Shown in pieces: positions 1 to 64,000 of a stretch of 64,000 nt of DNA. The stretch is from Terriglobia bacterium. Its GTDB lineage: Bacteria; Acidobacteriota; Terriglobia; Terriglobales; Acidobacteriaceae. The DNA lies in NCBI GenBank assembly GCA_020073565.1, contig JAIQEY010000021.1, forward strand, positions 1 to 64,000, read 5' to 3'. Numbering within the stretch: the stretch's first letter is position 1; each line of letters begins with the position of its first letter. The notes below the pieces were generated by a model. That model searched no databases, was not told where the DNA came from, and saw only the letters and a program-made list of their open reading frames with translations. The position numbers and the translations under genes are program-made.

Positions 1-144
1 TCGAGCTCTCGCTCGCAAACTACCATCGAACCAGTCCAGCTTGTGCTTCGGTTCGCTCTACCACCGATTCCTACGGTCTTCCTCATCACATCAACACCAT
101 TGAATTTGCATAGACGCTTCCTCACCGGCGGCTTCCTTCAAACA

Positions 145-216
145 GCTGTATCGGACGCGCCCCGCACGTCTCCAGAAATCTGCCTGCCACTCCATATGGG
201 GCGCGTCCGATACAGC
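145..216. repeat. 19-bp perfect inverted repeat at the left edge
   Basis: The arms at 145-163 and 198-216 are exact reverse complements (core TATCGGACGCGCCCC) around a 34-nt loop. The right arm ends one base before the stop codon of the truncated ABC-F gene read on the minus strand. It could be a transcription terminator, but no T-tract follows. It could also be a palindromic insertion that cut the gene. Nothing else that I recognise is present in bases 1-217, and translation of the minus strand beyond the stop shows no ABC-F-like sequence. Confidence 0.7.
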
Positions 217-217
217 A

Positions 218-1150
218 CTAGCGTTTCTGTTCGAACTTCAGGAATGGGCGCTGGATGTTGGACTTGGCCAGTTCCGTGACCTGCAGCCGCTCCACTTCCT
301 TCCGGCGTGATTGCACCTGGCTGGAACGCGTTCCCGCCGAAAAGCGCGCGATAAAATCGTTGAGCTGGGCAATCTTCTTTTCGCGCTGCGCGTTCTGACC
401 TTCAATCTGCGAGCGAATCTGCGTCTTCGCGACCACCATGTCATCGTACGTGCCCGTATAAGTAATGATGGTCTCGTAGTCGATGTCGGCGATGTGCGTA
501 CAGATTCCGTTCAGGAAATGGCGGTCGTGCGAAGTCACGATCAGCACGCCTTCATAGTCGTTCAGGAAACTCTTCAACCAGTGGATCGAATCGAGATCGA
601 GGTGGTTGGTAGGCTCGTCAAGCAGCAGAGCCTGCGGATGTCCGAACAGAGCCTGGGCCAGCAGGACGCGAACTTTCTGTCCACCCTGCAACTCACCCAT
701 CTTTCGCTCATGGCATTCCTGCGGAATATCGAGCCCCTGGAGCAGAATGGCCGCATCGGCTTCCGCGGTGTAGCCGTCTTCTTCGCCGACAACGCCTTCC
801 AGTTCGCCGAGCTTCATGCCATCGGCGTCGGTCATCTCCGCCTTGGCGTAAATTTCATCGCGCTCCACGAGCGCCGCCCAAAGCCGCTTGTTGCCCATGA
901 TCACCGTATCGAGCACACGATATTGATCGTAGGCAAATTGATCCTGACTCAGAACGCCCAGCTTGCGAGGGCGGACGACACTTCCCTTTTGAGGCTCCAG
1001 TTCGCCCGTAAGGAGATTCATGAAGGTAGACTTGCCCGCGCCGTTCGGGCCCGTGAGGCCGTAGCGCTTCCCCGGCGTAAAACTGGTGGACACTTCGTCA
1101 AACAGTACTTTGGCGCCGTAGCGCATCGACACATTGCTTACTGAAATCAT
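218..1150 (-). pseudogene. Truncated ABC-F ATPase (YbiT-like, first half only)
   Basis: This 310-residue product matches the first half of a YbiT-type ABC-F protein, soluble tandem ATPases that act on ribosomes. It has Walker A GPNGAGKST at residues 34-42, Walker B LLLDEP at 175-180 and the SHDR switch at 207-210, followed by the basic coiled inter-domain linker. It stops at the linker motif FEQKR. Full-length relatives have about 530 residues and a second nucleotide-binding domain, which is absent here. The signature reads LQGGQ (154-158) where LSGGQ is usual, so the key Ser is replaced. A 19-bp inverted repeat begins right after the stop codon. I infer a broken gene, although a functional half-protein cannot be excluded. 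It lies 147 bp downstream of the intact Uup-like gene. Confidence 0.7.
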
Positions 1151-1297
1151 GTTGTTTTATGGAACTGCGGGAAATTGTCCAATTAAGGAGGGGGTCGCAG
1201 CTACTCTTATTACAATATCACGAGACTCAGGTGGCGCAGAATCCCGCATGAGCGGTCGCAACACGGTCGTAACCAGGCCGTGATAGGCTTTCACACC

Positions 1298-3106
1298 TCA
1301 AGGTTTCCCATTCTTCTCTTCCAGTTCCGCCCACCTGGCATACAAAGCATCCAGGCTCGTCTGCGCCTCTTCCAATCCAGCCTGCGCACTAAGCAGACGA
1401 TGCGCGTCGGTCGCGATGGCCGGGTCTCCCAGTTCCGCTTGCCGCGCCTGCAAGAGTTGCTCAGCCTCCGCGATGCGTTGTTCCATGCCTGCATACTCGC
1501 GTGCTTCCATGTAGGAGAGCTTCTTTCTTACCGGTGCTGCCGGCTTCGGCGGGGTCGGTACATTCGCGGCCGTCTTTGTCACCGATTCCCGCTCACGTGA
1601 TGCCTGCGAAGCCTCCCATTGCGAATAGTCGGCAAAGCTTGCAGCGGCGCCCTTTCCGTCCAGACCTAGAACGACGGTCGATACGCGGTCGAGCATGTAG
1701 CGATCATGCGTGACCAGCACCAGAGAGCCCGGAAATTCGAGCAGACTTTCCTCGAGAATCTCGAGCGTGGGGATGTCGAGATCGTTGGTCGGCTCGTCGA
1801 GCAGCAGGACGTCCGCTGGCTGGAGCATCAGTTGAGCAATCAGTACCCGCGCCCGCTCACCACCAGACAGGCGACTGACTGGCTGATTAAGTTGTTCGCC
1901 GGTGAAGAGAAATCTCGCGGCCCATCCCGCCACATGAATCACCCGATCCCGGTAGATGACCGAATCGCCTTCCGGCGCCAGTGCCCTGCGCAGAGTGATG
2001 TCGGGATCGAGCGCCCGCGTTTGGTCGAAGTACACGATGCGCAGCCACTCCGCGCGGCGAATCGCTCCGCCGCTGGGAGATAAATCTCCGCGCAGCAGTC
2101 GCAGAAGGGTCGTCTTGCCGCTGCCATTCGGCCCCACCAGTCCCACGCGCATTCCGGCGGTTAACACAAAATTCAGCCGTGCGAAAAGTGTGCGATCCCC
2201 GAAGCTGTAGGCGGTCTCCTCCAATTCAATCAGTCGCTTCGTCTTTCTCTCCGTGGCCGAAAAATCGATCTGCGTCGTGTTCGTTCGCGTCCGCACATTC
2301 AGGTCAGCCAGTTCCCCCATCAACTCTCCCGCGCGGTCGATCCGCGCTTTCGACTTGGTCGTCCGCGCCTTCGCACCACGGCGGAGCCATTCGATCTCCC
2401 GATGAACCAGGTTCTCCAGCGCTTCCTGCCGCCGGGACTGAGCGTGCAGGAATTCCTCTTTCTTTTCGAGAAACTCGGTATATGTTCCGTGGACGCGCAA
2501 CAAACCATCGGGATAGCTGCGGCTGATCTCCACCATGTCGGTGGCGATATTTTCAAGAAAATACCGATCGTGGCTGACGATTACACTCGCGAACGGCCCC
2601 TGCACAAGCAGCGCTTCCAACCATTCGATCCCCGGCAGATCAAGGTGATTAGTAGGTTCGTCAAGCAACAGAATGTCCGGCCCTTGCACCAGGGCTTCTA
2701 CAATAGCCAGGCGCTTCTGCCAACCGCCAGACAATTCGGCGGCAAGCGCATCGAAATTCTCGAAGCTGGCGCGCCCCAGCGTCTCAGCAAAACGGGTGCC
2801 GTGCTCCGACGCAGGCGCCGCGCAGCGCTCCAATGCCCGCTCGACGACAGAGCGCACCGTATCCCCCGCCTGGAACTGGGAATCCTGCTCGACGTAAGTC
2901 AGGCGGACTCGCTTTCGGACTGCGACTTCCCCGGAATCGGGCTCGACCTCGCCGGCAAGAATCCGCAGGAGCGTGGATTTTCCCGAGCCGTTTGGGCCGA
3001 TAAGCCCGATCCGGTCATTTCCAAAAATGGTGAAGGAGAGGTTCAGAAACAGCGGGCTAGCCCCGAAAGCTTTCGACAACCCCTGGGCATTGATGATCGG
3101 TGGCAC
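1298..3106 (-). CDS. uup: ABC-F ATPase, Uup type
   Basis: This is a cytosolic duplicated ATPase of 602 residues without membrane segments. NBD1 has Walker A GPNGSGKST at about 37-45, the LSGGWQKR signature near 125-132 and LLLDEPTNHLDL. NBD2 has Walker A at about 325-333 and LSGGERARVL. The linker contains the basic WLRRGAKARTTKSKARIDRA block typical of Uup. A C-terminal coiled coil (about 545-600) corresponds to the Uup DNA/ribosome-binding tail. Uup proteins act on ribosomes and influence tandem-repeat deletion and transposon excision, which is interesting in a repeat-rich region (known of the family; the link here is inference). The gene starts 11 bp after the rrf2 stop, so the two are probably cotranscribed. 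Confidence 0.9.
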   Translation of the reverse strand: MPPIINAQGLSKAFGASPLFLNLSFTIFGNDRIGLIGPNGSGKSTLLRILAGEVEPDSGEVAVRKRVRLTYVEQDSQFQAGDTVRSVVERALERCAAPASEHGTRFAETLGRASFENFDALAAELSGGWQKRLAIVEALVQGPDILLLDEPTNHLDLPGIEWLEALLVQGPFASVIVSHDRYFLENIATDMVEISRSYPDGLLRVHGTYTEFLEKKEEFLHAQSRRQEALENLVHREIEWLRRGAKARTTKSKARIDRAGELMGELADLNVRTRTNTTQIDFSATERKTKRLIELEETAYSFGDRTLFARLNFVLTAGMRVGLVGPNGSGKTTLLRLLRGDLSPSGGAIRRAEWLRIVYFDQTRALDPDITLRRALAPEGDSVIYRDRVIHVAGWAARFLFTGEQLNQPVSRLSGGERARVLIAQLMLQPADVLLLDEPTNDLDIPTLEILEESLLEFPGSLVLVTHDRYMLDRVSTVVLGLDGKGAAASFADYSQWEASQASRERESVTKTAANVPTPPKPAAPVRKKLSYMEAREYAGMEQRIAEAEQLLQARQAELGDPAIATDAHRLLSAQAGLEEAQTSLDALYARWAELEEKNGKP

Positions 3107-3117
3107 GTCGTCCGGCT

Positions 3118-3612
3118 CTAACTCTTCCCGCCGCTCTGAACGATCGTCGGACCGCTGTTCTTAGCCTGCCTCTTGTTTCCGTGCGAGCGTTTGCCGGATC
3201 CTGGGCGCGAAGCAATGATATCTGCGATGCTGGTACTCTCCAGTATCTTCGCCGCCGCATCGCGCACGTCCAGAAACACCTGGTAGAGCGCGCGATGGTC
3301 GGGATCGGTGACGATCAGGCCTCGGAGCTGCTCAGCATCGCCAAATGGAGCCAGCGGCCCGTCCAGCAAGCGAATGATTTCACTGAGGTGGATTTCCGAC
3401 GGCGGACGCCGCAAGCGATAGCCGCCTTTGGCGCCTCGCACGCTTTCTACAATGCGGGCGTTCTTGAGCTCCAGCAGAATCAGCTCAAGAAATTTCTCCG
3501 GCAGGTCACTATCAGCGGCGATATCCCGAATCTTGACGGTTTCGCTTCCGTACTGGCGTCCCAGGGTCATCATCGCCTGCAACGCATAGAGTCCCTTTTG
3601 CGAAATCTTCAA
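3118..3612 (-). CDS. Rrf2-family transcriptional regulator
   Basis: The protein has 164 residues with the Rrf2 winged helix: N-terminal MKISQKGLYALQAMMTLG, a recognition region near 28-50 (IRDIAADSDLPEKFLELIL) and the GGYRLRRPPSEI wing. Rrf2 proteins sense Fe-S status or redox state. Unlike IscR and NsrR, this one has no cysteine at all, so it cannot bind an Fe-S cluster by the usual triad and is closer to the CymR-like cysteine-free group. It begins with TTG preceded by GAGGGG at 8-nt spacing. It lies between the RIC gene and uup, suggesting regulation of stress or translation functions. The C-terminal 35 residues are basic and low-complexity. Confidence 0.88.
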   Translation of the reverse strand: MKISQKGLYALQAMMTLGRQYGSETVKIRDIAADSDLPEKFLELILLELKNARIVESVRGAKGGYRLRRPPSEIHLSEIIRLLDGPLAPFGDAEQLRGLIVTDPDHRALYQVFLDVRDAAAKILESTSIADIIASRPGSGKRSHGNKRQAKNSGPTIVQSGGKS

Positions 3613-3696
3613 TCTCGTATCCCCTCAGAGAACCCGACCACGGCCAAGCAACTCGACTCCTATCCCGATCGACAAGAGGTATTGCCGTCACGCTGT

Positions 3697-3725
3697 ACTC
3701 TATTGTGGCTGGGTCAGCTTTGCAA
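3697..3725 (-). promoter_or_regulatory. Possible sigma-70 promoter for rrf2-uup
   Basis: On the minus strand TTGCAA (3720-3725) is followed, after 17 bp, by TAGAGT (3697-3702). Each box matches 4 of 6 consensus positions. The rrf2 TTG start is about 85 bp downstream. The match is weak and could be chance. Confidence 0.3.
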
Positions 3726-3806
3726 CCGGTTCGCCGGGCAGGGGCCGGATCTCTTCTTTTGACTAAGGACGAGAATTTCTTGGCGAGGAAATAGGAGGAA
3801 ATAGAA

Positions 3807-3830
3807 AGGCCGCCCTCACTCGGGCGGCCT
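3807..3830 (-). terminator. Rho-independent terminator after the RIC gene
   Basis: A perfect 9-bp stem (3807-3815 with 3822-3830, AGGCCGCCC/GGGCGGCCT) has a 6-nt loop and is followed on the minus strand by a T-rich run (TTTCTATTTCC). It lies 15 bp beyond the stop codon of the RIC gene. Confidence 0.75.
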
Positions 3831-3845
3831 GGTGTCTGCGCTTTT

Positions 3846-4577
3846 CTATGCTTCCTGGCGGCTGCCTTCCATTTGCAGCGCGCGTGGAAACAACACATTG
3901 TTCTCCAGATGGATGTGTTGATGCAGATCCTTCTCGAAGTTCTCCAAGGCTGTGTACAGCGCCTGGAAGCTGGCGCAAGCATCCGCTGGAGGCGTGTAAC
4001 CCTCGCTCGTTTCGCGCAGCGCTCTGAGTGCCGCACCCGCATCATCGTGCTCGTGCTCCATCATGCGCACGGGATTCGCGACCGTCCCAAACGGCGGTGG
4101 AAGAATCGGATCATGCTGCACGACTGCCTCTTCCATGCGCTCGATATAAGGAAATAGAATGTTCTCCTCCTTCATCAGATGCGTTATCAGCTCCTGTCCC
4201 AACCCGTGGAATACGCTGCGGATGTGGGCCAACTCCGGATGATTCACACCATGCTTGGAGTAAACTTTCTCCATCAACCGCTCGACTTCAGGAATCTGCG
4301 TCCGCACGTACACGTGGTGGGTGCTGACAATATGCGAGATCAGTTCCGCTAATGAGCCCGACCGGAGTTCACGGTCGCTCGGACGCACCGGTTCCGCCAG
4401 CGCCACCTCCAGCGATTTCAGCACCTCGTCCAGATTCAGGTTCGCTGCCGCACACGCTTCGTCCAACGGGCGGTTTCCCCCACAACAGAAATCAATTCCC
4501 ATCTTCTCAAAAACCGGAATTGTCTGGGGCGTCTCAATCGCGTAGTCTCGAACGTTCTTGGTGATAGTCACAGTCAT
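3846..4577 (-). CDS. ytfE: RIC/YtfE-type di-iron Fe-S cluster repair protein
   Basis: The 243-residue protein has the N-terminal ScdA domain (about 1-55, with the FCCGGNRPLDEAC cysteine cluster, family motif GIDFCCGG), then hemerythrin-like HHE sequences (SHIVSTHHVYVRT, LITHLMKEENILFPYIE, MEHEHDDAG and HQHIHLENNVLFPRAL) that supply the His/Glu di-iron ligands. RIC proteins repair Fe-S clusters damaged by nitric oxide or oxidants in the cytosol. I chose the ATG at 4577 because GAGGAG lies 6 nt upstream; an in-frame GTG 21 bp earlier overlaps that ribosome site. A Crp/Fnr gene lies next to it upstream and a Crp/Fnr-like operator precedes it. A strong terminator follows, so it is probably transcribed alone. 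Confidence 0.92.
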   Translation of the reverse strand: MTVTITKNVRDYAIETPQTIPVFEKMGIDFCCGGNRPLDEACAAANLNLDEVLKSLEVALAEPVRPSDRELRSGSLAELISHIVSTHHVYVRTQIPEVERLMEKVYSKHGVNHPELAHIRSVFHGLGQELITHLMKEENILFPYIERMEEAVVQHDPILPPPFGTVANPVRMMEHEHDDAGAALRALRETSEGYTPPADACASFQALYTALENFEKDLHQHIHLENNVLFPRALQMEGSRQEA

Positions 4578-4615
4578 CAGGGTCTCCTCGCAGCTCACTT
4601 GCCGCCTTCATTGTG

Positions 4616-4656
4616 ACTATAGGAGAAAGGGTGATCGCTGCCGATGACTTTTGTCA
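4616..4656 (-). promoter_or_regulatory. Predicted Crp/Fnr-activated promoter of the RIC gene
   Basis: The dyad TGAC-N4-GTCA lies at 4645-4656 (minus strand spacer AAAA). A -10 hexamer TATAGT lies at 4616-4621. A start site seven bases on (about 4609) places the dyad centre at about -41.5, the position expected of a class II Crp/Fnr activator. The neighbouring regulator has an FNR-like E-x-x-S-R recognition helix. The boxes are visible; the function is inferred. Confidence 0.5.
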
Positions 4657-4677
4657 CGCCAGAGAGAGAACGTAGGG

Positions 4678-4740
4678 AGTACCCAAGAAACACGAAGAAC
4701 TGAGGTTTCCTCTGTGCCCCCTGTGCCCTCCGTGGTACCT
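4678..4740. repeat. Degenerate long-hairpin element (ACCACGGAGGGCAC type)
   Basis: The left arm reads GTACCCAAGAAACACGAAG. The right arm, read in reverse complement, begins GGTACCACGGAGGGCACAG. The arms pair only partly. The composition and period resemble the better-preserved hairpins at 10724, 15448, 51193 and 51707. It fills the space between the Crp/Fnr gene and the RIC promoter. Confidence 0.4.
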
Positions 4741-4755
4741 GGTTCGGAGGAATGC

Positions 4756-5460
4756 CTACTCGGAGCCGTCGAGTTCCGCCTGCAGCGCCTTCAGATTGGG
4801 AATGACGATCCGCCGCCCGTCCATCTGGATGAGTTTCTCCGACTGGAAACGGCTGAGATTGCGGGAGACGAGTTCTCGCACGGTCCCGATCTGCGAAGCC
4901 AGTTCCTGGTTGCTGGCCGGCAACGTGATCTCAATACCCTCGCTCAGGCGCTGGCCTTCCTTCTGTGCCATCCGCACGAGAAACGCGGCCAGCCGGTGTC
5001 GGACCGTGGTGAAGGACAGTTCTTCGATGATCCCGACCAGCTTCCTTAACCGCGCGCCAACTACCCTCAGCACCTTGAGCGCAACCTGGGGGTGTGTCAT
5101 GCACAGCGCGTGAAAATCCTGTTTGCTGATGAACAGCAATGTCGAGTCTTCGACCGCGGAAACCGATGCCGGATAGTTGCCTCCATCGAAAACCGGCAAT
5201 TCCGCGATCGATCCGCCCGGACCATCAATGCTCAGGACTTGCTCGCGTCCGCCGGCCGAGGTCTTGAAAATTCGCACGTGTCCGGATTCAACCACATACA
5301 TTCCGGCACAGGGATCTCCTTCGCTAAATACGATTTCGCCTCCGGTGAACTTCCGTGGCACGGCGCGCTGGGCAAGAAAAGTCATTTCTGCTTCCGAAAG
5401 GCCCGTGAACAAGCCAGCCTGGGCTAGTGTTTTCGCTGCGTTCGTTCCTTGCTCTTTCAC
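4756..5460 (-). CDS. Crp/Fnr-family transcriptional regulator
   Basis: The 234-residue protein has an N-terminal cyclic-nucleotide-like beta-roll (about 20-130, GEIVFSEGDPCAGMYVVESGHVRIF), a dimerisation helix and a C-terminal winged helix with NQELASQIGTVRELVSRNLSRF near 185-206. The recognition segment carries E-x-x-S-R as in FNR, which reads TTGA-type half-sites. It has only two scattered cysteines and lacks the N-terminal Fe-S cysteine cluster of FNR, so it is more like the DNR/NNR haem-type NO sensors or a redox-insensitive relative (inference). It uses a GTG start. Its position before the RIC gene, with a matching dyad between them, suggests that it controls the NO response. Confidence 0.88.
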   Translation of the reverse strand: MKEQGTNAAKTLAQAGLFTGLSEAEMTFLAQRAVPRKFTGGEIVFSEGDPCAGMYVVESGHVRIFKTSAGGREQVLSIDGPGGSIAELPVFDGGNYPASVSAVEDSTLLFISKQDFHALCMTHPQVALKVLRVVGARLRKLVGIIEELSFTTVRHRLAAFLVRMAQKEGQRLSEGIEITLPASNQELASQIGTVRELVSRNLSRFQSEKLIQMDGRRIVIPNLKALQAELDGSE

Positions 5461-5501
5461 TCTGTCATTCTACCGAAGCCTTGCGATCCGTCCGCAAATA
5501 A

Positions 5502-5536
5502 CGGGAGGGGCCGGATGTACCATCCGGCCCCTCCCG
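5502..5536 (-). terminator. Hairpin terminator between two minus-strand genes
   Basis: A perfect 16-bp stem (5502-5517 with 5521-5536) with a 3-nt loop lies 22 bp after the stop of the secreted protein gene and 42 bp before the Crp/Fnr start. The following T-tract on the minus strand is short (TTATTT), so it may also act as a REP-like structure. Confidence 0.6.
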
Positions 5537-5557
5537 GGTGAAACGCGTTCACGCAAC

Positions 5558-5974
5558 CTACTTGGCCGAAGCAAGCAACGTCACATCGCTTTCAGCGGCG
5601 TTCTGGGCCCGCAATTCCTTCTCTGCCTTGCCCATCGGGAATCCGAAACCGCGCCTGTCTCCCTGGCGCCGGATGCCGGACAGGAAATACCGGTCTCCGT
5701 ACCGATGAAACACCAGCGCGGCCGCCGCGGAAACAGTGGACGACTCGGTGGCATTCGGGAGGACAAACGCGTCGTGACCTCCGCTGCTGACCAGCAAATA
5801 GGTGATCCCATCCCCTCGTGCCTCGACGGAGCATTCGCCCGCCGGCAGGATGTGACCGTTCACGATGAACTCGAAGGGCACCTGCGCCTGGATCACCCGG
5901 CGACTCTGTGCGCTGACGAACCCCGGCACAACAAGTAGTGTCAGGACGAGAAGGGTGGCTGCTTGTTTTTTCAT
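5558..5974 (-). CDS. Small secreted protein of unknown function
   Basis: The product has 138 residues and a clear signal peptide (MKKQAATLLVLTLLVVPGFVSA), followed by a beta-rich domain with the motif VPFEFIVNGHILPAGECSV. This pattern is common in small secreted acidobacterial proteins, but I know no function for it. The start at 5974 is chosen because AAGGAG precedes it; the frame stays open 90 bp further upstream but without a signal peptide there. It is likely periplasmic and monocistronic, with a hairpin following the stop. Confidence 0.75.
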   Translation of the reverse strand: MKKQAATLLVLTLLVVPGFVSAQSRRVIQAQVPFEFIVNGHILPAGECSVEARGDGITYLLVSSGGHDAFVLPNATESSTVSAAAALVFHRYGDRYFLSGIRRQGDRRGFGFPMGKAEKELRAQNAAESDVTLLASAK

Positions 5975-6326
5975 GATCTCTCTCCTTTTGGATTTGGAGC
6001 TCCCGGGGAAAGTTCGCTCCCACATTCGATCGCGATCTTGAACCTCCGCAAAGCAAAACACCATAGAGAGCGTCTGAAGTTATCTCAATTCTTATAGAGC
6101 GCCAAGTGGTTGGAATGGCCGCGGTTATCCAGAGGCGGGCCCGGAGTTGTCACCTCGACCTTGACACGTTCCTATAACCAGGGTCACAATCTCTATAGTT
6201 TTTTCTTCCCCGCCGGCGGTCCGCCAGCAATCTCTTCCTACATGCGGCTGCCAAGAACCCAAGGAATTAGCGGCCGACCCTGGAAAATCTGGCTTGGTTC
6301 AGAGGTGGGAACGAGTGCTGTCACGA
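5975..6326. other. Intergenic region between divergent genes
   Basis: These 352 bp separate the secreted protein (minus) from the winged-helix gene (plus). A TTGACA box lies at 6161-6166 on the plus strand, with CACAAT 18 bp later at 6185-6190, a weak promoter candidate. I see no RNA gene, repeat or credible small reading frame here. Confidence 0.5.
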
Positions 6327-6824
6327 ATGTTAAGATTCGGGGAATTCACGCTTGATGCGGATCGCTACCAATTGCAGCGTAGCGGGTTTCCCGCAAAGTT
6401 AGAGGATCTGCCTCTGCGACTGCTGATGTTGCTGGTAAGCCGGAGAGGCGAGATCGTTAGCCGGCGTGAAATCCAGGAAGAACTGTGGGGCCCGGACGTT
6501 TTCATCGACATTGAGCAGGGTATCAACACGGCAATTCGCAAGGTCCGCCAAGTCCTGCGAGATCATCCGGAGAAGCCCCGTTATCTTCAGACGGTGGTCG
6601 GCAAGGGATATCGTTTTATCGCAGTCGACGTAGTCGAAGGAGGGGCGGGCGAAACCGGTGGCACAAGAGATGCGATGCCGAAGCCGGCGCTCGATAGCGA
6701 AGCCTTCACCCTTGAAGAACTCGGCCGAGCGATTCTGAGCGCGGCAGGGTTGGAGAAACTTCTCCCCAGACAGACCCCGTTTGGGTCCGATGCTCTTGCG
6801 AAGAAACCCGACCAGCCGGAGTGA
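6327..6824 (+). CDS. Stand-alone OmpR/CadC-type winged-helix protein
   Basis: The 165-residue protein starts with a Trans_reg_C winged helix (about 1-100: MLRFGEFTLDADRYQLQRSG, LLMLLVSRRGEIVSRREI, GYRFIA). In acidobacteria this domain usually heads a long TolB- or TPR-containing protein or a response regulator. Here only a 60-residue tail follows, with no receiver, TPR or membrane segment. It may be a naturally short DNA-binding protein or a remnant. An upstream in-frame TTG at 6294 is possible but less likely than this ATG. It lies 78 bp before sodC on the same strand. Confidence 0.75.
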   Translation: MLRFGEFTLDADRYQLQRSGFPAKLEDLPLRLLMLLVSRRGEIVSRREIQEELWGPDVFIDIEQGINTAIRKVRQVLRDHPEKPRYLQTVVGKGYRFIAVDVVEGGAGETGGTRDAMPKPALDSEAFTLEELGRAILSAAGLEKLLPRQTPFGSDALAKKPDQPE

Positions 6825-6890
6825 ACAACTCCTGGCACGCCTCAGCTTCGAAGGCTGCCTGAACACCAGGTGAGAATTCTCGACTTTGTT

Positions 6891-6896
6891 TATAAT
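6891..6896 (+). promoter_or_regulatory. TATAAT box just before sodC
   Basis: A perfect TATAAT ends 6 bp before the sodC ATG at 6903. A start site about 7 nt beyond the box would coincide with the ATG, giving a leaderless transcript, and no Shine-Dalgarno sequence is visible. No good -35 box lies 16-18 bp upstream. Confidence 0.4.
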
Positions 6897-6902
6897 CCGT
6901 CC

Positions 6903-7415
6903 ATGAAACCGACCCGCTTGTTTCCCCTCGCATTCCTGCTCGTCATCGCTCTCACCTCAGCCCGCGCGGCCAAGACTGTGGTCAAGCTCGCGGATGCCCA
7001 AGGCAAGAGCGTCGGCACCGTCTCGCTCTCCCCACATAAGAAGGGAGTGCAGATCAAAGCCAACCTTGAGAATCTTCCGTCCGGCGAGCACGCCATCCAC
7101 TTTCACCGCGAACCGAAGTGCGATGCCCCCGACTTCAAGTCTGCAGGTCCGCACTTCAATCCCGACTTAAAGAAACATGGATTGCAAAACCCGGAAGGCC
7201 ATCACAACGGCGACAACCCCAACATCACCGTCGACGCCAAGGGAAAAGCAAAATTCTCAATCGTGAATAACGACGTCACTCTTGGCCACGACAGCCACTC
7301 GCTCTTCAGCAACGGCGGAACCTCACTCGTCATTCACGCGAAAGCTGACGATCAGAAGACAGATCCGGCCGGCAACGCGGGCGACCGCATCGCCTGCGGC
7401 GTGATCACACAGTAA
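6903..7415 (+). CDS. sodC: Cu/Zn superoxide dismutase
   Basis: The exported 170-residue protein has a signal peptide (about 1-22, ending SARAA) and the SodC fold. HAIHFHREPKC holds the copper His pair and first disulfide Cys, GPHFNP and HHNGDNPN the further ligands, SLVIHAKADDQ the late copper His, and GDRIACGVI the second disulfide Cys. It dismutates superoxide in the periplasm. The start at 6903 gives a standard signal peptide. It is convergent with the large BNR gene, with a palindrome and terminator between them. The only odd point is the apparent leaderless start. Confidence 0.92.
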   Translation: MKPTRLFPLAFLLVIALTSARAAKTVVKLADAQGKSVGTVSLSPHKKGVQIKANLENLPSGEHAIHFHREPKCDAPDFKSAGPHFNPDLKKHGLQNPEGHHNGDNPNITVDAKGKAKFSIVNNDVTLGHDSHSLFSNGGTSLVIHAKADDQKTDPAGNAGDRIACGVITQ

Positions 7416-7437
7416 GTAGCGCCGGCGTCCCGCCGGC
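7416..7437 (+). repeat. GTAGCGCCGGC palindrome, copy 1
   Basis: It follows the sodC stop codon directly. The structure is GTAGC then GCCGGCG-TCC-CGCCGGC. Related copies lie at 28097-28119 (minus orientation) and 31771-31793. All sit at the 3' end of a gene in the same orientation relative to it, and the closing stem pair varies in a compensatory way. Confidence 0.7.
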
Positions 7438-7448
7438 AAAAATGAAAC

Positions 7449-7468
7449 GCCGGGCGTTCCCGCCCGGC
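7449..7468. terminator. Terminator between convergent sodC and BNR genes
   Basis: An 8-bp GCCGGGCG/CGCCCGGC stem with loop TTCC is followed on the minus strand by GTTTCATTTTT. It suits termination of the BNR gene and may serve both directions. Confidence 0.6.
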
Positions 7469-7496
7469 ATTTCACATCTCCTCGTCTCCAGAAAGC

Positions 7497-10400
7497 CTAC
7501 TTCTTAGCCGGCAGGTAGAGCACTGGCACACTCTGCTTGATGACCATCTCATTCAACGAGACCAGGTCTTTCGACATCAGTTCGTGGTACTGCGCCAGCA
7601 GTGGTTGCGCTTGCTTCTGCAGTTCCTCAAAGACCTCATACTGCTGTTTCGTGGGAGGGTTATCACCTGCGTCAACGCTGAACAACAACGAATGCAGCCG
7701 CTCGTCGATCAGCACCGGAAAGTTCAGATTCGCCTCCGAACTCTTCGCGTTGACCTGTAGAAGTTGCGACTCGATATCCAGACTCTTCTTGTCGAACTCC
7801 TTCGCTGTCGACACGATCGGAGCGAAATGTGCATCTTCGCCAAACCTCTTGTCGAGCCCGTGAAGCTGCGACCGCACGTCCCGGATCGTCCCAACCGCCT
7901 CGTGAATCTCCGAAACCTCGGCCGCAATCTGGCTTGCCAGTTCGTTCTGCTTGTGTAGATCCTCGGGCGAGATCTTCACTCGCGGATCGACTTTCAACTC
8001 CAGCGGCGCGCTGTACGACTTCCCGTCCGCCGTCAGCCGCACCTGGTAAGCGCCGGGCTCAAGCATCGGTCCGCGATTGCGGAACTCCGCGCCCGGCTCG
8101 CCCGCCAGCGGTGTCGAGCCCTGCATGCGCAAGTCCCACGTAAAACGATTGACCCCTGCCTCCGCCGGAATCCTCTCCTCGGGCGGCGTCAGGTCGGGCC
8201 ATTCCGGCGGAGTGTCTGCTTCTTTCTTCTCTTCGTTCGAGTAGCGCCGCACAACCTTTCCAGACGCATCCAGGAATTCCAGCGTCACCACTCCCTTAGG
8301 CGCCGCCGGGAGATAGTAGTAAATGATCGCGCCGTTGGGCGGATTCTCGCCGACCGGTTGCCGCCTCTCGAAGAATTGCGGCCAACGCATGCGATACGTC
8401 AGCCGCGGTTTATACAGCACCGGCTCGACGGCAGCCTGCGCGCTCGTCGCTCGCAATGGAGTCAAATCATCGAGAATCCAGAACGAACGGCCGTGCGTGG
8501 CCACCACCAGGTCATCATTCTTTAAGATCAAATCGTGAATCGGCGTATTCGGCAGGTTCAATTGCAACGATTGCCAGCTCCCGCCGCCATCAAACGAGAC
8601 GTAGATCCCGGTCTCGGTGCCCGCATACAGCAGATTCTTCCGCGCTGGATCCTCCCGCACCACGTGCGTGTAAGCTCCATCCGGAATGCCATTGGTGATC
8701 TTCGTCCACGTCTTTCCGAAGTCTGTCGTCTTGTAGATACAAGGCTTCAGGTCGTCCAACTTGTGCGTATCCACCGCCGCATATGCGGTCCCCGCATCGT
8801 GCGGAGAAGCTTCAATCAAGCTGACCAGGCTCCACTCCGGAATGCCCTTCGGCGTGACGTTCGCCCAGTTCTTCCCGCCATCGCGCGTGACGTGAATCAG
8901 CCCGTCATCGGTGCCCGCCCACAGCAGATCCTTCTGCACCGGCGATTCGGCGATCGTAAACACCGTGTCGTAGTATTCGACGGTAGTGTTGTCCTTGGTC
9001 AGCGGTCCACCCGACGAAACCTGCTTGCTCTTATCATTGCGCGTAAGGTCCGTACTGATGGCTGCCCAGTTTCGTCCCTGGTCGGTCGACTTAAACACGC
9101 GCTCCGCGGTCGTATAAATGACGCTGGCGTCGTGTGGCGAAATCACAATCGGATGCGTCCAGCCCAGCCGGTACTTCAGGTCGCCAGCGCCGTGGCCCGA
9201 ACTTTCCATCGGCCACACCGTGATGTCCTGCAGTTGGTTGCTGTGCCGGTCGAGCCGAGTGATCTGCCCTTCGCCTGAGCCTGCATAAATCGTATTCGCG
9301 TCCCGTGGATCGGGTGCGATGTATCCGCTTTCGCCGCCGCCCGCATCGAACCAGTGCTGGCGCCCCACATAACCGTCATCGGTCCGGCTCGCGATGCCCA
9401 CCGTTGAGTTGTCCTGTTGCGCGCCATACACGTTGTAGAGAAATTCGTTGTCGGCTGCCACGTGATAGAACTGCGCAGTCGGCTGGTTGTATTCCGTCGA
9501 CCAGCTCTTCCCGCCATCTACTGAGATCGTCGCGCCGCCATCGTTGCCATTGATCATGCGATTCGGATTCTGCGGGTCGATCCAGAATCCGTGATGATCG
9601 CCATGCGGCGCCGGCAGCAGGTTCAAAGTCTTACCGCCATCCGAGGAGCGGAAGGCGCCCGTATTGAGCATGTAAACTGTGTCCGCGCTGCGAGGATCGG
9701 CAAAGATGTGCGTGAAGTACCAGGCGCGCTGCGTCAAACGTTGATCGTCGTTGACCCGCGACCAAGTCTCTCCGCCATCGTCCGACCGGTACAACCCGCT
9801 CTCTTTTGACTCGATCAGCGCGTACACGCGATTCGAATCCGCACCCGAAACACTCACCCCGATGCGTCCCAAAATACCGGCAGGTAGTCCCTTGCCCTCC
9901 AGGTGCTTCCAGGAATTCCCGCCGTCGTTCGAGCGGTACAATCCGCTCCCCGGCCCGCCACTCTCCAAACTCCACGGTGTCCGCTGCACCTGGTAGAGCG
10001 CGACAAACATCACGTTCGGATTGTGCGGATCAACCGACAGATCGATCGCCCCGGTTTTGTCGTCTTTGTACAGGATCTTCTCCCAGGTATTGCCGCCATC
10101 GGTCGTGCGGAACAGACCACGATCCAGATTCGGCCCATAGGCGTGCCCGAGCGCCGCAACCAACACATGGTCCGGGTTTTGCGGATCGATCCACACCCGC
10201 GCAATGTGCTGCGTGTTGTTCAGCCCGATGTGCAGCCACGTCTTCCCGCCGTCGGTAGTCTTGTAAACTCCGTCGCCATACGAGATGTTCCCACGGATGC
10301 ACGACTCGCCTGTCCCTACGTAGATCACGTTGGGATTCGATTCGGCCACCGCAATCGCGCCGATCGACGAGATCACGCTCTTGTCGGAGATGGGCTGCCA

Positions 10401-10631
10401 GTTCACCCCGCCGTCCGTCGTGCGCCAGACTCCGCCCGCCACGCCCCCGAAGTAGTACGTAAACGGATTGCCCGGAATGCCCGTGACCGCCAGCACACGC
10501 CCGCCCCGGTACGGACCGATGCCCCGCCACTTCATCCCCTTGAACTGCGCTTCGTTGTACGGTTGCGCCGCCGCGCAAACCGCCAGTACCACGGTCAGGA
10601 CACACCACACCACCAAACGGCGAGCTTTCAT
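7497..10631 (-). CDS. Secreted sortilin/VPS10-like Asp-box (BNR) propeller protein
   Basis: A 1044-residue exported protein: the signal peptide MKARRLVVWCVLTVVLAVCAAA is followed by many Asp-box repeats (RTTDGGVNWQPI, KTTDGGKTWLHI, RTTDGGNTWEKI, RSNDGGNSWKHL, TRDGGKNWANV and others), forming one or two beta-propellers over about residues 30-700. A C-terminal region (about 700-1044) has FTWDLRMQG-type beta sandwich and helical parts. Such proteins are abundant in acidobacteria and are labelled glycosyl hydrolase, but no catalytic residues can be assigned. The start is fixed by AGGGGG 6 nt upstream of the ATG at 10631; the frame is open a further 66 bp. Its function is unknown; extracellular binding or hydrolysis is likely. 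Confidence 0.85.
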   Translation of the reverse strand: MKARRLVVWCVLTVVLAVCAAAQPYNEAQFKGMKWRGIGPYRGGRVLAVTGIPGNPFTYYFGGVAGGVWRTTDGGVNWQPISDKSVISSIGAIAVAESNPNVIYVGTGESCIRGNISYGDGVYKTTDGGKTWLHIGLNNTQHIARVWIDPQNPDHVLVAALGHAYGPNLDRGLFRTTDGGNTWEKILYKDDKTGAIDLSVDPHNPNVMFVALYQVQRTPWSLESGGPGSGLYRSNDGGNSWKHLEGKGLPAGILGRIGVSVSGADSNRVYALIESKESGLYRSDDGGETWSRVNDDQRLTQRAWYFTHIFADPRSADTVYMLNTGAFRSSDGGKTLNLLPAPHGDHHGFWIDPQNPNRMINGNDGGATISVDGGKSWSTEYNQPTAQFYHVAADNEFLYNVYGAQQDNSTVGIASRTDDGYVGRQHWFDAGGGESGYIAPDPRDANTIYAGSGEGQITRLDRHSNQLQDITVWPMESSGHGAGDLKYRLGWTHPIVISPHDASVIYTTAERVFKSTDQGRNWAAISTDLTRNDKSKQVSSGGPLTKDNTTVEYYDTVFTIAESPVQKDLLWAGTDDGLIHVTRDGGKNWANVTPKGIPEWSLVSLIEASPHDAGTAYAAVDTHKLDDLKPCIYKTTDFGKTWTKITNGIPDGAYTHVVREDPARKNLLYAGTETGIYVSFDGGGSWQSLQLNLPNTPIHDLILKNDDLVVATHGRSFWILDDLTPLRATSAQAAVEPVLYKPRLTYRMRWPQFFERRQPVGENPPNGAIIYYYLPAAPKGVVTLEFLDASGKVVRRYSNEEKKEADTPPEWPDLTPPEERIPAEAGVNRFTWDLRMQGSTPLAGEPGAEFRNRGPMLEPGAYQVRLTADGKSYSAPLELKVDPRVKISPEDLHKQNELASQIAAEVSEIHEAVGTIRDVRSQLHGLDKRFGEDAHFAPIVSTAKEFDKKSLDIESQLLQVNAKSSEANLNFPVLIDERLHSLLFSVDAGDNPPTKQQYEVFEELQKQAQPLLAQYHELMSKDLVSLNEMVIKQSVPVLYLPAKK

Positions 10632-10723
10632 AGAAGACCCCCTGGAAATGAGAACGCTAATAGTAACTCCACGGCCCTGCGCTGTCATGCCGAGCAAGGA
10701 GTGTGCACGATTCTAAATTCATG

Positions 10724-10804
10724 AACCACAAAGGACACGAAGTCACACAAAGGTTTGAATCCCTGAGGATTTCCTTCGTGTTCCTTCCTGTCCTTGGTGG
10801 TTAA
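10724..10804. repeat. Long-hairpin element (AACCACAAAGGACACGAAG type)
   Basis: The left arm begins AACCACAAAGGACACGAAG. The right arm in reverse complement begins TTAACCACCAAGGACAGGAA. The arms are imperfect and made of ACRAAGGAC-like units. The right end supplies the TAA stop codon of the minus-strand esterase. It belongs to the same family as the elements at 15448, 51193 and 51707. Confidence 0.7.
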
Positions 10805-11676
10805 TCAGAGCCTCCTACTCCCTGAGACCCAAGACCGGAATACAAGAACTCCAGCGCTGCCGGAAACCGCGCCGCCCAAGCCGACTCGCTGTGCGGCGCG
10901 CCTTCCTCGATCTGAATCTTCAGTCGCCGCTCGTCCAATCCCGCCGCGCGCAAAATGTTTCCCAATTCGCGCGCATCGTTCACGGCTCTCCGGTCTTTCT
11001 CCGCCTGACCCACTTCCTGAGTGCCCATCCCCAGATAGACACGGAACGGCCAATCGCGAAACTGCCGGCACTCTTCCAGAATTCTGCAGTTCGCCACGAA
11101 CAGTGATGGGCTCTCAATCAACAATCGCCCGAACACTCCGGGCATCGCCAGTTGCGTATACAGCGTGATCAGCCCGCCCAGCGACGATCCACCCAGACCC
11201 GTATTCTCCGGTCCCTTGGCCACCGAATAGTATTTTTCGATCAGCGGCATCACTTCGCGCCGAAGAAAGTCCGGATAATGCTTCCCTTGCGGTCCAACCA
11301 CCTTCGGATCGGCGGACCGGTACGGGATGTATTCCCTCAACCGGTTTGTTCCCGTGTTATCGATGCCCACAATAATGACCGGCGCAATTTTCTTCTCGGC
11401 AATGAGCCGGCTCGCGGTTTCCCCCACTTGCCAATGCACACTGGCAAAAGCAGTCGTGGGCTCAAACAGGTTCTGCCCGTCATTCAAATAGAGCACCGGA
11501 TACCGAGTCTCGCCCCAGCCGTCATAATCCGGCGGCAGCCAGACCCGGACCGCCCGCGTATTCCGGAATATCCAGCTCTTCAACTCATGCAGCCACAAAC
11601 TGCCCCGGGCGACGGGAGGCGGGGCGGTCTGAGCAGGAGGACTCTTCAGTTTTGGATTGGATTTTTGCGCCGTCAC
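10801..11676 (-). CDS. Putative esterase, alpha/beta hydrolase (COG2819 type)
   Basis: The 291-residue protein belongs to the enterochelin-esterase/esterase D-like family. Conserved features are VWLPPDYDG, YPVLYLNDGQNLF, the nucleophile elbow GGSSLGG (Ser near 180) and a late His in APHSESAW. No signal peptide is evident and the N-terminus is Pro-rich. The substrate is unknown; carboxyl-ester hydrolysis is a family-based guess. Its stop codon lies inside a long-hairpin repeat, and a heptad array separates its start from the VKOR gene upstream. Confidence 0.8.
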   Translation of the reverse strand: MTAQKSNPKLKSPPAQTAPPPVARGSLWLHELKSWIFRNTRAVRVWLPPDYDGWGETRYPVLYLNDGQNLFEPTTAFASVHWQVGETASRLIAEKKIAPVIIVGIDNTGTNRLREYIPYRSADPKVVGPQGKHYPDFLRREVMPLIEKYYSVAKGPENTGLGGSSLGGLITLYTQLAMPGVFGRLLIESPSLFVANCRILEECRQFRDWPFRVYLGMGTQEVGQAEKDRRAVNDARELGNILRAAGLDERRLKIQIEEGAPHSESAWAARFPAALEFLYSGLGSQGVGGSD

Positions 11677-11712
11677 TATCCACCCGTGACATGCGAACGG
11701 CAGTGGGGTTTC

Positions 11713-11747
11713 CTGAGACCTGAGACCTGTGAGCTGTGACCTCTCAA
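11713..11747. repeat. Heptanucleotide array (CTGAGAC units)
   Basis: Five consecutive 7-bp units are CTGAGAC, CTGAGAC, CTGTGAG, CTGTGAC and CTCTCAA. The last overlaps the TGA stop of the VKOR gene on the minus strand. Confidence 0.7.
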
Positions 11748-12187
11748 GCCCAACTCCTAACCCACACCAGCAACGACGTCACCGCGATGCTCGCAATCAA
11801 CGCCAGCGAACTCAAGCACAAGATGCACCACACCCCCAGCACCCGCCCCTCGATGTACGTCAGATAGAGCGCAAATGCCAGCCCCGCCAGCGCGCCGCCC
11901 AAAAGCAGCGCGGGCGTGTCCCGCCGCTCGCGATACAGTGTCGCCAGTCCCGTCAGCGCCGCGTATCCCAGCATCCCAATGAGCGCCACTGGAATACCGA
12001 GGATCGACGAGTATTCGCTGCGATTCACGATGTCGCAATTGAACGACTCGCCAATGTCGCAGTATTCGGTCTTGGATTTTGCGTAATGATGCTGCAGCGA
12101 AACCGAAGAGACCACGATCCCGCATACCGCCAGAATCGCCACCACGCTCATCAGACGCCGTGTCTTCTCATTCACGGAAGCGCGCAC
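11744..12187 (-). CDS. Vitamin K epoxide reductase (VKOR) family membrane protein
   Basis: The 147-residue protein has four predicted membrane helices and the VKOR pattern: loop cysteines in CDIGESFNCDIVNRSEYS, GIPVALIGMLGYAAL, and the active-site CILC in the last helix region. Bacterial VKORs reoxidise periplasmic thiol oxidases using quinone, replacing DsbB. Its start overlaps the end of the upstream thioredoxin-like gene by 16 bp, so the two are translationally coupled. Together they correspond to the fused VKOR-thioredoxin proteins of some bacteria, here split in two. Confidence 0.88.
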   Translation of the reverse strand: MRASVNEKTRRLMSVVAILAVCGIVVSSVSLQHHYAKSKTEYCDIGESFNCDIVNRSEYSSILGIPVALIGMLGYAALTGLATLYRERRDTPALLLGGALAGLAFALYLTYIEGRVLGVWCILCLSSLALIASIAVTSLLVWVRSWA

Positions 12188-12603
12188 CCCGTCCGATCAC
12201 TCAACTCTTCGAGCGAGAACACCCGTTCCACCCGCTCCCCGGTCGGCGGGAACTGCCACGTCGGAAAATGTTTGATACCTTCGTCCTTACAAACGGGATT
12301 CTGGCCCTTGAGATCGCCTTTGACGCCGCACTCGACATACGGCGCGTATTCAAACGAGACGCCAAATTTCTCCTTCTGCTCCACGCAGTGCGGACACCAC
12401 CACGCGCCATACATCTTCACGCCCCGATCGCCCAGGCAGCGCGCGAACGCATCGTACTTGTGCTGGCTGCGGTGGCCCAGATAGTAGGCCAGCCCGAACG
12501 CCGCCACGATCAGAACGGCATACAGTGCCGTCCGCCCCCAGTTCCGGCCTGGTCCAACGTCCCCTGACTTTTCTTTCTGCTTTTCTCTTCTCTTTTGTGA
12601 CAT
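12172..12603 (-). CDS. Membrane-anchored thioredoxin-like protein partnering VKOR
   Basis: The 143-residue protein has a basic cytoplasmic N-terminus, one membrane helix (about 24-42, ALYAVLIVAAFGLAYYLG) and an exported thioredoxin-like domain with WCPHC near residues 69-73. Additional cysteines (ARCLG, VECG, NPVCK, GCALP) and FPTW match the thioredoxin domain of VKOR fusions. It is predicted to oxidise folding proteins and be reoxidised by the adjacent VKOR. It begins 9 bp after the lipid kinase stop. Confidence 0.85.
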   Translation of the reverse strand: MSQKRREKQKEKSGDVGPGRNWGRTALYAVLIVAAFGLAYYLGHRSQHKYDAFARCLGDRGVKMYGAWWCPHCVEQKEKFGVSFEYAPYVECGVKGDLKGQNPVCKDEGIKHFPTWQFPPTGERVERVFSLEELSDRTGCALP

Positions 12604-12612
12604 GACGTTTTC

Positions 12613-13587
12613 TTATACCATGACCCTCAGCGCCGACGGCAACACGTCAATGCGCTCACAGTGCAGCGTGAGCACCTCTCCATCCACCATCAGGTCCACG
12701 GGTTCTTCCAGTCGAAATTCCACCTGCCGCGTCGCGTGCCGCTCGGCCAGAGCATGCCGAGTATGCGTGCCGTCATAAAGTCTGGGCAAATTCCGGATCA
12801 GCCCCAGTCGCCCGATCGACCCCCACCGCACATATTCAATCAATCCATCGTCGGTAACCGCATCCGGCGCAATCATCATCGTGCCGCCCGTGAACTTGCT
12901 GTTGTTGAATGTCAGAAACAGACAACGCCGTGCGTCAAATTCGCCCTGCCCGTCCACCCGCATCGGAAACGGACGCCGGTTCAGCCGCGCCAGACACAAA
13001 AAGATCGACAACAAATATCCGAACTGTCCCAACCCCTGAAACCGACGGTGCCGCAACATCGCCACATCGGCAGCAAAACCCACACTCAGCAGGTTAATGT
13101 AATGAATCACACCATCGCTGTGCACCAACCGGAAAACATCGCAAGCCCGTGAACGTCGCGCCTCGATCGCCCGCATTGCGTGTTCCAGACCATGATCAGG
13201 GGCATTCCGTTCGCTGAAATCGCGCAAAAAAGAATTGCCCGTCCCCAGCGGAAGAAACCCGAGCGTCGGGATGCGCTCGTCTTCGTCACCCAGAACTCCC
13301 TGAGACCTGCCCCCTGAGACTTCAACCCCGCTCTCCGGAAACAGCCCGTTCACAATTTCGTAAGAGGTCCCATCCCCACCGACTGCCAGAAACTTCCGGC
13401 ATCCGCGCCGGTACGCCTCGCGCGCGATCTGCGTAGCGTCCCCCGCGGCATTTGTTTCGGCGGCCTCGATCACAATCCCCGCTGCCCGCAGCCGTGCGAG
13501 CGCCGCGCCCACCATGGGTCGGCACCGCCCGCCTCCCGCCGCCGGATTAATAATGGCCAGAAAAGTCTCGTTCAAGTCACACACCAC
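12613..13587 (-). CDS. Diacylglycerol kinase-family lipid kinase
   Basis: The 324-residue protein belongs to the DAGK_cat/YegS-BmrU family, cytosolic enzymes that phosphorylate diacylglycerol, sphingoid bases or related lipids. Motifs are INPAAGGGRC near the N-terminus, the nucleotide loop VGGDGTSYEIVNGLF, LGFLPLGTGNSF, and a C-terminal beta-sandwich with VDLMVDGEVL. The loop between VNGLF and LGFLPLGTGN is lengthened by residues encoded by an in-frame heptad array (13300-13327). The start is uncertain: GTG at 13587 or TTG at 13575, neither with a clear ribosome site. It lies at the end of the lipid cluster and may act on its product. Confidence 0.85.
   Translation of the reverse strand: MVCDLNETFLAIINPAAGGGRCRPMVGAALARLRAAGIVIEAAETNAAGDATQIAREAYRRGCRKFLAVGGDGTSYEIVNGLFPESGVEVSGGRSQGVLGDEDERIPTLGFLPLGTGNSFLRDFSERNAPDHGLEHAMRAIEARRSRACDVFRLVHSDGVIHYINLLSVGFAADVAMLRHRRFQGLGQFGYLLSIFLCLARLNRRPFPMRVDGQGEFDARRCLFLTFNNSKFTGGTMMIAPDAVTDDGLIEYVRWGSIGRLGLIRNLPRLYDGTHTRHALAERHATRQVEFRLEEPVDLMVDGEVLTLHCERIDVLPSALRVMV
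13300..13327. repeat. Heptanucleotide array inside the lipid kinase gene
   Basis: The units are CTGAGAC, CTGCCCC, CTGAGAC and TTCAACC. They lie in the kinase reading frame and encode part of a surface loop (SGVEVSGGRSQG). The CTGAGAC unit is the same as in the array at 11713. Confidence 0.6.
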
Positions 13588-13726
13588 ACTCGCACCGCAG
13601 GAACTTACGCATCTCTGTCATCCCGACCGCAGCGCGCAGGAGCAAAGCGACTAGGCGCAAGTGGAGAGCCTGCCCTGAGCTTCCCGAAGGGGACCTTGTG
13701 TTCCTCCGCGTCTGGCAAGAATCACT

Positions 13727-15436
13727 CTAGATCTCCACCACGCTATCCCGCCCCGCACCCTTCCCAATCTGCTCCGCCAACTCCCCTCGCTTGATCTTCA
13801 GCGACGCCGTGCGAGGAAAATCCTTCTCCCACACCAGGTACCCGCCCACGCGCTTGAAGTCTGGCAGCCGCCGGTTCCGTGCCACAATCTCCTCGCGCAA
13901 CCGGTCGTCGAACTGCTGATTCGGTTCCAACCGAACCAACAGCATCAGCATTTCTTTCCCCAGCGACTTTTGCGGCCACACGTAATTCGCGGCAAAAATA
14001 CAGTATTCCTTCACCGGCAGGCCATCGAACACCGCCTCAATATCCTCGGGATAAATGTTCTTCCCGCCCTCGGTGACGATCATGTTCTTCTTGCGCCCAA
14101 ACAACTGCAAGTGGCCGTGCTCTTCGAAGCACCCCTGATCGCCCGTCAGCAGCCAGCCTTCGACAATCGTCTGCGCGGTCAACTCCGGATCATCCAGGTA
14201 GTGCGACATCACCGCCCGGCTATGCACCGCTACTTCGCCAATCCCGTCTCCATCCGGACTCAGAATCCGCACTTCGCTCCCCGGCAGCGGCTTCCCCACC
14301 GTATCAGCGCGAAATGGCTTCAGATCGTTGAGCGTCACCGCCGTGCAAGCCTCCGTCAGCCCGTACCCGCAAGTCACCGGAATTCCCAAATCGTAAAAGA
14401 ACTGTAGAGTCGAAGGATCCGTAAATGCACCGCCAACAATCAAAGCCAGCAGTTCCCCGCCAAACGCTTTGTGCACCTGCGGCAGGAGCTTCCGACTCAG
14501 GTGCACCCGCGGACGCTTCTTCGTCAGCATCTTGTTCAGCGCAATCAGCCGGTCAAGCATCCACCGCTTTTTCGGCCTCAATTCGTCAAACTTCGCCCGC
14601 AGCCCGCGCTCCAGATTCTTCAGCACCATCGGCACCAGACTCACATAGGTGATGCGGTATCGCACGAATGCATCCCGCACAAACTCGGGGCGCAGCGTTC
14701 GCAGATGCACCACACACGCGCCGCACACAAATGGGCCGATGAACCCCACCATGAAGTCGATCGCATGATTCGTCGGCAGTATGCTCAAATACCGCACGCC
14801 CGGCCAGAACGGATACCACGCCGTCAGCGACGTGCATTGCTCGAGATAACTGTCGTGGGTCAGCACACATCCCTTCGGACGCCCGCCTGTGCCCGACGAA
14901 TACACAATGCAAGCCGTATCCTCGCGCTGGCGCGCTACAAACTGCGGCTCACCTTTGCGGCGGAACTCCTCCCACCGATACGCGCCGCGCAGCTCCGCAC
15001 CCACCGGAGCCTCCGTCACCAGCACAATCTCCGTCGTCAGCTTCGCAAACTCCGGCGACTGCGTGATCCCGCGCCACAAGTAATATTCGACCACCAGAAA
15101 CCGCGCTTTCGAGTGCGCCAGCAACTGCAAGTGCTCCGCCGCCGTCAACTTGTAATCGAGCGGAACCAGCACTCCGCCACAGAAGAAAATCGAGTACGCC
15201 GAAATCAGCCACTTCGACTGATTCGTCATGATGATCGCCGCCCGGTCCCCCGCCTTGAAGTCAGCATCTTCAAGCGCCCGGCTCAAAGGCCGTGCCATCT
15301 CTTTGAAGTCGGAGTAAGTCAGCCGCACTTTCTCGCGATCGCGATCGGCTTCGATCAGGCAGGTTTCATTCGGCCAGCGCTCCAGCGCATCCTTGAGCGC
15401 TGCACCTAGGCTGGTGTATTGACGGAGATCAAGCAT
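13727..15436 (-). CDS. Acyl-AMP ligase / AMP-dependent synthetase (1)
   Basis: The 569-residue ANL-superfamily enzyme has the P-loop [19 protein letters not shown] (about 183-201), the adenylate motif [12 protein letters not shown], the hinge region LLTGDQGC...[23 protein letters not shown] and the C-terminal catalytic Lys region ([12 protein letters not shown]). It should activate a carboxylic acid, probably a fatty acid, as acyl-AMP and load it on CoA or on the acyl carrier protein encoded just upstream. A long hairpin repeat separates it from the ACP gene. It is one of two such ligases in the cluster. Specificity cannot be read from sequence. Confidence 0.88.
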
Positions 15437-15447
15437 TCGCAGGTGGT

Positions 15448-15573
15448 TAACTCACCACAGAGACACAGAGAAACAATTGAGTTTATCAGAGAGTAACACC
15501 AGCACGGGACGACCGAAGCAGCGCAGCCAACACCAAATGATCCAAGATTCTTCTCTGTGCCTCTGTGGTGAAT
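15448..15573. repeat. Long-hairpin element (CACCACAGAGACACAGAG type)
   Basis: The left arm (about 15452-15476, TCACCACAGAGACACAGAG) pairs with the right arm (about 15548-15572, CTCTGTGCCTCTGTGGTGA) with few mismatches across a loop of about 70 nt. It fills the gap between the ACP and the acyl-AMP ligase genes. Confidence 0.7.
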
Positions 15574-15578
15574 CGGTC

Positions 15579-15827
15579 TTACAGCCGCGCCTGGATTCTG
15601 CTCGCCAGCGTTCGGAAATCCGACACGCCTTGCAGTTCGTAATCCGGCAGTTCGATCTGGAAGTGATGCTCGAGGCGCGTAAGCAGGTCGAGCGCCTGCA
15701 AGCTGTCAATGCCCAGCGTCTTGAAAAAATCGTCGTCGGGAGTGAGTTTTTCCCGCGGCACCTTGAAATGCGAAGCGGCCAGATTCAGGATTTCGTCGAG
15801 TGTGTGATCGGTGGTAGCCATGGACAT
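15579..15827 (-). CDS. Acyl carrier protein
   Basis: The free-standing ACP has 82 residues. The phosphopantetheine site is GIDSLQ (Ser near 43), in the context DDDFFKTLGIDSLQALDLLTRLE. It would carry acyl intermediates as thioesters for the neighbouring ligases, dehydratase-like enzyme and reductases. The ATG at 15827 has AGAGG upstream; a second ATG 6 bp later is possible. It lies between the enoyl-CoA hydratase gene and a ligase, both on the same strand. Confidence 0.9.
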   Translation of the reverse strand: MSMATTDHTLDEILNLAASHFKVPREKLTPDDDFFKTLGIDSLQALDLLTRLEHHFQIELPDYELQGVSDFRTLASRIQARL

Positions 15828-15843
15828 AGAAGCGTCGCCTCTC

Positions 15844-15878
15844 AAATTACCAATTACAGATTACCAATTACAAATTTA
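15844..15878. repeat. Heptanucleotide array (CAATTAC units)
   Basis: Five 7-bp units: AAATTAC, CAATTAC, AGATTAC, CAATTAC and AAATTTA. It provides the TAA stop of the enoyl-CoA hydratase gene on the minus strand and ends just before the ACP ribosome site. It is markedly AT-rich against its surroundings. Confidence 0.75.
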
Positions 15879-16679
15879 CGGCAGGTACGGCTGTGGCCCC
15901 TCACTCTCCACAAACTTGCGCAGCCCTTCTTCGACGGCCGGACGGCCGAACAGGTCGCAAAAAATCTCGATCTCGCGTTTCAACTCTTCGTACGGAATCG
16001 GCTTCATGAATTCCTTCGCCTCCGTGGTTGTGCGCCGGTCGAATTTTGCAACCTGGCTGGCGGTGGCACGCGCGACTCTCAGCGCCTCTCCTTCGGCGGC
16101 AATCTGGCTGACCAGCCCGATTTGCTGCGCCTTCATTACGTTGAAGCTGCGCCCGGTAAGCAGCAGGTCGCGCACCACCGCATTCCCCAAGTCTCGCTTC
16201 AGACGCGGAATCCCGCCGAATCCTGGAATCAGCCCCAGCCGCAGTTCCGGGAAGCAAAACCGCGCCATCCGGTCCGCAATGATGATGTCCGAAACCAGCG
16301 CCAGCTCAAACCCGCCGCCGAACGTGACCCCATGCACGGCCGCAATCGTCGTCAGCGGCGCCGCATCCAAAGCGTTCATCACCCGGTGAATGCGCTCCAG
16401 GAACTCGCGTACCCCACGCACCGCGGCGCCCTTCTCCATCCCTTGCGAGCGTTCATACAGTTCTCGCAAGTCGGCGCCAGCTGAAAACCCCGCCTTCAGC
16501 GTCGAATGAAGAATCATCGCATGCGCTTCCCGCGCCAGTTCCGGCAGGGCCGCCGCCAACTTCTCCAGTTCCTCCAACGTCTCCGAGCCAATTTCATTGC
16601 AGGGATCCCGGTGCAGCGCGACTTCGATCGCGCCGTTCACGATCTGCCACGAGAGCGTCTTCCCTTTGAACTCGCTCAT
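15876..16679 (-). CDS. Enoyl-CoA hydratase/isomerase family protein
   Basis: The 267-residue crotonase-fold enzyme has the first oxyanion segment AGFSAGADLRELYE, the second HGVTFGGGFELALVSD and the Glu-bearing segment CFPELRLGLIPGFGGIPRL. It could hydrate, isomerise or otherwise process an acyl thioester, perhaps ACP-bound in this setting. Its ATG overlaps the stop of the upstream ligase by 4 bp (ATGA), showing tight coupling. The exact reaction in the crotonase family cannot be assigned from sequence alone. Confidence 0.88.
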   Translation of the reverse strand: MSEFKGKTLSWQIVNGAIEVALHRDPCNEIGSETLEELEKLAAALPELAREAHAMILHSTLKAGFSAGADLRELYERSQGMEKGAAVRGVREFLERIHRVMNALDAAPLTTIAAVHGVTFGGGFELALVSDIIIADRMARFCFPELRLGLIPGFGGIPRLKRDLGNAVVRDLLLTGRSFNVMKAQQIGLVSQIAAEGEALRVARATASQVAKFDRRTTTEAKEFMKPIPYEELKREIEIFCDLFGRPAVEEGLRKFVESEGPQPYLP

Positions 16680-18331
16680 GCAGTCTGCGCCGTCCGGTAC
16701 ATCGCGTCAATCTCGCTTCGAAACCGCTGGGCAATCAAGTCCCGCTTCAACTTCCCGTTCGCGGTCAGCAAACCGCTGTCGATGGTAAAAGCCTCATCCA
16801 CCACATGAAAGGCGCGCACCTGTTTGTAGTGCGGCAGTTCTGGATTGGCCGCATCGAGCGCCGCCTGCACCTTCTCGCTTCTGACCTTGCCGGTGACCAG
16901 CGCGGTCAGAAACCCGCGCGCATTGCCGACCACCACCACCTGGCTTGCCTCGGGCACGTGCTGGAGAATCTTGTCTTCGATCGGTTCCGGCGCAATGTTA
17001 TGACCTGACGCCAGAATAATCAGGTTCTTGATCCGTCCCACGATCTTCCAGTTGCCTGCCGCGTCTACTTCACCCTGATCGCCGGTGCGAAACCAGCCAT
17101 CCCGCAAGACCTTGGCGGTTTCCTCCGGACGATTCCAGTAGCCCGGAAAAATATTCGGTCCGCGCACAATGATCTCTTCGTTTTCGGCAACCTTCATCTC
17201 GATTCCCGAAATCGCAGGCCCCGCGCGCCCCGGCACCACCGCGCCGTCGGGATCATCCATCGTACAAATCGCCGTCGTCTCGGTCAGTCCGTAGACTTGC
17301 AGCACGGGAATGCCCAGCATCATGAAAAACAACTGAGTTTCAACATTCAGCGGAGCCGAGCCGCAAATCAGGGCCCGCAGGCGGCCACCGATCATCTTCT
17401 TTCGAATCGTGGGAAACACCAGGCGATTGGCCAGCGCCAGCCACAGCCCATCACCCGCACTAGGCTTCCCTTCCTGCCGCCGCATCCATGCGCCCTTGGC
17501 TTTGCTGTACACCTTTAGCGGCAATCCGCCTGTTTTCCAGAGTTGCTCATCGACCGCCTTGCGCATTCGCTCCAGCAGGGCGGGGACGTTCAGAAAATAA
17601 TCCGGAGCGGCAGAGCGCATATCGGCCGCAATTTTCCCGAGATCCGTGTTCAGTGTGAGCTTGCTGCCGCGCAGCAGACAGGTCAGGAGCATGATCCACG
17701 AGCCCGCGAAACAGAACGGCAGATAGTGGAACACTGCGTCCTGCCGCGGACGCCGCTTCATCAACTGATCGAGCCGTTCTGAGGTGCAGCCCAGCATGTG
17801 GCCGACGTTGCCCGCCGACAGCATCACGCCTTTCGCCTCGCCCGACGTACCCGAGGTGTAGATGATGGTCGCGACGTGATGGTCCGCAACTGTGAGCGCC
17901 GGATTTTCCACCGGCCCGCGCGACGACGTGAAGACATTCTCGAAACAGAAAACCGGCGGCGCCTCCCGCCACTCTTTGAGGATGGCATCGGCTAGCGACT
18001 GATCGCCGCACGCAATCACCGACGGCCAGCAGTCCTTCATCATCGCAACCAGTTCAGCAGGAGCCTGGCGCGCGTACAGCGGAACCACCGCGAGCCCCTC
18101 GGCCATGATGGCCAAATCCATCGCCACCCACCGCGCGGAGTTATGTGCCAGCAGCCCACAGCGATCGCCTTTTTTCAGCCGCAGGCGCCGCAGATAAGCC
18201 CGTGCCACCAGCACATGCTCAAGCAACTGCCGCGCACTAACGGCCGCGGGTACGCCATCCCGCAATTCCTGGAGCACAACGTTGTCGCTGCTCTTCTCCA
18301 GGCTGGCAAAAATTTGGTCAAGAAAAGACAT
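16676..18331 (-). CDS. Acyl-AMP ligase / long-chain acyl-CoA synthetase (2)
   Basis: The 551-residue ANL-superfamily enzyme resembles FadD15-type long-chain ligases. It has the P-loop IIYTSGTSGEAKGVMLS (about 155-171), VYGLTETTAICTM, WFRTGDQGEVD, GRIKNLIILASGHNIAPEPIED and the C-terminal LTANGKLKRDLI with the catalytic Lys. It activates a long-chain acid with ATP. The gene is coupled to the hydratase by a 4-bp overlap, while a GTCATCCTGAGCG-type repeat of about 60 bp lies upstream. Confidence 0.9.
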   Translation of the reverse strand: MSFLDQIFASLEKSSDNVVLQELRDGVPAAVSARQLLEHVLVARAYLRRLRLKKGDRCGLLAHNSARWVAMDLAIMAEGLAVVPLYARQAPAELVAMMKDCWPSVIACGDQSLADAILKEWREAPPVFCFENVFTSSRGPVENPALTVADHHVATIIYTSGTSGEAKGVMLSAGNVGHMLGCTSERLDQLMKRRPRQDAVFHYLPFCFAGSWIMLLTCLLRGSKLTLNTDLGKIAADMRSAAPDYFLNVPALLERMRKAVDEQLWKTGGLPLKVYSKAKGAWMRRQEGKPSAGDGLWLALANRLVFPTIRKKMIGGRLRALICGSAPLNVETQLFFMMLGIPVLQVYGLTETTAICTMDDPDGAVVPGRAGPAISGIEMKVAENEEIIVRGPNIFPGYWNRPEETAKVLRDGWFRTGDQGEVDAAGNWKIVGRIKNLIILASGHNIAPEPIEDKILQHVPEASQVVVVGNARGFLTALVTGKVRSEKVQAALDAANPELPHYKQVRAFHVVDEAFTIDSGLLTANGKLKRDLIAQRFRSEIDAMYRTAQTA

Positions 18332-18345
18332 GTGTTTTCTGAATT

Positions 18346-18407
18346 GTCATCCTGAGCGGAGTGGCTGATTCGCGAAGCGAATCGGCCGCGTAGTCGAAGG
18401 ACCCCTA
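18346..18407. repeat. GTCATCCTGAGCG...GAAGGACC dispersed repeat
   Basis: The element begins GTCATCCTGAGCGGAGTGG, contains the palindrome GATTCGC-GAA-GCGAATC and ends GTCGAAGGACCCC. Partial relatives occur at about 24308-24332 and 13617-13690. It is intergenic, between the pyruvyltransferase-family gene and the ligase. Confidence 0.6.
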
Positions 18408-18453
18408 CACGCTGAACTGGGCGCCGTCGCAGCACGGCGTTCTCCTGCCCCTG

Positions 18454-19863
18454 CTACCCGTACGCGGCCACCAACTCCTTCAGCCCCTCACTCATCGGCG
18501 GCAGGTAATCTTCCCAACTCCACTCTCCACGCCGTGTCGGGAATTCCGGATACCGCCGCTGCACTTCTTCCTCAAAGTACACACCCATGCGCGCCATAAG
18601 CCTCAAGTTGCGCACCACCGTTCGAGCAATGCCATCGCCAATCCGCTCGCCGTCGCGTTCCAGAATTGCGAGAGCCGCCAGCGTCCGCTCTTCCAGATCG
18701 GCATCCGTCACATTCATCAGCAGTTCCTGGTGCCCGCGCTCGTTCATCAAGTTCCGGATGCGTTCATCCATGGTGATTCCGGCAGAGGGTACTAACGCCG
18801 GCATCGACGTAACGATCCCGTGATAGCGCGACGAAACCATCATCCGGCAAGCCCGCAGAATGCTGACCAGTTGATACATATTGTGTTCGTCGGAGCTCAG
18901 CACGGGCACGCCACCCAGTTTCTCGGAAATCTTCCGGCAGGGACGGGCGTCCATGCGCTCGGTCGCCACCATGATCACGAACACGGACTTCTTCTGACGG
19001 AACGCCGCGACCGCATTCGCAATCGAAGTCAAATAATGTTCGTAAGCCCGGTCCGCCTCCGGCCCGGCATTGTGGAAGTACGGCCCGCGATAGTGGCTCT
19101 CTTTGTAAATCCCCGTCAGGCTGTGCACCGCCAGCTTGCCGATCGAGCCCTTCACAGGCCACTCAAACGGGTTGATCGGACACACCGCCAGCACGGGCGT
19201 TTTCCCGTCCCAGCCCACCTCGCGCAAAGCCTTCTGCCCGTACTCCGCGCCCAGAGGCTCAAACGTCCAGGCCGTGTCGGTGCCTAATTCCGTAGGCACG
19301 CCCAACGCGCGGAGAATCTTCCGCGACTCGTCATTGCGCGTGATCACCAGCGAGTTGCTGCAGTACCGCCCGCACATCTTCGCCACCAGCGGGTCCATAT
19401 GTCCCGCCTCGGCGCCGTACCCAATCGAAAGTTTGTTCTCTGCCGCCGCGATCCCCAGCGATCCAATCATCATGGTGGCCAAAGCATTCGCAAACTTCGA
19501 CTTGAACATCGAGCCTTCGCACGCCACCACCCCATGATGTTTGGGAACTTCGTTGGCCAGGAAGGGCGGGAAAATATCCGGCAGCCGCACCTGCGATGTA
19601 CCTTCGAAATAGCCGCGCGACCGGTCGAAGTTGAACGTCATCATGCTCAATTCAACATTGTCCGGCCCCAGAATACGCCGGACCTGCCGCAGCATTTCCT
19701 CCACTCGTACATCCGAACCGGTGTTGCGCGTGCCGTTGTAGCCCGCAAACAGCAACCGGAGCTTCTCGCCCGGCTGCCAGGGCTGGCGCTTCCCCAGTAT
19801 CCACTGCACTTTCTTTTGCTCGATGATGGTCGAGACCCAGGCTTCCAGAACAAAGTCCATCAT
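18454..19863 (-). CDS. Polysaccharide pyruvyl transferase-family protein
   Basis: The 469-residue protein has the PS_pyruv_trans arrangement: [18 protein letters not shown] near the N-terminus, [16 protein letters not shown] and [10 protein letters not shown] in the middle, [15 protein letters not shown], and the C-terminal [20 protein letters not shown]. This family transfers pyruvate ketals to sugars or acts as related glycan-modifying transferases. The start is set by GGAGG 9 nt upstream of the ATG that overlaps the previous stop by 4 bp. Its place among acyl-activating and reducing enzymes is unexpected and hints at a glycolipid product (inference). Confidence 0.82.
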
Positions 19864-20999
19864 GCCGCAGAGCCTCCGGCCCGCGTGCTGGCGGGCCACT
19901 CCTGGTAGGGATATCGAAATTTGTTCTGGCGGCTGAAGCGCAGCAACGGGAAGCTGTATTGCGAAAACGGAACCGGCTTCTTGCCCAATTCGGCCGTTAC
20001 TCGCGTGTTGTCGAATACTGTGTTCCAGACCAGGTAGGGCAGAAACACTTTCAGCAACGCAGCGCCGCGGCCCGCCCGTCCCTTGCCGTTCGCAAGCGCA
20101 TTGACCACTGCACTGAAGGAACCTTCCAGAACCGGCATGAATAGCGGCGCGCGCGCGTTCTGTTCCGCAGCCAACGCCTTCGTTAATTCCTGAAAGGTTT
20201 GCGAGCCCTTACCGGAGGAAAGGTGATACGTGTCGTACTGCGGATTCGGCTTCATGTGCAGCGTAGAAATCGCATCCGCCACGAAGTCCACGTTCACAAT
20301 GTCGATCCTGTCGTGCGGACGAAACGGCAGCATCGGCAATCCGGCGAGAAACACAAACGACCGCACCATGTCGAACTGTGTCGTTTCCGGATAGCGGCTG
20401 TCGCCCAGCACAATGCTGGGACGGAAGATTGTCAGCGGAACGTCCGGCAACAACTCCCGCACCATGTGCTCGCAGAATTTCTTGGTGCGCGCGTACGGAT
20501 CGTAATCCGAGCGCTCCCAATCAATCGACCAGTCTTCGGTGACCACTTCGTGGCTGCGCTTCCCCGCCACCGCCACCGTGCTCACATTCGAAAAACGCCG
20601 CAACCCGTGGTAGTACTGCGAGCGCCGCGCCAGTTGCACCACTTCCAGCGTCCCGCGCAGATTCACGTTCAAACAGCTTTTTTCGGATTTCCGGTTCAGC
20701 GACGCGGCACAATGAATGATCGAGTCCGTCGTGTGCACCAGGCGGTCATAGCTGTCTCGATCCAGGCCAAACTGGGGAGAAGTCAGGTCCCCAATAAAAA
20801 TCCGGATCTTCGCCTGCAAGTATTCATAAAAAGTCGGAAACGGCATGTGCAGCTGCAAAGCGTTCCAAAGCCGCACTTCCGCATCATGCAGATCACGCCC
20901 GCGCACGAGCAGATTCAGCGTCGCATCGTGCCGCTCCAGCAGATTCGCCGTGACATGTGCGCCAATGTAGCCCGTAGCCCCGGTCAGGAAGATTGCCAT
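19860..20999 (-). CDS. NAD(P)-binding thioester-reductase/epimerase-like SDR
   Basis: The 379-residue extended SDR related to the reductase domains of carboxylic-acid reductases has [13 protein letters not shown] (cofactor loop, residues 3-15), [20 protein letters not shown], active site YARTKKFCE (Tyr-x3-Lys) and [15 protein letters not shown]. It probably reduces an acyl thioester or modifies a sugar nucleotide; the NAD_binding_4-like motifs favour the first. The true start is [10 protein letters not shown] at 20999, since the open frame further upstream is low-complexity repeat translation. It is coupled to the pyruvyltransferase-family gene. Confidence 0.82.
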
Positions 21000-21114
21000 C
21001 TTGAACTCAGAACCCGTGTTCCTCAGTAAAGTGTTGGGTGTTGCAGCACTTGGAGCGCTGCGGTAAGCAACGTCGATGGAACAAAGCCAGCCCCGGAGGG
21101 GCGCCTGAAAATAG

Positions 21115-21134
21115 CCCGGCGCTTCAGCGCCGGG
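21115..21134 (-). terminator. CCCGGCGC hairpin between the two reductase genes
   Basis: A perfect 8-9-bp stem CCCGGCGCT/AGCGCCGGG is flanked by CCCCGGAGGGGCGC and GTCCCGTAGGGAC palindromes (21090-21172). The group looks like clustered intergenic repeats. It may attenuate transcription after the acyl-reductase gene, but no T-tract follows on the minus strand. Confidence 0.45.
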
Positions 21135-21221
21135 AAAAAAGGGACGATCGAGCAAGTCCCGTAGGGACGACTGAAGTGCTCACGCGCACTCTCGAACCGA
21201 GGGAACGCGACGGTACCGTGC

Positions 21222-23564
21222 TTACCACGTTCTCCCGCTCGTCCCCGTCTTCAACACATCCCCATTCACTGCGGCCGGCATCCGCAGCACGCGCGGCGCC
21301 CGCGCTTCCAGCGGCCGCCCTTCAATCAGTGGATAGGTCCATCGCCGCAACGCCGGAATGTGTATGTTGATCCAGTAATCCCACCAGTCCAGGCTCGCCG
21401 TGTTGTACCCGAACGTTTCCTTTTCTTCCGGCACCAGCGCCTGCGAGAGCTTCTCCACATTATCGGCGATAAAGTCATGCTCATTGTGCAGGATGAAGGG
21501 CTCGAACAACTGGATCAGTTTCTCCACGCGTTCCAGGCTGCGTTCCGCCTTCGCGAGCGGCTTCTTCATCGGCAGCGGAGACATGATCCGCTGAATCGAC
21601 TGGATGATCATTTTCTGCGCGGGCGCCGACATCCGCTGGTAGCGCAGTTTGGACACGGGTATCGCATCCATGCGCAACCGCAGCCAACATTCCAGCCCTT
21701 CCTGCGCCCGGTAATGACGGCGGTGTCCCAGCGACGTCAGTTCGATCGACCGGCCCATATCGCAGGGATTCGTGACTGAGGTTGCGAGCTGATACACCGG
21801 ATCGTGCCGCCGCTCCACCAGCGCCGCCGCAATCAACGTCATCCCCGCGCAGACCGCATCGACCGGAATGATGTCGAGTCTCTTACGCTCGTTCGAAGGC
21901 AGTTGCCGGAACGCTGTTCCCAGAAGGTATGAGAGCGATGCCGAAGTATTGATTCCCTCGTTCCACCCGCGAAATGGCTTCTGAACCGAGGTTTCGACAA
22001 TCGCCGGACGCACAATCGCAACCGGCAGCCCGTTGCTGTACTTCGCGATCAGCGATTCCGCCAGGCTCTTGGTGTAGGTGTAGGTATTCGGCCAGCCCAG
22101 TTCCTGAGCCCGTTTGACGCCCGCTTCGGTCAGATGTGTCTTCAGCCAGCGTATGCGATTCTTGCGAACCTGGTTCTCCAGCGCGTGGCCGTGTAAGCCC
22201 TTCGCCGCGTGCTCTTTGTGCAGTGCCTGCCGGGTCAGTTCCGCGGTAACTTCCGGCCCTTCGGCGCTAGCCTCCGCCGATTCCACCAATTCATGCAGCT
22301 GGCGCCATTCCTTCTCCGCGTCGAAATCCGCTACGCCCGCGGGCGTGTAGTTCGGAACCACACACTCATCCACGCCGCCATCCCGCTGCCCAGCCACGTA
22401 GCAGGTCGAAAGATGCAGCAGGGCGGCGTGTTCAGACCCGCGAACAAATTCCACCAGGTGATACGTGGAATCAACGTTGACCGCGAGCGCGTCCCGCAGG
22501 TCGGGATTGAAATCCGTGAGCCCGGAACTGTTGACAACCAGATCGAGGTCTGCGCGCAGCCGGGTCGTGGTTCCCGCATCCAGGCCCATCCCGGGTTGCG
22601 AAACATCACCCTCGATCACCTCGACCTTCTCGGCCAGCAAGGCTCCCAGCCCGTCGCCGTACTTCTCAAACAGTGGATCGAAGACCGGCGACTCCTCGAT
22701 CATCTTCTCGAAGCGGCTCTGCGCAGGATTCGTTTTCTGCCGCCGGATCAGCAGGTACAGCTTTCCGATCTCCGGAAAATCCATCAGTGTGTTGGCCAGC
22801 CACACCTTCCCAATGAATCCCGTGACGCCGATCAGCAGCACCCGCCTCCCCTTCAGAGCCTTCCGCACGGAAAGAGGTTCCGCCTGCTGGCGCCCGTCGA
22901 AATACACAATCGGCCGCACCCGTGTTCGCTTCACTCGCTCCACCGGCACAATCGCCGAAGCCAGCGCTTTCGGTCCGCGCAAGCCAAGCGCCCGCACCCA
23001 GCGCGCCGGACTCTGCTGACCATCCGGCCCCGCCTCGCGAATCCGCGCAAACAACCCGCGCGGACGGATCACCGGACTCATCAGCCGCCCCGTCGAAACT
23101 CCGTCGCGGAAATCCATCCGGTTGGCGATAATCCAGCGCACCCCCAAATGCCGCGCCAGCGGCCGCATCACATGCTCCAGCCCCTGGCTCACCAGCACCA
23201 CATTGGCGCCCGTCGCCTGCAGCGCCTTAAGTTGCCGAACGCCTTCCGGTTTCAGCAACGGCTTCAGCTTGTATTCGAATTCTTCTTCACCCAGCAGATC
23301 GAGCCGGTCGCGGGTAATGCCACGCAATACCGAGTAGACGATCCGCGTCGCTGCCTTCCGGTTCGCCGCATACAAGAACGGACGCAGCAGCGCCATCGAC
23401 AGCACCAGCGAGCGGCGAAACAGTCGCGATCCATAAGTCTGGCTGTTCCAGGCAAAGAAAGCGATCGGCCGGACGGTAGTCAGTTCCAGCAAACTGCCTT
23501 CCACGCGCCAGTAAACCGGCGAGGCGGGGCGGCCATTCACGGGATTTGAGTTGATTTGGGACAA
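21222..23564 (-). CDS. HAD-like domain fused to fatty acyl reductase
   Basis: A 780-residue fusion. Residues about 17-190 follow the HAD-IB layout, but the nucleophile motif reads RVEGSL where DxDGTL is expected, so both catalytic aspartates are missing; the later VLVSQGLEHVMRPLARHLG and VSTGRL segments remain. Residues about 235-650 form a fatty acyl reductase domain: LLIGVTGFIGKVWLANTL (cofactor loop), VVNSSGLTDFNPDL, LSTCYVAGQ, YTYTKSLAESL (Tyr-x3-Lys) and RPAIVETSVQKPF. The rest is a C-terminal helical part. It should reduce a long-chain acyl-CoA or acyl-ACP to aldehyde or alcohol. It starts with TTG after GAGAG and is first in the lipid cluster. Confidence 0.82.
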   Translation of the reverse strand: MSQINSNPVNGRPASPVYWRVEGSLLELTTVRPIAFFAWNSQTYGSRLFRRSLVLSMALLRPFLYAANRKAATRIVYSVLRGITRDRLDLLGEEEFEYKLKPLLKPEGVRQLKALQATGANVVLVSQGLEHVMRPLARHLGVRWIIANRMDFRDGVSTGRLMSPVIRPRGLFARIREAGPDGQQSPARWVRALGLRGPKALASAIVPVERVKRTRVRPIVYFDGRQQAEPLSVRKALKGRRVLLIGVTGFIGKVWLANTLMDFPEIGKLYLLIRRQKTNPAQSRFEKMIEESPVFDPLFEKYGDGLGALLAEKVEVIEGDVSQPGMGLDAGTTTRLRADLDLVVNSSGLTDFNPDLRDALAVNVDSTYHLVEFVRGSEHAALLHLSTCYVAGQRDGGVDECVVPNYTPAGVADFDAEKEWRQLHELVESAEASAEGPEVTAELTRQALHKEHAAKGLHGHALENQVRKNRIRWLKTHLTEAGVKRAQELGWPNTYTYTKSLAESLIAKYSNGLPVAIVRPAIVETSVQKPFRGWNEGINTSASLSYLLGTAFRQLPSNERKRLDIIPVDAVCAGMTLIAAALVERRHDPVYQLATSVTNPCDMGRSIELTSLGHRRHYRAQEGLECWLRLRMDAIPVSKLRYQRMSAPAQKMIIQSIQRIMSPLPMKKPLAKAERSLERVEKLIQLFEPFILHNEHDFIADNVEKLSQALVPEEKETFGYNTASLDWWDYWINIHIPALRRWTYPLIEGRPLEARAPRVLRMPAAVNGDVLKTGTSGRTW

Positions 23565-23760
23565 ACCGCTCTCTCAGACTGACAGCGCCCCCAAGCGGAG
23601 GGGCCGAATCATCTATTCTAACCAATCCTGGCCAAAGGGCGAAGTCTAAACCTATTGGCGCCGCTGCCTCCCCCTCGGAAGGGCATCCACCTCAGATAGA
23701 ATGTCGCTGTAATCACCGGGAACGGACGAACCACTGGCTATCTTCGGAGAAAGTAAATCA

Positions 23761-24273
23761 ATGCCCACTAAAGATATTCTCCTCCCCGAGTTCGACATGG
23801 AAATGGACAGCACGCGCCGCACGCTCGAGCGTGTTCCGGACGACAAATTCGACTGGAAGCCGCATGAAAAGTGCGGCACGCTCGGTTGGATGGCCAGCCA
23901 CGTCGCCACCCTTCCGCACTGGGCGAAGATCACCATGCAGCAGGATTCGCTGGACATTGCTCCCGCCGAAGGCCCCACCTTTGTTCTGCCCAAGCCTGCC
24001 AGCCGCAAAGAGTTGCTCGAAATCTTCGACAAAAACCGTGCTGAGGCGCGCGCTGCTCTGGCCGCTGGTACAGACGCAACCTACGCCCAACCCTGGGCTC
24101 TGCTCATGGGTGGCAAGGAGTTATTCAGCGAACCGCGCAGTGCCGTACTACGCCGCATGGTGTTTAACCACCTCATCCACCATCGCGGACAGCTCACCAT
24201 GTATCTCCGGCTGCTGGACGTACCTGTCCCCGGGCTGTATGGTCCATCGGCGGACGAGCAAACCTCCTTCTAG
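23761..24273 (+). CDS. DinB-family protein
   Basis: The 170-residue four-helix protein of the DinB/YfiT-like superfamily has His candidates for a metal site in GWMASHVATLPHW (about residue 47) and in FNHLIHHRGQLTMYLR (about 136 and 140). These proteins include damage-inducible and thiol-transferase members; no specific function can be given here. The start is supported by GGAGAAAG upstream. It is divergent from the lipid cluster and stands alone. Confidence 0.88.
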   Translation: MPTKDILLPEFDMEMDSTRRTLERVPDDKFDWKPHEKCGTLGWMASHVATLPHWAKITMQQDSLDIAPAEGPTFVLPKPASRKELLEIFDKNRAEARAALAAGTDATYAQPWALLMGGKELFSEPRSAVLRRMVFNHLIHHRGQLTMYLRLLDVPVPGLYGPSADEQTSF

Positions 24274-24361
24274 CGTAGTGGACCGTAGGCTCCGGGCGGA
24301 AGTCCAGGCTGTCGTCCTGAGCGACGCGAAGAACCTCTGTGTTTGCCTTCGCGCACCGCGG

Positions 24362-24381
24362 GACGGGCGAGGACGCCCGTC
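24362..24381. repeat. REP-like hairpin GACGGGCG-AGGA-CGCCCGTC
   Basis: A perfect 8-bp stem with a 4-nt loop lies between the convergent DinB and NADAR-like genes. Its geometry (8-bp stem, 4-nt loop, GC-rich) equals that of the palindromes at 38544, 49610 and 58836. A GTCCTGAGCG-type repeat fragment sits 30-50 bp to its left. Confidence 0.55.
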
Positions 24382-24416
24382 GCTCCAGCGACAACGGTTC
24401 GAACGCAGTGAACACT

Positions 24417-25601
24417 TCACTTCCCGCGCGCTAACTTGCGGATCTGGTTCAAATACCCGACATACGCCGCGATCGGTATATCGGGCGAGTCCCCATCATT
24501 CAGAAAGTGTTCCAGCCGGATCTCCATCGGAATCGTGCGGATCACGTCGCGGAAGCGCGGCATCTGCAAATACTTTACTCTCCAGATTTCGAGCATCAAC
24601 GATCGAAAGTCCTCGCTGACAAAACCCATCTTCCGATTTTCCAAATAGATCGCATCAAAGTGCCGGGCAGCGAGCATTTTCCGAACCGGGTCTTCGATCC
24701 GAGAAAAGGAGTAGACCAAGTGGAACAAGTCCGCCAAATCGCCCCACAGCACTTTCTCTTCAAAGGCGCTGAAGCGGAACGGAGCCGGGCCACGCTGCTG
24801 TACCGCGCGCGCATGGTCGGCCGGGTTCAAACCGTGACGCCCCAGTTCCTCACGAAACCAGTGCAGCCGTTCCATGGTGAGGTTGTGGCGAAGGAATTCC
24901 ACCGCATACGCATCCGGCAAGTACAACTTGGGATCCCCATCCAGGCGCGCGAGCCACGGCCTCCAGTCTCTCTGTTCCAGCAACCCAAGCAACTCGGTCA
25001 GATCCGCGAGCGTGAGATCCGGATGGTACTTCACGGCTTGCCAGAAATGTTCGGTCGAATCATAAGTCGCGCCGTACAGCTGGATGCCTTCCTCAATTGG
25101 GTACCAGTTCGAGAGCACGCGCCCCGGAATTGCGGGCGAAGCACTCCAGCAGTTCAGCGCATGCTTCCATTTATCCTGCACGGCCAGAAAGGCCTCGGCG
25201 TAACCCGACGGAGCCGGTTCCTTCACGTGCGCGAGCGCCTTTTGTAACTCGTCGATGGTGTGCGTTAACAATGTCTCCAGCGGGCGTTCATCCGCCATCG
25301 AGACAACGCGGCTTTCGATCCCGCGACGAAGCAGATCTTTGGCGAGTTCATGCCGCTCAGCGTCATTCAGCCCTCCAGGAACATTCCAGCGCTGAGTTTG
25401 CGACTCGATGTACGGAAATAACTCGGCCAGCGACTTGAACTCGATGAAGCCATGAACCGCAAATGGGACAACATGCCCATCTTTCACAATCGTCGTGGAA
25501 GGCGTCACCAGCGCCTGCAGCGAGACAGGTTGTGCCTGCAACGGCGCGGTCAAAAGCAGAGCGAAGACCGCAATCCCGGCCATCCGCGGAATCATTCGCA
25601 T
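24417..25601 (-). CDS. Secreted protein with a NADAR/YbiA-like segment
   Basis: The 394-residue product has a signal peptide (MRMIPRMAGIAVFALLLTAPLQA). Around residues 165-215, VLSNWYPIEEGIQLYGATYDSTEHFWQAVKYHPDL resembles the NADAR/YbiA core (SN-x-YP, T-x-EH-x-x-QA-x-K), a fold acting on N-glycosidic bonds of ADP-ribose or riboflavin intermediates. The remainder is helical and unrecognised. NADAR proteins are normally cytosolic, so export is odd. The start is fixed by GAGGGGAG 5 nt before the ATG. The similarity is motif-level only and needs a profile search. Confidence 0.55.
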   Translation of the reverse strand: MRMIPRMAGIAVFALLLTAPLQAQPVSLQALVTPSTTIVKDGHVVPFAVHGFIEFKSLAELFPYIESQTQRWNVPGGLNDAERHELAKDLLRRGIESRVVSMADERPLETLLTHTIDELQKALAHVKEPAPSGYAEAFLAVQDKWKHALNCWSASPAIPGRVLSNWYPIEEGIQLYGATYDSTEHFWQAVKYHPDLTLADLTELLGLLEQRDWRPWLARLDGDPKLYLPDAYAVEFLRHNLTMERLHWFREELGRHGLNPADHARAVQQRGPAPFRFSAFEEKVLWGDLADLFHLVYSFSRIEDPVRKMLAARHFDAIYLENRKMGFVSEDFRSLMLEIWRVKYLQMPRFRDVIRTIPMEIRLEHFLNDGDSPDIPIAAYVGYLNQIRKLARGK

Positions 25602-25612
25602 GAGTCTCCCCT

Positions 25613-25741
25613 CAGCACTCAGCACTCAGCATTTAGCACTTAGCATTTAGCACTTAGCAATTAGCCAGCCCGGGTGGGCGCCGGGGGCTTGCGGAGGCGT
25701 TTGCGAATGGCGGTGGCTAAGTGCTAATTGCTAAGTGCTCG
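25613..25741. repeat. Two facing heptanucleotide arrays (TAGCACT units)
   Basis: Eight 7-bp units (CAGCACT, CAGCACT, CAGCATT, TAGCACT, TAGCATT, TAGCACT, TAGCAAT, TAGCCAG) occupy 25613-25668. Three inverted units (CTAAGTG, CTAATTG, CTAAGTG) lie at 25717-25737. The two arrays can pair as a stem of about 17 bp across a GC-rich 50-nt loop. It fills the gap between the NADAR-like gene and chrA. Confidence 0.8.
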
Positions 25742-25743
25742 AC

Positions 25744-26910
25744 CTATCGCAACACCCATCCCGCCACTGACGCCGCGCCGACCAACCACGCCGAATTGAT
25801 CCGGAACCGCAGCAGCACAAACGCGCTCAGCAAAAACACGAGAAGCGTCATGCGATCGACAATGGCCGTTTTTGCGAGTTGCCAGGTCACGACCGCCATC
25901 AGCGCCAGCGATCCGGCAATCACGCCGTCGAGCGCGGCCGACGCCAACGCCGACCGCCGTATCCGCGGAATCACCGGACCACTCACCGCCACCAGTACAA
26001 ATCCCGGCAGAAAAATCCCCACCGTTGCCACCGCCGCCCCCATCCATCCGCCGACCACAAATCCAATGAACGTCGCCGTCGTGAACAGCGGACCAGGTGT
26101 GAACTGCCCGATGGCAACCGCATCAATCAATTGCTTGTCGGTCAGCCAGTGCAAGCGCTCGACGAACTCTGATTGCACGAACGGCAATAGCACATAGCCA
26201 CTACCGAACACGACCGACCCGATCTTAAGAAACGACAAAAACAGCCGCCCCAGCCCGAACGACACAGCCACTCCCGTCGTCACCAGGAGCGCGGGCACCA
26301 CAAAAATCTCCGGTGTTCCCAAAACCGACAGGGCCAGCAACCGGTTCTTCATCGCCAGCGAGGCGGCCGAAATGATTCCCGCAACCGCAAGAACCGCAAT
26401 CGGGCCGACCCCCAGGAGACAAAGCACCGCCGCCAATCCCGCAATCACCGCAAGCAGACTGGTTCGTACTCCCGTCTGCGCCAACTTCCCGAGCGCCTGG
26501 ATCACGATCGCCACTACCACCGGCTTGATCGTATACAAAACACCGGCGGCCTGCGGCAGCGTGCCATACCGCACATAAGCCCATGCGATCAGCGAGACAA
26601 TCACAGCCGCGGGAATGATGAAGCAACACCCCGCGACAATGAGTCCGCGCCAGCCACGCTTGAGTTGACCCACAAAGATCGCAACTTCTGTCGAACTCGG
26701 CCCCGGGATCAGATTCGCAGCAGCCAACCGGTCGAGGAATTCAGCCTCCGTAATCCAGCGCCGACGCCGCACGAATTCTTCTTCCATCATCGCGAGATGT
26801 GCGGCCGGCCCGCCAAATGCGATGGTCCCCAGTTTCAGAAAAACAAACGCAATCTCGGCAAGCGAAGCCTCCTGAATCGTTTTCTCGGCACCGACCCGCA
26901 GATCGCTCAC
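25744..26910 (-). CDS. chrA: Chromate transporter family protein (ChrA)
   Basis: The 388-residue membrane protein has the duplicated CHR domain. The first copy has FLKLGTIAFGGPAAHLAMMEEEFV, then LAAANLIPGPSSTEVAIFVG and hydrophobic helices. The second copy has FLKIGSVVFGSGYVLLPFVQSEFV and QLIDAVAIGQFTPGPLFTTATFIGF. About ten to twelve membrane spans are visible. The family effluxes chromate, perhaps with sulfate as the original substrate. The GTG start at 26910 overlaps the GNAT stop by 4 bp, so translation is coupled. Confidence 0.9.
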   Translation of the reverse strand: MSDLRVGAEKTIQEASLAEIAFVFLKLGTIAFGGPAAHLAMMEEEFVRRRRWITEAEFLDRLAAANLIPGPSSTEVAIFVGQLKRGWRGLIVAGCCFIIPAAVIVSLIAWAYVRYGTLPQAAGVLYTIKPVVVAIVIQALGKLAQTGVRTSLLAVIAGLAAVLCLLGVGPIAVLAVAGIISAASLAMKNRLLALSVLGTPEIFVVPALLVTTGVAVSFGLGRLFLSFLKIGSVVFGSGYVLLPFVQSEFVERLHWLTDKQLIDAVAIGQFTPGPLFTTATFIGFVVGGWMGAAVATVGIFLPGFVLVAVSGPVIPRIRRSALASAALDGVIAGSLALMAVVTWQLAKTAIVDRMTLLVFLLSAFVLLRFRINSAWLVGAASVAGWVLR

Positions 26911-27407
26911 GCAGCCCGCTCCACCCAGCACACGTCCCAATATTTGCCAAACTTGCGTCCAACCTCGCTGAACACTCCGACCTCCTTGAAGCCAAACCGG
27001 GCATGGATCGCGGCCGTTGCCGGATTGGGCAATGTGTAGCCGGCGACCAAGCGGTGAATGTCCTCAGCGCGCAGCGTCTCAAATAATGCCGCATACAGCC
27101 GGCTCCCAACCCCTTTTCCTGCAGCATCCGAAGCGCAATAAATCGTCGTCTCCACCGTCGTCTCGTACGCCGCCTTCGGACGAAAACGCATGCTGCCGGC
27201 ATACCCAATCACGCCCGCGTCGCTCTCAGCTACCAGCAGACGATACCGCCCCGCCGCGCCGAATTGAGCAAACCACGCCTCCCGGCGCTCAACCGTGTAC
27301 GACTCCATGTCGAACGTCACGGGAGTATTGACGACGTAGTAGTTATAGATCTCGGTCAGCCGCGGCAAGTCTGCCCGCACCGCCGGGCGAATCTGCACCT
27401 CCGACAT
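26907..27407 (-). CDS. GNAT N-acetyltransferase, phosphinothricin-acetyltransferase-like
   Basis: The 166-residue protein has the GNAT fold: IRPAVRADLPRLTEIYNYYV, VIGYAGSMRFRPKAAYETTVETTIYC, the acetyl-CoA loop AAGKGVGSRLYAALFE (about 103-118) and NPATAAIHARFGFKEVGVF. The YNYYV and ETTIY segments are typical of the Pat/Bar-like subgroup acting on small amino compounds. The substrate is unknown. It starts immediately after the YkgJ stop codon and is coupled to chrA. Confidence 0.88.
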   Translation of the reverse strand: MSEVQIRPAVRADLPRLTEIYNYYVVNTPVTFDMESYTVERREAWFAQFGAAGRYRLLVAESDAGVIGYAGSMRFRPKAAYETTVETTIYCASDAAGKGVGSRLYAALFETLRAEDIHRLVAGYTLPNPATAAIHARFGFKEVGVFSEVGRKFGKYWDVCWVERAA

Positions 27408-28028
27408 TCATCCCCTCGCTTTCCCCAAGACCCACGCCACAATCGTCCGCCCATGCGGCCCGCCCGCTTTCTCCACCTTTTTCACCAGCTCCGACTCCAG
27501 ATCGTCCGTATCCACGGCCATTTCGCACGCCGCAATCTCTTCGTCGGTCGCGCCGTGATAGCACAACTCGCACACTCCGAGGCCTCCTTCCGACCGTACC
27601 GGAGGCCCAAAGGTCCGGCAAGTCATCGGACGCGCATCGTACAATTCACACAGCCCCGTCTCCGGATCAAGCACGGGACAAACCTCCTCATTGCCGAATT
27701 CCGCAAAGCGCTCCTCGGCCTCGTCGCTCTCATTCAGCACACCGGTTCGCGGATTCCCGGGGAAGTCTTCCGCCAGCCTGGCCTGCGACTTCCGCGCCCG
27801 CTCCAGAATCTGCGCGGCCCGCTCCGGATCTCTCTTCTCCAAGTCGGCCAACCCCGCCTTCAGGCGCACGACATCCAGGGAGTTGATCTCAAACACACCT
27901 ACGCAGCACTGCGTGCATCCGGGACGGCACGCCAGCCACTCGCCGCTCTTCCGGGCAGCGTCGGCCAAGGCCGCGTCTACGATCTGAATCAGGTGCTGGT
28001 CCGCAACCGGCAATCGGCGGGAAGGCAT
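27408..28028 (-). CDS. YkgJ-family cysteine cluster protein
   Basis: The 206-residue protein has the CxxCxxCC family layout: CRPGCTQCCVGVFEIN near residue 34, later CPVLDPETGLCELYDARPMTCRTFGPP and a last CELCYHG. These cysteines probably bind zinc or an Fe-S cluster. The family function is not established. It heads a three-gene coupled unit with GNAT and chrA. Confidence 0.88.
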   Translation of the reverse strand: MPSRRLPVADQHLIQIVDAALADAARKSGEWLACRPGCTQCCVGVFEINSLDVVRLKAGLADLEKRDPERAAQILERARKSQARLAEDFPGNPRTGVLNESDEAEERFAEFGNEEVCPVLDPETGLCELYDARPMTCRTFGPPVRSEGGLGVCELCYHGATDEEIAACEMAVDTDDLESELVKKVEKAGGPHGRTIVAWVLGKARG

Positions 28029-28096
28029 GCTTGGGAGGATATCGCAGCGGGAATTTTCTGCGCCATCACCGGCGGGGGCAGGGTCGACCCCGCGAC

Positions 28097-28119
28097 AGCC
28101 GGCGGGGCGCCGGCGCTAC
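28097..28119 (-). repeat. GTAGCGCCGGC palindrome, copy 2
   Basis: Read on the minus strand it is GTAGC plus GCCGGCG-CCC-CGCCGGC-T, located 17 bp after the stop of the DUF4197 gene. The adjacent GGGTCGACCC is a second small palindrome. Confidence 0.65.
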
Positions 28120-28136
28120 ATTTTTAGAAAGGACGA

Positions 28137-28853
28137 TTACTTTCTGCCAAACACTTCCTTCAGCAAGGAAGTCGTTTGCGCCGCGGGATCTTTCCTTATT
28201 TTCTTTTCTTCCTCGCCCAGCATGAGAAACAGCCCGTCGAGCGTCTTGCCGACGACGTATTTATTCAGATCGAACTGTCCCGCCAAGGCACTGCCTCCGG
28301 GCGCGCTGGCCAGCACATTGTTGTACTGTTGCACCACTCCAACCCGCTGCATGGAGCGCTTCACGATCGGCGAGAACGCCGTCGTCAGATCGGCTGAACT
28401 GGTCCTCTTGAAATATTCGGTGGCCGCCGTATCGCTTCCGGTCAGAATCTTGCGCGCATCGTCGAAACTCATCTTCTGCACGGCCGCGATGAAGATCTGC
28501 TTCGCTTGCGGTGTGGCCTGCTCCGCGGCGCGATTCATTCCCACTTCCAACTCCTCCACCTGCGCGCCCATGCCCAGCATCCGCATGCCCTTCCCGACCG
28601 TCTGCAGTTTGGGCGGTAACAGAATCTTGATGGCCTCGTTCTTCAGAAAGCCATCCGGCTTGCCGGTCAATGCAACCGCCTTGCCAGTACTGACCTGCAA
28701 CGCTTGTTTGAGTCCCGCGATGATCTTGTCGTTACTGAGCCCTGCCGTGTTGCGTTGATTCAGAGTCTCATCGGCCTTCTTAAGGATGTCTCCGAGTTGA
28801 GCCTGTGCCAGGCAGGAAAGAAATAAAACACTAGTAAGAAATGCGGCCCGCAT
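28137..28853 (-). CDS. DUF4197 exported protein
   Basis: The 238-residue protein has an N-terminal signal peptide (about 1-18, cleaved near AQA) followed by the all-helical DUF4197 domain: GLSNDKIIAGLKQALQVST, FLKNEAIKILLP, MNRAAEQATPQAKQIFIAAVQKMSFDDARKILTG and the conserved AATEYFKR. The family is periplasmic and of unknown function. It appears monocistronic, with a palindrome following. Confidence 0.88.
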   Translation of the reverse strand: MRAAFLTSVLFLSCLAQAQLGDILKKADETLNQRNTAGLSNDKIIAGLKQALQVSTGKAVALTGKPDGFLKNEAIKILLPPKLQTVGKGMRMLGMGAQVEELEVGMNRAAEQATPQAKQIFIAAVQKMSFDDARKILTGSDTAATEYFKRTSSADLTTAFSPIVKRSMQRVGVVQQYNNVLASAPGGSALAGQFDLNKYVVGKTLDGLFLMLGEEEKKIRKDPAAQTTSLLKEVFGRK

Positions 28854-28893
28854 AAATCCTCCCGGTTCGATGGGTACTTTCCCGGAACTGATC

Positions 28894-29895
28894 TTACTCC
28901 TGACGGGGGCTCTTACTCCCTGCCTTCTTGCGCACTTTCGGCGTCCGAATATCTACCCACTTCGGACCGCTCAAAAACGCCGCCCATCTCAATTCCGCAA
29001 CGGGATTCTCGCCGCTCAACGCTTTCTTCACTGCCATTTCCGCGACCGCATTCACGACCCAGTCAAAGTTGTCCCTGCCCACCGAGGTGACTTCCGCATC
29101 GGGCGCCGGATTCATGAAGTCAATGGCGTAGGGAACGCCACCCTCCACGGCAAACTCTACTGTGTTGAGGTCATAGCCCAGCGCCCGGCACAACGTGAGC
29201 GCGTCTTTTTCGATCCGTTCTTTCAGCTTCGCCGGGGGCGGAGGATTGCCCTTCACATAGCGCTCGTGATGCGGCGCCTTCGGATCATACTTCATGATGT
29301 GCACTTTCTCCTGCCCGACGACATAACATCGGTAGTAGTCTTCAAACTCCACTCCGTGCTGCAGGGTCATGCACAGATCGCCTGTCTGGTTGTAGTTTTC
29401 AAAGAACTCGACTGGATTGTGAACCTTATATACATGCTTCCACCCGCCGCCCGCATACGGTTTCAGAAAAGCGGGGAACCCGACATACGCGAACACTTCG
29501 TCCCAATTCAAAGGAAAGATCAGGTTCCGCATGGATTGACCGGTCGTGTCGGGCGGATGCTTCTGATGCGGCAGGATCACCGTCGGCGGAATCGCGACAC
29601 CCAGCTTGTGTGCCAACGCGTAGTTGAAGAACTTGTCGTCAGCCGTCCACCAGAACGGATTGTTGATCACGATGGTCCCGTGCAACGCGGCGTTTTTCAG
29701 ATAGGCGCGGTAGAACGGAATGTCCTGCGAGATGCGGTCGATGATGACGTCGTACTGCTTGGGCTCATCCATGCGGATGCCGCCGATTTTGACGAACTCC
29801 GCCGTAACGCCGTCGACTTTCATCGAATTGGTCTTTTCCACCAGCGCCGGCGGGAAGGTGTTTTCCATGCCGAAGATGATGCCGATTTTCTTCAC
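28894..29895 (-). CDS. ATP-grasp ligase of unknown specificity
   Basis: The 333-residue protein has an ATP-grasp fold: N-terminal KKIGIIFGMENTFPPAL, a nucleotide-binding segment AFLKPYAGGGWKHVYKV (about 143-160), YRCYVVGQEKVHIMKYDP and the metal-binding end VEFAVEGGVPYAIDFMNPAPDAE with Glu, Asp and Asn ligands. Such enzymes join a carboxylate to an amine via an acyl-phosphate. The start is GTG with AGAAGAGG upstream. An esterase of the COG4947 type lies nearby on the same strand; these two families are often neighbours and may act in one pathway (inference). Confidence 0.82.
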   Translation of the reverse strand: MKKIGIIFGMENTFPPALVEKTNSMKVDGVTAEFVKIGGIRMDEPKQYDVIIDRISQDIPFYRAYLKNAALHGTIVINNPFWWTADDKFFNYALAHKLGVAIPPTVILPHQKHPPDTTGQSMRNLIFPLNWDEVFAYVGFPAFLKPYAGGGWKHVYKVHNPVEFFENYNQTGDLCMTLQHGVEFEDYYRCYVVGQEKVHIMKYDPKAPHHERYVKGNPPPPAKLKERIEKDALTLCRALGYDLNTVEFAVEGGVPYAIDFMNPAPDAEVTSVGRDNFDWVVNAVAEMAVKKALSGENPVAELRWAAFLSGPKWVDIRTPKVRKKAGSKSPRQE

Positions 29896-29918
29896 GTTAA
29901 CCTCTTCTTGTGCCGCTG

Positions 29919-30482
29919 TTATTTGTCGTAGGGACGCGACTCCGGTCGTTTTTCTTCAAAAATGCGGTACTCCGTGATGATTCCCTGCATGGCATCACCT
30001 AACTTCGAGAACGGGCTTTGACCCGTGCGCAACTCCGCTTCCGACGTACCCGCAGTATAGACACCGGCATCGGTTAAAGCGTAGAAGTGCACTTGCCTTG
30101 TAGCGGGAAGGGGGAATGCCTTTGCCTCCGTCATCCGTTCTTGAACTTCGCCCGCGAGGGTCACGGCCCTTTTAGCTGCATTTCGAATCGGTTCCTGGCC
30201 GATGCCGCCAATAGATCCACCGCCGCTGCTCAGGTAAATGCTCGCACTGCCGTCGGACATCGCCACGACCGTCACCGTACCAGCGTCTATGCCCCAATCC
30301 ATGACAACGCCCCAAGGCTCAGTAAAACCGGAAGTTGGGGGGAGAGAAAACTTAGCCCGCGATCCTTCGAGCATCAGACTGCGAAGCCCCAGATAGGTCT
30401 CCCGTCCTTTGGCACCAGATGGCTGATTCGCGCGCACACGGTTCCTACTGGCCCAGAGCAGAGCCAGTACAACGACTGTCAC
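29919..30482 (-). CDS. Membrane-anchored hypothetical protein with unclear 5' end
   Basis: From the GTG at 30482 the product has 187 residues with part of a membrane helix (VTVVVLALLWASRN), then an exported domain with DAGTVTVVAMSDGSASIYLSSGGGSIGG and VHFYALTDAGVYTA. I do not recognise the domain. The frame continues upstream without an ATG, GTG or TTG, encoding a plausible basic-aromatic start of the helix (KDKRWWHISWTKILIILC) and running into the heptad array at 30568. The natural start may have been lost or a rare start used. Confidence 0.55.
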   Translation of the reverse strand: MTVVVLALLWASRNRVRANQPSGAKGRETYLGLRSLMLEGSRAKFSLPPTSGFTEPWGVVMDWGIDAGTVTVVAMSDGSASIYLSSGGGSIGGIGQEPIRNAAKRAVTLAGEVQERMTEAKAFPLPATRQVHFYALTDAGVYTAGTSEAELRTGQSPFSKLGDAMQGIITEYRIFEEKRPESRPYDK

Positions 30483-30567
30483 GCAGAGAATAATCAGAAT
30501 TTTTGTCCAGCTGATGTGCCACCACCTTTTGTCTTTCTGTTGCGGTGATTCTGCAGATCCTTGAAAA

Positions 30568-30602
30568 CTAGCAACTAGAAGCTAGCAACCAGCAACTAGA
30601 AG
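30568..30602. repeat. Heptanucleotide array (CTAGCAA units)
   Basis: Five 7-bp units: CTAGCAA, CTAGAAG, CTAGCAA, CCAGCAA and CTAGAAG. It supplies the TAG stop codon of the minus-strand esterase (30596-30598) and lies where the 5' end of the next gene would be expected. Confidence 0.75.
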
Positions 30603-31306
30603 TACTTCCCCGCCATCCGCTGCCATAACGGCCAGTCGTGCTTGCTGTTGTCGTTCCAGATATCGAGCCAGTGCGGAATCGCCCGCGCGTGCAGTATGCC
30701 TGCCATTTTCACGTTAGCATCCAGACACATGTCCCAGTCCGAGGAGCCGAGCACGATCTTCATCTGCCGGTAGCGGCTTAGAAACCATTCGTCGCCGATG
30801 CGCGGCAGGTAATCCGGAGGGTTATTGAAGTAGCAATTATCGTCGTAATACCCATCCAAAAAACTCTTGATATCGAACGAGCCGCTCATGGTCACGCACG
30901 CGGACACCAGATCGGGATGCTTCATCGAAAAATTGAGCGCGTGATAGCCGCCGAAACTGCATCCTGTGACGACAATCTGCGGAGCCCAGTTCTTCCATTT
31001 CAAGAAGGGGAGGAATTCATGCAGCACGTACCGCTCGTACTGCACATGCCGCCAGATACGCGCCCCCGGATGAACGCCCTTGTTATACCAACTTTCGCCG
31101 TCGACGCCGTCCACGCAGAACACCTGCAACTGCCCGGCGTCAATCTTGCCTGCCAGAGCACGAATCATACCCGAGTCTTCATATTCGAAGAATCGTCCCA
31201 TCGACGTTGGAAACACCAGCATCGACTGCCCCGCGTGTCCAAAGACCAGCGCTTCCATGTCGCGCTGCAGTTCGCGGCTATAGCTCTTGTGGTATTCGCG
31301 GTTCAT
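30596..31306 (-). CDS. Alpha/beta-hydrolase esterase (COG4947 type)
   Basis: The 236-residue protein starts MNREYHKSYSREL, then has LVFPTSMGRFFEYED, the nucleophile elbow TGCSFGGYHAL (Ser near 128), NPPDYLPRIGD and a late His in NSKHDWPLW. This is a distinct compact hydrolase family often found beside ATP-grasp ligases. Its substrate is unknown. The chosen ATG matches the family N-terminus; the open frame extends 90 bp further without similarity. No signal peptide is present. Confidence 0.8.
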   Translation of the reverse strand: MNREYHKSYSRELQRDMEALVFGHAGQSMLVFPTSMGRFFEYEDSGMIRALAGKIDAGQLQVFCVDGVDGESWYNKGVHPGARIWRHVQYERYVLHEFLPFLKWKNWAPQIVVTGCSFGGYHALNFSMKHPDLVSACVTMSGSFDIKSFLDGYYDDNCYFNNPPDYLPRIGDEWFLSRYRQMKIVLGSSDWDMCLDANVKMAGILHARAIPHWLDIWNDNSKHDWPLWQRMAGKYF

Positions 31307-31456
31307 GTGCGCCGAAATTGTAACCGATGTCTGCCAAGCGCGGCATATTCGCGCATCCAGTTTCCCGCTGCGGAATGGCGGCCTTGGCACCTCCACCGGA
31401 CAACCCCGGCCGCGTACAATAGCACGACTAAGAGCTGTCTATGGTAGCTGCTCTCC

Positions 31457-31774
31457 ATGCCCCAAAACTATCTCGCCATTTGGGAATTTGAGATCAACCC
31501 CAAGTCGCGCGCGCAGTTTGAGGAAATCTACGGACCGGACGGAGCATGGGCCCGCCTGTTCCGCCAAAGTCCGGACTATCGCGGAACGAAACTCATCCGC
31601 GACCTCACTCACCCCGGACGCTATCTCACGCTCGACTCCTGGTTGTCTCGCGAAGCCTTCCATACCTTCAAGCAAGTGCACGCCGCCGAGTACGCAATGT
31701 TGGACAAGCAATGCGAAAGCCTGACTGAGCACGAAGAGATGGTAGGCGAATTTGAAGAAGCGCCTGCCAAGTAG
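31457..31774 (+). CDS. ABM-like dimeric alpha-beta barrel protein
   Basis: The 105-residue protein resembles small antibiotic-biosynthesis-monooxygenase/stress-response barrels: YLAIWEFEINPKSRAQFEEIYGPDGAWARLF at the N-terminus, RYLTLDSWLSREAFHTFKQ in the middle. Such proteins form dimers and either oxidise small aromatics without cofactor or act in unknown roles. The TAG stop codon is part of the palindromic element at 31771. It is divergent from the esterase. Confidence 0.75.
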   Translation: MPQNYLAIWEFEINPKSRAQFEEIYGPDGAWARLFRQSPDYRGTKLIRDLTHPGRYLTLDSWLSREAFHTFKQVHAAEYAMLDKQCESLTEHEEMVGEFEEAPAK

Positions 31775-31793
31775 CGCCGGCACCTTGCCGGCT
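31771..31793 (+). repeat. GTAGCGCCGGC palindrome, copy 3
   Basis: GTAGC followed by GCCGGCA-CCT-TGCCGGC-T. The TAG in its first four bases is the stop codon of the preceding gene. Compared with copies 1 and 2, the inner stem pair is A-T instead of G-C. Confidence 0.7.
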
Positions 31794-31840
31794 GTCGTGA
31801 GGGCAACTTGCCCGTGGGGGTCTCACCTAAAATAGGTTCC

Positions 31841-32839
31841 ATGCGCGCCTTAATTCTTGAGCACGCGCGACCGGTCGAAGAGAATCCTCTGCGCGAGGCC
31901 GACCTGCCAATCCCGACGCCCGGTCCTGGCGAGGTACGGGTCAGAGTACGCACCTGCGGCCTCTGCCACACGGATCTGCACACCGTCGAAGGCGAACTCC
32001 CCCCGCACAAACGCCCGGTTGTGCCTGGCCACCAGATCGTGGGGACGATCGACGCCCTCGGCGCCGCTGCGACCTCGCACAAAGAAGGTGATCGCGTCGG
32101 AGTGCCCTGGCTGCACTCCGCCGACGGTACCTGCGAATTCTGCCGCGGCGGACTGGAAAACCTCTGTCCCAACGCCCGTTTCACCGGCTACGACGCCGAC
32201 GGGGGCTACGCCGAATACGCGGTCGCTCCCGCCGATTTCTGCTATCCCATCCCGGCCATCTTTTCTGACGAAAACGCCGCTCCGCTGCTTTGCGCCGGTA
32301 TCATCGGATATCGCTCCTACCGCCTTGCCGCTGTCCGCCCCGGCGAGAATCTCGGGCTCTATGGCTTCGGAGCCTCGGCGCACTTGGTGATCCAATTGGC
32401 GCGACACGAGAAATGCAATGTCTTCGTCTTCACCCGCAACGAGGCCCATCGTGCGCTCGCGCGCGAACTAGGCGCGGTCTGGACGGGCAGCGCCGAAGAC
32501 ACTCCGCCCGAACCGCTTCATGCCGCGATTATCTTCGCGCCCGCCGGAAGCCTTGTGCCACAAGCCCTGGACGTGCTGCGCAAGGCCGGAAGGTTGGTGC
32601 TGGCCGGAATCACCATGTCCCAGATTCCCGCCCTTGACTACTCGCTCCTCTACGATGAGAAAGTGATTCGCAGCGTCGCCAACAGCACCCGACAGGATGC
32701 GCGCGAGTTCCTCACCCTCGCCGGCGAAGTTCCGCTGAAGACGGAAGTCCAGCTTTTCGACCTCAGCCAGGCCAACCGGGCCTTACAGGCGCTGAAGAAA
32801 AGTGAGATTCGTGGGGCCGGTGTGCTGCTCGTTTCGTGA
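31841..32839 (+). CDS. Zinc-dependent alcohol dehydrogenase
   Basis: The 332-residue medium-chain dehydrogenase close to AdhA has the catalytic zinc segment CGLCHTDLH (Cys near 36) and PGHQIVG (His near 60), the cofactor region NLGLYGFGASAHLVIQLA and a structural zinc lobe WLHSADGTCEFCRGGLENLC. The first of the four structural Cys is Asp, leaving three, which may weaken or alter that site. The start MRALILE at 31841 matches the family. It probably oxidises primary alcohols or reduces aldehydes with NAD(P). It stands alone on the plus strand. Confidence 0.88.
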   Translation: MRALILEHARPVEENPLREADLPIPTPGPGEVRVRVRTCGLCHTDLHTVEGELPPHKRPVVPGHQIVGTIDALGAAATSHKEGDRVGVPWLHSADGTCEFCRGGLENLCPNARFTGYDADGGYAEYAVAPADFCYPIPAIFSDENAAPLLCAGIIGYRSYRLAAVRPGENLGLYGFGASAHLVIQLARHEKCNVFVFTRNEAHRALARELGAVWTGSAEDTPPEPLHAAIIFAPAGSLVPQALDVLRKAGRLVLAGITMSQIPALDYSLLYDEKVIRSVANSTRQDAREFLTLAGEVPLKTEVQLFDLSQANRALQALKKSEIRGAGVLLVS

Positions 32840-32880
32840 TCGGTGAACGCCACCGGGAACAAGGTGCTCCCCGCACCCCG

Positions 32881-35820
32881 TTAGTTGTCAGCGGACGGCG
32901 GACGCCGGCCAATCCTCATCTGCTTCAGTTTCGATTGCAGCGTTGTCCGCTTCAGTCCCAACCGTGCCGCGGCTCCTTTCGGCCCGCCAATCCGCCCACG
33001 GCTTGCCTGCAGCGCCCGTAGGATATGCTCGCGTTCCGCCGCCTCCAATGTGTTGTCCAGACCAACCTCGGAGGCAGGCTTCAACTCGCTCAGGGGCGCC
33101 ACCAGCACTGAACCGCGCGTCAGAATCACCGAGCGCTCGACAAAATTCTCCAGTTCCCGAACATTTCCCGGCCAGTTCCACCGCATCAATGCGTCAATCG
33201 TCTTCTTGGGAATACTCGTAACCTTCTTGTTCATGCGCTTAGCGCACTTCTGCACGAAATGCTCGACCAGCAGGCGGATGTCCTCCTGCCGTTCGCGCAG
33301 CGGCGGCACTCGCACGGGAAAGACATTCAAGCGGTAATATAGATCGCTGCGAAACTCGCTCTTCCTGACACTCTCCGCCAAGTCCCGGTTGGTGGCCGCA
33401 ATCAAACGGAAATCTACTTTCAACGTCTGGGTTCCGCCCAGCCGCTCAAACTCCTGATCCTGCAAAACCCGCAACAGCTTCGGCTGTAGGGCCAGCGGAA
33501 TCTCGCCGATCTCGTCCAGAAACAGCGTTCCCTTGTCGGCCAACTCCAGGCGGCCGGCTTTCTTGTTGATCGCCCCGGTAAACGCGCCCTTCTCGTACCC
33601 GAACAACTCGCTTTCCAGCAGCCCGGAGGGAATCGCAGCGCAGTTCATCTTGATAAAACTGTTGCCTGCACGCCGGCTCAATCGGTGCAACGCGCGCGCT
33701 ACCAGTTCCTTGCCTGTTCCGGTCTCACCCAACAGCAATACAGTCGCGTCGCTGCCCGCCACCTTCCCGACTTGCTCCATCACTTCCTTAAGGGCCGCAC
33801 TCCGTCCGACGATCTCCTCGAACCCAAGCTCGGTGTCGATCTCCTGCTCCAGATAGCACTTTTCTTCCGCCAGTTTCTCCTTGGCCTGCCGCAGATCTTC
33901 GGTGGTCTGCTGCAGCTGGGTTATGTCCATGCACGCCGAACTCACGCCCACCACCATGCCCGCCGCATCTCGAAGGGGCTCGACGGTCAGATCGCAATGC
34001 GAGATCTCGCCGTAACCGCTGAGAGTCATCACCTCCCGTTTCCCTTCGCCCGTCTCCAACACAGCCTGCTTGAGCATCTTCATCCGCGCGGCCGTCTCTG
34101 GTCCGAAGACGTCTTCGTCGGCCTTCCCCAAGAAGTCCTGTTCGGCCCATCCGCCCGACAGATTGTCCGCCCACGTGTAGCGGAGATCGCGGTCCTGGTT
34201 GAAGACTCTGATCGGCGCGCTCTTGAGCGCGAGCCGGAGCCGTTCTTCGCTCGTCCGCAGGGCTTCCTCCGCTCGTTTGCGCTCGGTAGTGTCGAAGTCC
34301 ACACCCAGGACCCGCACGGGGATTCCGCCGTCGTCTTTGAACACCCTCCACCGCCCCGCAATCCAATGCTCTGACCCATCGGGCCAGATCACGCGCCACT
34401 CCCCCTCCGCATCGCCTTTTTGAATCGATTGTTCGACCAATCGCGCAACGTACGGCCGGTCCTCTTCGTGCACCAGCTCCAGGAAGGCCTCGATCGATCT
34501 CGGAGAACCTCGCGGCGGCAAGCCAAACAGCGCCTCCATCTTGGGCGTCCAGTGAATCTCGCCGGTCTGGAGATTGCGCTCGAACGTACCGATCTTGGCC
34601 ACTTCCTGTGCCAATCGCAGCCGCTCCTCGCTGGCCCGCAGGTCCTGTTCCGCCCGCTTGCGTTCGGTGACGTCCTGCAAAACGCAAGCCACGCGCTCGA
34701 TCTGGCCTTGTTCCTCAATCGGAAAGTACGAAATCAATAGATCTCTTTCGCCGAGTTCCCGGTAGTTGTACTTCATCTCGTAGCAGACGATTTTTCCGCG
34801 AAATGATTCATCCAACTTTTCTTTAATCACCGTCTCAAAGACATCCCGGTCAATGATCTCTGCGATGTGGCGGCCGATCAGTTGCTCCCTTTCAAGGCCC
34901 CGGTATTTCAGGAAGGCGCGATTGGCAATTACGTACCGGTAGTCCCAGTCCACCACCGTAATCATCTCCGCCAACCCTTCCAGGGCTTTTTCGTACTGGC
35001 GCAGCCGTTCCTCTGCCCGCTTCCGCTGGGTGATGTCGCGGATCGTGCTGGTCACCCGCAATCCTTCCACGGTCTGCAGTGGACTCAAACTGATCTCGAC
35101 GGCAAACTCGTGCCCATCCTTATGTAACCCGAGGAACTCCCGCCCATTCCCGATCCGCATATGATGCGGTGCGCGGAGAAAGCCGCTGCGCAGTTCGCGG
35201 TGTCTTTCCCGCAACCGGTCCGGCACGAGCATCTCGATTCTCTGCCCGAGTAGCTCTTCCCTCGAGTAACCAAACATTCCTTCGACCTGGGCGTTCGCGA
35301 GCACGATGCGCGCCTCCGCGTCGACCACCAGCATGGCGTCCTGCGCAGCCTCCAGCAATCCTCGAAACTTCGCCTCCGCCTGTCTCTGCTCGGTCACATC
35401 GTGGGCAAGGCCGAGGACAACCGGCGCCACCACCCCTGCGGTTCGCAAAGTGTTGTGAAACTCCCAGATCCGCCGCTGCCCCGACCGCCCCACCACGGTC
35501 ATCAACCCGTGCATTTCGCCGTCACGCTCGATCTGCCGGAGGTACAAATCGAATTGGTCGCGGAATCCGGGCGCAATCATCTCCCGCATCGGAATCTGCA
35601 ATATTTCTTCAACGCTGTAGCCCAGCATGCGCGCGGGCACGGGATTCACGGAAAGCAGACGCCCCTGCAAATCGTGAACGCACAGCAAATCGCGGCTATG
35701 GTCCACCAGTTCGCGATACCAGTCGTGATTGTTTTTCTGGAGGGCCCACTGAATCGGGTCCCGCTCGATTTGAGTCTGCTCAGGAAGAGGGCCCTTATCT
35801 TGCGCGAAGTTCGAACTCAT
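32881..35820 (-). CDS. Sigma-54 activator with five PAS domains
   Basis: The 979-residue cytosolic protein has five tandem PAS/PAC units (about 30-155, 155-280, 285-405, 410-530 and 535-660; repeated DVTERKRAE-type linkers), a short coiled coil (EDLRQAKEKLAEEKCYLEQEI), an NtrC-type AAA+ domain with GETGTGKELVARALH, the sigma-54 contact loop GAFTGA, LFLDEIGEIPLALQ and RSDLYYRLNVFPVRVPPLRER, and a C-terminal Fis-type helix-turn-helix (GGPKGAAARLGLKRTTLQSKLKQM). It should activate sigma-54 promoters in response to a signal sensed by the PAS units. The ATG at 35820 has GGAG 6 nt upstream. No partner kinase is nearby. Confidence 0.9.
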   Translation of the reverse strand: MSSNFAQDKGPLPEQTQIERDPIQWALQKNNHDWYRELVDHSRDLLCVHDLQGRLLSVNPVPARMLGYSVEEILQIPMREMIAPGFRDQFDLYLRQIERDGEMHGLMTVVGRSGQRRIWEFHNTLRTAGVVAPVVLGLAHDVTEQRQAEAKFRGLLEAAQDAMLVVDAEARIVLANAQVEGMFGYSREELLGQRIEMLVPDRLRERHRELRSGFLRAPHHMRIGNGREFLGLHKDGHEFAVEISLSPLQTVEGLRVTSTIRDITQRKRAEERLRQYEKALEGLAEMITVVDWDYRYVIANRAFLKYRGLEREQLIGRHIAEIIDRDVFETVIKEKLDESFRGKIVCYEMKYNYRELGERDLLISYFPIEEQGQIERVACVLQDVTERKRAEQDLRASEERLRLAQEVAKIGTFERNLQTGEIHWTPKMEALFGLPPRGSPRSIEAFLELVHEEDRPYVARLVEQSIQKGDAEGEWRVIWPDGSEHWIAGRWRVFKDDGGIPVRVLGVDFDTTERKRAEEALRTSEERLRLALKSAPIRVFNQDRDLRYTWADNLSGGWAEQDFLGKADEDVFGPETAARMKMLKQAVLETGEGKREVMTLSGYGEISHCDLTVEPLRDAAGMVVGVSSACMDITQLQQTTEDLRQAKEKLAEEKCYLEQEIDTELGFEEIVGRSAALKEVMEQVGKVAGSDATVLLLGETGTGKELVARALHRLSRRAGNSFIKMNCAAIPSGLLESELFGYEKGAFTGAINKKAGRLELADKGTLFLDEIGEIPLALQPKLLRVLQDQEFERLGGTQTLKVDFRLIAATNRDLAESVRKSEFRSDLYYRLNVFPVRVPPLRERQEDIRLLVEHFVQKCAKRMNKKVTSIPKKTIDALMRWNWPGNVRELENFVERSVILTRGSVLVAPLSELKPASEVGLDNTLEAAEREHILRALQASRGRIGGPKGAAARLGLKRTTLQSKLKQMRIGRRPPSADN

Positions 35821-36178
35821 ACTTACTCCAACTGCCGGAACGGGCGGTCCGGATCTTGCCCCGGCGGAAGGTCTCGAGCCCGGAGAACCTCCGCGAGACA
35901 AATCTTACTTAGCGCCCACCAGCATCAAAATATAATCCAGCATTACTTGGCCGATCAAAATGTCTTTCTGTATTTCTTGGTATCGTTGACTTTGTATCCA
36001 TGGTCATAAGGGACGCCCGTCCTGTGTGCGTAGTGTAGCAGAGTCCTGTCTCAATCTTCACCAACTTATCGGTTCCTTTAAATAACTCTCACTGTAGGTG
36101 AATCTGCATATTGGGTATGCTTGGGTACTTCCTGGTGTGAGTGAACATCTCTCCGGCCCTTCTCGTCCCAATTCAACC
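35821..36178. other. Intergenic region upstream of the PAS regulator
   Basis: These 358 bp separate the regulator from the GH32 gene, both on the minus strand. Apart from the promoter candidate at 35929-35958 and a GACGCCCGTC fragment near 36013, I see no repeat, RNA gene or credible small gene. Confidence 0.5.
35929..35958 (-). promoter_or_regulatory. Possible sigma-70 promoter of the PAS regulator
   Basis: On the minus strand TTGATC (35953-35958) and TATATT (35929-35934) are 18 bp apart. They match 4 and 5 of 6 consensus positions. The resulting leader would be about 100 nt. Confidence 0.35.
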
Positions 36179-37702
36179 TCAGGTGGTCAGCCGGTCCCTG
36201 GAGATCGGTTTGATCGGCCAGAGAGCAAACGAGCGGAGAGACGACGCACTCGACATTGAGATGCACAGCGCTTCCGGCACTGCAGTGTAGATGCGTTCGG
36301 TAATCGTGGTAGTACGGTTGACGAAGATTTCGAGGACGGACGCATCCACAAAGGCTTGGAGGTGGAGCGCTTCGTCTTTCGGCGTGCTGACCGTGGCGTG
36401 TGTGTTGTTGACTCTAAGTTCACCGCCGTTGGCAGCGGGATGGTAGGCAATTTCGGCGAAGGGGGCCCCGGTTTCGGATTTCAGGTCGACAGTGAACGGC
36501 CGGTCGGGCGCGCACTCGACATACAGTTCTGCCGCAAGATCATGAATCCGCATTGCATCCAACTTCTCCTTCGCATCGGCTTCGGCTCCGCGAACTCTGG
36601 CCGGGGCGCCGCGCAGCTTCTCGATCACAGGTGCGGGAACCATCTCGAGCTGGCCATCGCTGTCCAGCGAGAGCACTCGCGGCAAGCTCATCACGCCGGC
36701 CCACCCGGCAGCACGGTGCTCCGCTTCGGGACGGCGCTCGGGAATCCATCCCCAGAGCACGCGGTTGCCGTCGCGATCGAGCATGCTGCGCTCGGCATAG
36801 TAAGCGCCGTGATCGACGACACCCTCTCTCTCCGCAGTGAGGTGTTTGCCGTCGTAGTGGCCGGACTTCCACAACACCTTTCCCATGGTGGAAATGAGTA
36901 ACACATGGCGGTCGCCAAGCGGGAAGAAGTCGGGGCACTCCCACATATCGCCGGTATCAACCGGGTTCGTTCCAGTCTGGCCAGTGCTACGGCCTTCGAC
37001 GAGAGGATTGAGGTAAGTCCATTGGCGGAGATCGGGAGAGCTGTAAAGAAAAACGGCGCCACCCTTGCCGGCGAAACCGGAGCCTACCGCCATACGCCAC
37101 CCGTTGCCTTCCCGCCAGACGCAGGGATCACGGAATCCGGTAACTGCAAGCCCGGCAGGAGGACGGGCGAGGATCGGATCGGCCAACTTTTGCCACGTCC
37201 GGAGATGGGCGTCGTGGGAGTGGGCGAGGCACTGTACTTCGCGCCATGTGTGCTGACCGTCCTTTAGTGTCGCGTTAGCGGGCGTGTCGGGCGGCAGGAC
37301 TCCCGTATAGATCGCGGCAGGAATGGCGCCGTCGAGCACGATGCAGCCACTAAAGACGCCGTCGCGATCCCAGCCGTTGGGGGTGGGCGCGATGGCCACG
37401 GGTTCGTGCTTCCAGTGGATCATGTCGGGACTGCTGGAATGGGCCCAGTGCATGTTCCCCCAGACCGAAGCATTGGGGTTGTACTGGAAAAACATGTGAT
37501 AGCGGCCTTTATGAAAAATAGGGCCGTTCGGATCGTTCATCCAGTTGGCGGCCGGCATCAGGTGATATTGCGGGCGCAGAAGATCGTGGGCCAGACGAAC
37601 GCGAAGACCGGTGGAGTTTGAGGCGCGCACGCTCGCCGGCAACATGGTGGCGGCAGCTGCCATCCCGGATTGCATTAGAAATGTGCGGCGCGACATTTTC
37701 AT
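36179..37702 (-). CDS. GH32 glycoside hydrolase (levanase/invertase type), Tat-exported
   Basis: The 507-residue product has a twin-arginine signal MKMSRRTFLMQSGMAAAATM. The GH32 five-blade propeller has the nucleophile motif WMNDPNG, FSGCIVLDG, the transition-state FRDPCVW and the acid/base motif WECPDFF, followed by a C-terminal beta sandwich with LHLQAFVDASVLEIFVNRTTTITERIY. It hydrolyses beta-fructosides such as sucrose, inulin or levan outside the cytoplasm. The start is set by AGGGG upstream of the ATG at 37702, although an ATG 6 bp earlier is possible. No PTS or transporter accompanies it. It is divergent from mutL. Confidence 0.92.
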   Translation of the reverse strand: MKMSRRTFLMQSGMAAAATMLPASVRASNSTGLRVRLAHDLLRPQYHLMPAANWMNDPNGPIFHKGRYHMFFQYNPNASVWGNMHWAHSSSPDMIHWKHEPVAIAPTPNGWDRDGVFSGCIVLDGAIPAAIYTGVLPPDTPANATLKDGQHTWREVQCLAHSHDAHLRTWQKLADPILARPPAGLAVTGFRDPCVWREGNGWRMAVGSGFAGKGGAVFLYSSPDLRQWTYLNPLVEGRSTGQTGTNPVDTGDMWECPDFFPLGDRHVLLISTMGKVLWKSGHYDGKHLTAEREGVVDHGAYYAERSMLDRDGNRVLWGWIPERRPEAEHRAAGWAGVMSLPRVLSLDSDGQLEMVPAPVIEKLRGAPARVRGAEADAKEKLDAMRIHDLAAELYVECAPDRPFTVDLKSETGAPFAEIAYHPAANGGELRVNNTHATVSTPKDEALHLQAFVDASVLEIFVNRTTTITERIYTAVPEALCISMSSASSLRSFALWPIKPISRDRLTT

Positions 37703-37763
37703 CACCATTCCCCTGCTCGTATGGAAGAGGTAGCATACCCGACGCAACTTTACGTTCCCAGTT

Positions 37764-37798
37764 CTGATCTGTCACACTGACCACTGACCACTGATCTC
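37764..37798. repeat. Heptanucleotide array (TGACCAC units)
   Basis: Five 7-bp units: CTGATCT, GTCACAC, TGACCAC, TGACCAC and TGATCTC. It ends exactly at the mutL ATG (37799), occupying the position of a ribosome binding site; no Shine-Dalgarno is visible. Confidence 0.7.
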
Positions 37799-39772
37799 AT
37801 GGGCAAGATTCACGTCCTTCCGGAACGAGTTGCGAACCAGATCGCCGCCGGCGAGGTGGTGGAACGTCCGGCGTCGGTGGTGAAGGAGTTGCTGGAGAAC
37901 GCGCTGGATGCGGGTTCCACGCGCATTCGCATGCTGGTCGAGGCGGGCGGGAAGAAGCTGATCCAGATCACCGACAACGGCTGCGGCATGGTGCGCGATG
38001 ATGCGATGCTGGCGTTCGAGCGGCACGCGACTTCAAAAATCAAGGATGCCGACGATCTGCTGAGCGTGTCGACGCTGGGCTTTCGCGGCGAGGCGCTCCC
38101 TTCGATCGCCTCGGTGGCACGTTTGCATCTGGAGACGCGCGCGGAAGAGGAAGCCGCCGGGACCGTGATTGAGATCAATGGCGGAAAGATGATCCGAGTG
38201 GAAGAAGCGGGCCTGCCGCTGGGCACCTCGATCACCATTCGCGATCTCTTCTTTAATACTCCAGCCCGCAAGAAATTCCTGAAGTCGGAATCGACGGAGT
38301 TGTCGCACATCGCGTCGCTGGTAACGCACTATGCCCTCGCGCATCCCGATAAGCATTTCGAGTTGCACTCGGCGACGAATGCCCTGCTGGTGGCGCCGCC
38401 GGTGGCCGATCATCGCGAGCGCGTGTACCAGGTATTTGGGCGCGAGACCCTGGATCAGTTGATTCCGCTGGCGGCAATGCAACCGCTCGAACGCGTGGGA
38501 TTGCCGCAGCCCCCGCCCTGGCGCAGACGAGAGGACGACGCAACGCGGGCAGGAATGCCCGCGCCACACGATTTTGGCGAGCTCCGGTTGCATGGGTTTG
38601 TCTCGAAGCCGGAGATCCAGAAGCTCAATCGCAATTCGATTTTTATCTTTGTGAATGGACGGCTGATTCGCGACCGCCTCATCCAGCATGCGCTCATCGA
38701 GGCGTATCGAAACATCCTGCCGCCTACCGTGTTTCCGGTGGTGCTGCTGTTTCTGGAGATGCCAACGGCGGAAGTCGACGTGAATGTGCATCCCTCCAAG
38801 ACCGAGGTACGATTCCGGCAGGGGACGGTGGTACACGATTTTGTGCGCGAGGCGGTGCGAGCAGCGCTGATGAAAGCGCGTCCGGTGCCGCAGTTCTTGT
38901 CTGAGATCCATGCGCAGCCGACGGCGACTTCGGCCCTCACGCCCGGAACTCGCGGCGGAGACCCATCCCAGCGGGTCCCGTGGCGCGACTTGTATGAGCC
39001 GGCCGCGACTGGTTTTGCGCTGCAGGCGCCTTCGATTCCGCCTTCCACAGCGCACATTCCATTTGAGGGTGGGATTCCGGTCGAGGCCAATATCGCGGTG
39101 TCGCTGGCGCGGGCACCGGAGACCGCCATTCCCGATCACGGCTGCGCGCCGCCGATTGAGCAGGAGACGCAGACCCCGCCCACGCTGGAATCGCTGCGCA
39201 CGCTGAGGCCGCTGGGGCAGATCCGCAACTCGTTCATTCTTGCGGTCAATGAGGATGGGCTATGGATCATCGACCAGCACGTGGCACATGAACGCGTGCT
39301 TTTCGAAAGAGTGTTGCGGCAGCGGGCGGCGCAGCACGTCGAGAGTCAGCGCCTGCTGATGCCGCTGGTGATCGAACTGACTCCGGCGCAGCAAGCTATC
39401 TTCAGCGAGATCGCCGGCGAGTTAGCCCACAACGGCTTCGAAGCCGAACCGTTTGGATCGCGCAGCGTCGCCGTCAAGATTGCGCCCGCTGGAGTGGATG
39501 CCTCGCAGATCGAGCACATGCTGAACGAAATCTTCGAGCAACTCACGCGCGAAGACCAGGCCATCAATCTGGAGGCGGTGCGCACGCGGATCGCGGCGTC
39601 GATCGCCTGCCATGCCGCGATCAAGGTCAACATGCCGCTCGAGCAAAACAAAATGGAATGGCTGCTGGCCGAACTCGCAAAAACGCAGCACCCCATGACG
39701 TGCCCACACGGACGACCGGTCGTGTTGCGATACTCCATGCAGGATATTCAGAAGGCGTTCAAGAGAATCTAG
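37799..39772 (+). CDS. mutL: DNA mismatch repair protein MutL (endonuclease type)
   Basis: The 657-residue protein has the GHKL ATPase at the N-terminus: ELLENALDAGSTRI, DNGCGM, TSKI and LGFRGEALPSIASV. The transducer domain contains NRNSIFIFVNGRLIRDRL and VDVNVHPSKTEVRF. A Pro-rich linker (about 360-480) leads to the C-terminal dimerisation domain with DQHVAHERVLFE, the metal-binding endonuclease motif, and CPHGRPV. So it is a nicking MutL that works with MutS without MutH. Residues about 240-262 are an extra loop encoded partly by a REP-like palindrome (38544-38569). A heptad array abuts the start codon and another follows the stop. Confidence 0.95.
   Translation: MGKIHVLPERVANQIAAGEVVERPASVVKELLENALDAGSTRIRMLVEAGGKKLIQITDNGCGMVRDDAMLAFERHATSKIKDADDLLSVSTLGFRGEALPSIASVARLHLETRAEEEAAGTVIEINGGKMIRVEEAGLPLGTSITIRDLFFNTPARKKFLKSESTELSHIASLVTHYALAHPDKHFELHSATNALLVAPPVADHRERVYQVFGRETLDQLIPLAAMQPLERVGLPQPPPWRRREDDATRAGMPAPHDFGELRLHGFVSKPEIQKLNRNSIFIFVNGRLIRDRLIQHALIEAYRNILPPTVFPVVLLFLEMPTAEVDVNVHPSKTEVRFRQGTVVHDFVREAVRAALMKARPVPQFLSEIHAQPTATSALTPGTRGGDPSQRVPWRDLYEPAATGFALQAPSIPPSTAHIPFEGGIPVEANIAVSLARAPETAIPDHGCAPPIEQETQTPPTLESLRTLRPLGQIRNSFILAVNEDGLWIIDQHVAHERVLFERVLRQRAAQHVESQRLLMPLVIELTPAQQAIFSEIAGELAHNGFEAEPFGSRSVAVKIAPAGVDASQIEHMLNEIFEQLTREDQAINLEAVRTRIAASIACHAAIKVNMPLEQNKMEWLLAELAKTQHPMTCPHGRPVVLRYSMQDIQKAFKRI
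38544..38569 (-). repeat. REP-like palindrome inside mutL
   Basis: On the minus strand it reads GTGTGG, then stem CGCGGGCA, loop TTCC, stem TGCCCGCG. All 26 bases are identical to the intergenic element at 58836-58861. It lies in frame in mutL (codons about 249-257) and is translated in the extra loop containing TRAGMPAP. Confidence 0.85.
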
Positions 39773-39774
39773 TT

Positions 39775-39816
39775 TCGAGCCGCGAGCTACGTGCCTCGAG
39801 CTTCGAAAATCGAGAC
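39775..39816. repeat. Heptanucleotide array after mutL
   Basis: Six degenerate 7-bp units: TCGAGCC, GCGAGCT, ACGTGCC, TCGAGCT, TCGAAAA and TCGAGAC, starting two bases after the mutL stop codon. Confidence 0.65.
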
Positions 39817-39838
39817 TGCTGAACAGGCAACGTCAAGT

Positions 39839-40297
39839 TCACTCCCCCTTTGCAATCGGCAGCTCTGAGGCGTGAATGTGGACAATTTTCCACCCCGTTT
39901 TGAAATGCTGCCAGACCAGGGTGCGACGGTTGAGCAGGCCGGGGTGATTGTCGAGATGAAACGTCACGATGGCCACATTGTCGCCGAGCATCTGAATGCG
40001 CAGGTCGCGGGGTTGCAGATCCATATAGGGTGGTTTGCTCTGGTGGCCGCGAATGTCCGCGAATACCTGCCGGAATTCGGACTCGATCTCAGATTTGCTG
40101 TCGGCGCGGCGGACGAACTTGCGGGGCTGGAACATGGTCGCGTCCTCTGCAAAAAACGCGGTGAAGGGCTCCCATTCAAGACGGTCGAAAACCTGCACAA
40201 ACTGTGCGAGCGTTCGGCGAACCTCGGCTTCGGAGTTGGCGGGTTGCGCGAAGCAGGTACTTGCCAGCAAGCAAACCAGAATCAGCGTGCGTTTCAT
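39839..40297 (-). CDS. Exported SnoaL/NTF2-like (DUF4440-type) protein
   Basis: The 152-residue product has a signal peptide (MKRTLILVCLLASTCFAQ) and one NTF2-like domain: VRRTLAQFVQVFDRLEWEPFTAFFAEDATMF, then NVAIVTFHLDNH and WQHFKTGWKIVHIHAS. These small cone-shaped domains bind or isomerise small ligands. No specific role can be assigned. The start is the ATG giving a normal signal peptide; upstream frame is repeat-derived. It is convergent with mutL. Confidence 0.8.
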   Translation of the reverse strand: MKRTLILVCLLASTCFAQPANSEAEVRRTLAQFVQVFDRLEWEPFTAFFAEDATMFQPRKFVRRADSKSEIESEFRQVFADIRGHQSKPPYMDLQPRDLRIQMLGDNVAIVTFHLDNHPGLLNRRTLVWQHFKTGWKIVHIHASELPIAKGE

Positions 40298-40324
40298 CGC
40301 CGTCAGTATAAATCGGATGCTAGG

Positions 40325-40359
40325 TGGGAGCTTCGAGCTATGAGCCATGAGCCGCAAGA
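40325..40359. repeat. Heptanucleotide array (TTCGAGC/CATGAGC units)
   Basis: Five 7-bp units: TGGGAGC, TTCGAGC, TATGAGC, CATGAGC and CGCAAGA, just upstream of the exported SnoaL-like gene. Confidence 0.65.
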
Positions 40360-40403
40360 TTCGGGGCTCCGAGCAACCGAATTCTCGGACGTGCGAAAGT
40401 GGT

Positions 40404-40445
40404 CGCTCGTAGCGCGTGGCTCGTAGCTCAAAGCTGGAAGCCTCC
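40404..40445. repeat. Heptanucleotide array (GGCTCGT/AGCTCAA units)
   Basis: Six 7-bp units: CGCTCGT, AGCGCGT, GGCTCGT, AGCTCAA, AGCTGGA and AGCCTCC. It runs opposite in sense to the array at 40325 and can partly pair with it across 45 bp. Confidence 0.65.
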
Positions 40446-40492
40446 AACACAGCACGAGCCTATCAGCGACCGCTGTGTTCTAATCAGAAGCG

Positions 40493-41374
40493 ATGACCGA
40501 CCTCGAACTCCAACTTGCGCGCCAGCAGAAGTGGCATCTGGATGGCCATGCGGTGCGCACGTTGGACGAGGCTCGTTCGTTTCTCGAGTCGGTCGGATTC
40601 TGCCTGATGTATCCGCTGCGGCCGGCCGTGCTGGTGCCAACTTTCGTGGGTGCATGGGTGGGAGCGGACGACCGATTGCCGACGCAGCAACACGCCTATG
40701 CCGATCCGCGCGCGAAAGAAGCTACGGAACTCATGGTGCGTGCGTTGCGGGACAAAGCCTCCTATGAGGCTCCGTTGTTCGACGAGAACAATGCGTTCCT
40801 GCTGGCGGCGTCGGTGTTTCCATACTTTTATTCCCTCGTGGGCGAGCGCAACCCAAAGCAGCCGCCGGCATCCGGACCGCGGTCTCCCTACTCTCCGCTG
40901 GCCTGTGACGCTTTCGAAATCATCCGGCGGCGCGGGCCGATTTCAAAGACCAAGTTGGGAGAGATGCTGGGCGGAGCGCTTTCGGTTTCGGGCCTGGACC
41001 GCGCTCTGAGCGAACTGTGGGCCAAGCTTCGCATCACGCGCGTCGATTACACCGAGGCAGAGGGGTCAGTATGGGACGAACTGTCGCGCTGGGCGCCGGA
41101 CGCAGTACGCGAGGGTGTTGGCATTTCGGTCCCGGAGGCGCTTTCCGCCCTGCTCTCGAAGTATCTGGACTGTGTAGTGGCGATGGAGCAGGCGGAGGTG
41201 GAGACTTTCTTCTCGAATTTTGTTCCGCGGTCACGCGTGAAAGAGGCTGTCAATGCACTGCTGTCGGCGCGGGAGTTGAGCTTCGTGCATGTGGGAAGCA
41301 AGTCCCTGCTGCAGGTGACGCCGCCGAAGCAGGCGTACGTTCCGCGGCCACGTCCACAGAGAGTGGGAAGCTAA
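40493..41374 (+). CDS. AlkZ-related winged-helix protein
   Basis: The 293-residue protein has an N-terminal ESVGFCLMYPLRPAVLVPTFVGAWVGA, then FLLAASVFPYFYSLVGERNP, then a winged-helix part DAFEIIRRRGPISKTKLGEMLGG...SGLDRALSELWAKLRITRVDY. The pattern resembles proteins labelled AlkZ-related, distantly similar to the YcaQ/AlkZ crosslink-repair glycosylases but shorter. The glycosylase catalytic residues cannot be confirmed, so DNA binding is likelier than a defined repair activity. It lies near mutL, which fits a DNA-repair setting only loosely. Confidence 0.5.
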   Translation: MTDLELQLARQQKWHLDGHAVRTLDEARSFLESVGFCLMYPLRPAVLVPTFVGAWVGADDRLPTQQHAYADPRAKEATELMVRALRDKASYEAPLFDENNAFLLAASVFPYFYSLVGERNPKQPPASGPRSPYSPLACDAFEIIRRRGPISKTKLGEMLGGALSVSGLDRALSELWAKLRITRVDYTEAEGSVWDELSRWAPDAVREGVGISVPEALSALLSKYLDCVVAMEQAEVETFFSNFVPRSRVKEAVNALLSARELSFVHVGSKSLLQVTPPKQAYVPRPRPQRVGS

Positions 41375-41395
41375 AACCGCCTATGGGGTGAAATC

Positions 41396-42010
41396 ATGGA
41401 TGAAAAGCCAAAATCCACGGGATGGTGGCAGACTCTCCCTGGTATTTTGACGGCAACGGCAGCGATCCTAACTGCTATCGGAGGCTTGATTGTTGCGTTC
41501 CACCAAGCCGGATTTTTTGACCGAGCAAGTCAGAAGGCTCCTCAGGTTCAGAATGACACCGTCCAGCCGCAGAGAGTAACCGAAAGCCCAAGCGCAACAC
41601 AGACCATCCCCAGTGCAACAAAATCCCCGCCAAACGCCTCGACCGCGTCCTACCCGGTAACCCTTCCGGCCGGCACCGAGATAAGAGTCGGGGACGCTGT
41701 TTACAAAATCTTAACTGCGCGGCTCGACCGTTATGCTCCCGGCAAACTTTCGTTGAGATTCGAGGTGCGCATGGTCAACCACGGCCGCTTCCCTGCAAAT
41801 TTTTGGGGGGCATCATTTCGCTTGCTGGTAGACGGCGTACCGCTGGCACCAAACAATTCTCTTAACGAACTGGTGGAGAGTAACAGTGGAAAGGAAGGAG
41901 TAGTTGAGTTTGTGATACCGGACACGGTCCATGACGTAGGACTCCAGGTAGGCGAAGTTGGCGAAGGCAAACCCGCACTTCCTATCCCGCTGAATTCCGG
42001 AAAGCCATAA
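41396..42010 (+). CDS. Membrane-anchored hypothetical protein
   Basis: The 204-residue protein has a short cytoplasmic N-terminus, one membrane helix (about 16-37, LPGILTATAAILTAIGGLIVAF), a Thr/Ser/Pro-rich spacer (about 50-85) and a C-terminal beta-rich domain (YPVTLPAGTEIRVGDAVYKILTARLDRY onward) resembling small Ig-like folds. I do not recognise a family. It follows the AlkZ-related gene by 21 bp with GGGGTG as ribosome site, so the two may be cotranscribed. Confidence 0.65.
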   Translation: MDEKPKSTGWWQTLPGILTATAAILTAIGGLIVAFHQAGFFDRASQKAPQVQNDTVQPQRVTESPSATQTIPSATKSPPNASTASYPVTLPAGTEIRVGDAVYKILTARLDRYAPGKLSLRFEVRMVNHGRFPANFWGASFRLLVDGVPLAPNNSLNELVESNSGKEGVVEFVIPDTVHDVGLQVGEVGEGKPALPIPLNSGKP

Positions 42011-42225
42011 GCGATCGCATCTCGCCGAGCAACGGCTCGGTGCTTCTATTTATGAGATGCGTAGTAGACAATTCTCGTTCTGGTTTGAATCGTGGGAGCG
42101 GGTGGCGACAGCATTGCCGTCATGGCTGGTTCCCCCTGTGTTCGGAGCGTGCCCTGAGCGAAGCCGGAGCGTGACCTCTGTGGTTCAGCCCTTGATCGTT
42201 CCGCCGTGTACAATTCCTTCGCACG

Positions 42226-42918
42226 ATGACCGATCCTTCCTCACGCAAATTGATTATTGCCATTGACGGCCCGGCAGGCGCGGGCAAGAGCACGATCGCC
42301 TCCCGCCTCGCTCGCAAGCTCGGCTACGTAAACCTGGAGAGCGGCGCTATGTACCGGGCGCTGGCCCTGAAGGCCATCGAGTGGGACGCCTCGTTCGAGG
42401 ACGAGGCAGCCCTGCTGAAAATGGCGCAGGAGTCGCGCATCACGATGGAGCCGGCGATGGGCGGCAATCGGGTGTTGCTGGACAAGCGCGACATTTCTGC
42501 GCGGATTCGCGAACGCGATGTGACGGAGGCGGCGTCGAAGGTGTCCGTGCATCCGAAAGTGCGCGAGTGGATGGTGGCTCGGCAGCGCGAGATGGGCCTC
42601 GGGGGCGGCGTAGTGATGGAAGGACGCGATATCGGGACCAAGGTTTTTCCGGATGCCGATCTCAAGATTTTCCTGGATGCCGACCCGGTGATTCGTGAAC
42701 AGCGACGCATGGACCAGCAGAGAGTGAAGGGCGCTCCAGCGCAGGCGATGGCCGCGGAACTTCGCGAGCGCGACCGGAGGGACCGGACCAGGGCGGCTTC
42801 TCCGCTGGAGCCTGCGCCCGACGCCGTGTTGCTGGACTCGACGCACTTAAGTGAGGACGAAGTACTGGAGCGGATCGAGGCACTGGTGAATGGGAAAATT
42901 GCGGCCCGTCCCGCGTAG
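42226..42918 (+). CDS. cmk: Cytidylate kinase
   Basis: The 230-residue enzyme of normal length has the P-loop GPAGAGKST (residues 15-23), LGYVNLESGAMYRALAL for nucleotide binding, the conserved VVMEGRDIGTKVFPDADLKIFLDA and a lid region with RDRRDRTRAASPL. It phosphorylates CMP and dCMP with ATP in the cytosol. The usual neighbour rpsA is not present downstream; a beta-lactamase-fold gene follows instead. Confidence 0.95.
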   Translation: MTDPSSRKLIIAIDGPAGAGKSTIASRLARKLGYVNLESGAMYRALALKAIEWDASFEDEAALLKMAQESRITMEPAMGGNRVLLDKRDISARIRERDVTEAASKVSVHPKVREWMVARQREMGLGGGVVMEGRDIGTKVFPDADLKIFLDADPVIREQRRMDQQRVKGAPAQAMAAELRERDRRDRTRAASPLEPAPDAVLLDSTHLSEDEVLERIEALVNGKIAARPA

Positions 42919-43007
42919 CTGGTTTCACTTCGTACTCGTTTCTTGTTTTCGGCCGCCTGTTCCCCCTTTTGCCGCAGTTAAAGAAGCAGCGCAACATGGA
43001 GGCTACG

Positions 43008-44285
43008 ATGAATCGAAGAATTGGCATGGCACCTTTTGTTCTTTCTCTGTTTCTGGCCATTGTCGCTGCGGCACAGGAACTGCCATCGGTTAAACCCGAA
43101 TCGGTAGGACTTTCATCGGAACGACTGGAGCGAATTGGCTCCGTAGTGCAACGCCACATTGCAGACAAGCGAATTGCCGGGGCCGTGACCCTGGTGGCGC
43201 GCCGCGGACACGTGGCCTGGTTCAAGGCGCAGGGCATGGCGGATCGCGAGGCGGGCAAGTCGATGGCCCCCGATTCGATGTTCCGGATCTGCTCGATGAC
43301 GAAACCCATTACCAGCCTGGCCGTGATGATGCTGTACGAAGAAGGCTACTTCCTGCTGGACGACCCGATCTCGAAATACCTGCCCGAGTTCAAGAATCCC
43401 AAGGTGCTGGTGAAACCAGCGTCGGGCGAGGCGTACACAATTCCGGCTGCACGCGAGATCACCATTCGCGACCTGCTGCGGCATACATCGGGCATCACCT
43501 ACCACTGGAATTCGGATCTCGGGCCCATGTACAAAAACGCAAATGTCGCGCATGGACTGCTTCCCTACGATGGCACGATCGAAGACAGCGTGAAGCGACT
43601 GGCGGCTTTGCCGCTTCTGTTCAGCCCGGGCGACAAGTGGGAATACAGCCTGAGCGTGGATGTGCTGGGACGGTTCGTAGAGGTCGTCTCCGGCAAGCCG
43701 CTGGATGAATTCTTCCGTACGCGCATCTTCGAGCCTCTGGGCATGAAGGACACGTATTTCTTTCCCCCGGAGAACAAGTTGAATCGGCTGGCTACCGCCT
43801 ACACCTACTATGCCGACAAAGGCCTGAGTCGGTTTCCGGATACTCCTATCACCGAGGGGTCGTTTACCTACTCGGCGGACTATCCGGAACATGGTCCCAA
43901 GAAATTGTTCTCAGGCGGTGCCGGATTGGTCTCGACAGCCATGGACTACTTGCGTTTCTGCCAGATGATGCTGGACGGCGGGAAAGTTGGAGCCACGCGA
44001 CTGGTCAGCCGCAAATCCGTAGAACTGATGACCGGCGACCAGTTGGGGATGATCAAATCGGATTTTGGCTTCGGGCTTGGGTTCGGCATTTCCGGGGTGA
44101 AAGCGCCACTCTCGGAACTGGGGTCTGCAGGGGAATACAACTGGGGTGGCTTCTTCTATACTGCGTTCACGATCGACCCGAAAGAACAGATGATTGTGAT
44201 CTTCATGGCGCAGTTGCATCCGACAGGTGATCTGACACTGGATCGCGAGGTGCATGCGCTGGCGTACCAGGCGATCAATGACTGA
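43008..44285 (+). CDS. Exported serine hydrolase, beta-lactamase family (1)
   Basis: The 425-residue product has a signal peptide (MNRRIGMAPFVLSLFLAIVAAAQ) and the class C beta-lactamase/DD-peptidase fold: the S-x-x-K motif in FRICSMTKPITS (about residue 92), a Tyr motif in KWEYSLSVDVLGRFVE, and a C-terminal EYNWGGFFYTAFTIDP replacing the KTG strand. Family members are esterases, D-aminopeptidases or penicillin-binding enzymes; true beta-lactamase activity is not implied. The start at 43008 is set by GGAGG upstream. Confidence 0.88.
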   Translation: MNRRIGMAPFVLSLFLAIVAAAQELPSVKPESVGLSSERLERIGSVVQRHIADKRIAGAVTLVARRGHVAWFKAQGMADREAGKSMAPDSMFRICSMTKPITSLAVMMLYEEGYFLLDDPISKYLPEFKNPKVLVKPASGEAYTIPAAREITIRDLLRHTSGITYHWNSDLGPMYKNANVAHGLLPYDGTIEDSVKRLAALPLLFSPGDKWEYSLSVDVLGRFVEVVSGKPLDEFFRTRIFEPLGMKDTYFFPPENKLNRLATAYTYYADKGLSRFPDTPITEGSFTYSADYPEHGPKKLFSGGAGLVSTAMDYLRFCQMMLDGGKVGATRLVSRKSVELMTGDQLGMIKSDFGFGLGFGISGVKAPLSELGSAGEYNWGGFFYTAFTIDPKEQMIVIFMAQLHPTGDLTLDREVHALAYQAIND

Positions 44286-44385
44286 GCCCTTGCGCACTGT
44301 TAGTTGTTCGATTTGACGTTGGTTCTGCTGCCCGGGGTCTGGTAACGCCGTCATTCGTCTCCGTCTAACCGGGCGAGGTATCGTC

Positions 44386-45501
44386 ATGTCCCCTGCCCGT
44401 TTGATTCTTCTTGTCTGGTTGCTGCTCTCTTCCGTCGTTCCTCAACAAACTGCGCACGCACAGACTCCGAATGCGGGTTGGCCCAAGGCTTCCCTTGGCG
44501 ACGCCGGGCTTTCGGAGACGAAGCTGCGCGCGCTGGACGCTGCCATCCGCTCTGGTGAGTTCAAAAAGATTGGCAGTGTGCTGATTGCGCGCCACGGCGA
44601 GCTGGCCTATGAAGGCTACTTCGAGGGCGATGCCGGGACCCTGCGCGATACGCGGTCGGCCACCAAATCGATCACGGATGTCCTCGTAGGGATTGCCATC
44701 GAGGAGCACAAACTGAGTGGGGTCGATGCCAAGATCCTCTCACTGCTACCCGAGCGTGCCCGCAAGATTCAGAATCCCGATCCCCGCAAGGCAGAAGTTA
44801 CGGTCGAGGATTTCCTGACCATGAGCTCTCCGCTCGAGTGCGACGACTGGAACGATGCATCGCGCGGCAACGAGGAGCGGATGTACGTGGTCGAGGATTG
44901 GGCGCAGTTCATTCTCGATCTGCCGATTCGCGGGCGGATGCATTTGGGTGAGAAAGTGGAGCCTTCGCGCTACGGACGCTACTTCAGCTATTGCACGGGC
45001 GGAGTATTCACCCTGAGCGAAGTGCTGGAGAAGGCAACCGGCCAGCGCACCGACCGCTATGCGCGCGAGAAATTGTTTGCACCCCTCGGGATCACCAACC
45101 TGGAGTGGGTGTATTCGCCCATGAACGTTCCGCAGACGGGGGGCGGGTTGCGGCTGACGAGCAGTGATCTGCTGAAGATCGCACAGCTGTACCTGGACGG
45201 CGGCCGCTGGCACGGGACGCGAATTGTGAGCGAAGGCTGGGTTCGGAACTCGACCACGCCCCATGCACAGATCGACGAGGCAACCGACTATGGATATTTG
45301 TGGTGGTTGAAGTCGTTCAAACGTGGCGAGAAGAGTTATCCGGCATTTTACATGTCGGGAAATGGCGGAAATAAGGTGGTGGTGATCCCGGCGCTTGACA
45401 TGGTGGTCGTGATCACCAGCACAAACTACAACACGCGCGGCATGCACGAGCAGACGGACAAGATTCTGACAGACTATGTGCTGGCAGCGGTGGAGAAGTA
45501 A
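44386..45501 (+). CDS. Exported serine hydrolase, beta-lactamase family (2)
   Basis: The 371-residue product has a signal peptide (about 1-25, ending AHAQ). The S-x-x-K motif is SATKSITD (about 91-98), the Tyr motif RYFSYCTGGVFTLSE, and a late FYMSGNGGNKVVVIPALDMVV. It is a different subfamily from the preceding gene (more like 6-aminohexanoate-dimer hydrolase/esterase EstB types). It lies 100 bp downstream of it on the same strand. The pair may be an old duplication, though sequences have diverged strongly. Confidence 0.87.
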   Translation: MSPARLILLVWLLLSSVVPQQTAHAQTPNAGWPKASLGDAGLSETKLRALDAAIRSGEFKKIGSVLIARHGELAYEGYFEGDAGTLRDTRSATKSITDVLVGIAIEEHKLSGVDAKILSLLPERARKIQNPDPRKAEVTVEDFLTMSSPLECDDWNDASRGNEERMYVVEDWAQFILDLPIRGRMHLGEKVEPSRYGRYFSYCTGGVFTLSEVLEKATGQRTDRYAREKLFAPLGITNLEWVYSPMNVPQTGGGLRLTSSDLLKIAQLYLDGGRWHGTRIVSEGWVRNSTTPHAQIDEATDYGYLWWLKSFKRGEKSYPAFYMSGNGGNKVVVIPALDMVVVITSTNYNTRGMHEQTDKILTDYVLAAVEK

Positions 45502-45766
45502 GGTTAGAGATTCCAATTTTGATCTGTGCATCGAGGAAAGCGCCAGCCGCCTTCAAAGGCAAAGTCGACAACTCTGAGCTCTCAGAGGGATATGTAAGTC
45601 GGACCCCCCAAAAATCCTGTTCACCAACCCAAGTCATGGTCATCCGTGAAATGTTTACAAAATGTTTACACCGCCGAATTCTTAGCTTGCGGGATACTTA
45701 AAGAGTGGAGGTGCGTCGGGCGTTTTGTTGACAACTACCAACTTGGAGCGCAACGGGAGGATCCCG

Positions 45767-46171
45767 ATGAGTTTCGTGATGGAGTTCGACGCAAAGAACA
45801 ACATCCTGCGCGTGACTCCAATAGGCCGAGTTACAGACGCCATTCTGACGGATATCTACGCAACCGTGGCAAGATATGTGGCGTCCCACCCACCGTGTCG
45901 AGGCATTACCGACTTTTCGGAGGTGACGGAGCTTGAAGTTTCCAGCAACGCCATCAGGAGACTGGCACGAATTTCCCCCGCATTCCCGGCCGGATACATG
46001 CGGGTCCTTGTCGCTCCGAAAGGGCACGTTTACGGAATGGCGCGCATGTTTCAGATGCTGGGCGAAGAAACTCGCCCTGATTTGCACATAGTTCACACGA
46101 TGGACGAGGCGCACGGTTTGCTTGGGGTGAAATCACCAGAGTTTAGCCCCGTAAGCTCCAATCAGGAGTGA
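45767..46171 (+). CDS. Hypothetical STAS/SpoIIAA-like cytosolic protein
   Basis: The 134-residue protein starts at the ATG after GGGAGG (6-nt spacing). Pattern: VMEFDAKNNILRVTPIGRVTDAILTDIY, then GITDFSEVTELEVSSNAIRRLA and VLVAPKGHVYGMARMFQMLGE. The alternation suggests a STAS/SpoIIAA-like fold, a fold-level guess. No signal peptide or membrane span is seen. The 265-bp gap upstream holds AT-rich sequence with a repeated AAAATGTTTACA and no gene. Confidence 0.6.
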   Translation: MSFVMEFDAKNNILRVTPIGRVTDAILTDIYATVARYVASHPPCRGITDFSEVTELEVSSNAIRRLARISPAFPAGYMRVLVAPKGHVYGMARMFQMLGEETRPDLHIVHTMDEAHGLLGVKSPEFSPVSSNQE

Positions 46172-46172
46172 T

Positions 46173-46634
46173 CTACCTCGGCGCTGGGCTGGAGTTGCCC
46201 ATATCGACCACGACCTTCCACGAGCCGCCTTTCTGTTTCTTCCAGATTGAGGTGTATTTGCCGTAGTAGGTGACCGGCTTGCCTTCTTTGTCCTTAGACT
46301 TGAACACGTAGTTGCCATAGGTGTAGCCGAGGTCGCCGGAAGCAGCCATGTCGGCTTTGACAGGAGTCCAAGTCAGCGACGTGCCTTCGGACCAAGCCGG
46401 CTGCTTGCGGATGTCGTCTTTGGTGGAGATGCCGCCGCCCTCTTCGAGTTCGACTCCATCGTCGGCGAAGTAGGTGACGAAGGCCGCGCGGCCCTGTTCG
46501 GCAACGGCTTTGGCAAAGTCGGCCTCGAGTTGGACCAGGAGATCGGAGCCTTGGGCGGGTTTTTGTTTGGTGGCGAAGGATGAAGTTGACAGCAAGCTGG
46601 CGAGAAGCAGGAAAACGACTGCCGATATTTTCAT
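46173..46634 (-). CDS. Exported DUF4440/SnoaL-like protein
   Basis: The 153-residue product has a signal peptide (MKISAVVFLLLASLLSTSSFA). NTF2-like domain: LVQLEADFAKAVAEQGRAAFVTYFADDGVELEEGGGIS...LTWTPVKADMAASGDLGYTYGNYVF...YYGKYTSIWKKQKGGSWKVVVDMGN, a layout typical of DUF4440. Ligand unknown. AGGAAC lies upstream of the ATG. Its stop is one base from the end of the convergent preceding gene, so transcripts may overlap. Confidence 0.85.
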   Translation of the reverse strand: MKISAVVFLLLASLLSTSSFATKQKPAQGSDLLVQLEADFAKAVAEQGRAAFVTYFADDGVELEEGGGISTKDDIRKQPAWSEGTSLTWTPVKADMAASGDLGYTYGNYVFKSKDKEGKPVTYYGKYTSIWKKQKGGSWKVVVDMGNSSPAPR

Positions 46635-46778
46635 GAAAGTTCCTGTCGCCGCAGCAGCGGCAAAACTACTGGGACAAAATCCGGCGATTAAATTACCACG
46701 TTTGCAGGCGGCGAACGAAGCGATGGCACTGCCGCGTGTCGGAGTGAGCACTGAGGCTGCTACACTTTCTCTCCAGAT

Positions 46779-47876
46779 ATGAACGTCCCGAAAGCTCTGC
46801 TCACGCTCCTCCTTTTGGCGGGCCAGATTGCCTGGACGCAAACCTCAGCCACGCCCCATTCCGCTGCAACCGACTCAGCCACTCCGCAACCGGCGGCCGC
46901 TCAGACTCAACCCGCCGAAGAGAAGCATCTGCGCAATGTTCGGCAGTTGACGTTTGGCGGCTCGAACGCCGAGGCCTACTTTTCCGAAGACGGGAAGAAG
47001 CTGATCTTCCAGTCGACCCGCGACAATCTGCAGTGCGACCAGATCTTCACCATGAATCTGGACGGGACCGACCAGAAGATGGTCTCGACCGGCAAGGGCC
47101 GCACCACGTGCAGCTACATCTTTCCGCACAAGGACAAGATCCTTTATTCCTCGACGCATCTGACGGATGCAGCCTGCCCCCCGCGTCCCGATTTTTCGAA
47201 GGGGTACGTCTGGGCCGTGTATCCGGGGTTTGATATCTTCACGGCCAAACTGGATGGTTCCGAACTGAAGCAGTTCACGACCACGCCGGGCTACGATGCG
47301 GAAGCGACGATTTCGGAAGACGGCAAGAAGATTGTCTTCACGTCCATACGCTACGGTGACCTCGACATCTACACGATGGATGCGGACGGCAAGCACGTCC
47401 AGCAACTCACCCACGAACTGGGCTACGACGGCGGGCCCTTTTTCTCTCCCGACCGGAAATGGATTGTGTATCGCGCCTACCATCCAAAAACAGACCGGGA
47501 AATAGCGGATTACAAAGAATTGTTAAAGCAAAACTTGATCCGGCCCACGACCCTGGAACTCTGGATCATGAAGGCCGATGGCAGTGGCAAGCGGCAGCTC
47601 ACGAACCTGAATGCCGCCAGCTTTGCGCCTTCGTTTTTCCCCAACGGCAAATGGATCATTTTCTCCACCAACATGGGCTCGACCGGCGGGATGGGGAATT
47701 TCGAACTCTATGCGATCAACATCGACGGCACGGGCCTCGAGCGCATCACCAACAGCGACGGCTTCGACGGCTTCCCGATGTTCAGCCCCGATGGCAAGCA
47801 ACTAGTTTGGATTTCCCATCGGAATGGGAAGGGACAACACGAGACGAATGTGTTCATTGCCGATTGGGTGCCCTGA
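46779..47876 (+). CDS. Exported TolB-like beta-propeller protein (PD40 repeats)
   Basis: The 365-residue product has a signal peptide (about 1-20) and an Ala/Thr/Pro-rich spacer, then five to six PD40/WD40-like blades: AYFSEDGKKLIFQSTRD, ATISEDGKKIVFTSIRYGDLDIYTMDADG, PFFSPDRKWIVYRAY, PSFFPNGKWIIFSTNM and PMFSPDGKQLVWISHRNG. It resembles TolB's C-terminal propeller but lacks the TolB N-terminal domain and a Pal/TolA context. It probably acts as a periplasmic binding scaffold. Confidence 0.87.
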   Translation: MNVPKALLTLLLLAGQIAWTQTSATPHSAATDSATPQPAAAQTQPAEEKHLRNVRQLTFGGSNAEAYFSEDGKKLIFQSTRDNLQCDQIFTMNLDGTDQKMVSTGKGRTTCSYIFPHKDKILYSSTHLTDAACPPRPDFSKGYVWAVYPGFDIFTAKLDGSELKQFTTTPGYDAEATISEDGKKIVFTSIRYGDLDIYTMDADGKHVQQLTHELGYDGGPFFSPDRKWIVYRAYHPKTDREIADYKELLKQNLIRPTTLELWIMKADGSGKRQLTNLNAASFAPSFFPNGKWIIFSTNMGSTGGMGNFELYAINIDGTGLERITNSDGFDGFPMFSPDGKQLVWISHRNGKGQHETNVFIADWVP

Positions 47877-47901
47877 GGAGAAGGGGGCGGCGCTAAAGCC
47901 G

Positions 47902-48663
47902 TCACGGATTCTCGCGCAAGAGTTGGTCTTTAATCCTCGCGGGCAATCGCGAATTGTGCAGCACTTCGCGCAGGAGCGCGGGTTGAAGTCCGCGACTGAA
48001 TTCGAGCGCGCGGGCGAGCGACAGATATTCCGTCCGAAGAAGGGCAAGTCGAACTTCCCTGCGATACGACCACTTCGTGTGCTGTGCGACGGTTTGCACG
48101 AGTACCGCGCTGGCCTGGGGGCGAAGTACAGCCTGAATGACAAAAGCTTCCGTCAGGCGCGCGTTTTCGAGGGCAGTCCGCATGACTCGCGTTTCGCCAT
48201 CCAGCAGGAGCGAGCCCGCGACCCTGCCGGACCCACGTCGTGCGAGGGACAGGCGTTCGCCGATGGTGATGGTCTTCAAGCGACCGATCAGGAGCTCGTC
48301 GGCAGCTACTTTCACGTCCGCCGGAACCCTGGGTGAAAGCGCAACTTTGAGCAAGTCGAAGGTGTAGAACTGGCGAGCCAGCGGCACCGAAACGTGTCGC
48401 GGCGTGTGCGCATGGCAGACCAGAGCCACTTTCACTTTGCGCAGTTTGAGCGCATTGCGGTTCTTAGCTAGTTGCTCGAGAACCTCGGGCGGCAGACCGG
48501 CGCGTTTCAGGAGTGCAAGCGCCAAGTCTTCGGTGAGGGCGGGATCGGCGGCCACGCGCAGCAGATCGTCGCGCGAGGTGGACTGGAGTGGGGATCCGAC
48601 GCAGACCGGCGCGGAAACTTCCAGGGCAATCGAACGCTCCGCGTTTTCCCTCTCAGGACTCAC
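47902..48663 (-). CDS. Helical-repeat (HEAT/leucine-repeat-variant-like) hypothetical protein
   Basis: The 253-residue all-helical protein has short repeats such as DPALTEDLALALLKRAGLPPEVLEQLAKN, LSPRVPADVKVAADELL and LPARIKDQLLREN, reminiscent of leucine-rich-repeat-variant or DUF2336-like arrays. No signal peptide, membrane span or catalytic motif is seen. It begins 20 bp after the sugar kinase stop and is probably cotranscribed with it. Function unknown; protein-protein contact is the likeliest guess. Confidence 0.7.
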   Translation of the reverse strand: MSPERENAERSIALEVSAPVCVGSPLQSTSRDDLLRVAADPALTEDLALALLKRAGLPPEVLEQLAKNRNALKLRKVKVALVCHAHTPRHVSVPLARQFYTFDLLKVALSPRVPADVKVAADELLIGRLKTITIGERLSLARRGSGRVAGSLLLDGETRVMRTALENARLTEAFVIQAVLRPQASAVLVQTVAQHTKWSYRREVRLALLRTEYLSLARALEFSRGLQPALLREVLHNSRLPARIKDQLLRENP

Positions 48664-48683
48664 GCACCTAACCTGCGCTGCTT

Positions 48684-49583
48684 CTAGACTCTTCTTGCCC
48701 GCGCCAGGGCTCCTTCCACCGGAACCACGGGATCAGGACGGACATCCAGGCCGGGGAACGTCCCCTGCAGCGTATTGTAGAAAACCTCGCGCACGACGGC
48801 GGACTGACGAAAGACACTGCCCGTCATGGCCACTGGGACATAAGGAGGCTGCGGCGCCAGGCGGCGAATGACCGCGACCGTCAGATCCGATAAGCAGTGG
48901 GCAGCATCAACGAGCAGCGACCGCGCGACCGAGTCGGACTGCTCGGCGGCCCGGAGGACCACCGGGAATAGGCGCGGGAACTCAGGCGGAGGAAACGAGT
49001 TGGCTTTCTGCACCAACTGGTCGAGCGTGGCGAGACTCCAGGCTTGCAGCACCATGTCCCTGAGAAGGGTAGTTCCCTCGGCATCGTGAGCATGCAAAAT
49101 GGCGGAAACCGCGCGCCGCCCGATCCAATGGCCAGACCCTTCATCGGAGATGGCAAATCCCCATCCGCCGGCGCGGACGGTGTGTCCGGTGGCGTCGCGC
49201 CCATGCACAATGGAACCAGTGCCCGCGATTGCGATCACTCCGGGACCGGAGCCACAAGCGGCTTCGAGCGCGATCACCATGTCGCCCACAACTTCAACGG
49301 TCGCCGGAGTGAGTTCGGCAAGGATGCGGCGAACCATTGCGGCCATCTCGGGCCGAGCGGCGCCCGCGGCCCCAATGCAAATCGCGCGGATCTCCTCGGG
49401 AGAGATTTTCGCGTCGGCGCAGGCTTCGCGAACCGCGGCATGGAGCGCTTCCCTGGCCTGCGCCTCCCCGACGCGGACCACGTTGCTGCCCCCGGAGACA
49501 GAACTCGCAAGCACGGAAGCCTCGTCGCCCAGAGCGCACCGGGTCTTGGTCCCTCCGCCGTCGATTCCCAAATAGAAAGACAT
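48684..49583 (-). CDS. BadF/BadG-family ATPase, probable N-acetylglucosamine kinase
   Basis: The 299-residue ASKHA-fold kinase has the phosphate-1 loop LGIDGGGTKTRCALGD at the N-terminus, GVIAIAGTGSIVHGRD for phosphate-2/adenosine contact, GWGFAISDEGSGHWIGRRA and VAMTGSVFRQS. This matches the eukaryote-type GlcNAc kinases, which phosphorylate N-acetylglucosamine, e.g. from peptidoglycan or chitin recycling. It is divergent from an SSS symporter, which could supply its sugar (inference). Confidence 0.87.
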   Translation of the reverse strand: MSFYLGIDGGGTKTRCALGDEASVLASSVSGGSNVVRVGEAQAREALHAAVREACADAKISPEEIRAICIGAAGAARPEMAAMVRRILAELTPATVEVVGDMVIALEAACGSGPGVIAIAGTGSIVHGRDATGHTVRAGGWGFAISDEGSGHWIGRRAVSAILHAHDAEGTTLLRDMVLQAWSLATLDQLVQKANSFPPPEFPRLFPVVLRAAEQSDSVARSLLVDAAHCLSDLTVAVIRRLAPQPPYVPVAMTGSVFRQSAVVREVFYNTLQGTFPGLDVRPDPVVPVEGALARARRV

Positions 49584-49609
49584 GGCGCAGTTCTACCACA
49601 CCCAAGCAA

Positions 49610-49635
49610 GTGTGGCGCGGACACTCTTGTCCGCG
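49610..49635 (+). repeat. REP-like palindrome between nagK-like gene and symporter
   Basis: GTGTGG, stem CGCGGACA, loop CTCT, stem TGTCCGCG. Compared with the copies at 38544 and 58836, the pair G-C in the stem is replaced by A-T on both sides, a compensatory change. Confidence 0.75.
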
Positions 49636-49692
49636 TACCGCAGCCATTCACGGAGACCTTGCGGGACATGCCTGTACAATGCTGCCACCGTA

Positions 49693-49716
49693 AGAGACGC
49701 GGCGAGCCGCGTCTCT
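49693..49716. repeat. AGAGACGCGGC palindrome
   Basis: A perfect 11-bp stem AGAGACGCGGC/GCCGCGTCTCT with a 2-nt spacer, 35 bp before the symporter start. It could be a cruciform or operator, but it looks like another dispersed repeat type. Confidence 0.65.
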
Positions 49717-49750
49717 ACTCGACGGACCAGATGTCCGGAAGGACTCGCTT

Positions 49751-51196
49751 TTGGGATTGAATCGCGTCGACCTGCTGATTATCGCGGCCTATTTGGCCGG
49801 CATCACGCTGTTTGGTCTGCGCTTTCGCAAGCGGCAGCGAACCATGCGGGATTACTTCCTGGCCGATCGCAACATTCCCTGGTGGGCGATTTCCCTTTCA
49901 ATCGTGGCGGCAGAAACCAGCACTCTCACCATCATCAGTATTCCTGGACTCGCCTACGATTCGAACCTGACCTTCCTCCAAGTCGTCATGGGATATGTCG
50001 TCGGACGAGTCATCATCAGCTTTGTGCTGCTGCCGCATTATTTTCGTGGCGACCTGTACACCGCCTATCAGTTGATCGAGCGCAGATTCGGTCCACGCCT
50101 CCGCACCGTCACGGCAGGGCTGTTCTTGCTGACGCGAGCGGCGGCAGAAGGCGTACGAGTGTATGCCGTGTCGATTGTGGTCTCCATTGCGCTAGGGACA
50201 GGTGAGGTTACGTCGATCGCAATCATCACGCTGCTGACGCTGATCTACACATTTGAAGGCGGACTGGCAGCAGTCATCTGGACCGATGTGGTGCAGACGT
50301 TCATTTATGTCGGCGGGACAGCGGTCGGATTAGTCACGATTCTGCATCTAGTCCCGGGTGGCTGGAACTCGGTGCAAGCCGCAGCCGAGAGCTTCCACAA
50401 ATTCCAGGTCTTCGACATGCCGGTTCTCGCGCACTGGCCGTATCTGGATCTACTGAAGCCTTACACACTATGGGCGGGAATCATTGGCGGTGCAATTTTC
50501 ACGACTGCCAGCCACGGCACCGATCAACTGATCGTGCAGCGATTGCTGGCGGCGAGGAATCAGCGGCAGTCGGTGCTGGCCCTCCTTTCAAGCGGCGCCG
50601 CGATCCTGTTTCAGTTTGCTCTGTTTCTCTTCGTAGGCGTGATGCTGTTCGCCTATTACCGCGTACCTTCCGCTACCTTTGGGCGCGCGGACCGAATTTA
50701 TCCAACGTTCATCGTGAGCCGTATGCCGCATGGAATTTCAGGGCTGCTGATCGCGGCCATCCTGGCAGCGGCGATGTCGAACTTGAGTGCGGCGCTCAAC
50801 TCGCTGTCATCCAGCACAATGATGGACTTCTACTTTCGCTTTCGCCCGGAAGTAAATGAAATTAAGCGACTTCGCCTATCGCGCCTGGCGACCATTGTGT
50901 GGGCCATCGTGCTCCTCGGACTGGCCGTCATCGCCCTGCACCGAGTCGGTCGCGTAGTCGAAGTAGGACTGCAGATCGCATCCGTCGCCTACGGTGCACT
51001 GCTGGGAGTCTTCCTTCTGGGCGTGCTGACCAAGCGGGCGAATCAGAATGGGGCGATCATCGGAATGGTTGCGGGGTTCGTGATTGAACTTTACCTGTGG
51101 CTCGGTTCCGGTGTGCCTTGGACTTGGTGGGTCGCGATCGGGACGTGCGTGACATTCGCGGTCGGGTATGCCGCCAGCTTGCTGCCAGAGTCTTAA
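49751..51196 (+). CDS. Sodium:solute symporter (SSS family)
   Basis: The 481-residue membrane protein has about thirteen hydrophobic helices. SSS features are YFLADRNIPWWAISLSIVAAETSTLTIIS near the N-terminus, EGGLAAVIWTDVVQTFIYVGG and ILAAAMSNLSAALNSLSSSTMMDFY with the conserved sodium-site Ser region. It imports a sugar, amino acid or organic acid with Na+. The start is TTG at 49751 with GGAAGG upstream; TTG at 49757 is an alternative. Its TAA stop is the first part of the long-hairpin element at 51193. Proximity to a sugar kinase suggests a sugar substrate. Confidence 0.9.
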   Translation: MGLNRVDLLIIAAYLAGITLFGLRFRKRQRTMRDYFLADRNIPWWAISLSIVAAETSTLTIISIPGLAYDSNLTFLQVVMGYVVGRVIISFVLLPHYFRGDLYTAYQLIERRFGPRLRTVTAGLFLLTRAAAEGVRVYAVSIVVSIALGTGEVTSIAIITLLTLIYTFEGGLAAVIWTDVVQTFIYVGGTAVGLVTILHLVPGGWNSVQAAAESFHKFQVFDMPVLAHWPYLDLLKPYTLWAGIIGGAIFTTASHGTDQLIVQRLLAARNQRQSVLALLSSGAAILFQFALFLFVGVMLFAYYRVPSATFGRADRIYPTFIVSRMPHGISGLLIAAILAAAMSNLSAALNSLSSSTMMDFYFRFRPEVNEIKRLRLSRLATIVWAIVLLGLAVIALHRVGRVVEVGLQIASVAYGALLGVFLLGVLTKRANQNGAIIGMVAGFVIELYLWLGSGVPWTWWVAIGTCVTFAVGYAASLLPES

Positions 51197-51285
51197 CCGC
51201 AAAGCACGCTAGGGACTCGCAAAGGTCGCAAAAGAACAGTTTCTCTTTGCGTTCTTTGCGAGTCCCTAGCGTCCTTTGCGGTTAA
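51193..51285. repeat. Long-hairpin element A flanking the GxxExxY gene
   Basis: The arms at 51193-51224 and 51254-51285 match at 31 of 32 positions (outer end TTAACCGCAAAG). Inner bases extend the pairing further. Arms are built of units such as CGCAAAGCACGC, TAGGGACTCGC. The outer TAA is the symporter's stop codon. Confidence 0.9.
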
Positions 51286-51308
51286 ACTTTTTCGGGGCGA
51301 GGATGTCT

Positions 51309-51710
51309 ATGGCAAAGATTGATATTAGCCGTGAAGTGATCGGCGCAGCTTTGACGATTCACCGCAAGCTCGGACCTGGCCTTCTCGAATCAGCCTATGA
51401 GGCTTGCCTCGCATATGAATTAGAGAAGGCAGGGTACAGGGTGGAACGGCAGAAAGCAGTCCCGCTCATCTATGAGGCCGTGAAGCTAGACTGCGGCTTC
51501 CGGGCGGATCTTGTTGTGGACGACAAGCTGGTACTGGAACTTAAGTGCAAGGAGACCCTGCAGCATCCTGTCGATGAGGCACAACTTCTCTCGTACTTGC
51601 GCCTCTTGAACATTCCAATCGGATTGCTGATCAATTTTCACGTAGCTCTGCTGAAGGACGGGATCAAGCGGATGGTCAACAACTATCGTGAGGAGGAGGA
51701 TTTCCTTTAA
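51309..51710 (+). CDS. GxxExxY-family PDDEXK-like protein
   Basis: The 133-residue protein has VIGAALTIHRKLGPGLLESAYEACLAYELEKAG with the G-x-x-E-x-x-Y motif, then FRADLVVDDKLVLELKC with the D and E-x-K of a PDDEXK nuclease core, and AQLLSYLRLLNIPIGLLINF. This family (PDDEXK_3-like) is widespread, often in repeats-rich genomes, and has no established function; nuclease activity is plausible. GAGG lies 6 nt before the ATG at 51309. The gene sits precisely between two long-hairpin elements, and its TAA stop is part of the second. Confidence 0.88.
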   Translation: MAKIDISREVIGAALTIHRKLGPGLLESAYEACLAYELEKAGYRVERQKAVPLIYEAVKLDCGFRADLVVDDKLVLELKCKETLQHPVDEAQLLSYLRLLNIPIGLLINFHVALLKDGIKRMVNNYREEEDFL

Positions 51711-51798
51711 CCGCAAAGTTCGCCAAGGACTCGCAAATGTCACAAAGAAAAACTCTCCTTTGCGTACTTTGCGAGTCCTTAGCGCCCTTTGCGGTTAA
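51707..51798. repeat. Long-hairpin element B flanking the GxxExxY gene
   Basis: The arms at 51707-51737 and 51768-51798 match at 28 of 31 positions. Outer end TTAACCGCAAAG is identical to element A. The TAA at 51708-51710 ends the GxxExxY gene. Confidence 0.9.
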
Positions 51799-51818
51799 GA
51801 TCTGTCGACAGCAGTCAA

Positions 51819-53192
51819 ATGTCAACCATCAGCCAGCGCCCCGAACTAGCCCGCGACCTCGCCCTCTCCCACGCAGGAGCGGTCGTGGTGGGAACAATTA
51901 TCGGAAGCGGCATCTTCCTGGTTCCAGCGGAGATGATGCAGGCGGTCGGCTCGGCGCGAGTAGTGTATCTGGTGTGGGTGGTGGGAGGTCTTCTCTCCTT
52001 CTTTGGCGCGCTCACCTACGCGGAACTCGGGGCCATGAAGCCGCAGGCCGGCGGAGAGTATGTCTACGTTCGCGATGCCTACGGACCGCTCGCCGGATTC
52101 CTCTATGCGTGGACCTGGTTCCTGATCGCCAAGCCGGCATCCATTGCGACGGTTACAACCGGCCTCGTTCGCATTCTCGGCACCTTCCCCGTCTTTTCTT
52201 TTTTCTCCCATCCCTGCGTCACCCACCCCGTCACCATCAACTATGGACAACTGGTGGCGATTGGCGCGGCGGTCCTGGTTTCGTGGCTGAACTACATCGG
52301 CATTCGCAAGGCGGGAGAATTTCAGTTTCTATTCACGTTGCTCAAGGTCGCGATCATCCTCGGAATCGTCGCAGTCGGTTTTTCCTATCACAGCGGAACC
52401 TGGGCGAACTTTGCCACCGAGTTTACCGGGGCCAAGGGTGGAGTCGCCGGATTCTTTGCCGCGTTGGTGGCCGCGCTCTGGGCCTACGACGGGTGGAACG
52501 ATCTGAACATGGTCGCAGGAGAAATTCGCAATCCCCAGCGCAATGTTCCTCTCTCGCTGATTTGGGGCGTGGCCACGGTAGGAGCTCTCTACATTCTGGT
52601 GAACGCCGCCGTGCAGTATGTGTTGCCAGCCGCAGCCGTAGCGGCGTCGGAGCGGCCCGCCTCAGACGCGGTAGCGCTCGTCCTTGGACACGGGGGCGCC
52701 AGCCTGGTTTCGGCCGGCATGGCTCTGTCGATGCTCGTGACTCTGAATGGAACCATCATGAGTGGAGCGCGCGTTCCCTTCGCCATGGCTCGCGATGGGT
52801 ATTTCTTCAAGTCGATCGCGGAGGTTCATCCTCGGTTCCGCACTCCATCCGTTGCCCTCGTTGTGCAGTGTGCCCTGGCGATCGTCTTGCTGTTGCTGGG
52901 AGGTAATTTCCGGCAGTTCTTCTCGCTCGCAATCTTCGCCGAGTGGCTCTTCTACATGATTGCAGGCAGCACAGTGTTTGTTTTTCGCCGTCGCGAACCG
53001 TACGCCGACCGCCCCTATCGCGTGTTCGGATATCCGGTGGTTCCGGCAGTGTTTATCGTGGTTTCCGCAGTACTCCTTTACTATACATTTACCGACAACC
53101 TGCGGAATTCCGCAGCCGGAACGGCGGCGATTCTGGCAGGGATTCCAGTGTTCTACTTTTTTGCGCAGCGGAAGTCAGTCACACCAAAGTAA
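51819..53192 (+). CDS. Amino acid permease (APC superfamily)
   Basis: The 457-residue protein has about twelve membrane helices. APC pattern: VVGTIIGSGIFLVPAEMM in helix 1, GALTYAELGAMKPQAGGEYVYVRDAYG in helix 2/loop, LWAYDGWNDLNMVAGEIRNPQRNVPLSL in helix 6 and TLNGTIMSGARVPFAMARDGYFFK. This is closest to the LAT/SteT-like exchangers. It transports or exchanges amino acids. The start at 51819 is preferred over a GTG-like start 30 bp earlier which lies in repeat sequence. It follows element B directly. Confidence 0.9.
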   Translation: MSTISQRPELARDLALSHAGAVVVGTIIGSGIFLVPAEMMQAVGSARVVYLVWVVGGLLSFFGALTYAELGAMKPQAGGEYVYVRDAYGPLAGFLYAWTWFLIAKPASIATVTTGLVRILGTFPVFSFFSHPCVTHPVTINYGQLVAIGAAVLVSWLNYIGIRKAGEFQFLFTLLKVAIILGIVAVGFSYHSGTWANFATEFTGAKGGVAGFFAALVAALWAYDGWNDLNMVAGEIRNPQRNVPLSLIWGVATVGALYILVNAAVQYVLPAAAVAASERPASDAVALVLGHGGASLVSAGMALSMLVTLNGTIMSGARVPFAMARDGYFFKSIAEVHPRFRTPSVALVVQCALAIVLLLLGGNFRQFFSLAIFAEWLFYMIAGSTVFVFRRREPYADRPYRVFGYPVVPAVFIVVSAVLLYYTFTDNLRNSAAGTAAILAGIPVFYFFAQRKSVTPK

Positions 53193-53335
53193 CCGGCAAT
53201 CTGGCTGTGCCCTAAAGGCGGTTACCAAAGGACACGCGCAGCCGACACGTTTACCCCCTGCCTAAAGTCCCCTAAGGTGAAAGCTCCAACCCCAAGCGCG
53301 CTCCCCGGCTTGGGCCCCCATTTGGAGTCAAAGGG

Positions 53336-54385
53336 ATGCCTACGTACGATCGCAGTTTCCAACTCGGCCTGTTGCCTGAAAAGAAGTGGGACTGGCGAAC
53401 CTTCGCGGCCAGCTACATATTCATCATCGCCGTGATCATTTTCTTCATCATGTTCGGGCTGATCGTGCCCGACACGTTGAAACTCGCGATTAATTATCAC
53501 GTGACAGAACTGATTCCGCGGCCCGCCCTCAAGCCGGAAGCCCTTCCGAAACCGAAGCCTCTGCCGGTGCATGCCAAGTTGCTGCCGAAGGCCCCGGTCT
53601 TCGATGCTCCCAAGCTGATCGTTCCGCATGAGGTCCGCGCCCCCAAACCTAAACCACAGGAAATTGAGCCGCCCAAGGTAGCCATGAACAACTTTGCGCC
53701 AGCCGTGCTGAAGGCGGTCGGGGGAGCACGCCCGGTGCTGATTCATACGGGCGACTTCCAGGGCAGTTCGGCAACGCCGACGGTGAATGCTCCCATTCAA
53801 AAAGTGCAAACGGGCGGATTTGGCGATCCCAACGGCCTCAAGCCGAATGCGAACAGCAAGCCGGGCGCAAAGTTGGTTGCCGCGGTTGCGGGCTCATTCG
53901 ATATGCCGGTCGGGCCGGGACAAGGGAACGGATCGGGCGGAGCAAAAGGAATCAAGGGAACCGTTGCGAGCGCCGATTTTGGCAACGGCATCGCGACCCC
54001 TGGACACGGAGATGGCCGTAGCAGCGGGCGCGGAAACGTGCAAGCCTCCGGCTTCGGAGCGCAAGAAGTGGCGCAGTTAACGCCGCACGCGCAGCACGTG
54101 GAGACCGGCCCCGCAACCACCGGGGTCGAAATCACATACAAGCCCAACCCGGTTTATACCGACGAGGCGCGCAATCTAAAGCTCGAAGGCGAAGTCCTGC
54201 TCGAGGTGCTGTTTGGAGCGAATGGACAGCTCCATGTGAATCGCGTGGTTCGCGGTCTGGGCCACGGACTGGATGAGGCTGCCATCGCCGCCGCGAACAA
54301 GATGCGTTTCAAACCCGCGATGCGAACCGGGCAGCCGATGGATTCGACCGCAGTCGTGCACGTGGTATTTCAACTGGCGTACTGA
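53336..54385 (+). CDS. TonB C-terminal domain protein
   Basis: The 349-residue protein has an N-terminal membrane helix (about 24-46, ASYIFIIAVIIFFIMFGLIV), a long Pro/Lys-rich then Gly/Asn-rich periplasmic spacer, and a C-terminal TonB domain (YKPNPVYTDEARNLKLEGEVLLEVLFGANGQLHVNRVVRGLGHGLDEAAIAAANKMRFKPA). It may transmit proton-motive energy to outer-membrane receptors, but ExbB/ExbD are not in the window. It is 17 bp from the M48 protease gene and likely cotranscribed. Confidence 0.88.
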   Translation: MPTYDRSFQLGLLPEKKWDWRTFAASYIFIIAVIIFFIMFGLIVPDTLKLAINYHVTELIPRPALKPEALPKPKPLPVHAKLLPKAPVFDAPKLIVPHEVRAPKPKPQEIEPPKVAMNNFAPAVLKAVGGARPVLIHTGDFQGSSATPTVNAPIQKVQTGGFGDPNGLKPNANSKPGAKLVAAVAGSFDMPVGPGQGNGSGGAKGIKGTVASADFGNGIATPGHGDGRSSGRGNVQASGFGAQEVAQLTPHAQHVETGPATTGVEITYKPNPVYTDEARNLKLEGEVLLEVLFGANGQLHVNRVVRGLGHGLDEAAIAAANKMRFKPAMRTGQPMDSTAVVHVVFQLAY

Positions 54386-54402
54386 AATTGGAGATAAGAG
54401 TC

Positions 54403-56181
54403 ATGCGTACTATGAACTGGATCATTCTGGCCCTGCTTGTTGTCACGATGACGGCAGTGGCCCAGCAACCGGCGTCCACGCCGCAGAATTCACAACCGGT
54501 TTCGGCAAGCCAGACCGCGCCGTCCCAGCCCGCCGCGTCGGCAACCCTGGCGCCACCGACCACCATGGATCAGGTAGTCGACCGCGTGATCCTGCGCGAG
54601 AAAGACCTGGTAAAGTTCCTCGCGCCGCGCACGCCGCTGGTCGAGACCTATCTCCAGAACCTGGCGCAAGATGCCCAACTGGGGCCCATCCCGCAGGACG
54701 ATCGCTACTTCCTCGGACGCATGGACTTGAGTGAATCCATCGACCGCTCCGACTTCCTGCAAGACGAAAAGGGCAAAGAGGAGGGGATGGAGAAGCGCCT
54801 GCTAGGCGGCTTCACGAAGAAGTTCAAGTTCCAGTACCAGCCGCTGGGCTTTTCGTGGATGATGTTTGCCGACCGCAACGACTTTGACCGCCAGCACTAC
54901 GATTTCCGCTACGTGCGTCGCGAGTTTGTCGGCGATGTTCGCTGCCTGGCGTTCGACGTCACCCCCAGGAAAGACGCGGGACGGGGCCGCTTCCTGGGCC
55001 GCATCTGGGTTGAGGACCAGGACTTCAATATTGTCCGCCTGAACGGAACCTACACCCACGCCAAGCGCAACACGTACTACTTCCACATGGACAGCTGGCG
55101 CCTGAACCTGGTTCAAGGCTATTGGGTACCGGCATACATCTACAGCGAGGAAGGCGACTTCACCGCGGGCAACAAGAACAAGATCGCGTTCAAGGCCCAG
55201 ACCCGCATGTGGGGATACAACCTCAAGACCAGCACCGCGAACGATGAACTTACGCAGATCCGGGTGGACAGCGTGAAAGACGACACCCCGGCGGCGCAGG
55301 ATGCGACTCCGCTGGCGGCCGAGCGCGAATGGCAGCAGCAGGCCGAAGACAACGTGATCGAACGCCTGGAACGCGCTGGCCTGCTGGCACCGGAAGGCGA
55401 CTTGGATAAAGTGCTGCAGACCGTAGTGAACAACATTGAGGTCACCAACAACATCGAACTGCCGCGTCCGGTGCGCACTCGCGTGCTGACGACTTCCCCG
55501 CTGGAAACGTTCAGCGTAGGCAACACCATCGTGATCAGCCGTGGCTTGGTCGACGTGCTTCCCGATGAGGGCAGCCTGGCCATGGTCCTTTCCCACGAAC
55601 TGGCCCACATCGTCCTCGGACACAACCTGGGCAGCCAGTACGCTTTCAACGACCGCATGCTGTTCTCCGACGAAGGAACCTACGCCAACCTCGGGTTCAA
55701 GCACATTCCTGAGGAAGAAGCAGCTGCCGACAAAAAAGCCCTCGAGATGCTCAAGAGCTCGCCGTACGCGCAGAAGCTCGACAACGCCGGCCTGTTCATC
55801 AGGGTGCTGCAGGTGCGCGCGCCCCAGTTGGGAGCGCTCTTGCAGGCCCACCTCGGCAATAACATCGCCGACAACGGTACAGTCACGCGCATGGCGCAGT
55901 TGGCTAACACCGCTCCCGCGCTCGACTGGAACAAGCTCGACCAGATCGCGGCCCTGCCCCTGGGCGGACGCGTCAAACTGAATCCCTGGGACAATCACGT
56001 AGAGATCGTGAAGTCACAGCCAGTGGCAATCACTTCAGCCCGTGACAAGATGCCCTTCGAAGTGACGCCATTTTTCCCGCGCCTCACTCGCTACAGCAAC
56101 ACTGCGCCCGCTGCCAATACCAATGCAGCGGCCGCCAGCGCGGACACAACTGCGAACGCCGCACCAGCCCCGACGAATTAG
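54403..56181 (+). CDS. Exported M48-family zinc metalloprotease
   Basis: The 592-residue product has a signal peptide (MRTMNWIILALLVVTMTAVAQ), a Gln/Pro/Ala-rich spacer, a beta-rich region (about 55-290) with RIWVEDQDFNIVRLNGTYTHAKRNTYYFHMDSWRLN, and a peptidase domain with LSHELAHIVLGH (HExxH, about residue 395) and the third ligand in EEEAAADKKALEML. The spacer at the end is Ala/Asn/Thr-rich. M48 proteases of this BepA-like type maintain outer-membrane assembly. The start has GGAGATAAG upstream. It forms a unit with the TonB-domain gene. Confidence 0.88.
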   Translation: MRTMNWIILALLVVTMTAVAQQPASTPQNSQPVSASQTAPSQPAASATLAPPTTMDQVVDRVILREKDLVKFLAPRTPLVETYLQNLAQDAQLGPIPQDDRYFLGRMDLSESIDRSDFLQDEKGKEEGMEKRLLGGFTKKFKFQYQPLGFSWMMFADRNDFDRQHYDFRYVRREFVGDVRCLAFDVTPRKDAGRGRFLGRIWVEDQDFNIVRLNGTYTHAKRNTYYFHMDSWRLNLVQGYWVPAYIYSEEGDFTAGNKNKIAFKAQTRMWGYNLKTSTANDELTQIRVDSVKDDTPAAQDATPLAAEREWQQQAEDNVIERLERAGLLAPEGDLDKVLQTVVNNIEVTNNIELPRPVRTRVLTTSPLETFSVGNTIVISRGLVDVLPDEGSLAMVLSHELAHIVLGHNLGSQYAFNDRMLFSDEGTYANLGFKHIPEEEAAADKKALEMLKSSPYAQKLDNAGLFIRVLQVRAPQLGALLQAHLGNNIADNGTVTRMAQLANTAPALDWNKLDQIAALPLGGRVKLNPWDNHVEIVKSQPVAITSARDKMPFEVTPFFPRLTRYSNTAPAANTNAAAASADTTANAAPAPTN

Positions 56182-56203
56182 TCGGCTCACAAGTTGATAG
56201 AAG

Positions 56204-56250
56204 CACAAGCCGGGACCGGAAGAAATTCCGGACTTCCCGGCTTGTGACTT
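56204..56250 (+). terminator. Terminator after the M48 protease gene
   Basis: A 12-bp stem CACAAGCCGGGA (56204-56215) / TCCCGGCTTGTG (56235-56246), with an inner CCGGAA/TTCCGG stem, is followed by ACTTTT. It lies 22 bp after the stop codon. Confidence 0.75.
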
Positions 56251-56351
56251 TTGGGGCGATCTGCCGCATCGGGTGCCCCACCCATCGCGCACTTTGCGAT
56301 GAGTGGGTTTCGACTCCGCCAGGTTGACAAGGCGTAATCCGTGACGCGGGT

Positions 56352-57056
56352 TCAGAAATGCACCTTCAGATCGGCAAACCGCTCCACCACCAGCAATCGC
56401 TGGGATGGCGGCGCGGTCGCCAGTTCCTCGTGCTCCAGTATCCAGGTGTTATCGTGCGGAACAAACACAGCGTGCAGCCCAGCAGCCAGCGCAGGATTGA
56501 TATCCGATTTCGGACTGTTGCCGACCATCCAGGTGGAATCTGCAGCCAGGGCATACTTGGCGATCGCTGAGCGATACATCCCTTCGTCTTTTTCCGGCAC
56601 GATTTCGACGGCCGCAAAATATTCTTTCAGTCCCGAGCGCTCGACCTTCCCCGATTGCTCCGCAAAATTTCCCTTGGTCATCATGATCAGATGATGCCGC
56701 TCGTTCAGGTACTGGAGCGTTTCCGTCACGCCCCCAATCACTTCCACCGGATGATCCGCGATCTGGTGCGCAAAGCTGCGAATGCGCTCATGCAGTTCGG
56801 GCGTAACCGCGTCAACAGAAAGCTTCTCGAAGGTTTCGACCAGCGAATGCGCAAAGCTGTGCAGGCCGTATCCGTGCTGGAGGATCGAGTCGCGCTCCAC
56901 ATCGTTCAGCACCAGTCGGACCTGCGCGGGCGTGTACTCGCGATGATCGAGCAACGAAATGAACTTCGCGATCGCGCGCTCAAAGTAGATGTTGTTCTCC
57001 CAGAGCGTGTCATCAGCATCGATGAGCAGAGTCTGGGCGCCATTCTCTCCCGCCAT
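56352..57056 (-). CDS. HAD-superfamily hydrolase
   Basis: The 234-residue cytosolic phosphatase-like protein has motif I LLIDADDTLWENN (both Asp present), motif II IMMTKGNF (Thr), and motif III/IV WMVGNSPKSDINPALAAGL. The cap lies between (about 30-110). It probably dephosphorylates a small metabolite. The ATG at 57056 gives the standard HAD N-terminus; 22 further codons upstream look non-coding. It is divergent from the M49-like protease with only 54 bp between. Confidence 0.87.
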   Translation of the reverse strand: MAGENGAQTLLIDADDTLWENNIYFERAIAKFISLLDHREYTPAQVRLVLNDVERDSILQHGYGLHSFAHSLVETFEKLSVDAVTPELHERIRSFAHQIADHPVEVIGGVTETLQYLNERHHLIMMTKGNFAEQSGKVERSGLKEYFAAVEIVPEKDEGMYRSAIAKYALAADSTWMVGNSPKSDINPALAAGLHAVFVPHDNTWILEHEELATAPPSQRLLVVERFADLKVHF

Positions 57057-57110
57057 TCTTTTATGATAACGGCTCCGGGCCACATCTCCGCTTTGATAAG
57101 ATCTAGTTGG

Positions 57111-58829
57111 ATGAAGACGCATCGGTTCCTATTTCTCATTGTTCTCCCGGTTCTCCTTTTCTCAGCACCAACCACAGCGCAACCGAAGAGGCCCCGTTTG
57201 ATGATCGGCTCCGCAGCGAAGGAAGGCGCACCCGCCAACCTGAAAGTTGTGCCAGACCTGGACCAGCGGCTCGCCAAGTTCCGGCGAGTCCACATGCCGT
57301 TTCGTACGGCTGGTCTCAGCGCGCGGGAGCAGCGATTGGTGCGCAAGCTGGTCGAGGCCTGCGGATATCTAGAAAGTATCTACTGGCGTCAAAGCGATCC
57401 CGAGGGTCTCACCTTGTACCAGTCGCTCGCAGCGGGCACCAGTCCACGCGACGTGAAGCTGCGCACCTATTTGAAAATCAATGCGTCGCGCTTCGACCTG
57501 CTGGACAACAACAAGCCGTTCGTCGGGACGGACCCAATCCCCCTAGGCCGCGGCTTCTATCCCTCCAACCTGACCCGTGATCAAGTGGAACAATACGTCA
57601 AAGAACATCCCGACCAGAAAGCAGCGATCTACGATCAGTTTACGATCGTCCGATGGAAAGATGGCCAGCTCGAAGCAGTTCCCTACCACATTTACTACCG
57701 GGCGTTTCTCGAGCCCGCGGCCAAGGCCCTGCGAGCCGCCGCCACGGTCAGTCAGGATGCCGCGTTCGCCAAGTTTTTGCGACTCCGCGCTGACGCCCTT
57801 CTCAGCGACGATTATTTTCCCAGCGATCTGGCGTGGCTCGAGTTGAAGAATCCCAAGTTCGACATCATCTTCGCGCCCTATGAAACCTATCTCGACAGCT
57901 TGCTCGGAGTGAAGGGCTCGTACGGAGCTGCCGTCCTGGTACGCAACGAACAAGAGAGCAAGAAGCTGGACCTGTTCCAGAAGTATGTGCCTGACATTCA
58001 GGATGCACTACCCCTGGCCGCCGAAGACCGCCCCTCGAAACATGGCCTGGAAACGCCGATGGAGGTCATGGACGCTCCGTTCCGCACCGGCGACCTGACA
58101 CACGGGTATCAGGCTGTGGCCGACAACCTGCCCAACGATGCCAGGGTGCACGAACAAAAAGGCAGCAAGAAACTCTTCTTCAAGAATTTCATGGACGCGC
58201 GGGTGAACCACGTCATCGTACCGGTGGCGCGCAAGTTGATGGAGCCAGCGCAGGCCGCGAAAGTCACGGGCGAAGGATATCTGCTAGGCACGATCATGCA
58301 CGAGATCTGTCATGGTCTAGGCCCCGCATTTGCGCGCACGGCAGCAGGCAAGGTAAACATCCGGGAGGCCATCGGCCACCAGTTCAGCGGCCTCGAAGAA
58401 GCGAAAGCGGACGCAACCGGAATGTTCGCCCTGAAATGGATGGTTGATCACGGCGCGCTTCCCAAAGAAAAGTTGGAAGAGTACTACGCGTCTTACGTCG
58501 GTGGTCTGTTCCGCACTGTCCGCTTCGGAACCGCCGAGGCTCATGGCGAAGCGGAGATGATGGAGTTCAACTATCTCTCCGAACGTGGCGCGGTACGCCG
58601 GAATCCCAATGGACGCTACGCTATCGACTACGAGAAAATTCCCAGCGCGATTGCCGACCTAACGAAAGAACTGCTCGAAATCGAAGCCACCGGAGACCGC
58701 CAGCGCGCCGAGAACTGGTTCAAGAAGTACGGCCAGATGCCGGAAGAATTGAAGACCTCACTGAAAGCAACCTCCGACATTCCGGTGGATGTGGATCCCG
58801 TGTTTTCGTTCAGCGAGACAGTGAAATAA
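57111..58829 (+). CDS. Exported M49-like (dipeptidyl-peptidase III-like) metallopeptidase
   Basis: The 572-residue product has a signal peptide (about 1-22, MKTHRFLFLIVLPVLLFSAPTTA). The catalytic region MHEICHGLGPAF is HExxH followed by Gly, whereas classical DPP III has HExxGH with one extra residue. The third ligand is probably in FSGLEEAKADATGMFALKWM (EExKAD). Upstream FAPYETYLDSLLGVKGSYGAAV is typical of bacterial M49-like or NUDIX-annotated relatives. It is likely a periplasmic zinc peptidase cleaving dipeptides. A REP-like palindrome begins 6 bp after its stop. Confidence 0.85.
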   Translation: MKTHRFLFLIVLPVLLFSAPTTAQPKRPRLMIGSAAKEGAPANLKVVPDLDQRLAKFRRVHMPFRTAGLSAREQRLVRKLVEACGYLESIYWRQSDPEGLTLYQSLAAGTSPRDVKLRTYLKINASRFDLLDNNKPFVGTDPIPLGRGFYPSNLTRDQVEQYVKEHPDQKAAIYDQFTIVRWKDGQLEAVPYHIYYRAFLEPAAKALRAAATVSQDAAFAKFLRLRADALLSDDYFPSDLAWLELKNPKFDIIFAPYETYLDSLLGVKGSYGAAVLVRNEQESKKLDLFQKYVPDIQDALPLAAEDRPSKHGLETPMEVMDAPFRTGDLTHGYQAVADNLPNDARVHEQKGSKKLFFKNFMDARVNHVIVPVARKLMEPAQAAKVTGEGYLLGTIMHEICHGLGPAFARTAAGKVNIREAIGHQFSGLEEAKADATGMFALKWMVDHGALPKEKLEEYYASYVGGLFRTVRFGTAEAHGEAEMMEFNYLSERGAVRRNPNGRYAIDYEKIPSAIADLTKELLEIEATGDRQRAENWFKKYGQMPEELKTSLKATSDIPVDVDPVFSFSETVK

Positions 58830-58835
58830 GTCGCT

Positions 58836-58861
58836 GTGTGGCGCGGGCATTCCTGCCCGCG
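58836..58861 (+). repeat. REP-like palindrome after the M49-like gene
   Basis: GTGTGG, stem CGCGGGCA, loop TTCC, stem TGCCCGCG: identical over 26 bp to the element inside mutL (38544-38569) and a compensatory relative of the one at 49610. Confidence 0.85.
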
Positions 58862-58928
58862 AGACCAACGGAGTGACGGGCGGTAGATGAGGAACTGGAG
58901 GAACGCTGGAGGGCTCAGCATCTGCGTC

Positions 58929-58963
58929 GCTAGAAGCTAGTAGCTCGCAACTCGAAGCTCCCT
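58929..58963. repeat. Heptanucleotide array (GCTAGAA units)
   Basis: Five 7-bp units: GCTAGAA, GCTAGTA, GCTCGCA, ACTCGAA and GCTCCCT. It overlaps the TAG stop of mqnD (58962-58964, minus strand). Confidence 0.7.
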
Positions 58964-59810
58964 ACACCCACTCCACGCGCGGCGTCTGCGGAATAATCCC
59001 GGCCTTGTACCCCATGTCGAGCAGCCGTCGAACCGCTTCCCGGCCGTCGTCACCGTAGTCGAGCGTGCGCTCGTTTACGTACATGCCGACGAATTTGTCG
59101 GCGAGTTGGGTGTCGAGATCGCGGGCAAACTGCATGGCATAAGCCAGCGCTTCTTCGCGATGGTCAATGGCGTACTGGATGCTGTCCCGCAGGGCCTGAG
59201 TCACACTCGTCATCATCTCTGCCCCAAGTGAGCGCCGAATGGCATTTCCCCCGAGCGGCAGCGGCAGCCCAGTCACCTTCTGCCACCACCTCCCCAGATC
59301 GACCACGCGCTGCAGTCCGGACTTCGCGTAGGTGAGCTGGCCTTCATGGATGATCAGTCCCGCCTCATGCTTGCCTTCGAGAATCTGCGGGATGATCTGG
59401 TCGAAGGGTACGACTTCCACTTCAATGCCAGGAGCGAAAAGTTGCAGCGCCAGGTAGGCGGTGGTCAACTTTCCGGGCACGGCAATCTTCTTCCGCTTGA
59501 CCTCGGTCTGCGTGAAGGGACGCGTCGAAACGATCATCGGCCCATAGCCGTCGCCCACGCTGCCTCCGCAGGACATCAGCGCATAGTGGTCCTGGATGTA
59601 GGGGTAGGCGTGGAACGAAATTGCGGTAACGTCGTACACGCCTTCCTGGGCCTGGCGGTTCAGGGTTTCGATATCGCACAAGGTATGGCTGAAGCGCAAA
59701 CCCGGCACACGAACTTTGTTCGTGGCCAGACCGTAAAACATGAATGCGTCATCAGAATCCGGGCTGTGCGCCACGGTGATCTCGCGAACTGGGGTTGAGA
59801 CTGTACTCAT
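58962..59810 (-). CDS. mqnD: 1,4-dihydroxy-6-naphthoate synthase (MqnD)
   Basis: The 282-residue protein has the MqnA/MqnD periplasmic-binding-like fold: [22 protein letters not shown] at the N-terminus, [49 protein letters not shown] and [17 protein letters not shown] with the conserved His. It converts cyclic dehypoxanthinylfutalosine to dihydroxynaphthoate in the futalosine route to menaquinone. The ATG overlaps the bioY stop by 4 bp, giving translational coupling. The other mqn genes are not in this window. Confidence 0.92.
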
Positions 59811-60415
59811 AACCTGGGCTTTAGGCTCTCGGCTCTCGGCTCTCGGCTTTCGGAGAACCTCTGATTCCACCGGCTCGCGACGCCCGCGGCCATCAGGATC
59901 TTGATAATTTCTGCGAACACGAACCAGTAAAGTCCGTACTTGATTGCCGTCGATACAGAGTGAGTGAGCGCAGCGAGCCAGGTCAGTCCTCCGATGAAGA
60001 GCAGAATCTCACCAGCGACGCCCGACAGCACGGCCCAGCCAAATCGGCGCGAGGTGTGCTCGTAAGTCCAGCCAGCAGCAAACGCGACGAATGGGTACGC
60101 CATCAGGTAGCCGCCGGTCGGGCCCAGGATCTGAGCGATCCCGCCGTGCAGAATCGAAGGGGTGAACACCGGCAGCCCGCTCGCGCCTTCGACCAGGTAG
60201 AGGGCCAGGGCAGCAAAACCACGCCGCGATCCGAGCAGCAGTGCAACCACCAATACTCCAAAATTCACCAGCGAGAGCGGAACAGGCGTACCCGGCAGAG
60301 GCACGGTGACATGAGCACAGAGCGCCACCAGCAGGCTTGCGCCCACGACCACCGCGGCCTGCTTGGTCCATTCCATGGGCTGCGCATCGACAGTTTGGAT
60401 CGTTACTTTGGCCAT
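59807..60415 (-). CDS. bioY: Biotin transporter substrate-binding subunit BioY
   Basis: The 202-residue membrane protein has about six helices and the BioY pattern: [31 protein letters not shown], then GLPVFTP...[21 protein letters not shown]. It is the S-component of an ECF biotin importer, needing a shared AT module encoded elsewhere. The last 15 residues ([15 protein letters not shown]) are encoded by a heptad array, so the C-terminal tail is repeat-derived. AGAGAGG lies upstream of the ATG. It is coupled to mqnD. Confidence 0.92.
59820..59854. repeat. Heptanucleotide array inside bioY
   Basis: Five 7-bp units: TTTAGGC, TCTCGGC, TCTCGGC, TCTCGGC and TTTCGGA. It is translated as the C-terminal tail of BioY. 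Confidence 0.8.
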
Positions 60416-60451
60416 TGCTATCCTCTCTGGATCGACTTCCGGCGGAGACGC

Positions 60452-60592
60452 CTACTCGTCAGAGTCGTCGAACTCCGGTTTCTCGCCCGCCGCGGCGCGC
60501 TTCATCTGCCGCCGGACGCGCAAGTAAAGAGAAACCGCAACCAGGACGACCACTCCCGTACTGACTGCAAGAATCAGAAACCACCAGAGCAT
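60452..60592 (-). CDS. Small single-pass membrane protein (46 aa)
   Basis: The 46-residue frame starts with ATG at 60592: MLWWFLILAVSTGVVVLVAV forms one membrane helix, followed by a basic LRVRRQMKR segment and an acidic end EFDDSDE. This positive-inside and charged-tail layout looks like a real protein. It stops 36 bp before bioY on the same strand and may be its transcription partner. An in-frame GTG two codons upstream is an alternative start. No family is recognised. Confidence 0.6.
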   Translation of the reverse strand: MLWWFLILAVSTGVVVLVAVSLYLRVRRQMKRAAAGEKPEFDDSDE

Positions 60593-60677
60593 CCGCACAA
60601 CGGATTAGCATAGCAGAAGCGCTGCGTCGAGTTGGAATGACACAGCTCACACTCGCCGGTGACAGGAAGCTTGCTGT

Positions 60678-61139
60678 CTACTTCTTCTTGTCCTTCCCCT
60701 GTGTTTTGCGCCGTTGTTCGGCCATCGCTACCAGGCGATCGAGCCGCTTGCGCGACGTCTTGGAACCAGTGGCTAGCTTCTCGATGTTCGCGAACGCGTC
60801 AGGATTCTTGGTCTTTTTGCGAAACTCTTTGAGGAAAGGATATATCTTCGCAAAGAAAAAGAACATTTCTCCGCTGCAACCGGGCTGCAGGAAGAGTTCT
60901 TCGTTGAGCGCGCCATGCAGCACCAGGGACGCAGCCATATCCCAATAGCCGCCCACCTGGCGCATCCACGCATTTTCCTGACTGGGAAAGGAATTGACTA
61001 CTTTGATGAACTCGTCAGCATTCTTCGGCCAGAATTCAACGGTCGCCCATCGTCTCGCCTTGCGCATCTCCGCTTCGCGACGGAGGTCGTAAAGTTTAAG
61101 AACCAGATGTGCATCATCAGCGGTTGCCTTCTTCGCCAT
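60678..61139 (-). CDS. Conserved hypothetical cytosolic protein
   Basis: The 153-residue, largely helical protein has HLVLKLYDLRREAEMRKARRWATVEFWPKNADEFIKVVNSF, MRQVGGYWDMAASLVLHGALNEELFLQPG and FFFFAKIYPFLKEFRKKTKNP. The end is Lys-rich. It resembles a DUF4760-like group common in acidobacteria, though I cannot name a function. It lies 62 bp downstream of topA on the same strand. Confidence 0.72.
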   Translation of the reverse strand: MAKKATADDAHLVLKLYDLRREAEMRKARRWATVEFWPKNADEFIKVVNSFPSQENAWMRQVGGYWDMAASLVLHGALNEELFLQPGCSGEMFFFFAKIYPFLKEFRKKTKNPDAFANIEKLATGSKTSRKRLDRLVAMAEQRRKTQGKDKKK

Positions 61140-61201
61140 GATCTCGCCTCGTCAAGAAAAGTTGTGACGCTGAATGCTCTGCCCCGGGACGCGGCCTCCA
61201 G

Positions 61202-63718
61202 TCATTCTTTTGCGCTGCCCGCCGCGGCTGCACCTTCGATGGCCCGTTCGTAATCGCATTCCTTATTCGGACATGCGATCACCGGCCCGTCCTTACGAAT
61301 GCGCTCGACCAGGTATTCATGCCCGCAGTCTGGGCACTTCTCCGGGATCGGCTTGGCCGCAGACGTGAACTTACACTTCGGATAATTCGAGCAGCCGTAG
61401 AATGTGTTGCCCTTGCGGGCGCGCTTCTCGACCAGTTCGCCTTCCTTGCAGTCCGGACACTTCACGCCAATGAAATTCTGTTTGACGTACTTGCAGTCGG
61501 GATAGCCGCTGCAGGAAGTGAACTCGCCGTAGCGGCCATGACGGATGATCAGGTTACGGCTGCACACTGGACATTTCTCATCAAGCGGGATGTCGGGCAC
61601 TCGCTTGCCTTGGTCGAGCCGCCGGGTCGTCTTGCAATCCGGATAGCCCGTGCAGGCCATGAACTGGCCGAAGCGTCCGCGCTTGAGCACCATGACGCGG
61701 CCGCAATTCTCGCAGTATTCCTCCTGCGTAGTTTCCTGCATATCGGCTGAATCAAGATCCGGCAGATTGATCGGATTTTCTTTCGTGAACTTGCAGCTGT
61801 CGGGGTTTTCCTTGTCGTAGGTGCTGCAGGCATAGAACGAACCATGCTTGCCCCACTTGATGACCAGCGGCGAGCCGCAGAGCTCACATTTTTCGTCGGT
61901 GGGTTTCTCCATACGCTTGATGTTTTCCATGTGCTTCTCGGCGTATCGGAGATCCTTCGCGAATTTCTTGTAGAACTCGGAAAGAGTGTCCGTCCACGTT
62001 TCTTTTCCCTCTTCGATCTCATCGAGCTCTTCTTCCAGCCGGGCGGTGTACTGGAAATCGAAAATATCTTTAAAGTTTTCGACCAGCAGGTCGGTAACAA
62101 CCAGTCCGATCTCGGTCGGAATGAACTTGCCGCCAACTTTCTGCGCGTACTGCCGCTCCTGAATCGTACTCAAGATCGTCGCGTAAGTGGACGGGCGGCC
62201 GATGCCGCGTTCTTCCAGTTCCTTCACCAGCGATGCTTCGTTGAAGCGTGGAGGCGGCTCGGTGAAGTGCTGCTCGGGCAGCAGGGACTTGAGAGTCAGT
62301 TTCTGGCCCGCTTCAAGCGGCGGCAGCTTGTGCTTCAGTTCCTCGTCTTCTTCGTCTTCCGTGTCCTTCGCTTCCTTGTACACCTTCAGGAAGCCGTCGA
62401 ACTTGGGAACCGAACCCGTCACGCGGAACCAGAACAGGTCGTTCCCGGACTTGGCGTCGATGTCAACCGTCGTCTGGTCGAAGACAGCCGGGTTCATCTG
62501 CGAGGCCACGAACCGCTGCCAGATCAGTTTGTAGACCTTGAATTCATCTTCCTGCAGGTACTGCTTGACCTGGTCGGGATGGCGCACCGCCGAGGTCGGA
62601 CGAATCGCTTCGTGCGCTGCCTGCGCTTCTTTCTTCTCCTTATATGTATTGGGCGACTCCGGCAGATAATTGGCGCCATACTCCTTCGTGATGTACTCGC
62701 GCACCTCGGTGATGGCATCAGGTGAAACGCGGGTTGAATCGGTACGCATGTAGGTAATCAGGCCGACCAGACCCTCGTCGCCGAGTTCGATGCCTTCATA
62801 CAGACGCTGCGCAATCATCATGGTGCGCTTCACGCTGAATCGCAGCTTGCGCGAAGAATCCTGTTGCAGCTTGCTGGTCGTAAACGGCGGAGTGGCATTG
62901 CGCCGCCGCTCTTTCTTGTCCACCGAGCGGACGAGCCAATTGGCGCTTTCAAGCGCGAGGCGGATTCTTTCCGCGTCCTCACCATTGGTGATTTCAATTT
63001 TCTCCTCGCCCTTGCCCACGAAGCGGGCGTCGAATGCGGGAGGCTTGGCGGCGGCCAGGTGGGCATCAATCGTCCAGTACTCTTTTTTCTCGAACGCCTT
63101 GATTTCGCGCTCGCGGTCAACAATCAGTCGAAGCGCGACGGTCTGCACGCGTCCGGCGGACAGTCCGCGGCGGACCTTGTCCCACAACAGCGGAGAAACC
63201 TGGTAGCCGACCAGCCGATCCAGTACGCGCCGGGCCTGCTGCGCGTCCACCAGGTTGCGATCGATGTCGCGGGGATGCTCGAAGGCGGCCTTGACGGCGC
63301 GCTGTGTGATTTCGTTGAAGGTCACCCGGCGGATTCGATCGCCGTCCTCGGCCTTCTGCTCGGCGTCGCCTTTTGCCTTGGTTTTGGCCTTCGCCTTCTT
63401 CTTTTTCTTGCCTGATTCCTCGTCGAGTTCATCAGCAAGATGCGCGGCAATGGCTTCGCCTTCGCGGTCCGGGTCAGGCGCAAGGTAGATATGGTCGGCC
63501 GAGAGGGCCAGCTTCTTCAGCTTGGCCAAGACCTTTTCTTTCCCCGGGATGACGACGTATTCGGTTTCGAAGTCGTTTTCGACGTCGACCCCAAGGCTGC
63601 TTTTGGGCAGGTCTTTCACATGGCCGAAAGAAGCATCGACCGTGAATCCCTTCCCCAGATATTTCTGGATAGTTTTCGCCTTGGCCGGCGATTCGACGAT
63701 GACTAGACCTTTGGACAA
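61202..63718 (-). CDS. topA: DNA topoisomerase I
   Basis: The 838-residue type IA topoisomerase has an N-terminal TOPRIM domain with IVESPAKAKTIQKYLG and PDPDREGEAIA (metal-binding acidic residues), the active-site Tyr in LITYMRTDSTRVS, and five C-terminal zinc-ribbon units with Cys pairs (CELCG...C, CENCG...C, CPVCS...C, CPDCK...C, CPDCG...C). It relaxes negative supercoils. The start is TTG with GAGGAG 4 nt upstream. A Lys/Ala-rich insertion (about residues 102-128) lies inside the TOPRIM region. Confidence 0.95.
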   Translation of the reverse strand: MSKGLVIVESPAKAKTIQKYLGKGFTVDASFGHVKDLPKSSLGVDVENDFETEYVVIPGKEKVLAKLKKLALSADHIYLAPDPDREGEAIAAHLADELDEESGKKKKKAKAKTKAKGDAEQKAEDGDRIRRVTFNEITQRAVKAAFEHPRDIDRNLVDAQQARRVLDRLVGYQVSPLLWDKVRRGLSAGRVQTVALRLIVDREREIKAFEKKEYWTIDAHLAAAKPPAFDARFVGKGEEKIEITNGEDAERIRLALESANWLVRSVDKKERRRNATPPFTTSKLQQDSSRKLRFSVKRTMMIAQRLYEGIELGDEGLVGLITYMRTDSTRVSPDAITEVREYITKEYGANYLPESPNTYKEKKEAQAAHEAIRPTSAVRHPDQVKQYLQEDEFKVYKLIWQRFVASQMNPAVFDQTTVDIDAKSGNDLFWFRVTGSVPKFDGFLKVYKEAKDTEDEEDEELKHKLPPLEAGQKLTLKSLLPEQHFTEPPPRFNEASLVKELEERGIGRPSTYATILSTIQERQYAQKVGGKFIPTEIGLVVTDLLVENFKDIFDFQYTARLEEELDEIEEGKETWTDTLSEFYKKFAKDLRYAEKHMENIKRMEKPTDEKCELCGSPLVIKWGKHGSFYACSTYDKENPDSCKFTKENPINLPDLDSADMQETTQEEYCENCGRVMVLKRGRFGQFMACTGYPDCKTTRRLDQGKRVPDIPLDEKCPVCSRNLIIRHGRYGEFTSCSGYPDCKYVKQNFIGVKCPDCKEGELVEKRARKGNTFYGCSNYPKCKFTSAAKPIPEKCPDCGHEYLVERIRKDGPVIACPNKECDYERAIEGAAAAGSAKE

Positions 63719-63736
63719 TGTTCTCCTCAGAGGATG

Positions 63737-64000
63737 TTATTTACTCGAAACTAGCACGATTTGGCAAATTTCGCGAAGTGGCGGGTGGGCTTCGAGCTTC
63801 GAGCTTCGAGCACGCAAGGCCGCTAACGAACGACCGCTTTCTTCACAAGCTGGACTGGCTAAACATGCTGAGGTCAACATCCGTTGAACTTCGTCCGTTT
63901 GCCTAGCAAGCAAGCCGTACACGCCCTTCGATAGCAAGTCCAGATCGTGCGCGAGCAACAGATGATACTCAAGTTCTGCAGCCGAACCGCGCGCGATGTG
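63737..64000 (-). CDS. Four-helix-bundle protein (23S rRNA IVP family), 5' end outside window
   Basis: The frame is open from the window edge. Residues SAAELEYHLLLAHDLDLLSKGVYGLLARQTDEVQRMLTS match the second half of the S23/IVP four-helix-bundle family, proteins first seen encoded in intervening sequences of 23S rRNA genes. Then comes an unusual tail (LASPACEESGRSLAALRARSSKLEAHPPLR) whose end is encoded by a heptad array. The usual proteins stop soon after the RML motif. The N-terminal half is missing only because the window ends. Function of the family is not established. Confidence 0.8.
   Translation of the reverse strand, partial: HIARGSAAELEYHLLLAHDLDLLSKGVYGLLARQTDEVQRMLTSACLASPACEESGRSLAALRARSSKLEAHPPLREICQIVLVSSK
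63785..63819. repeat. Heptanucleotide array in the four-helix-bundle gene
   Basis: Five 7-bp units: GTGGGCT, TCGAGCT, TCGAGCT, TCGAGCA and CGCAAGG. It is translated on the minus strand as part of the C-terminal tail (LRARSSKLEAH). The TCGAGCT unit is shared with the array after mutL. Confidence 0.75.

Follow-up and report, generated by a model that had tools for sequence, protein, structure and literature searches.

RAYT systems consist of a single gene that is flanked by palindromes and located between other genes, and palindromic copies lacking the gene occur elsewhere in the genome. Homing endonucleases are encoded by nuclease-like genes which occupy a fixed site, are present or absent depending on the allele and are under purifying selection. 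REP repeats are described, in the accessible text of the corresponding paper, as palindromes of 20-40 bp tagged with GTAG or CGTC (PMC3733652), and this paper was the sole match in a literature search for repeats combined with a nuclease. The intervening sequences of 23S rRNA have a small open reading frame (ORF) between complementary ends, and it is described as unclear how they arose and move (PMC4990558). TAACTGA heptanucleotide repeats occur in Beggiatoaceae and cyanobacteria, mostly in intergenic regions and often near a start codon; the available sections of that study propose that a repeat-binding protein might be the mobile element and tie no protein to the repeats (PMC4679880). Papers naming GxxExxY only mention the name, as far as their accessible text goes. 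Searching the literature outside most subscription papers and preprints, we found no paper on a GxxExxY iteron element or on a corresponding layout around PF05635, and text searches with the iteron strings and with 'PDDEXK_3' likewise returned none.

The locus described here is part of a window of 64,000 nucleotides, the whole stretch of DNA that was analysed, in which the following features are relevant:

10721-10805, no strand: palindrome without a gene, sharing the iteron class of palindromes A and B, AACCACAAAGGACACGAAG..., kept in the sister genome G010
15452-15571, no strand: another palindrome without a gene and of this iteron class, TCACCACAGAGACACAGAG..., found in G010 too
25635-25739 and 40318-40454: hairpins of another class, with 7-nt iterons
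49751-51196, plus strand: sodium:solute symporter gene (PF00474), upstream neighbour and flank of the orthologous site
51193-51285, no strand: palindrome A, with CGCAAAG-type iterons in two inverted arrays (CGCAAAG at 51198 and 51218; CTTTGCG at 51245, 51254 and 51274) with outer ends TTAACC/GGTTAA
51303-51710, plus strand: GxxExxY gene starting with the ATG at 51303 or at 51309 and ending with the stop codon TAA at 51708-51710 within palindrome B
51707-51798, no strand: palindrome B, a second copy with about 80% identity to A (CGCAAAG at 51712; CACAAAG at 51741; CTTTGCG at 51758, 51767 and 51787)
51819-53192, plus strand: amino acid permease gene (PF13520) starting with ATG, downstream neighbour and flank of the orthologous site

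As originally noted, palindromes A and B enclose a single GxxExxY (PF13366/TIGR04256) gene. The arms of palindrome A (51193-51232 and 51246-51285) are 40 nt long with a complementarity of 93%, those of palindrome B (51707-51747 and 51758-51798) 41 nt with 83%, and the RNA folding energies are -66.6 and -49.2 kcal/mol, respectively. A gapped stem scan yielded scores of 34.5 for A and 25.0 for B, compared to a maximum of 13.5 in the dinucleotide-shuffled whole window (two shuffles). The sequence AACCGCAAAGNNCGC, with up to two mismatches, occurs 14 times in the window as opposed to 3.3 expected occurrences, and 14 was reached in none of 100 shuffles. The encoded protein matches the profiles PF13366 (6e-38, 130.2 bits, cut-off 22) and TIGR04256 (6e-40, 136.2 bits, cut-off 35); PF13366 is the only domain identified by the profile search, which revealed no Y1 HUH transposase. 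The stop codons of the upstream symporter gene (51194-51196) and of the GxxExxY gene itself fall inside the TTAACC outer ends of palindromes A and B, respectively. With one complete palindrome per side, the window copy represents a variant. An allele with two intact palindromes is not predicted by a simple homing model in which a gene splits its own target. Of the related hairpins without the gene elsewhere in the window, those at 10721-10805, which has matches at five more places in G010, and 15452-15571 share the iteron class of A and B, and two others are of the 7-nt class. At the other two GxxExxY loci of the source genome no strong hairpin was identified within 1.5 kb; both have inverted iteron arms.

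Across genomes, the common form is a GxxExxY gene that has an array of about three iterons on either side, in inverted orientation, the iterons reading CRCNRAK at a period of 8-10 bp. With an arm score of at least 16 as threshold, paired inverted arms were detected at 62 of 80 GxxExxY loci from relatives of the window compared to 4 of 402 control ORFs (p 2e-56), and at 46 of 76 loci from many phyla compared to 7 of 513 controls (p 2e-40), the controls being crude calls of at least 90 aa from the same loci as the GxxExxY genes. At 18 and 30 loci, respectively, the arms were below this threshold, including the one locus common to both sets (L209, identical to L119), which is sub-threshold in either. 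When Acidobacteria are excluded from the multi-phylum set, arms are present at 44 of 71 loci, among the archaeal loci at 3 of 3. Shuffled sequences never reached a score of 16 (0/800 and 0/380). Bracketing arms scoring at least 17 surround 102 of 1468 ORFs; 78 of these are GxxExxY genes and seven more overlap one, and the eight that are neither GxxExxY genes nor neighbours include four PF05635 genes and one other PF13366 gene. Among 156 downstream flanks, the best partner of the upstream arm was the locus' own flank in 53 cases, where about one would be expected.

The predicted enrichment of hairpins around GxxExxY genes is thus borne out for paired arms, but complete hairpins on both sides are rare (5/80 loci and 3/402 controls in the first set, 3/76 and 3/513 in the second), and strong hairpins within 200 nt are enriched in the first set (24/80 versus 41/402) but not in the second (14/76 versus 60/513, p 0.14). 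The frequency of such hairpins at control ORFs, and the lack of a significant surplus in the second set, would be in line with ordinary intergenic palindromes and an association arising as a sampling artefact around one gene family. However, controls from the same loci fail the paired-arm test and the result repeats in the multi-phylum set; this explanation is already contradicted by the arm counts and hardly credible. The gene and its arrays suggest a widespread, apparently undescribed intergenic genetic element that is present in many bacteria and some archaea.

The spelling of the iterons is related to the protein clade. Of the GLLE proteins, 59 are accompanied by G-type iterons and one by T-type, and of the GFLE proteins, 12 by T-type and one by G-type (Fisher p 9e-12), a count in which L073 was left as T-type, as assigned by the 7-mer typing, although its arms read CGCCGAG. 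The match was also observed within single genomes, in seven of the eight holding both types, and protein and iterons covary overall (Mantel r 0.50, p<=0.0005). Such covariation can also come from joint inheritance without binding. Abundant gene-less iteron palindromes, which also occur in some genomes without the gene (five of these, G003, G009, G026, G085 and G088, hold 24-53 iteron pairs), and palindromes of other families at the same sites might indicate that the palindromes are spread by other machinery, with the GxxExxY gene as a passenger between them. Yet most bracketed ORFs are GxxExxY genes or overlap one, iteron spelling tracks the protein, and iteron counts correlate with the gene, at least five iteron pairs being present in 33 of 58 genomes with a GxxExxY gene compared to 9 of 43 without a detected one. 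We consider a passenger role quite unlikely.

Stand-alone PF05635 genes show the same layout with 7-nt iterons in an analysis of 30 loci. Thirteen of these were analysed in the incorrect orientation, so that a different stop codon was used, but the pairing between the two flanks is unaffected. This parallel in PF05635, to which the protein of rRNA intervening sequences belongs, the long stable stems and the intercistronic, often co-directional placement would all be compatible with an RNA-level element resembling a 23S rRNA intervening sequence, in which the arms form an mRNA stem around the gene as RNase III site or insulator. However, mismatches within the GxxExxY arms are of the G-U type in 175 and of the A-C type in 173 cases (79:79 plus 96:94), and those in PF05635 arms in 30 and 34 cases. 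This absence of a G-U bias argues for upkeep at the DNA level, and an RNA-stem element was rejected on these grounds. Since, in addition, co-directional upstream neighbours are little more frequent than for control genes (p 0.05 and 0.42), an RNA-level element appears very unlikely.

The residues G22, E27, Y30, D67, E77-x-K79, Q92, N109 and F110 of the GxxExxY protein (numbered from the ATG at 51309) are kept in 156 or 157 of 157 relatives. The catalytic residues are found in 156 (D67), 157 (E77), 156 (K79) and 157 (Q92) of these proteins and are invariant in an alignment of 51 proteins; changes occur in two proteins, L071 (D67H), which still has its arms, and L160 (K79R). The closest solved folds are 4ic1, 3syy, 4r5q, 3sm4 and 2wiw, with TM scores by query length of 0.40-0.52. 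These matches are weak, with one at E < 0.001, an rmsd of about 12 Å for the top hit, and values of 3.9-5 Å for 4r5q and 2wiw only as opposed to 12-16 Å for the others; a search for sequence relatives in the PDB found none (best E 0.31). Based on residue conservation and fold matches, we infer that GxxExxY is a putative minimal PD-(D/E)XK nuclease that bears some resemblance to the Cas4, lambda exonuclease and Hjc folds. Neither the window protein nor L064 was matched by PADLOC, and L083 gave weak matches only (best E 0.004; Cas4 0.005); a known defence gene was rejected on this basis. A phage-borne gene was rejected as well, as there was no match in the phage set and no PHROG at E < 0.01 for two proteins. 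Two instances were found in a search of viral contigs, and six in plasmid records, of which three were inspected.

At three orthologous sites within one genus we identified filled, gene-deleted and element-free alleles as well as alleles with a palindrome of another family, in agreement with the prediction that empty and filled alleles exist in close relatives. The allele of G015 has kept the arms and lost much of the gene, and those of G018 and G005 have remnants of the arms next to other elements. At these three sites, the flanks of which are 10-30% diverged, we recognised no target-site duplication, and an empty-site search via E. coli gave no DNA match. GxxExxY genes are under strong purifying selection, with dN/dS values of 0.04-0.15 in 15 of 17 pairs. 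Such selection is likewise expected of a gene useful to the host.

These values, obtained between orthologues at a fixed locus, the occupation of the same loci across genera and the covariation of protein and iterons would be consistent with a host gene, such as a regulator or a repair or defence nuclease. The arrays would then be its operators or working sites and the gene-less palindromes its regulon or cleavage sites, and nothing would be mobile. However, autoregulation does not require a second, inverted array downstream, and most loci are armed on both sides. Moreover, only 3 of 23 genomes carry the gene at the window site, ten loci show GxxExxY as two adjacent fragments in the manner of broken genes, and PADLOC provided no match for two of the three proteins and a weak one for the third. 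A host function of this kind is, in our view, unlikely.

Ongoing autonomous mobility, as originally proposed, is not supported. Among 81 loci, gene pairs with at least 72% nucleotide identity (72-88%) share at least one flank and nearly all share both, and genes from different loci within a genome are at most 70% identical (L129/L131), in a comparison of one genome per species to which events within species are invisible. No recent near-identical copies at different loci were found in this sample. As the closest gene pairs each share a locus, active transposition was rejected; that no target duplication was recognisable in the aligned, diverged alleles and the strong purifying selection point in the same direction. 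From the proposal of an autonomous unit accompanied by non-autonomous hairpins, there remain the different alleles and the gene-less copies, which are commoner where the gene is present.

We favor, with a probability of roughly 0.5, a DNA element that is slow and resident at its site, with a small PD-(D/E)XK protein that would recognise the element's own iteron ends. Such an element would be located between other genes and comprise a single GxxExxY gene together with two arrays of about three iterons in inverted orientation, one on either side. The protein would bind these ends and might nick or cut them, perhaps as an extruded hairpin; cutting could then lead to copying or conversion of the element into alleles of the site it occupies and, in rare cases, into another intergenic site. 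The gene-less palindromes may represent deletion products or targets of the element.

GxxExxY is a large family named from a motif alone, and its link to a defined DNA end, the spelling of which covaries, provides it with a testable substrate. The link also allows many intergenic palindromes that carry no label to be interpreted. Provided that the nuclease acts on the arms, this would be a class of elements operated by one small PD-(D/E)XK protein in place of a transposase. It might further be speculated, as a tentative and rather doubtful extension, that GxxExxY genes (CRCNRAK, 8-10 bp) and stand-alone PF05635 four-helix-bundle genes (7-nt YAGNKNN) form one class of iteron-armed intergenic elements in bacteria and archaea. 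In such a class, each protein would recognise the iteron palindromes that belong to its clade, and elements would home into and replace each other at the same gene junctions. In that case, both the 23S rRNA intervening sequences and the heptameric repeats found in cyanobacteria and Beggiatoaceae would have a source. The PF05635 parallel bears on the origin and movement of rRNA intervening sequences and on the question, raised in the available text of PMC4679880, of which protein recognises heptameric repeats in intergenic regions.

With the Cas4, lambda exonuclease, LHK-Exo and archaeal Hjc folds, the closest solved ones, the GxxExxY protein shares the pattern D..ExK..QxxxY, but it comprises only 133 aa. 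Similar to REP/RAYT (TnpA-REP) systems, the gene is flanked by repeats, is intergenic and has dispersed gene-less copies. The suggested RAYT/REP-like logic holds as an analogy only: the enzyme is of the PD-(D/E)XK type instead of Y1 HUH, and the unrelated repeats are inverted arrays of 8-10-bp iterons, the gene usually residing between two half-palindromes. Inverted ends, a gene-deleted derivative and multi-copy arms are reminiscent of TIR transposons and MITEs; in contrast to these, the element has no transposase domain, no visible target duplication and no recent copies at new sites, and has long been resident at the same site. The 23S rRNA intervening sequences with S23/IVP (PF05635) also have a small ORF between complementary ends, but their protein family is unrelated, the window copy lies between two transporter genes, and the GxxExxY arms show no sign of RNA-level constraint. 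The TAACTGA repeats are, like the GxxExxY arrays, short-period and mostly intergenic iterons; as 7-nt direct repeats they resemble the PF05635 type rather than CRCNRAK. With homing endonucleases (free-standing, intron or intein) the element has in common a nuclease-like gene at a fixed site, filled and empty alleles and purifying selection. It differs in its location outside coding and rRNA genes, in its own iteron ends, in that several different elements occupy one site and in the intact palindromes of the window; destruction of the homing site would fit the half-palindrome loci if a whole palindrome is the target, whereas the window allele keeps two. On the best reading, the element is more like a site-resident homing element than a hopping transposon.

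At the window locus, the GxxExxY gene, a small PD-(D/E)XK nuclease-like gene, is enclosed by two palindromes, A and B, which in turn lie between two transport genes:

49751-51196, + strand, sodium:solute symporter gene, left neighbour of palindrome A
51193-51285, palindrome A, fold of -66.6 kcal/mol, gapped stem scan score 34.5
51303-51710, + strand, GxxExxY gene (PF13366 6e-38, TIGR04256 6e-40)
51707-51798, palindrome B, fold of -49.2 kcal/mol, gapped stem scan score 25.0
51819-53192, + strand, amino acid permease gene (from its ATG), right neighbour of palindrome B

The palindromes share about 80% identity, and two shuffles of the window gave no gapped-stem score above 13.5, as compared to 34.5 for A and 25.0 for B. 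As read from the sequence, their TTAACC ends contain the stop codons of the symporter and the GxxExxY gene. The window's own genome has three GxxExxY loci, one of which is split by a frameshift.

GxxExxY is present in 58 of 101 related genomes, from which 80 stretches around the strongest matches were fetched (first set); a second set comprised 80 of 586 loci in named genomes spanning many phyla, 76 of which were counted in the arm and hairpin tests. Inverted arms, that is, arrays of short iterons in opposite orientation, with the gene between them (score at least 16) occurred at 62/80 loci of the first set as against 4/402 control ORFs of the same loci (p 2e-56), and at 46/76 loci of the second set as against 7/513 control ORFs (p 2e-40). 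None of 800 and 380 shuffles, respectively, reached this score, and 44 of 71 loci of the second set had paired arms when Acidobacteria were omitted. Within this set, they were found in Bacteroidetes (20/36), Verrucomicrobia (6/7), Planctomycetes (4/6), Archaea (3/3), classes of Proteobacteria (4/5), Cyanobacteria (2/3), Chloroflexi (2/3), Ignavibacteriae (2/4), Acidobacteria (2/5) and one of four single loci. The original prediction of hairpin enrichment around GxxExxY holds for paired arms; the window form with a complete hairpin on both sides is uncommon (5/80 and 3/76 loci; controls, 3/402 and 3/513). A strong hairpin on either side was observed at 24/80 loci of the first set versus 41/402 control ORFs (p 2e-5) and at 14/76 versus 60/513 in the second (p 0.14). 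The general form is an inverted arm pair around the gene, not a complete hairpin on each side. At least three copies of the CRCNRAK iteron occur in 109 of the 123 loci having arms of score at least 14, spaced mainly by 8, 9 or 10 bp, the most frequent cluster being three in a row. Arms of score at least 17 bracket 102 of the 1468 ORFs of the fetched loci: 78 carry the GxxExxY motif, 7 overlap such a gene, 9 are its neighbours, and the remaining 8 include four PF05635 genes and one further PF13366 gene. The gene of the related genome G007 (locus L119) is identical to that of a named Acidobacteriaceae MAG (L209), for which reason we regard the relatives as Acidobacteria.

The arms of a given locus belong together and vary with the protein. 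When 156 flanks were compared, the upstream arm's best partner was its own downstream flank in 53 loci (about one expected), and this flank ranked among the top three of the 156 in 85. Proteins with a GLLE motif are accompanied by AG-ending iterons in 59 cases with one exception, those with GFLE by AT-ending iterons in 12 cases with one exception (Fisher p 9e-12; 8 of 81 loci were omitted as motif or iterons were not typable). Seven of eight genomes with both kinds follow this rule, the eighth being an apparent miscall (L073, with arms reading CGCCGAG). Protein and iteron distances correlate across 107 loci (Mantel r 0.50, p<=0.0005) and within 46 GLLE loci of relatives (r 0.40). It might be hypothesized that this covariation reflects recognition of the ends by the protein, for which such a pattern would be expected; inheritance of arms and gene together as a unit would contribute as well, and binding is not proven by covariation.

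Numbered from the ATG at 51309, nine residues are invariant in 51 GxxExxY sequences; among all 157 proteins, G22, E27, E77, Q92 and N109 are invariant, while a single exception was seen for each of Y30, D67, K79 and F110. The catalytic residue changes D67H (L071) and K79R (L160) suggest that these two proteins are possibly inactive residents. Structure prediction was confident (pLDDT 92.4), and the nearest solved fold is Cas4 (4ic1, E 7e-4), the sole match below 0.001, followed by LHK-Exo, Cas4 4r5q, lambda exonuclease and the DNA-bound archaeal resolvase 2wiw, with TM values of 0.40-0.52 by query length; of these, 4r5q and 2wiw alone superpose well (4-5 A). No sequence relative was found in the PDB.

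Arms preserved for their pairing in an RNA stem should show more mismatches leaving G-U than leaving A-C. The respective numbers were 79 to 79 and 96 to 94 in GxxExxY arms and 30 to 34 in PF05635 arms; as there is no G-U excess, the arms look maintained at the DNA level. Upstream neighbours were co-directional slightly more often than those of control genes (60/76 versus 118/179, p 0.05; other set, 53/65 versus 254/333, p 0.42). In the three plasmid records inspected out of six matches, GxxExxY lies, with arms, within a co-directional gene pair: radA/FAD-dependent protein in Bacteroides, fabD/fabG in Sphingomonas and ade/mannose-1-phosphate guanylyltransferase in Bernardetia.

The window site was compared in 24 genomes of the genus, both flanks being found in 23. 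GxxExxY occurs here only in G000 (the window's genome), G001 and G021, which do not group in a tree of the flanks, whose branches are mostly weakly supported and on which gain and loss are not separable. By eye, a single iteron palindrome, be it whole, half or decayed, is recognisable at this position in 19 of the 20 gene-less alleles, bounded by TTGAACC-like and GGTTAGAATCT-like ends, and no iteron palindrome was seen in G022; by the stem scan (score at least 11), just 5 of these 20 alleles have a stem. Site 2, resolved in 16 of 24 genomes, adjoins a gene which we take to be asparaginyl-tRNA-synthetase-like. It holds a GxxExxY element with CGCAGAG iterons in G002, G010, G001 and G018, and a diverged one with CGCCGAG iterons in G014, G020 and G000 (gene split in the latter), which resembles elements occupying this site in other genera (L064, L070, L075, L085). 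Palindromes of 7-nt iterons occupy the site in G007, G003, G009, G012, G011, G015 and G013, and partially in G016; G019 has no element and a stop-to-start gap of about 8 nt, and in G018 a CGCCGAG remnant lies immediately outside the CGCAGAG element. At site 3, listed for 20 of 24 genomes, G000, G008, G012, G004 and G002 have elements with CACGGAG iterons, G015 retains the arms with much of the gene missing, and in G005 a remnant of the left arm precedes a palindrome belonging to a third, ATCGGGTG-type family. This family occurs alone, whole or partial, in G020, G007, G017, G018, G003 and G001; mixtures or unrelated inserts are found in G023, G014, G011, G010, G009 and G013, and none of these in G022. 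Thus, the three orthologous sites turn over among several palindrome families.

Several further repeats were observed. The presumed asparaginyl-tRNA-synthetase-like ORF is itself bracketed by iteron arms in L064, L070, L071 and L085, apparently since several genera have arrays to its left and right. The third palindrome family (ATCGGGTGATCGG..., iterons of about 8 nt) recurs in site 3 spacers of several species (L327-L329, L331, L334, L338, L340), and among the scanned loci no gene was bracketed by it. In the window, a 7-nt-iteron palindrome (AGCACTTAGCATTTAGC...) at 25615-25745 is absent from the same place in the sister genome G010. The Acido-Lenti-1 RNA (21089-21134) lies within a sequence of about 105 bp (21085-21194) with 13 further matches in G010, and about 65 bp of it have no counterpart at the same place there; thus, this RNA family possibly belongs to a dispersed repeat. 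Other dispersed repeats at 18345-18409 and 13611-13708 have 15 and 6 further matches in G010, and a perfect 19-bp inverted repeat with a 34-nt loop (145-216) is unlike the iteron families.

Among 81 loci of relatives, any two genes of 72-88% nucleotide identity have at least one flank in common and in nearly all cases both, also when they come from different genera, and the closest pair at separate loci of one genome is 70% identical; with one genome per species, within-species events are invisible in this comparison. The flank-sharing of the closest pairs counts against a hopping transposon; no target duplication was recognisable at the three orthologous sites, whose flanks are 10-30% diverged. 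Intact copies are under strong purifying selection: dN was 0.03-0.12, dS 0.5-2.4 and their ratio 0.04-0.15 in 15 of 17 orthologous pairs (the two pairs with the window copy had a dN of 0.18 and a dS that is not estimable), strongly indicating that the protein does something, for itself or for the host. Broken copies are common too, as 10 loci in the 101 related genomes appear as two adjacent fragments. At least five iteron pairs occur in 33/58 genomes with the gene versus 9/43 without (p 3e-5), and outside the genus in 44% versus 13% (p 4e-4). For G085, G088, G026, G003 and G009, with 24-53 iteron pairs and no GxxExxY gene detected, the gene may have been lost or missed, or the repeats may stem from another source.

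Stand-alone PF05635 is a second, unrelated small protein sharing this layout. In related genomes, 22 of 30 PF05635 loci (L256-L285) have arms of score at least 15.5 (highest of 300 shuffles, 14.0), built of 7-nt iterons such as AGGTCTC or AGTTCTC. The family also occurs in the same contig as the window GxxExxY, at 63790-64000 and beyond (L277; G000:C56:63869-64186), next to a presumably topoisomerase-I-like ORF and flanked by short GCTTCGA-type 7-nt iterons with a paired-arm score of only 14.5. PF05635 is known as the protein encoded by 23S rRNA intervening sequences, and how these arose and what they do is described as unclear (PMC4990558). Abundant TAACTGA heptamers have been described, for which an unidentified repeat-binding protein was suggested (PMC4679880).

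Alongside the observed architecture, covariation, lack of RNA bias, allele series and selection, we propose a mechanism to which we give about even odds. The GxxExxY protein would bind its own arms and nick or cut them or the extruded hairpin; repair would then place a copy of the element at the same site, in alleles with a palindrome alone or no element at all, and on rare occasions at a different intergenic position. Gene-less palindromes might be deletion products or targets. No description of GxxExxY with flanking repeats was found in the literature searched, which did not extend to most subscription papers. The elements resemble homing elements in the fixed site, the filled and empty alleles and the purifying selection, and transposons and REP/RAYT in the arms and gene-less copies; for each of the three, at least one defining feature is either missing or in doubt. 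Taken together, protein, ends and behaviour fit no named class tested.
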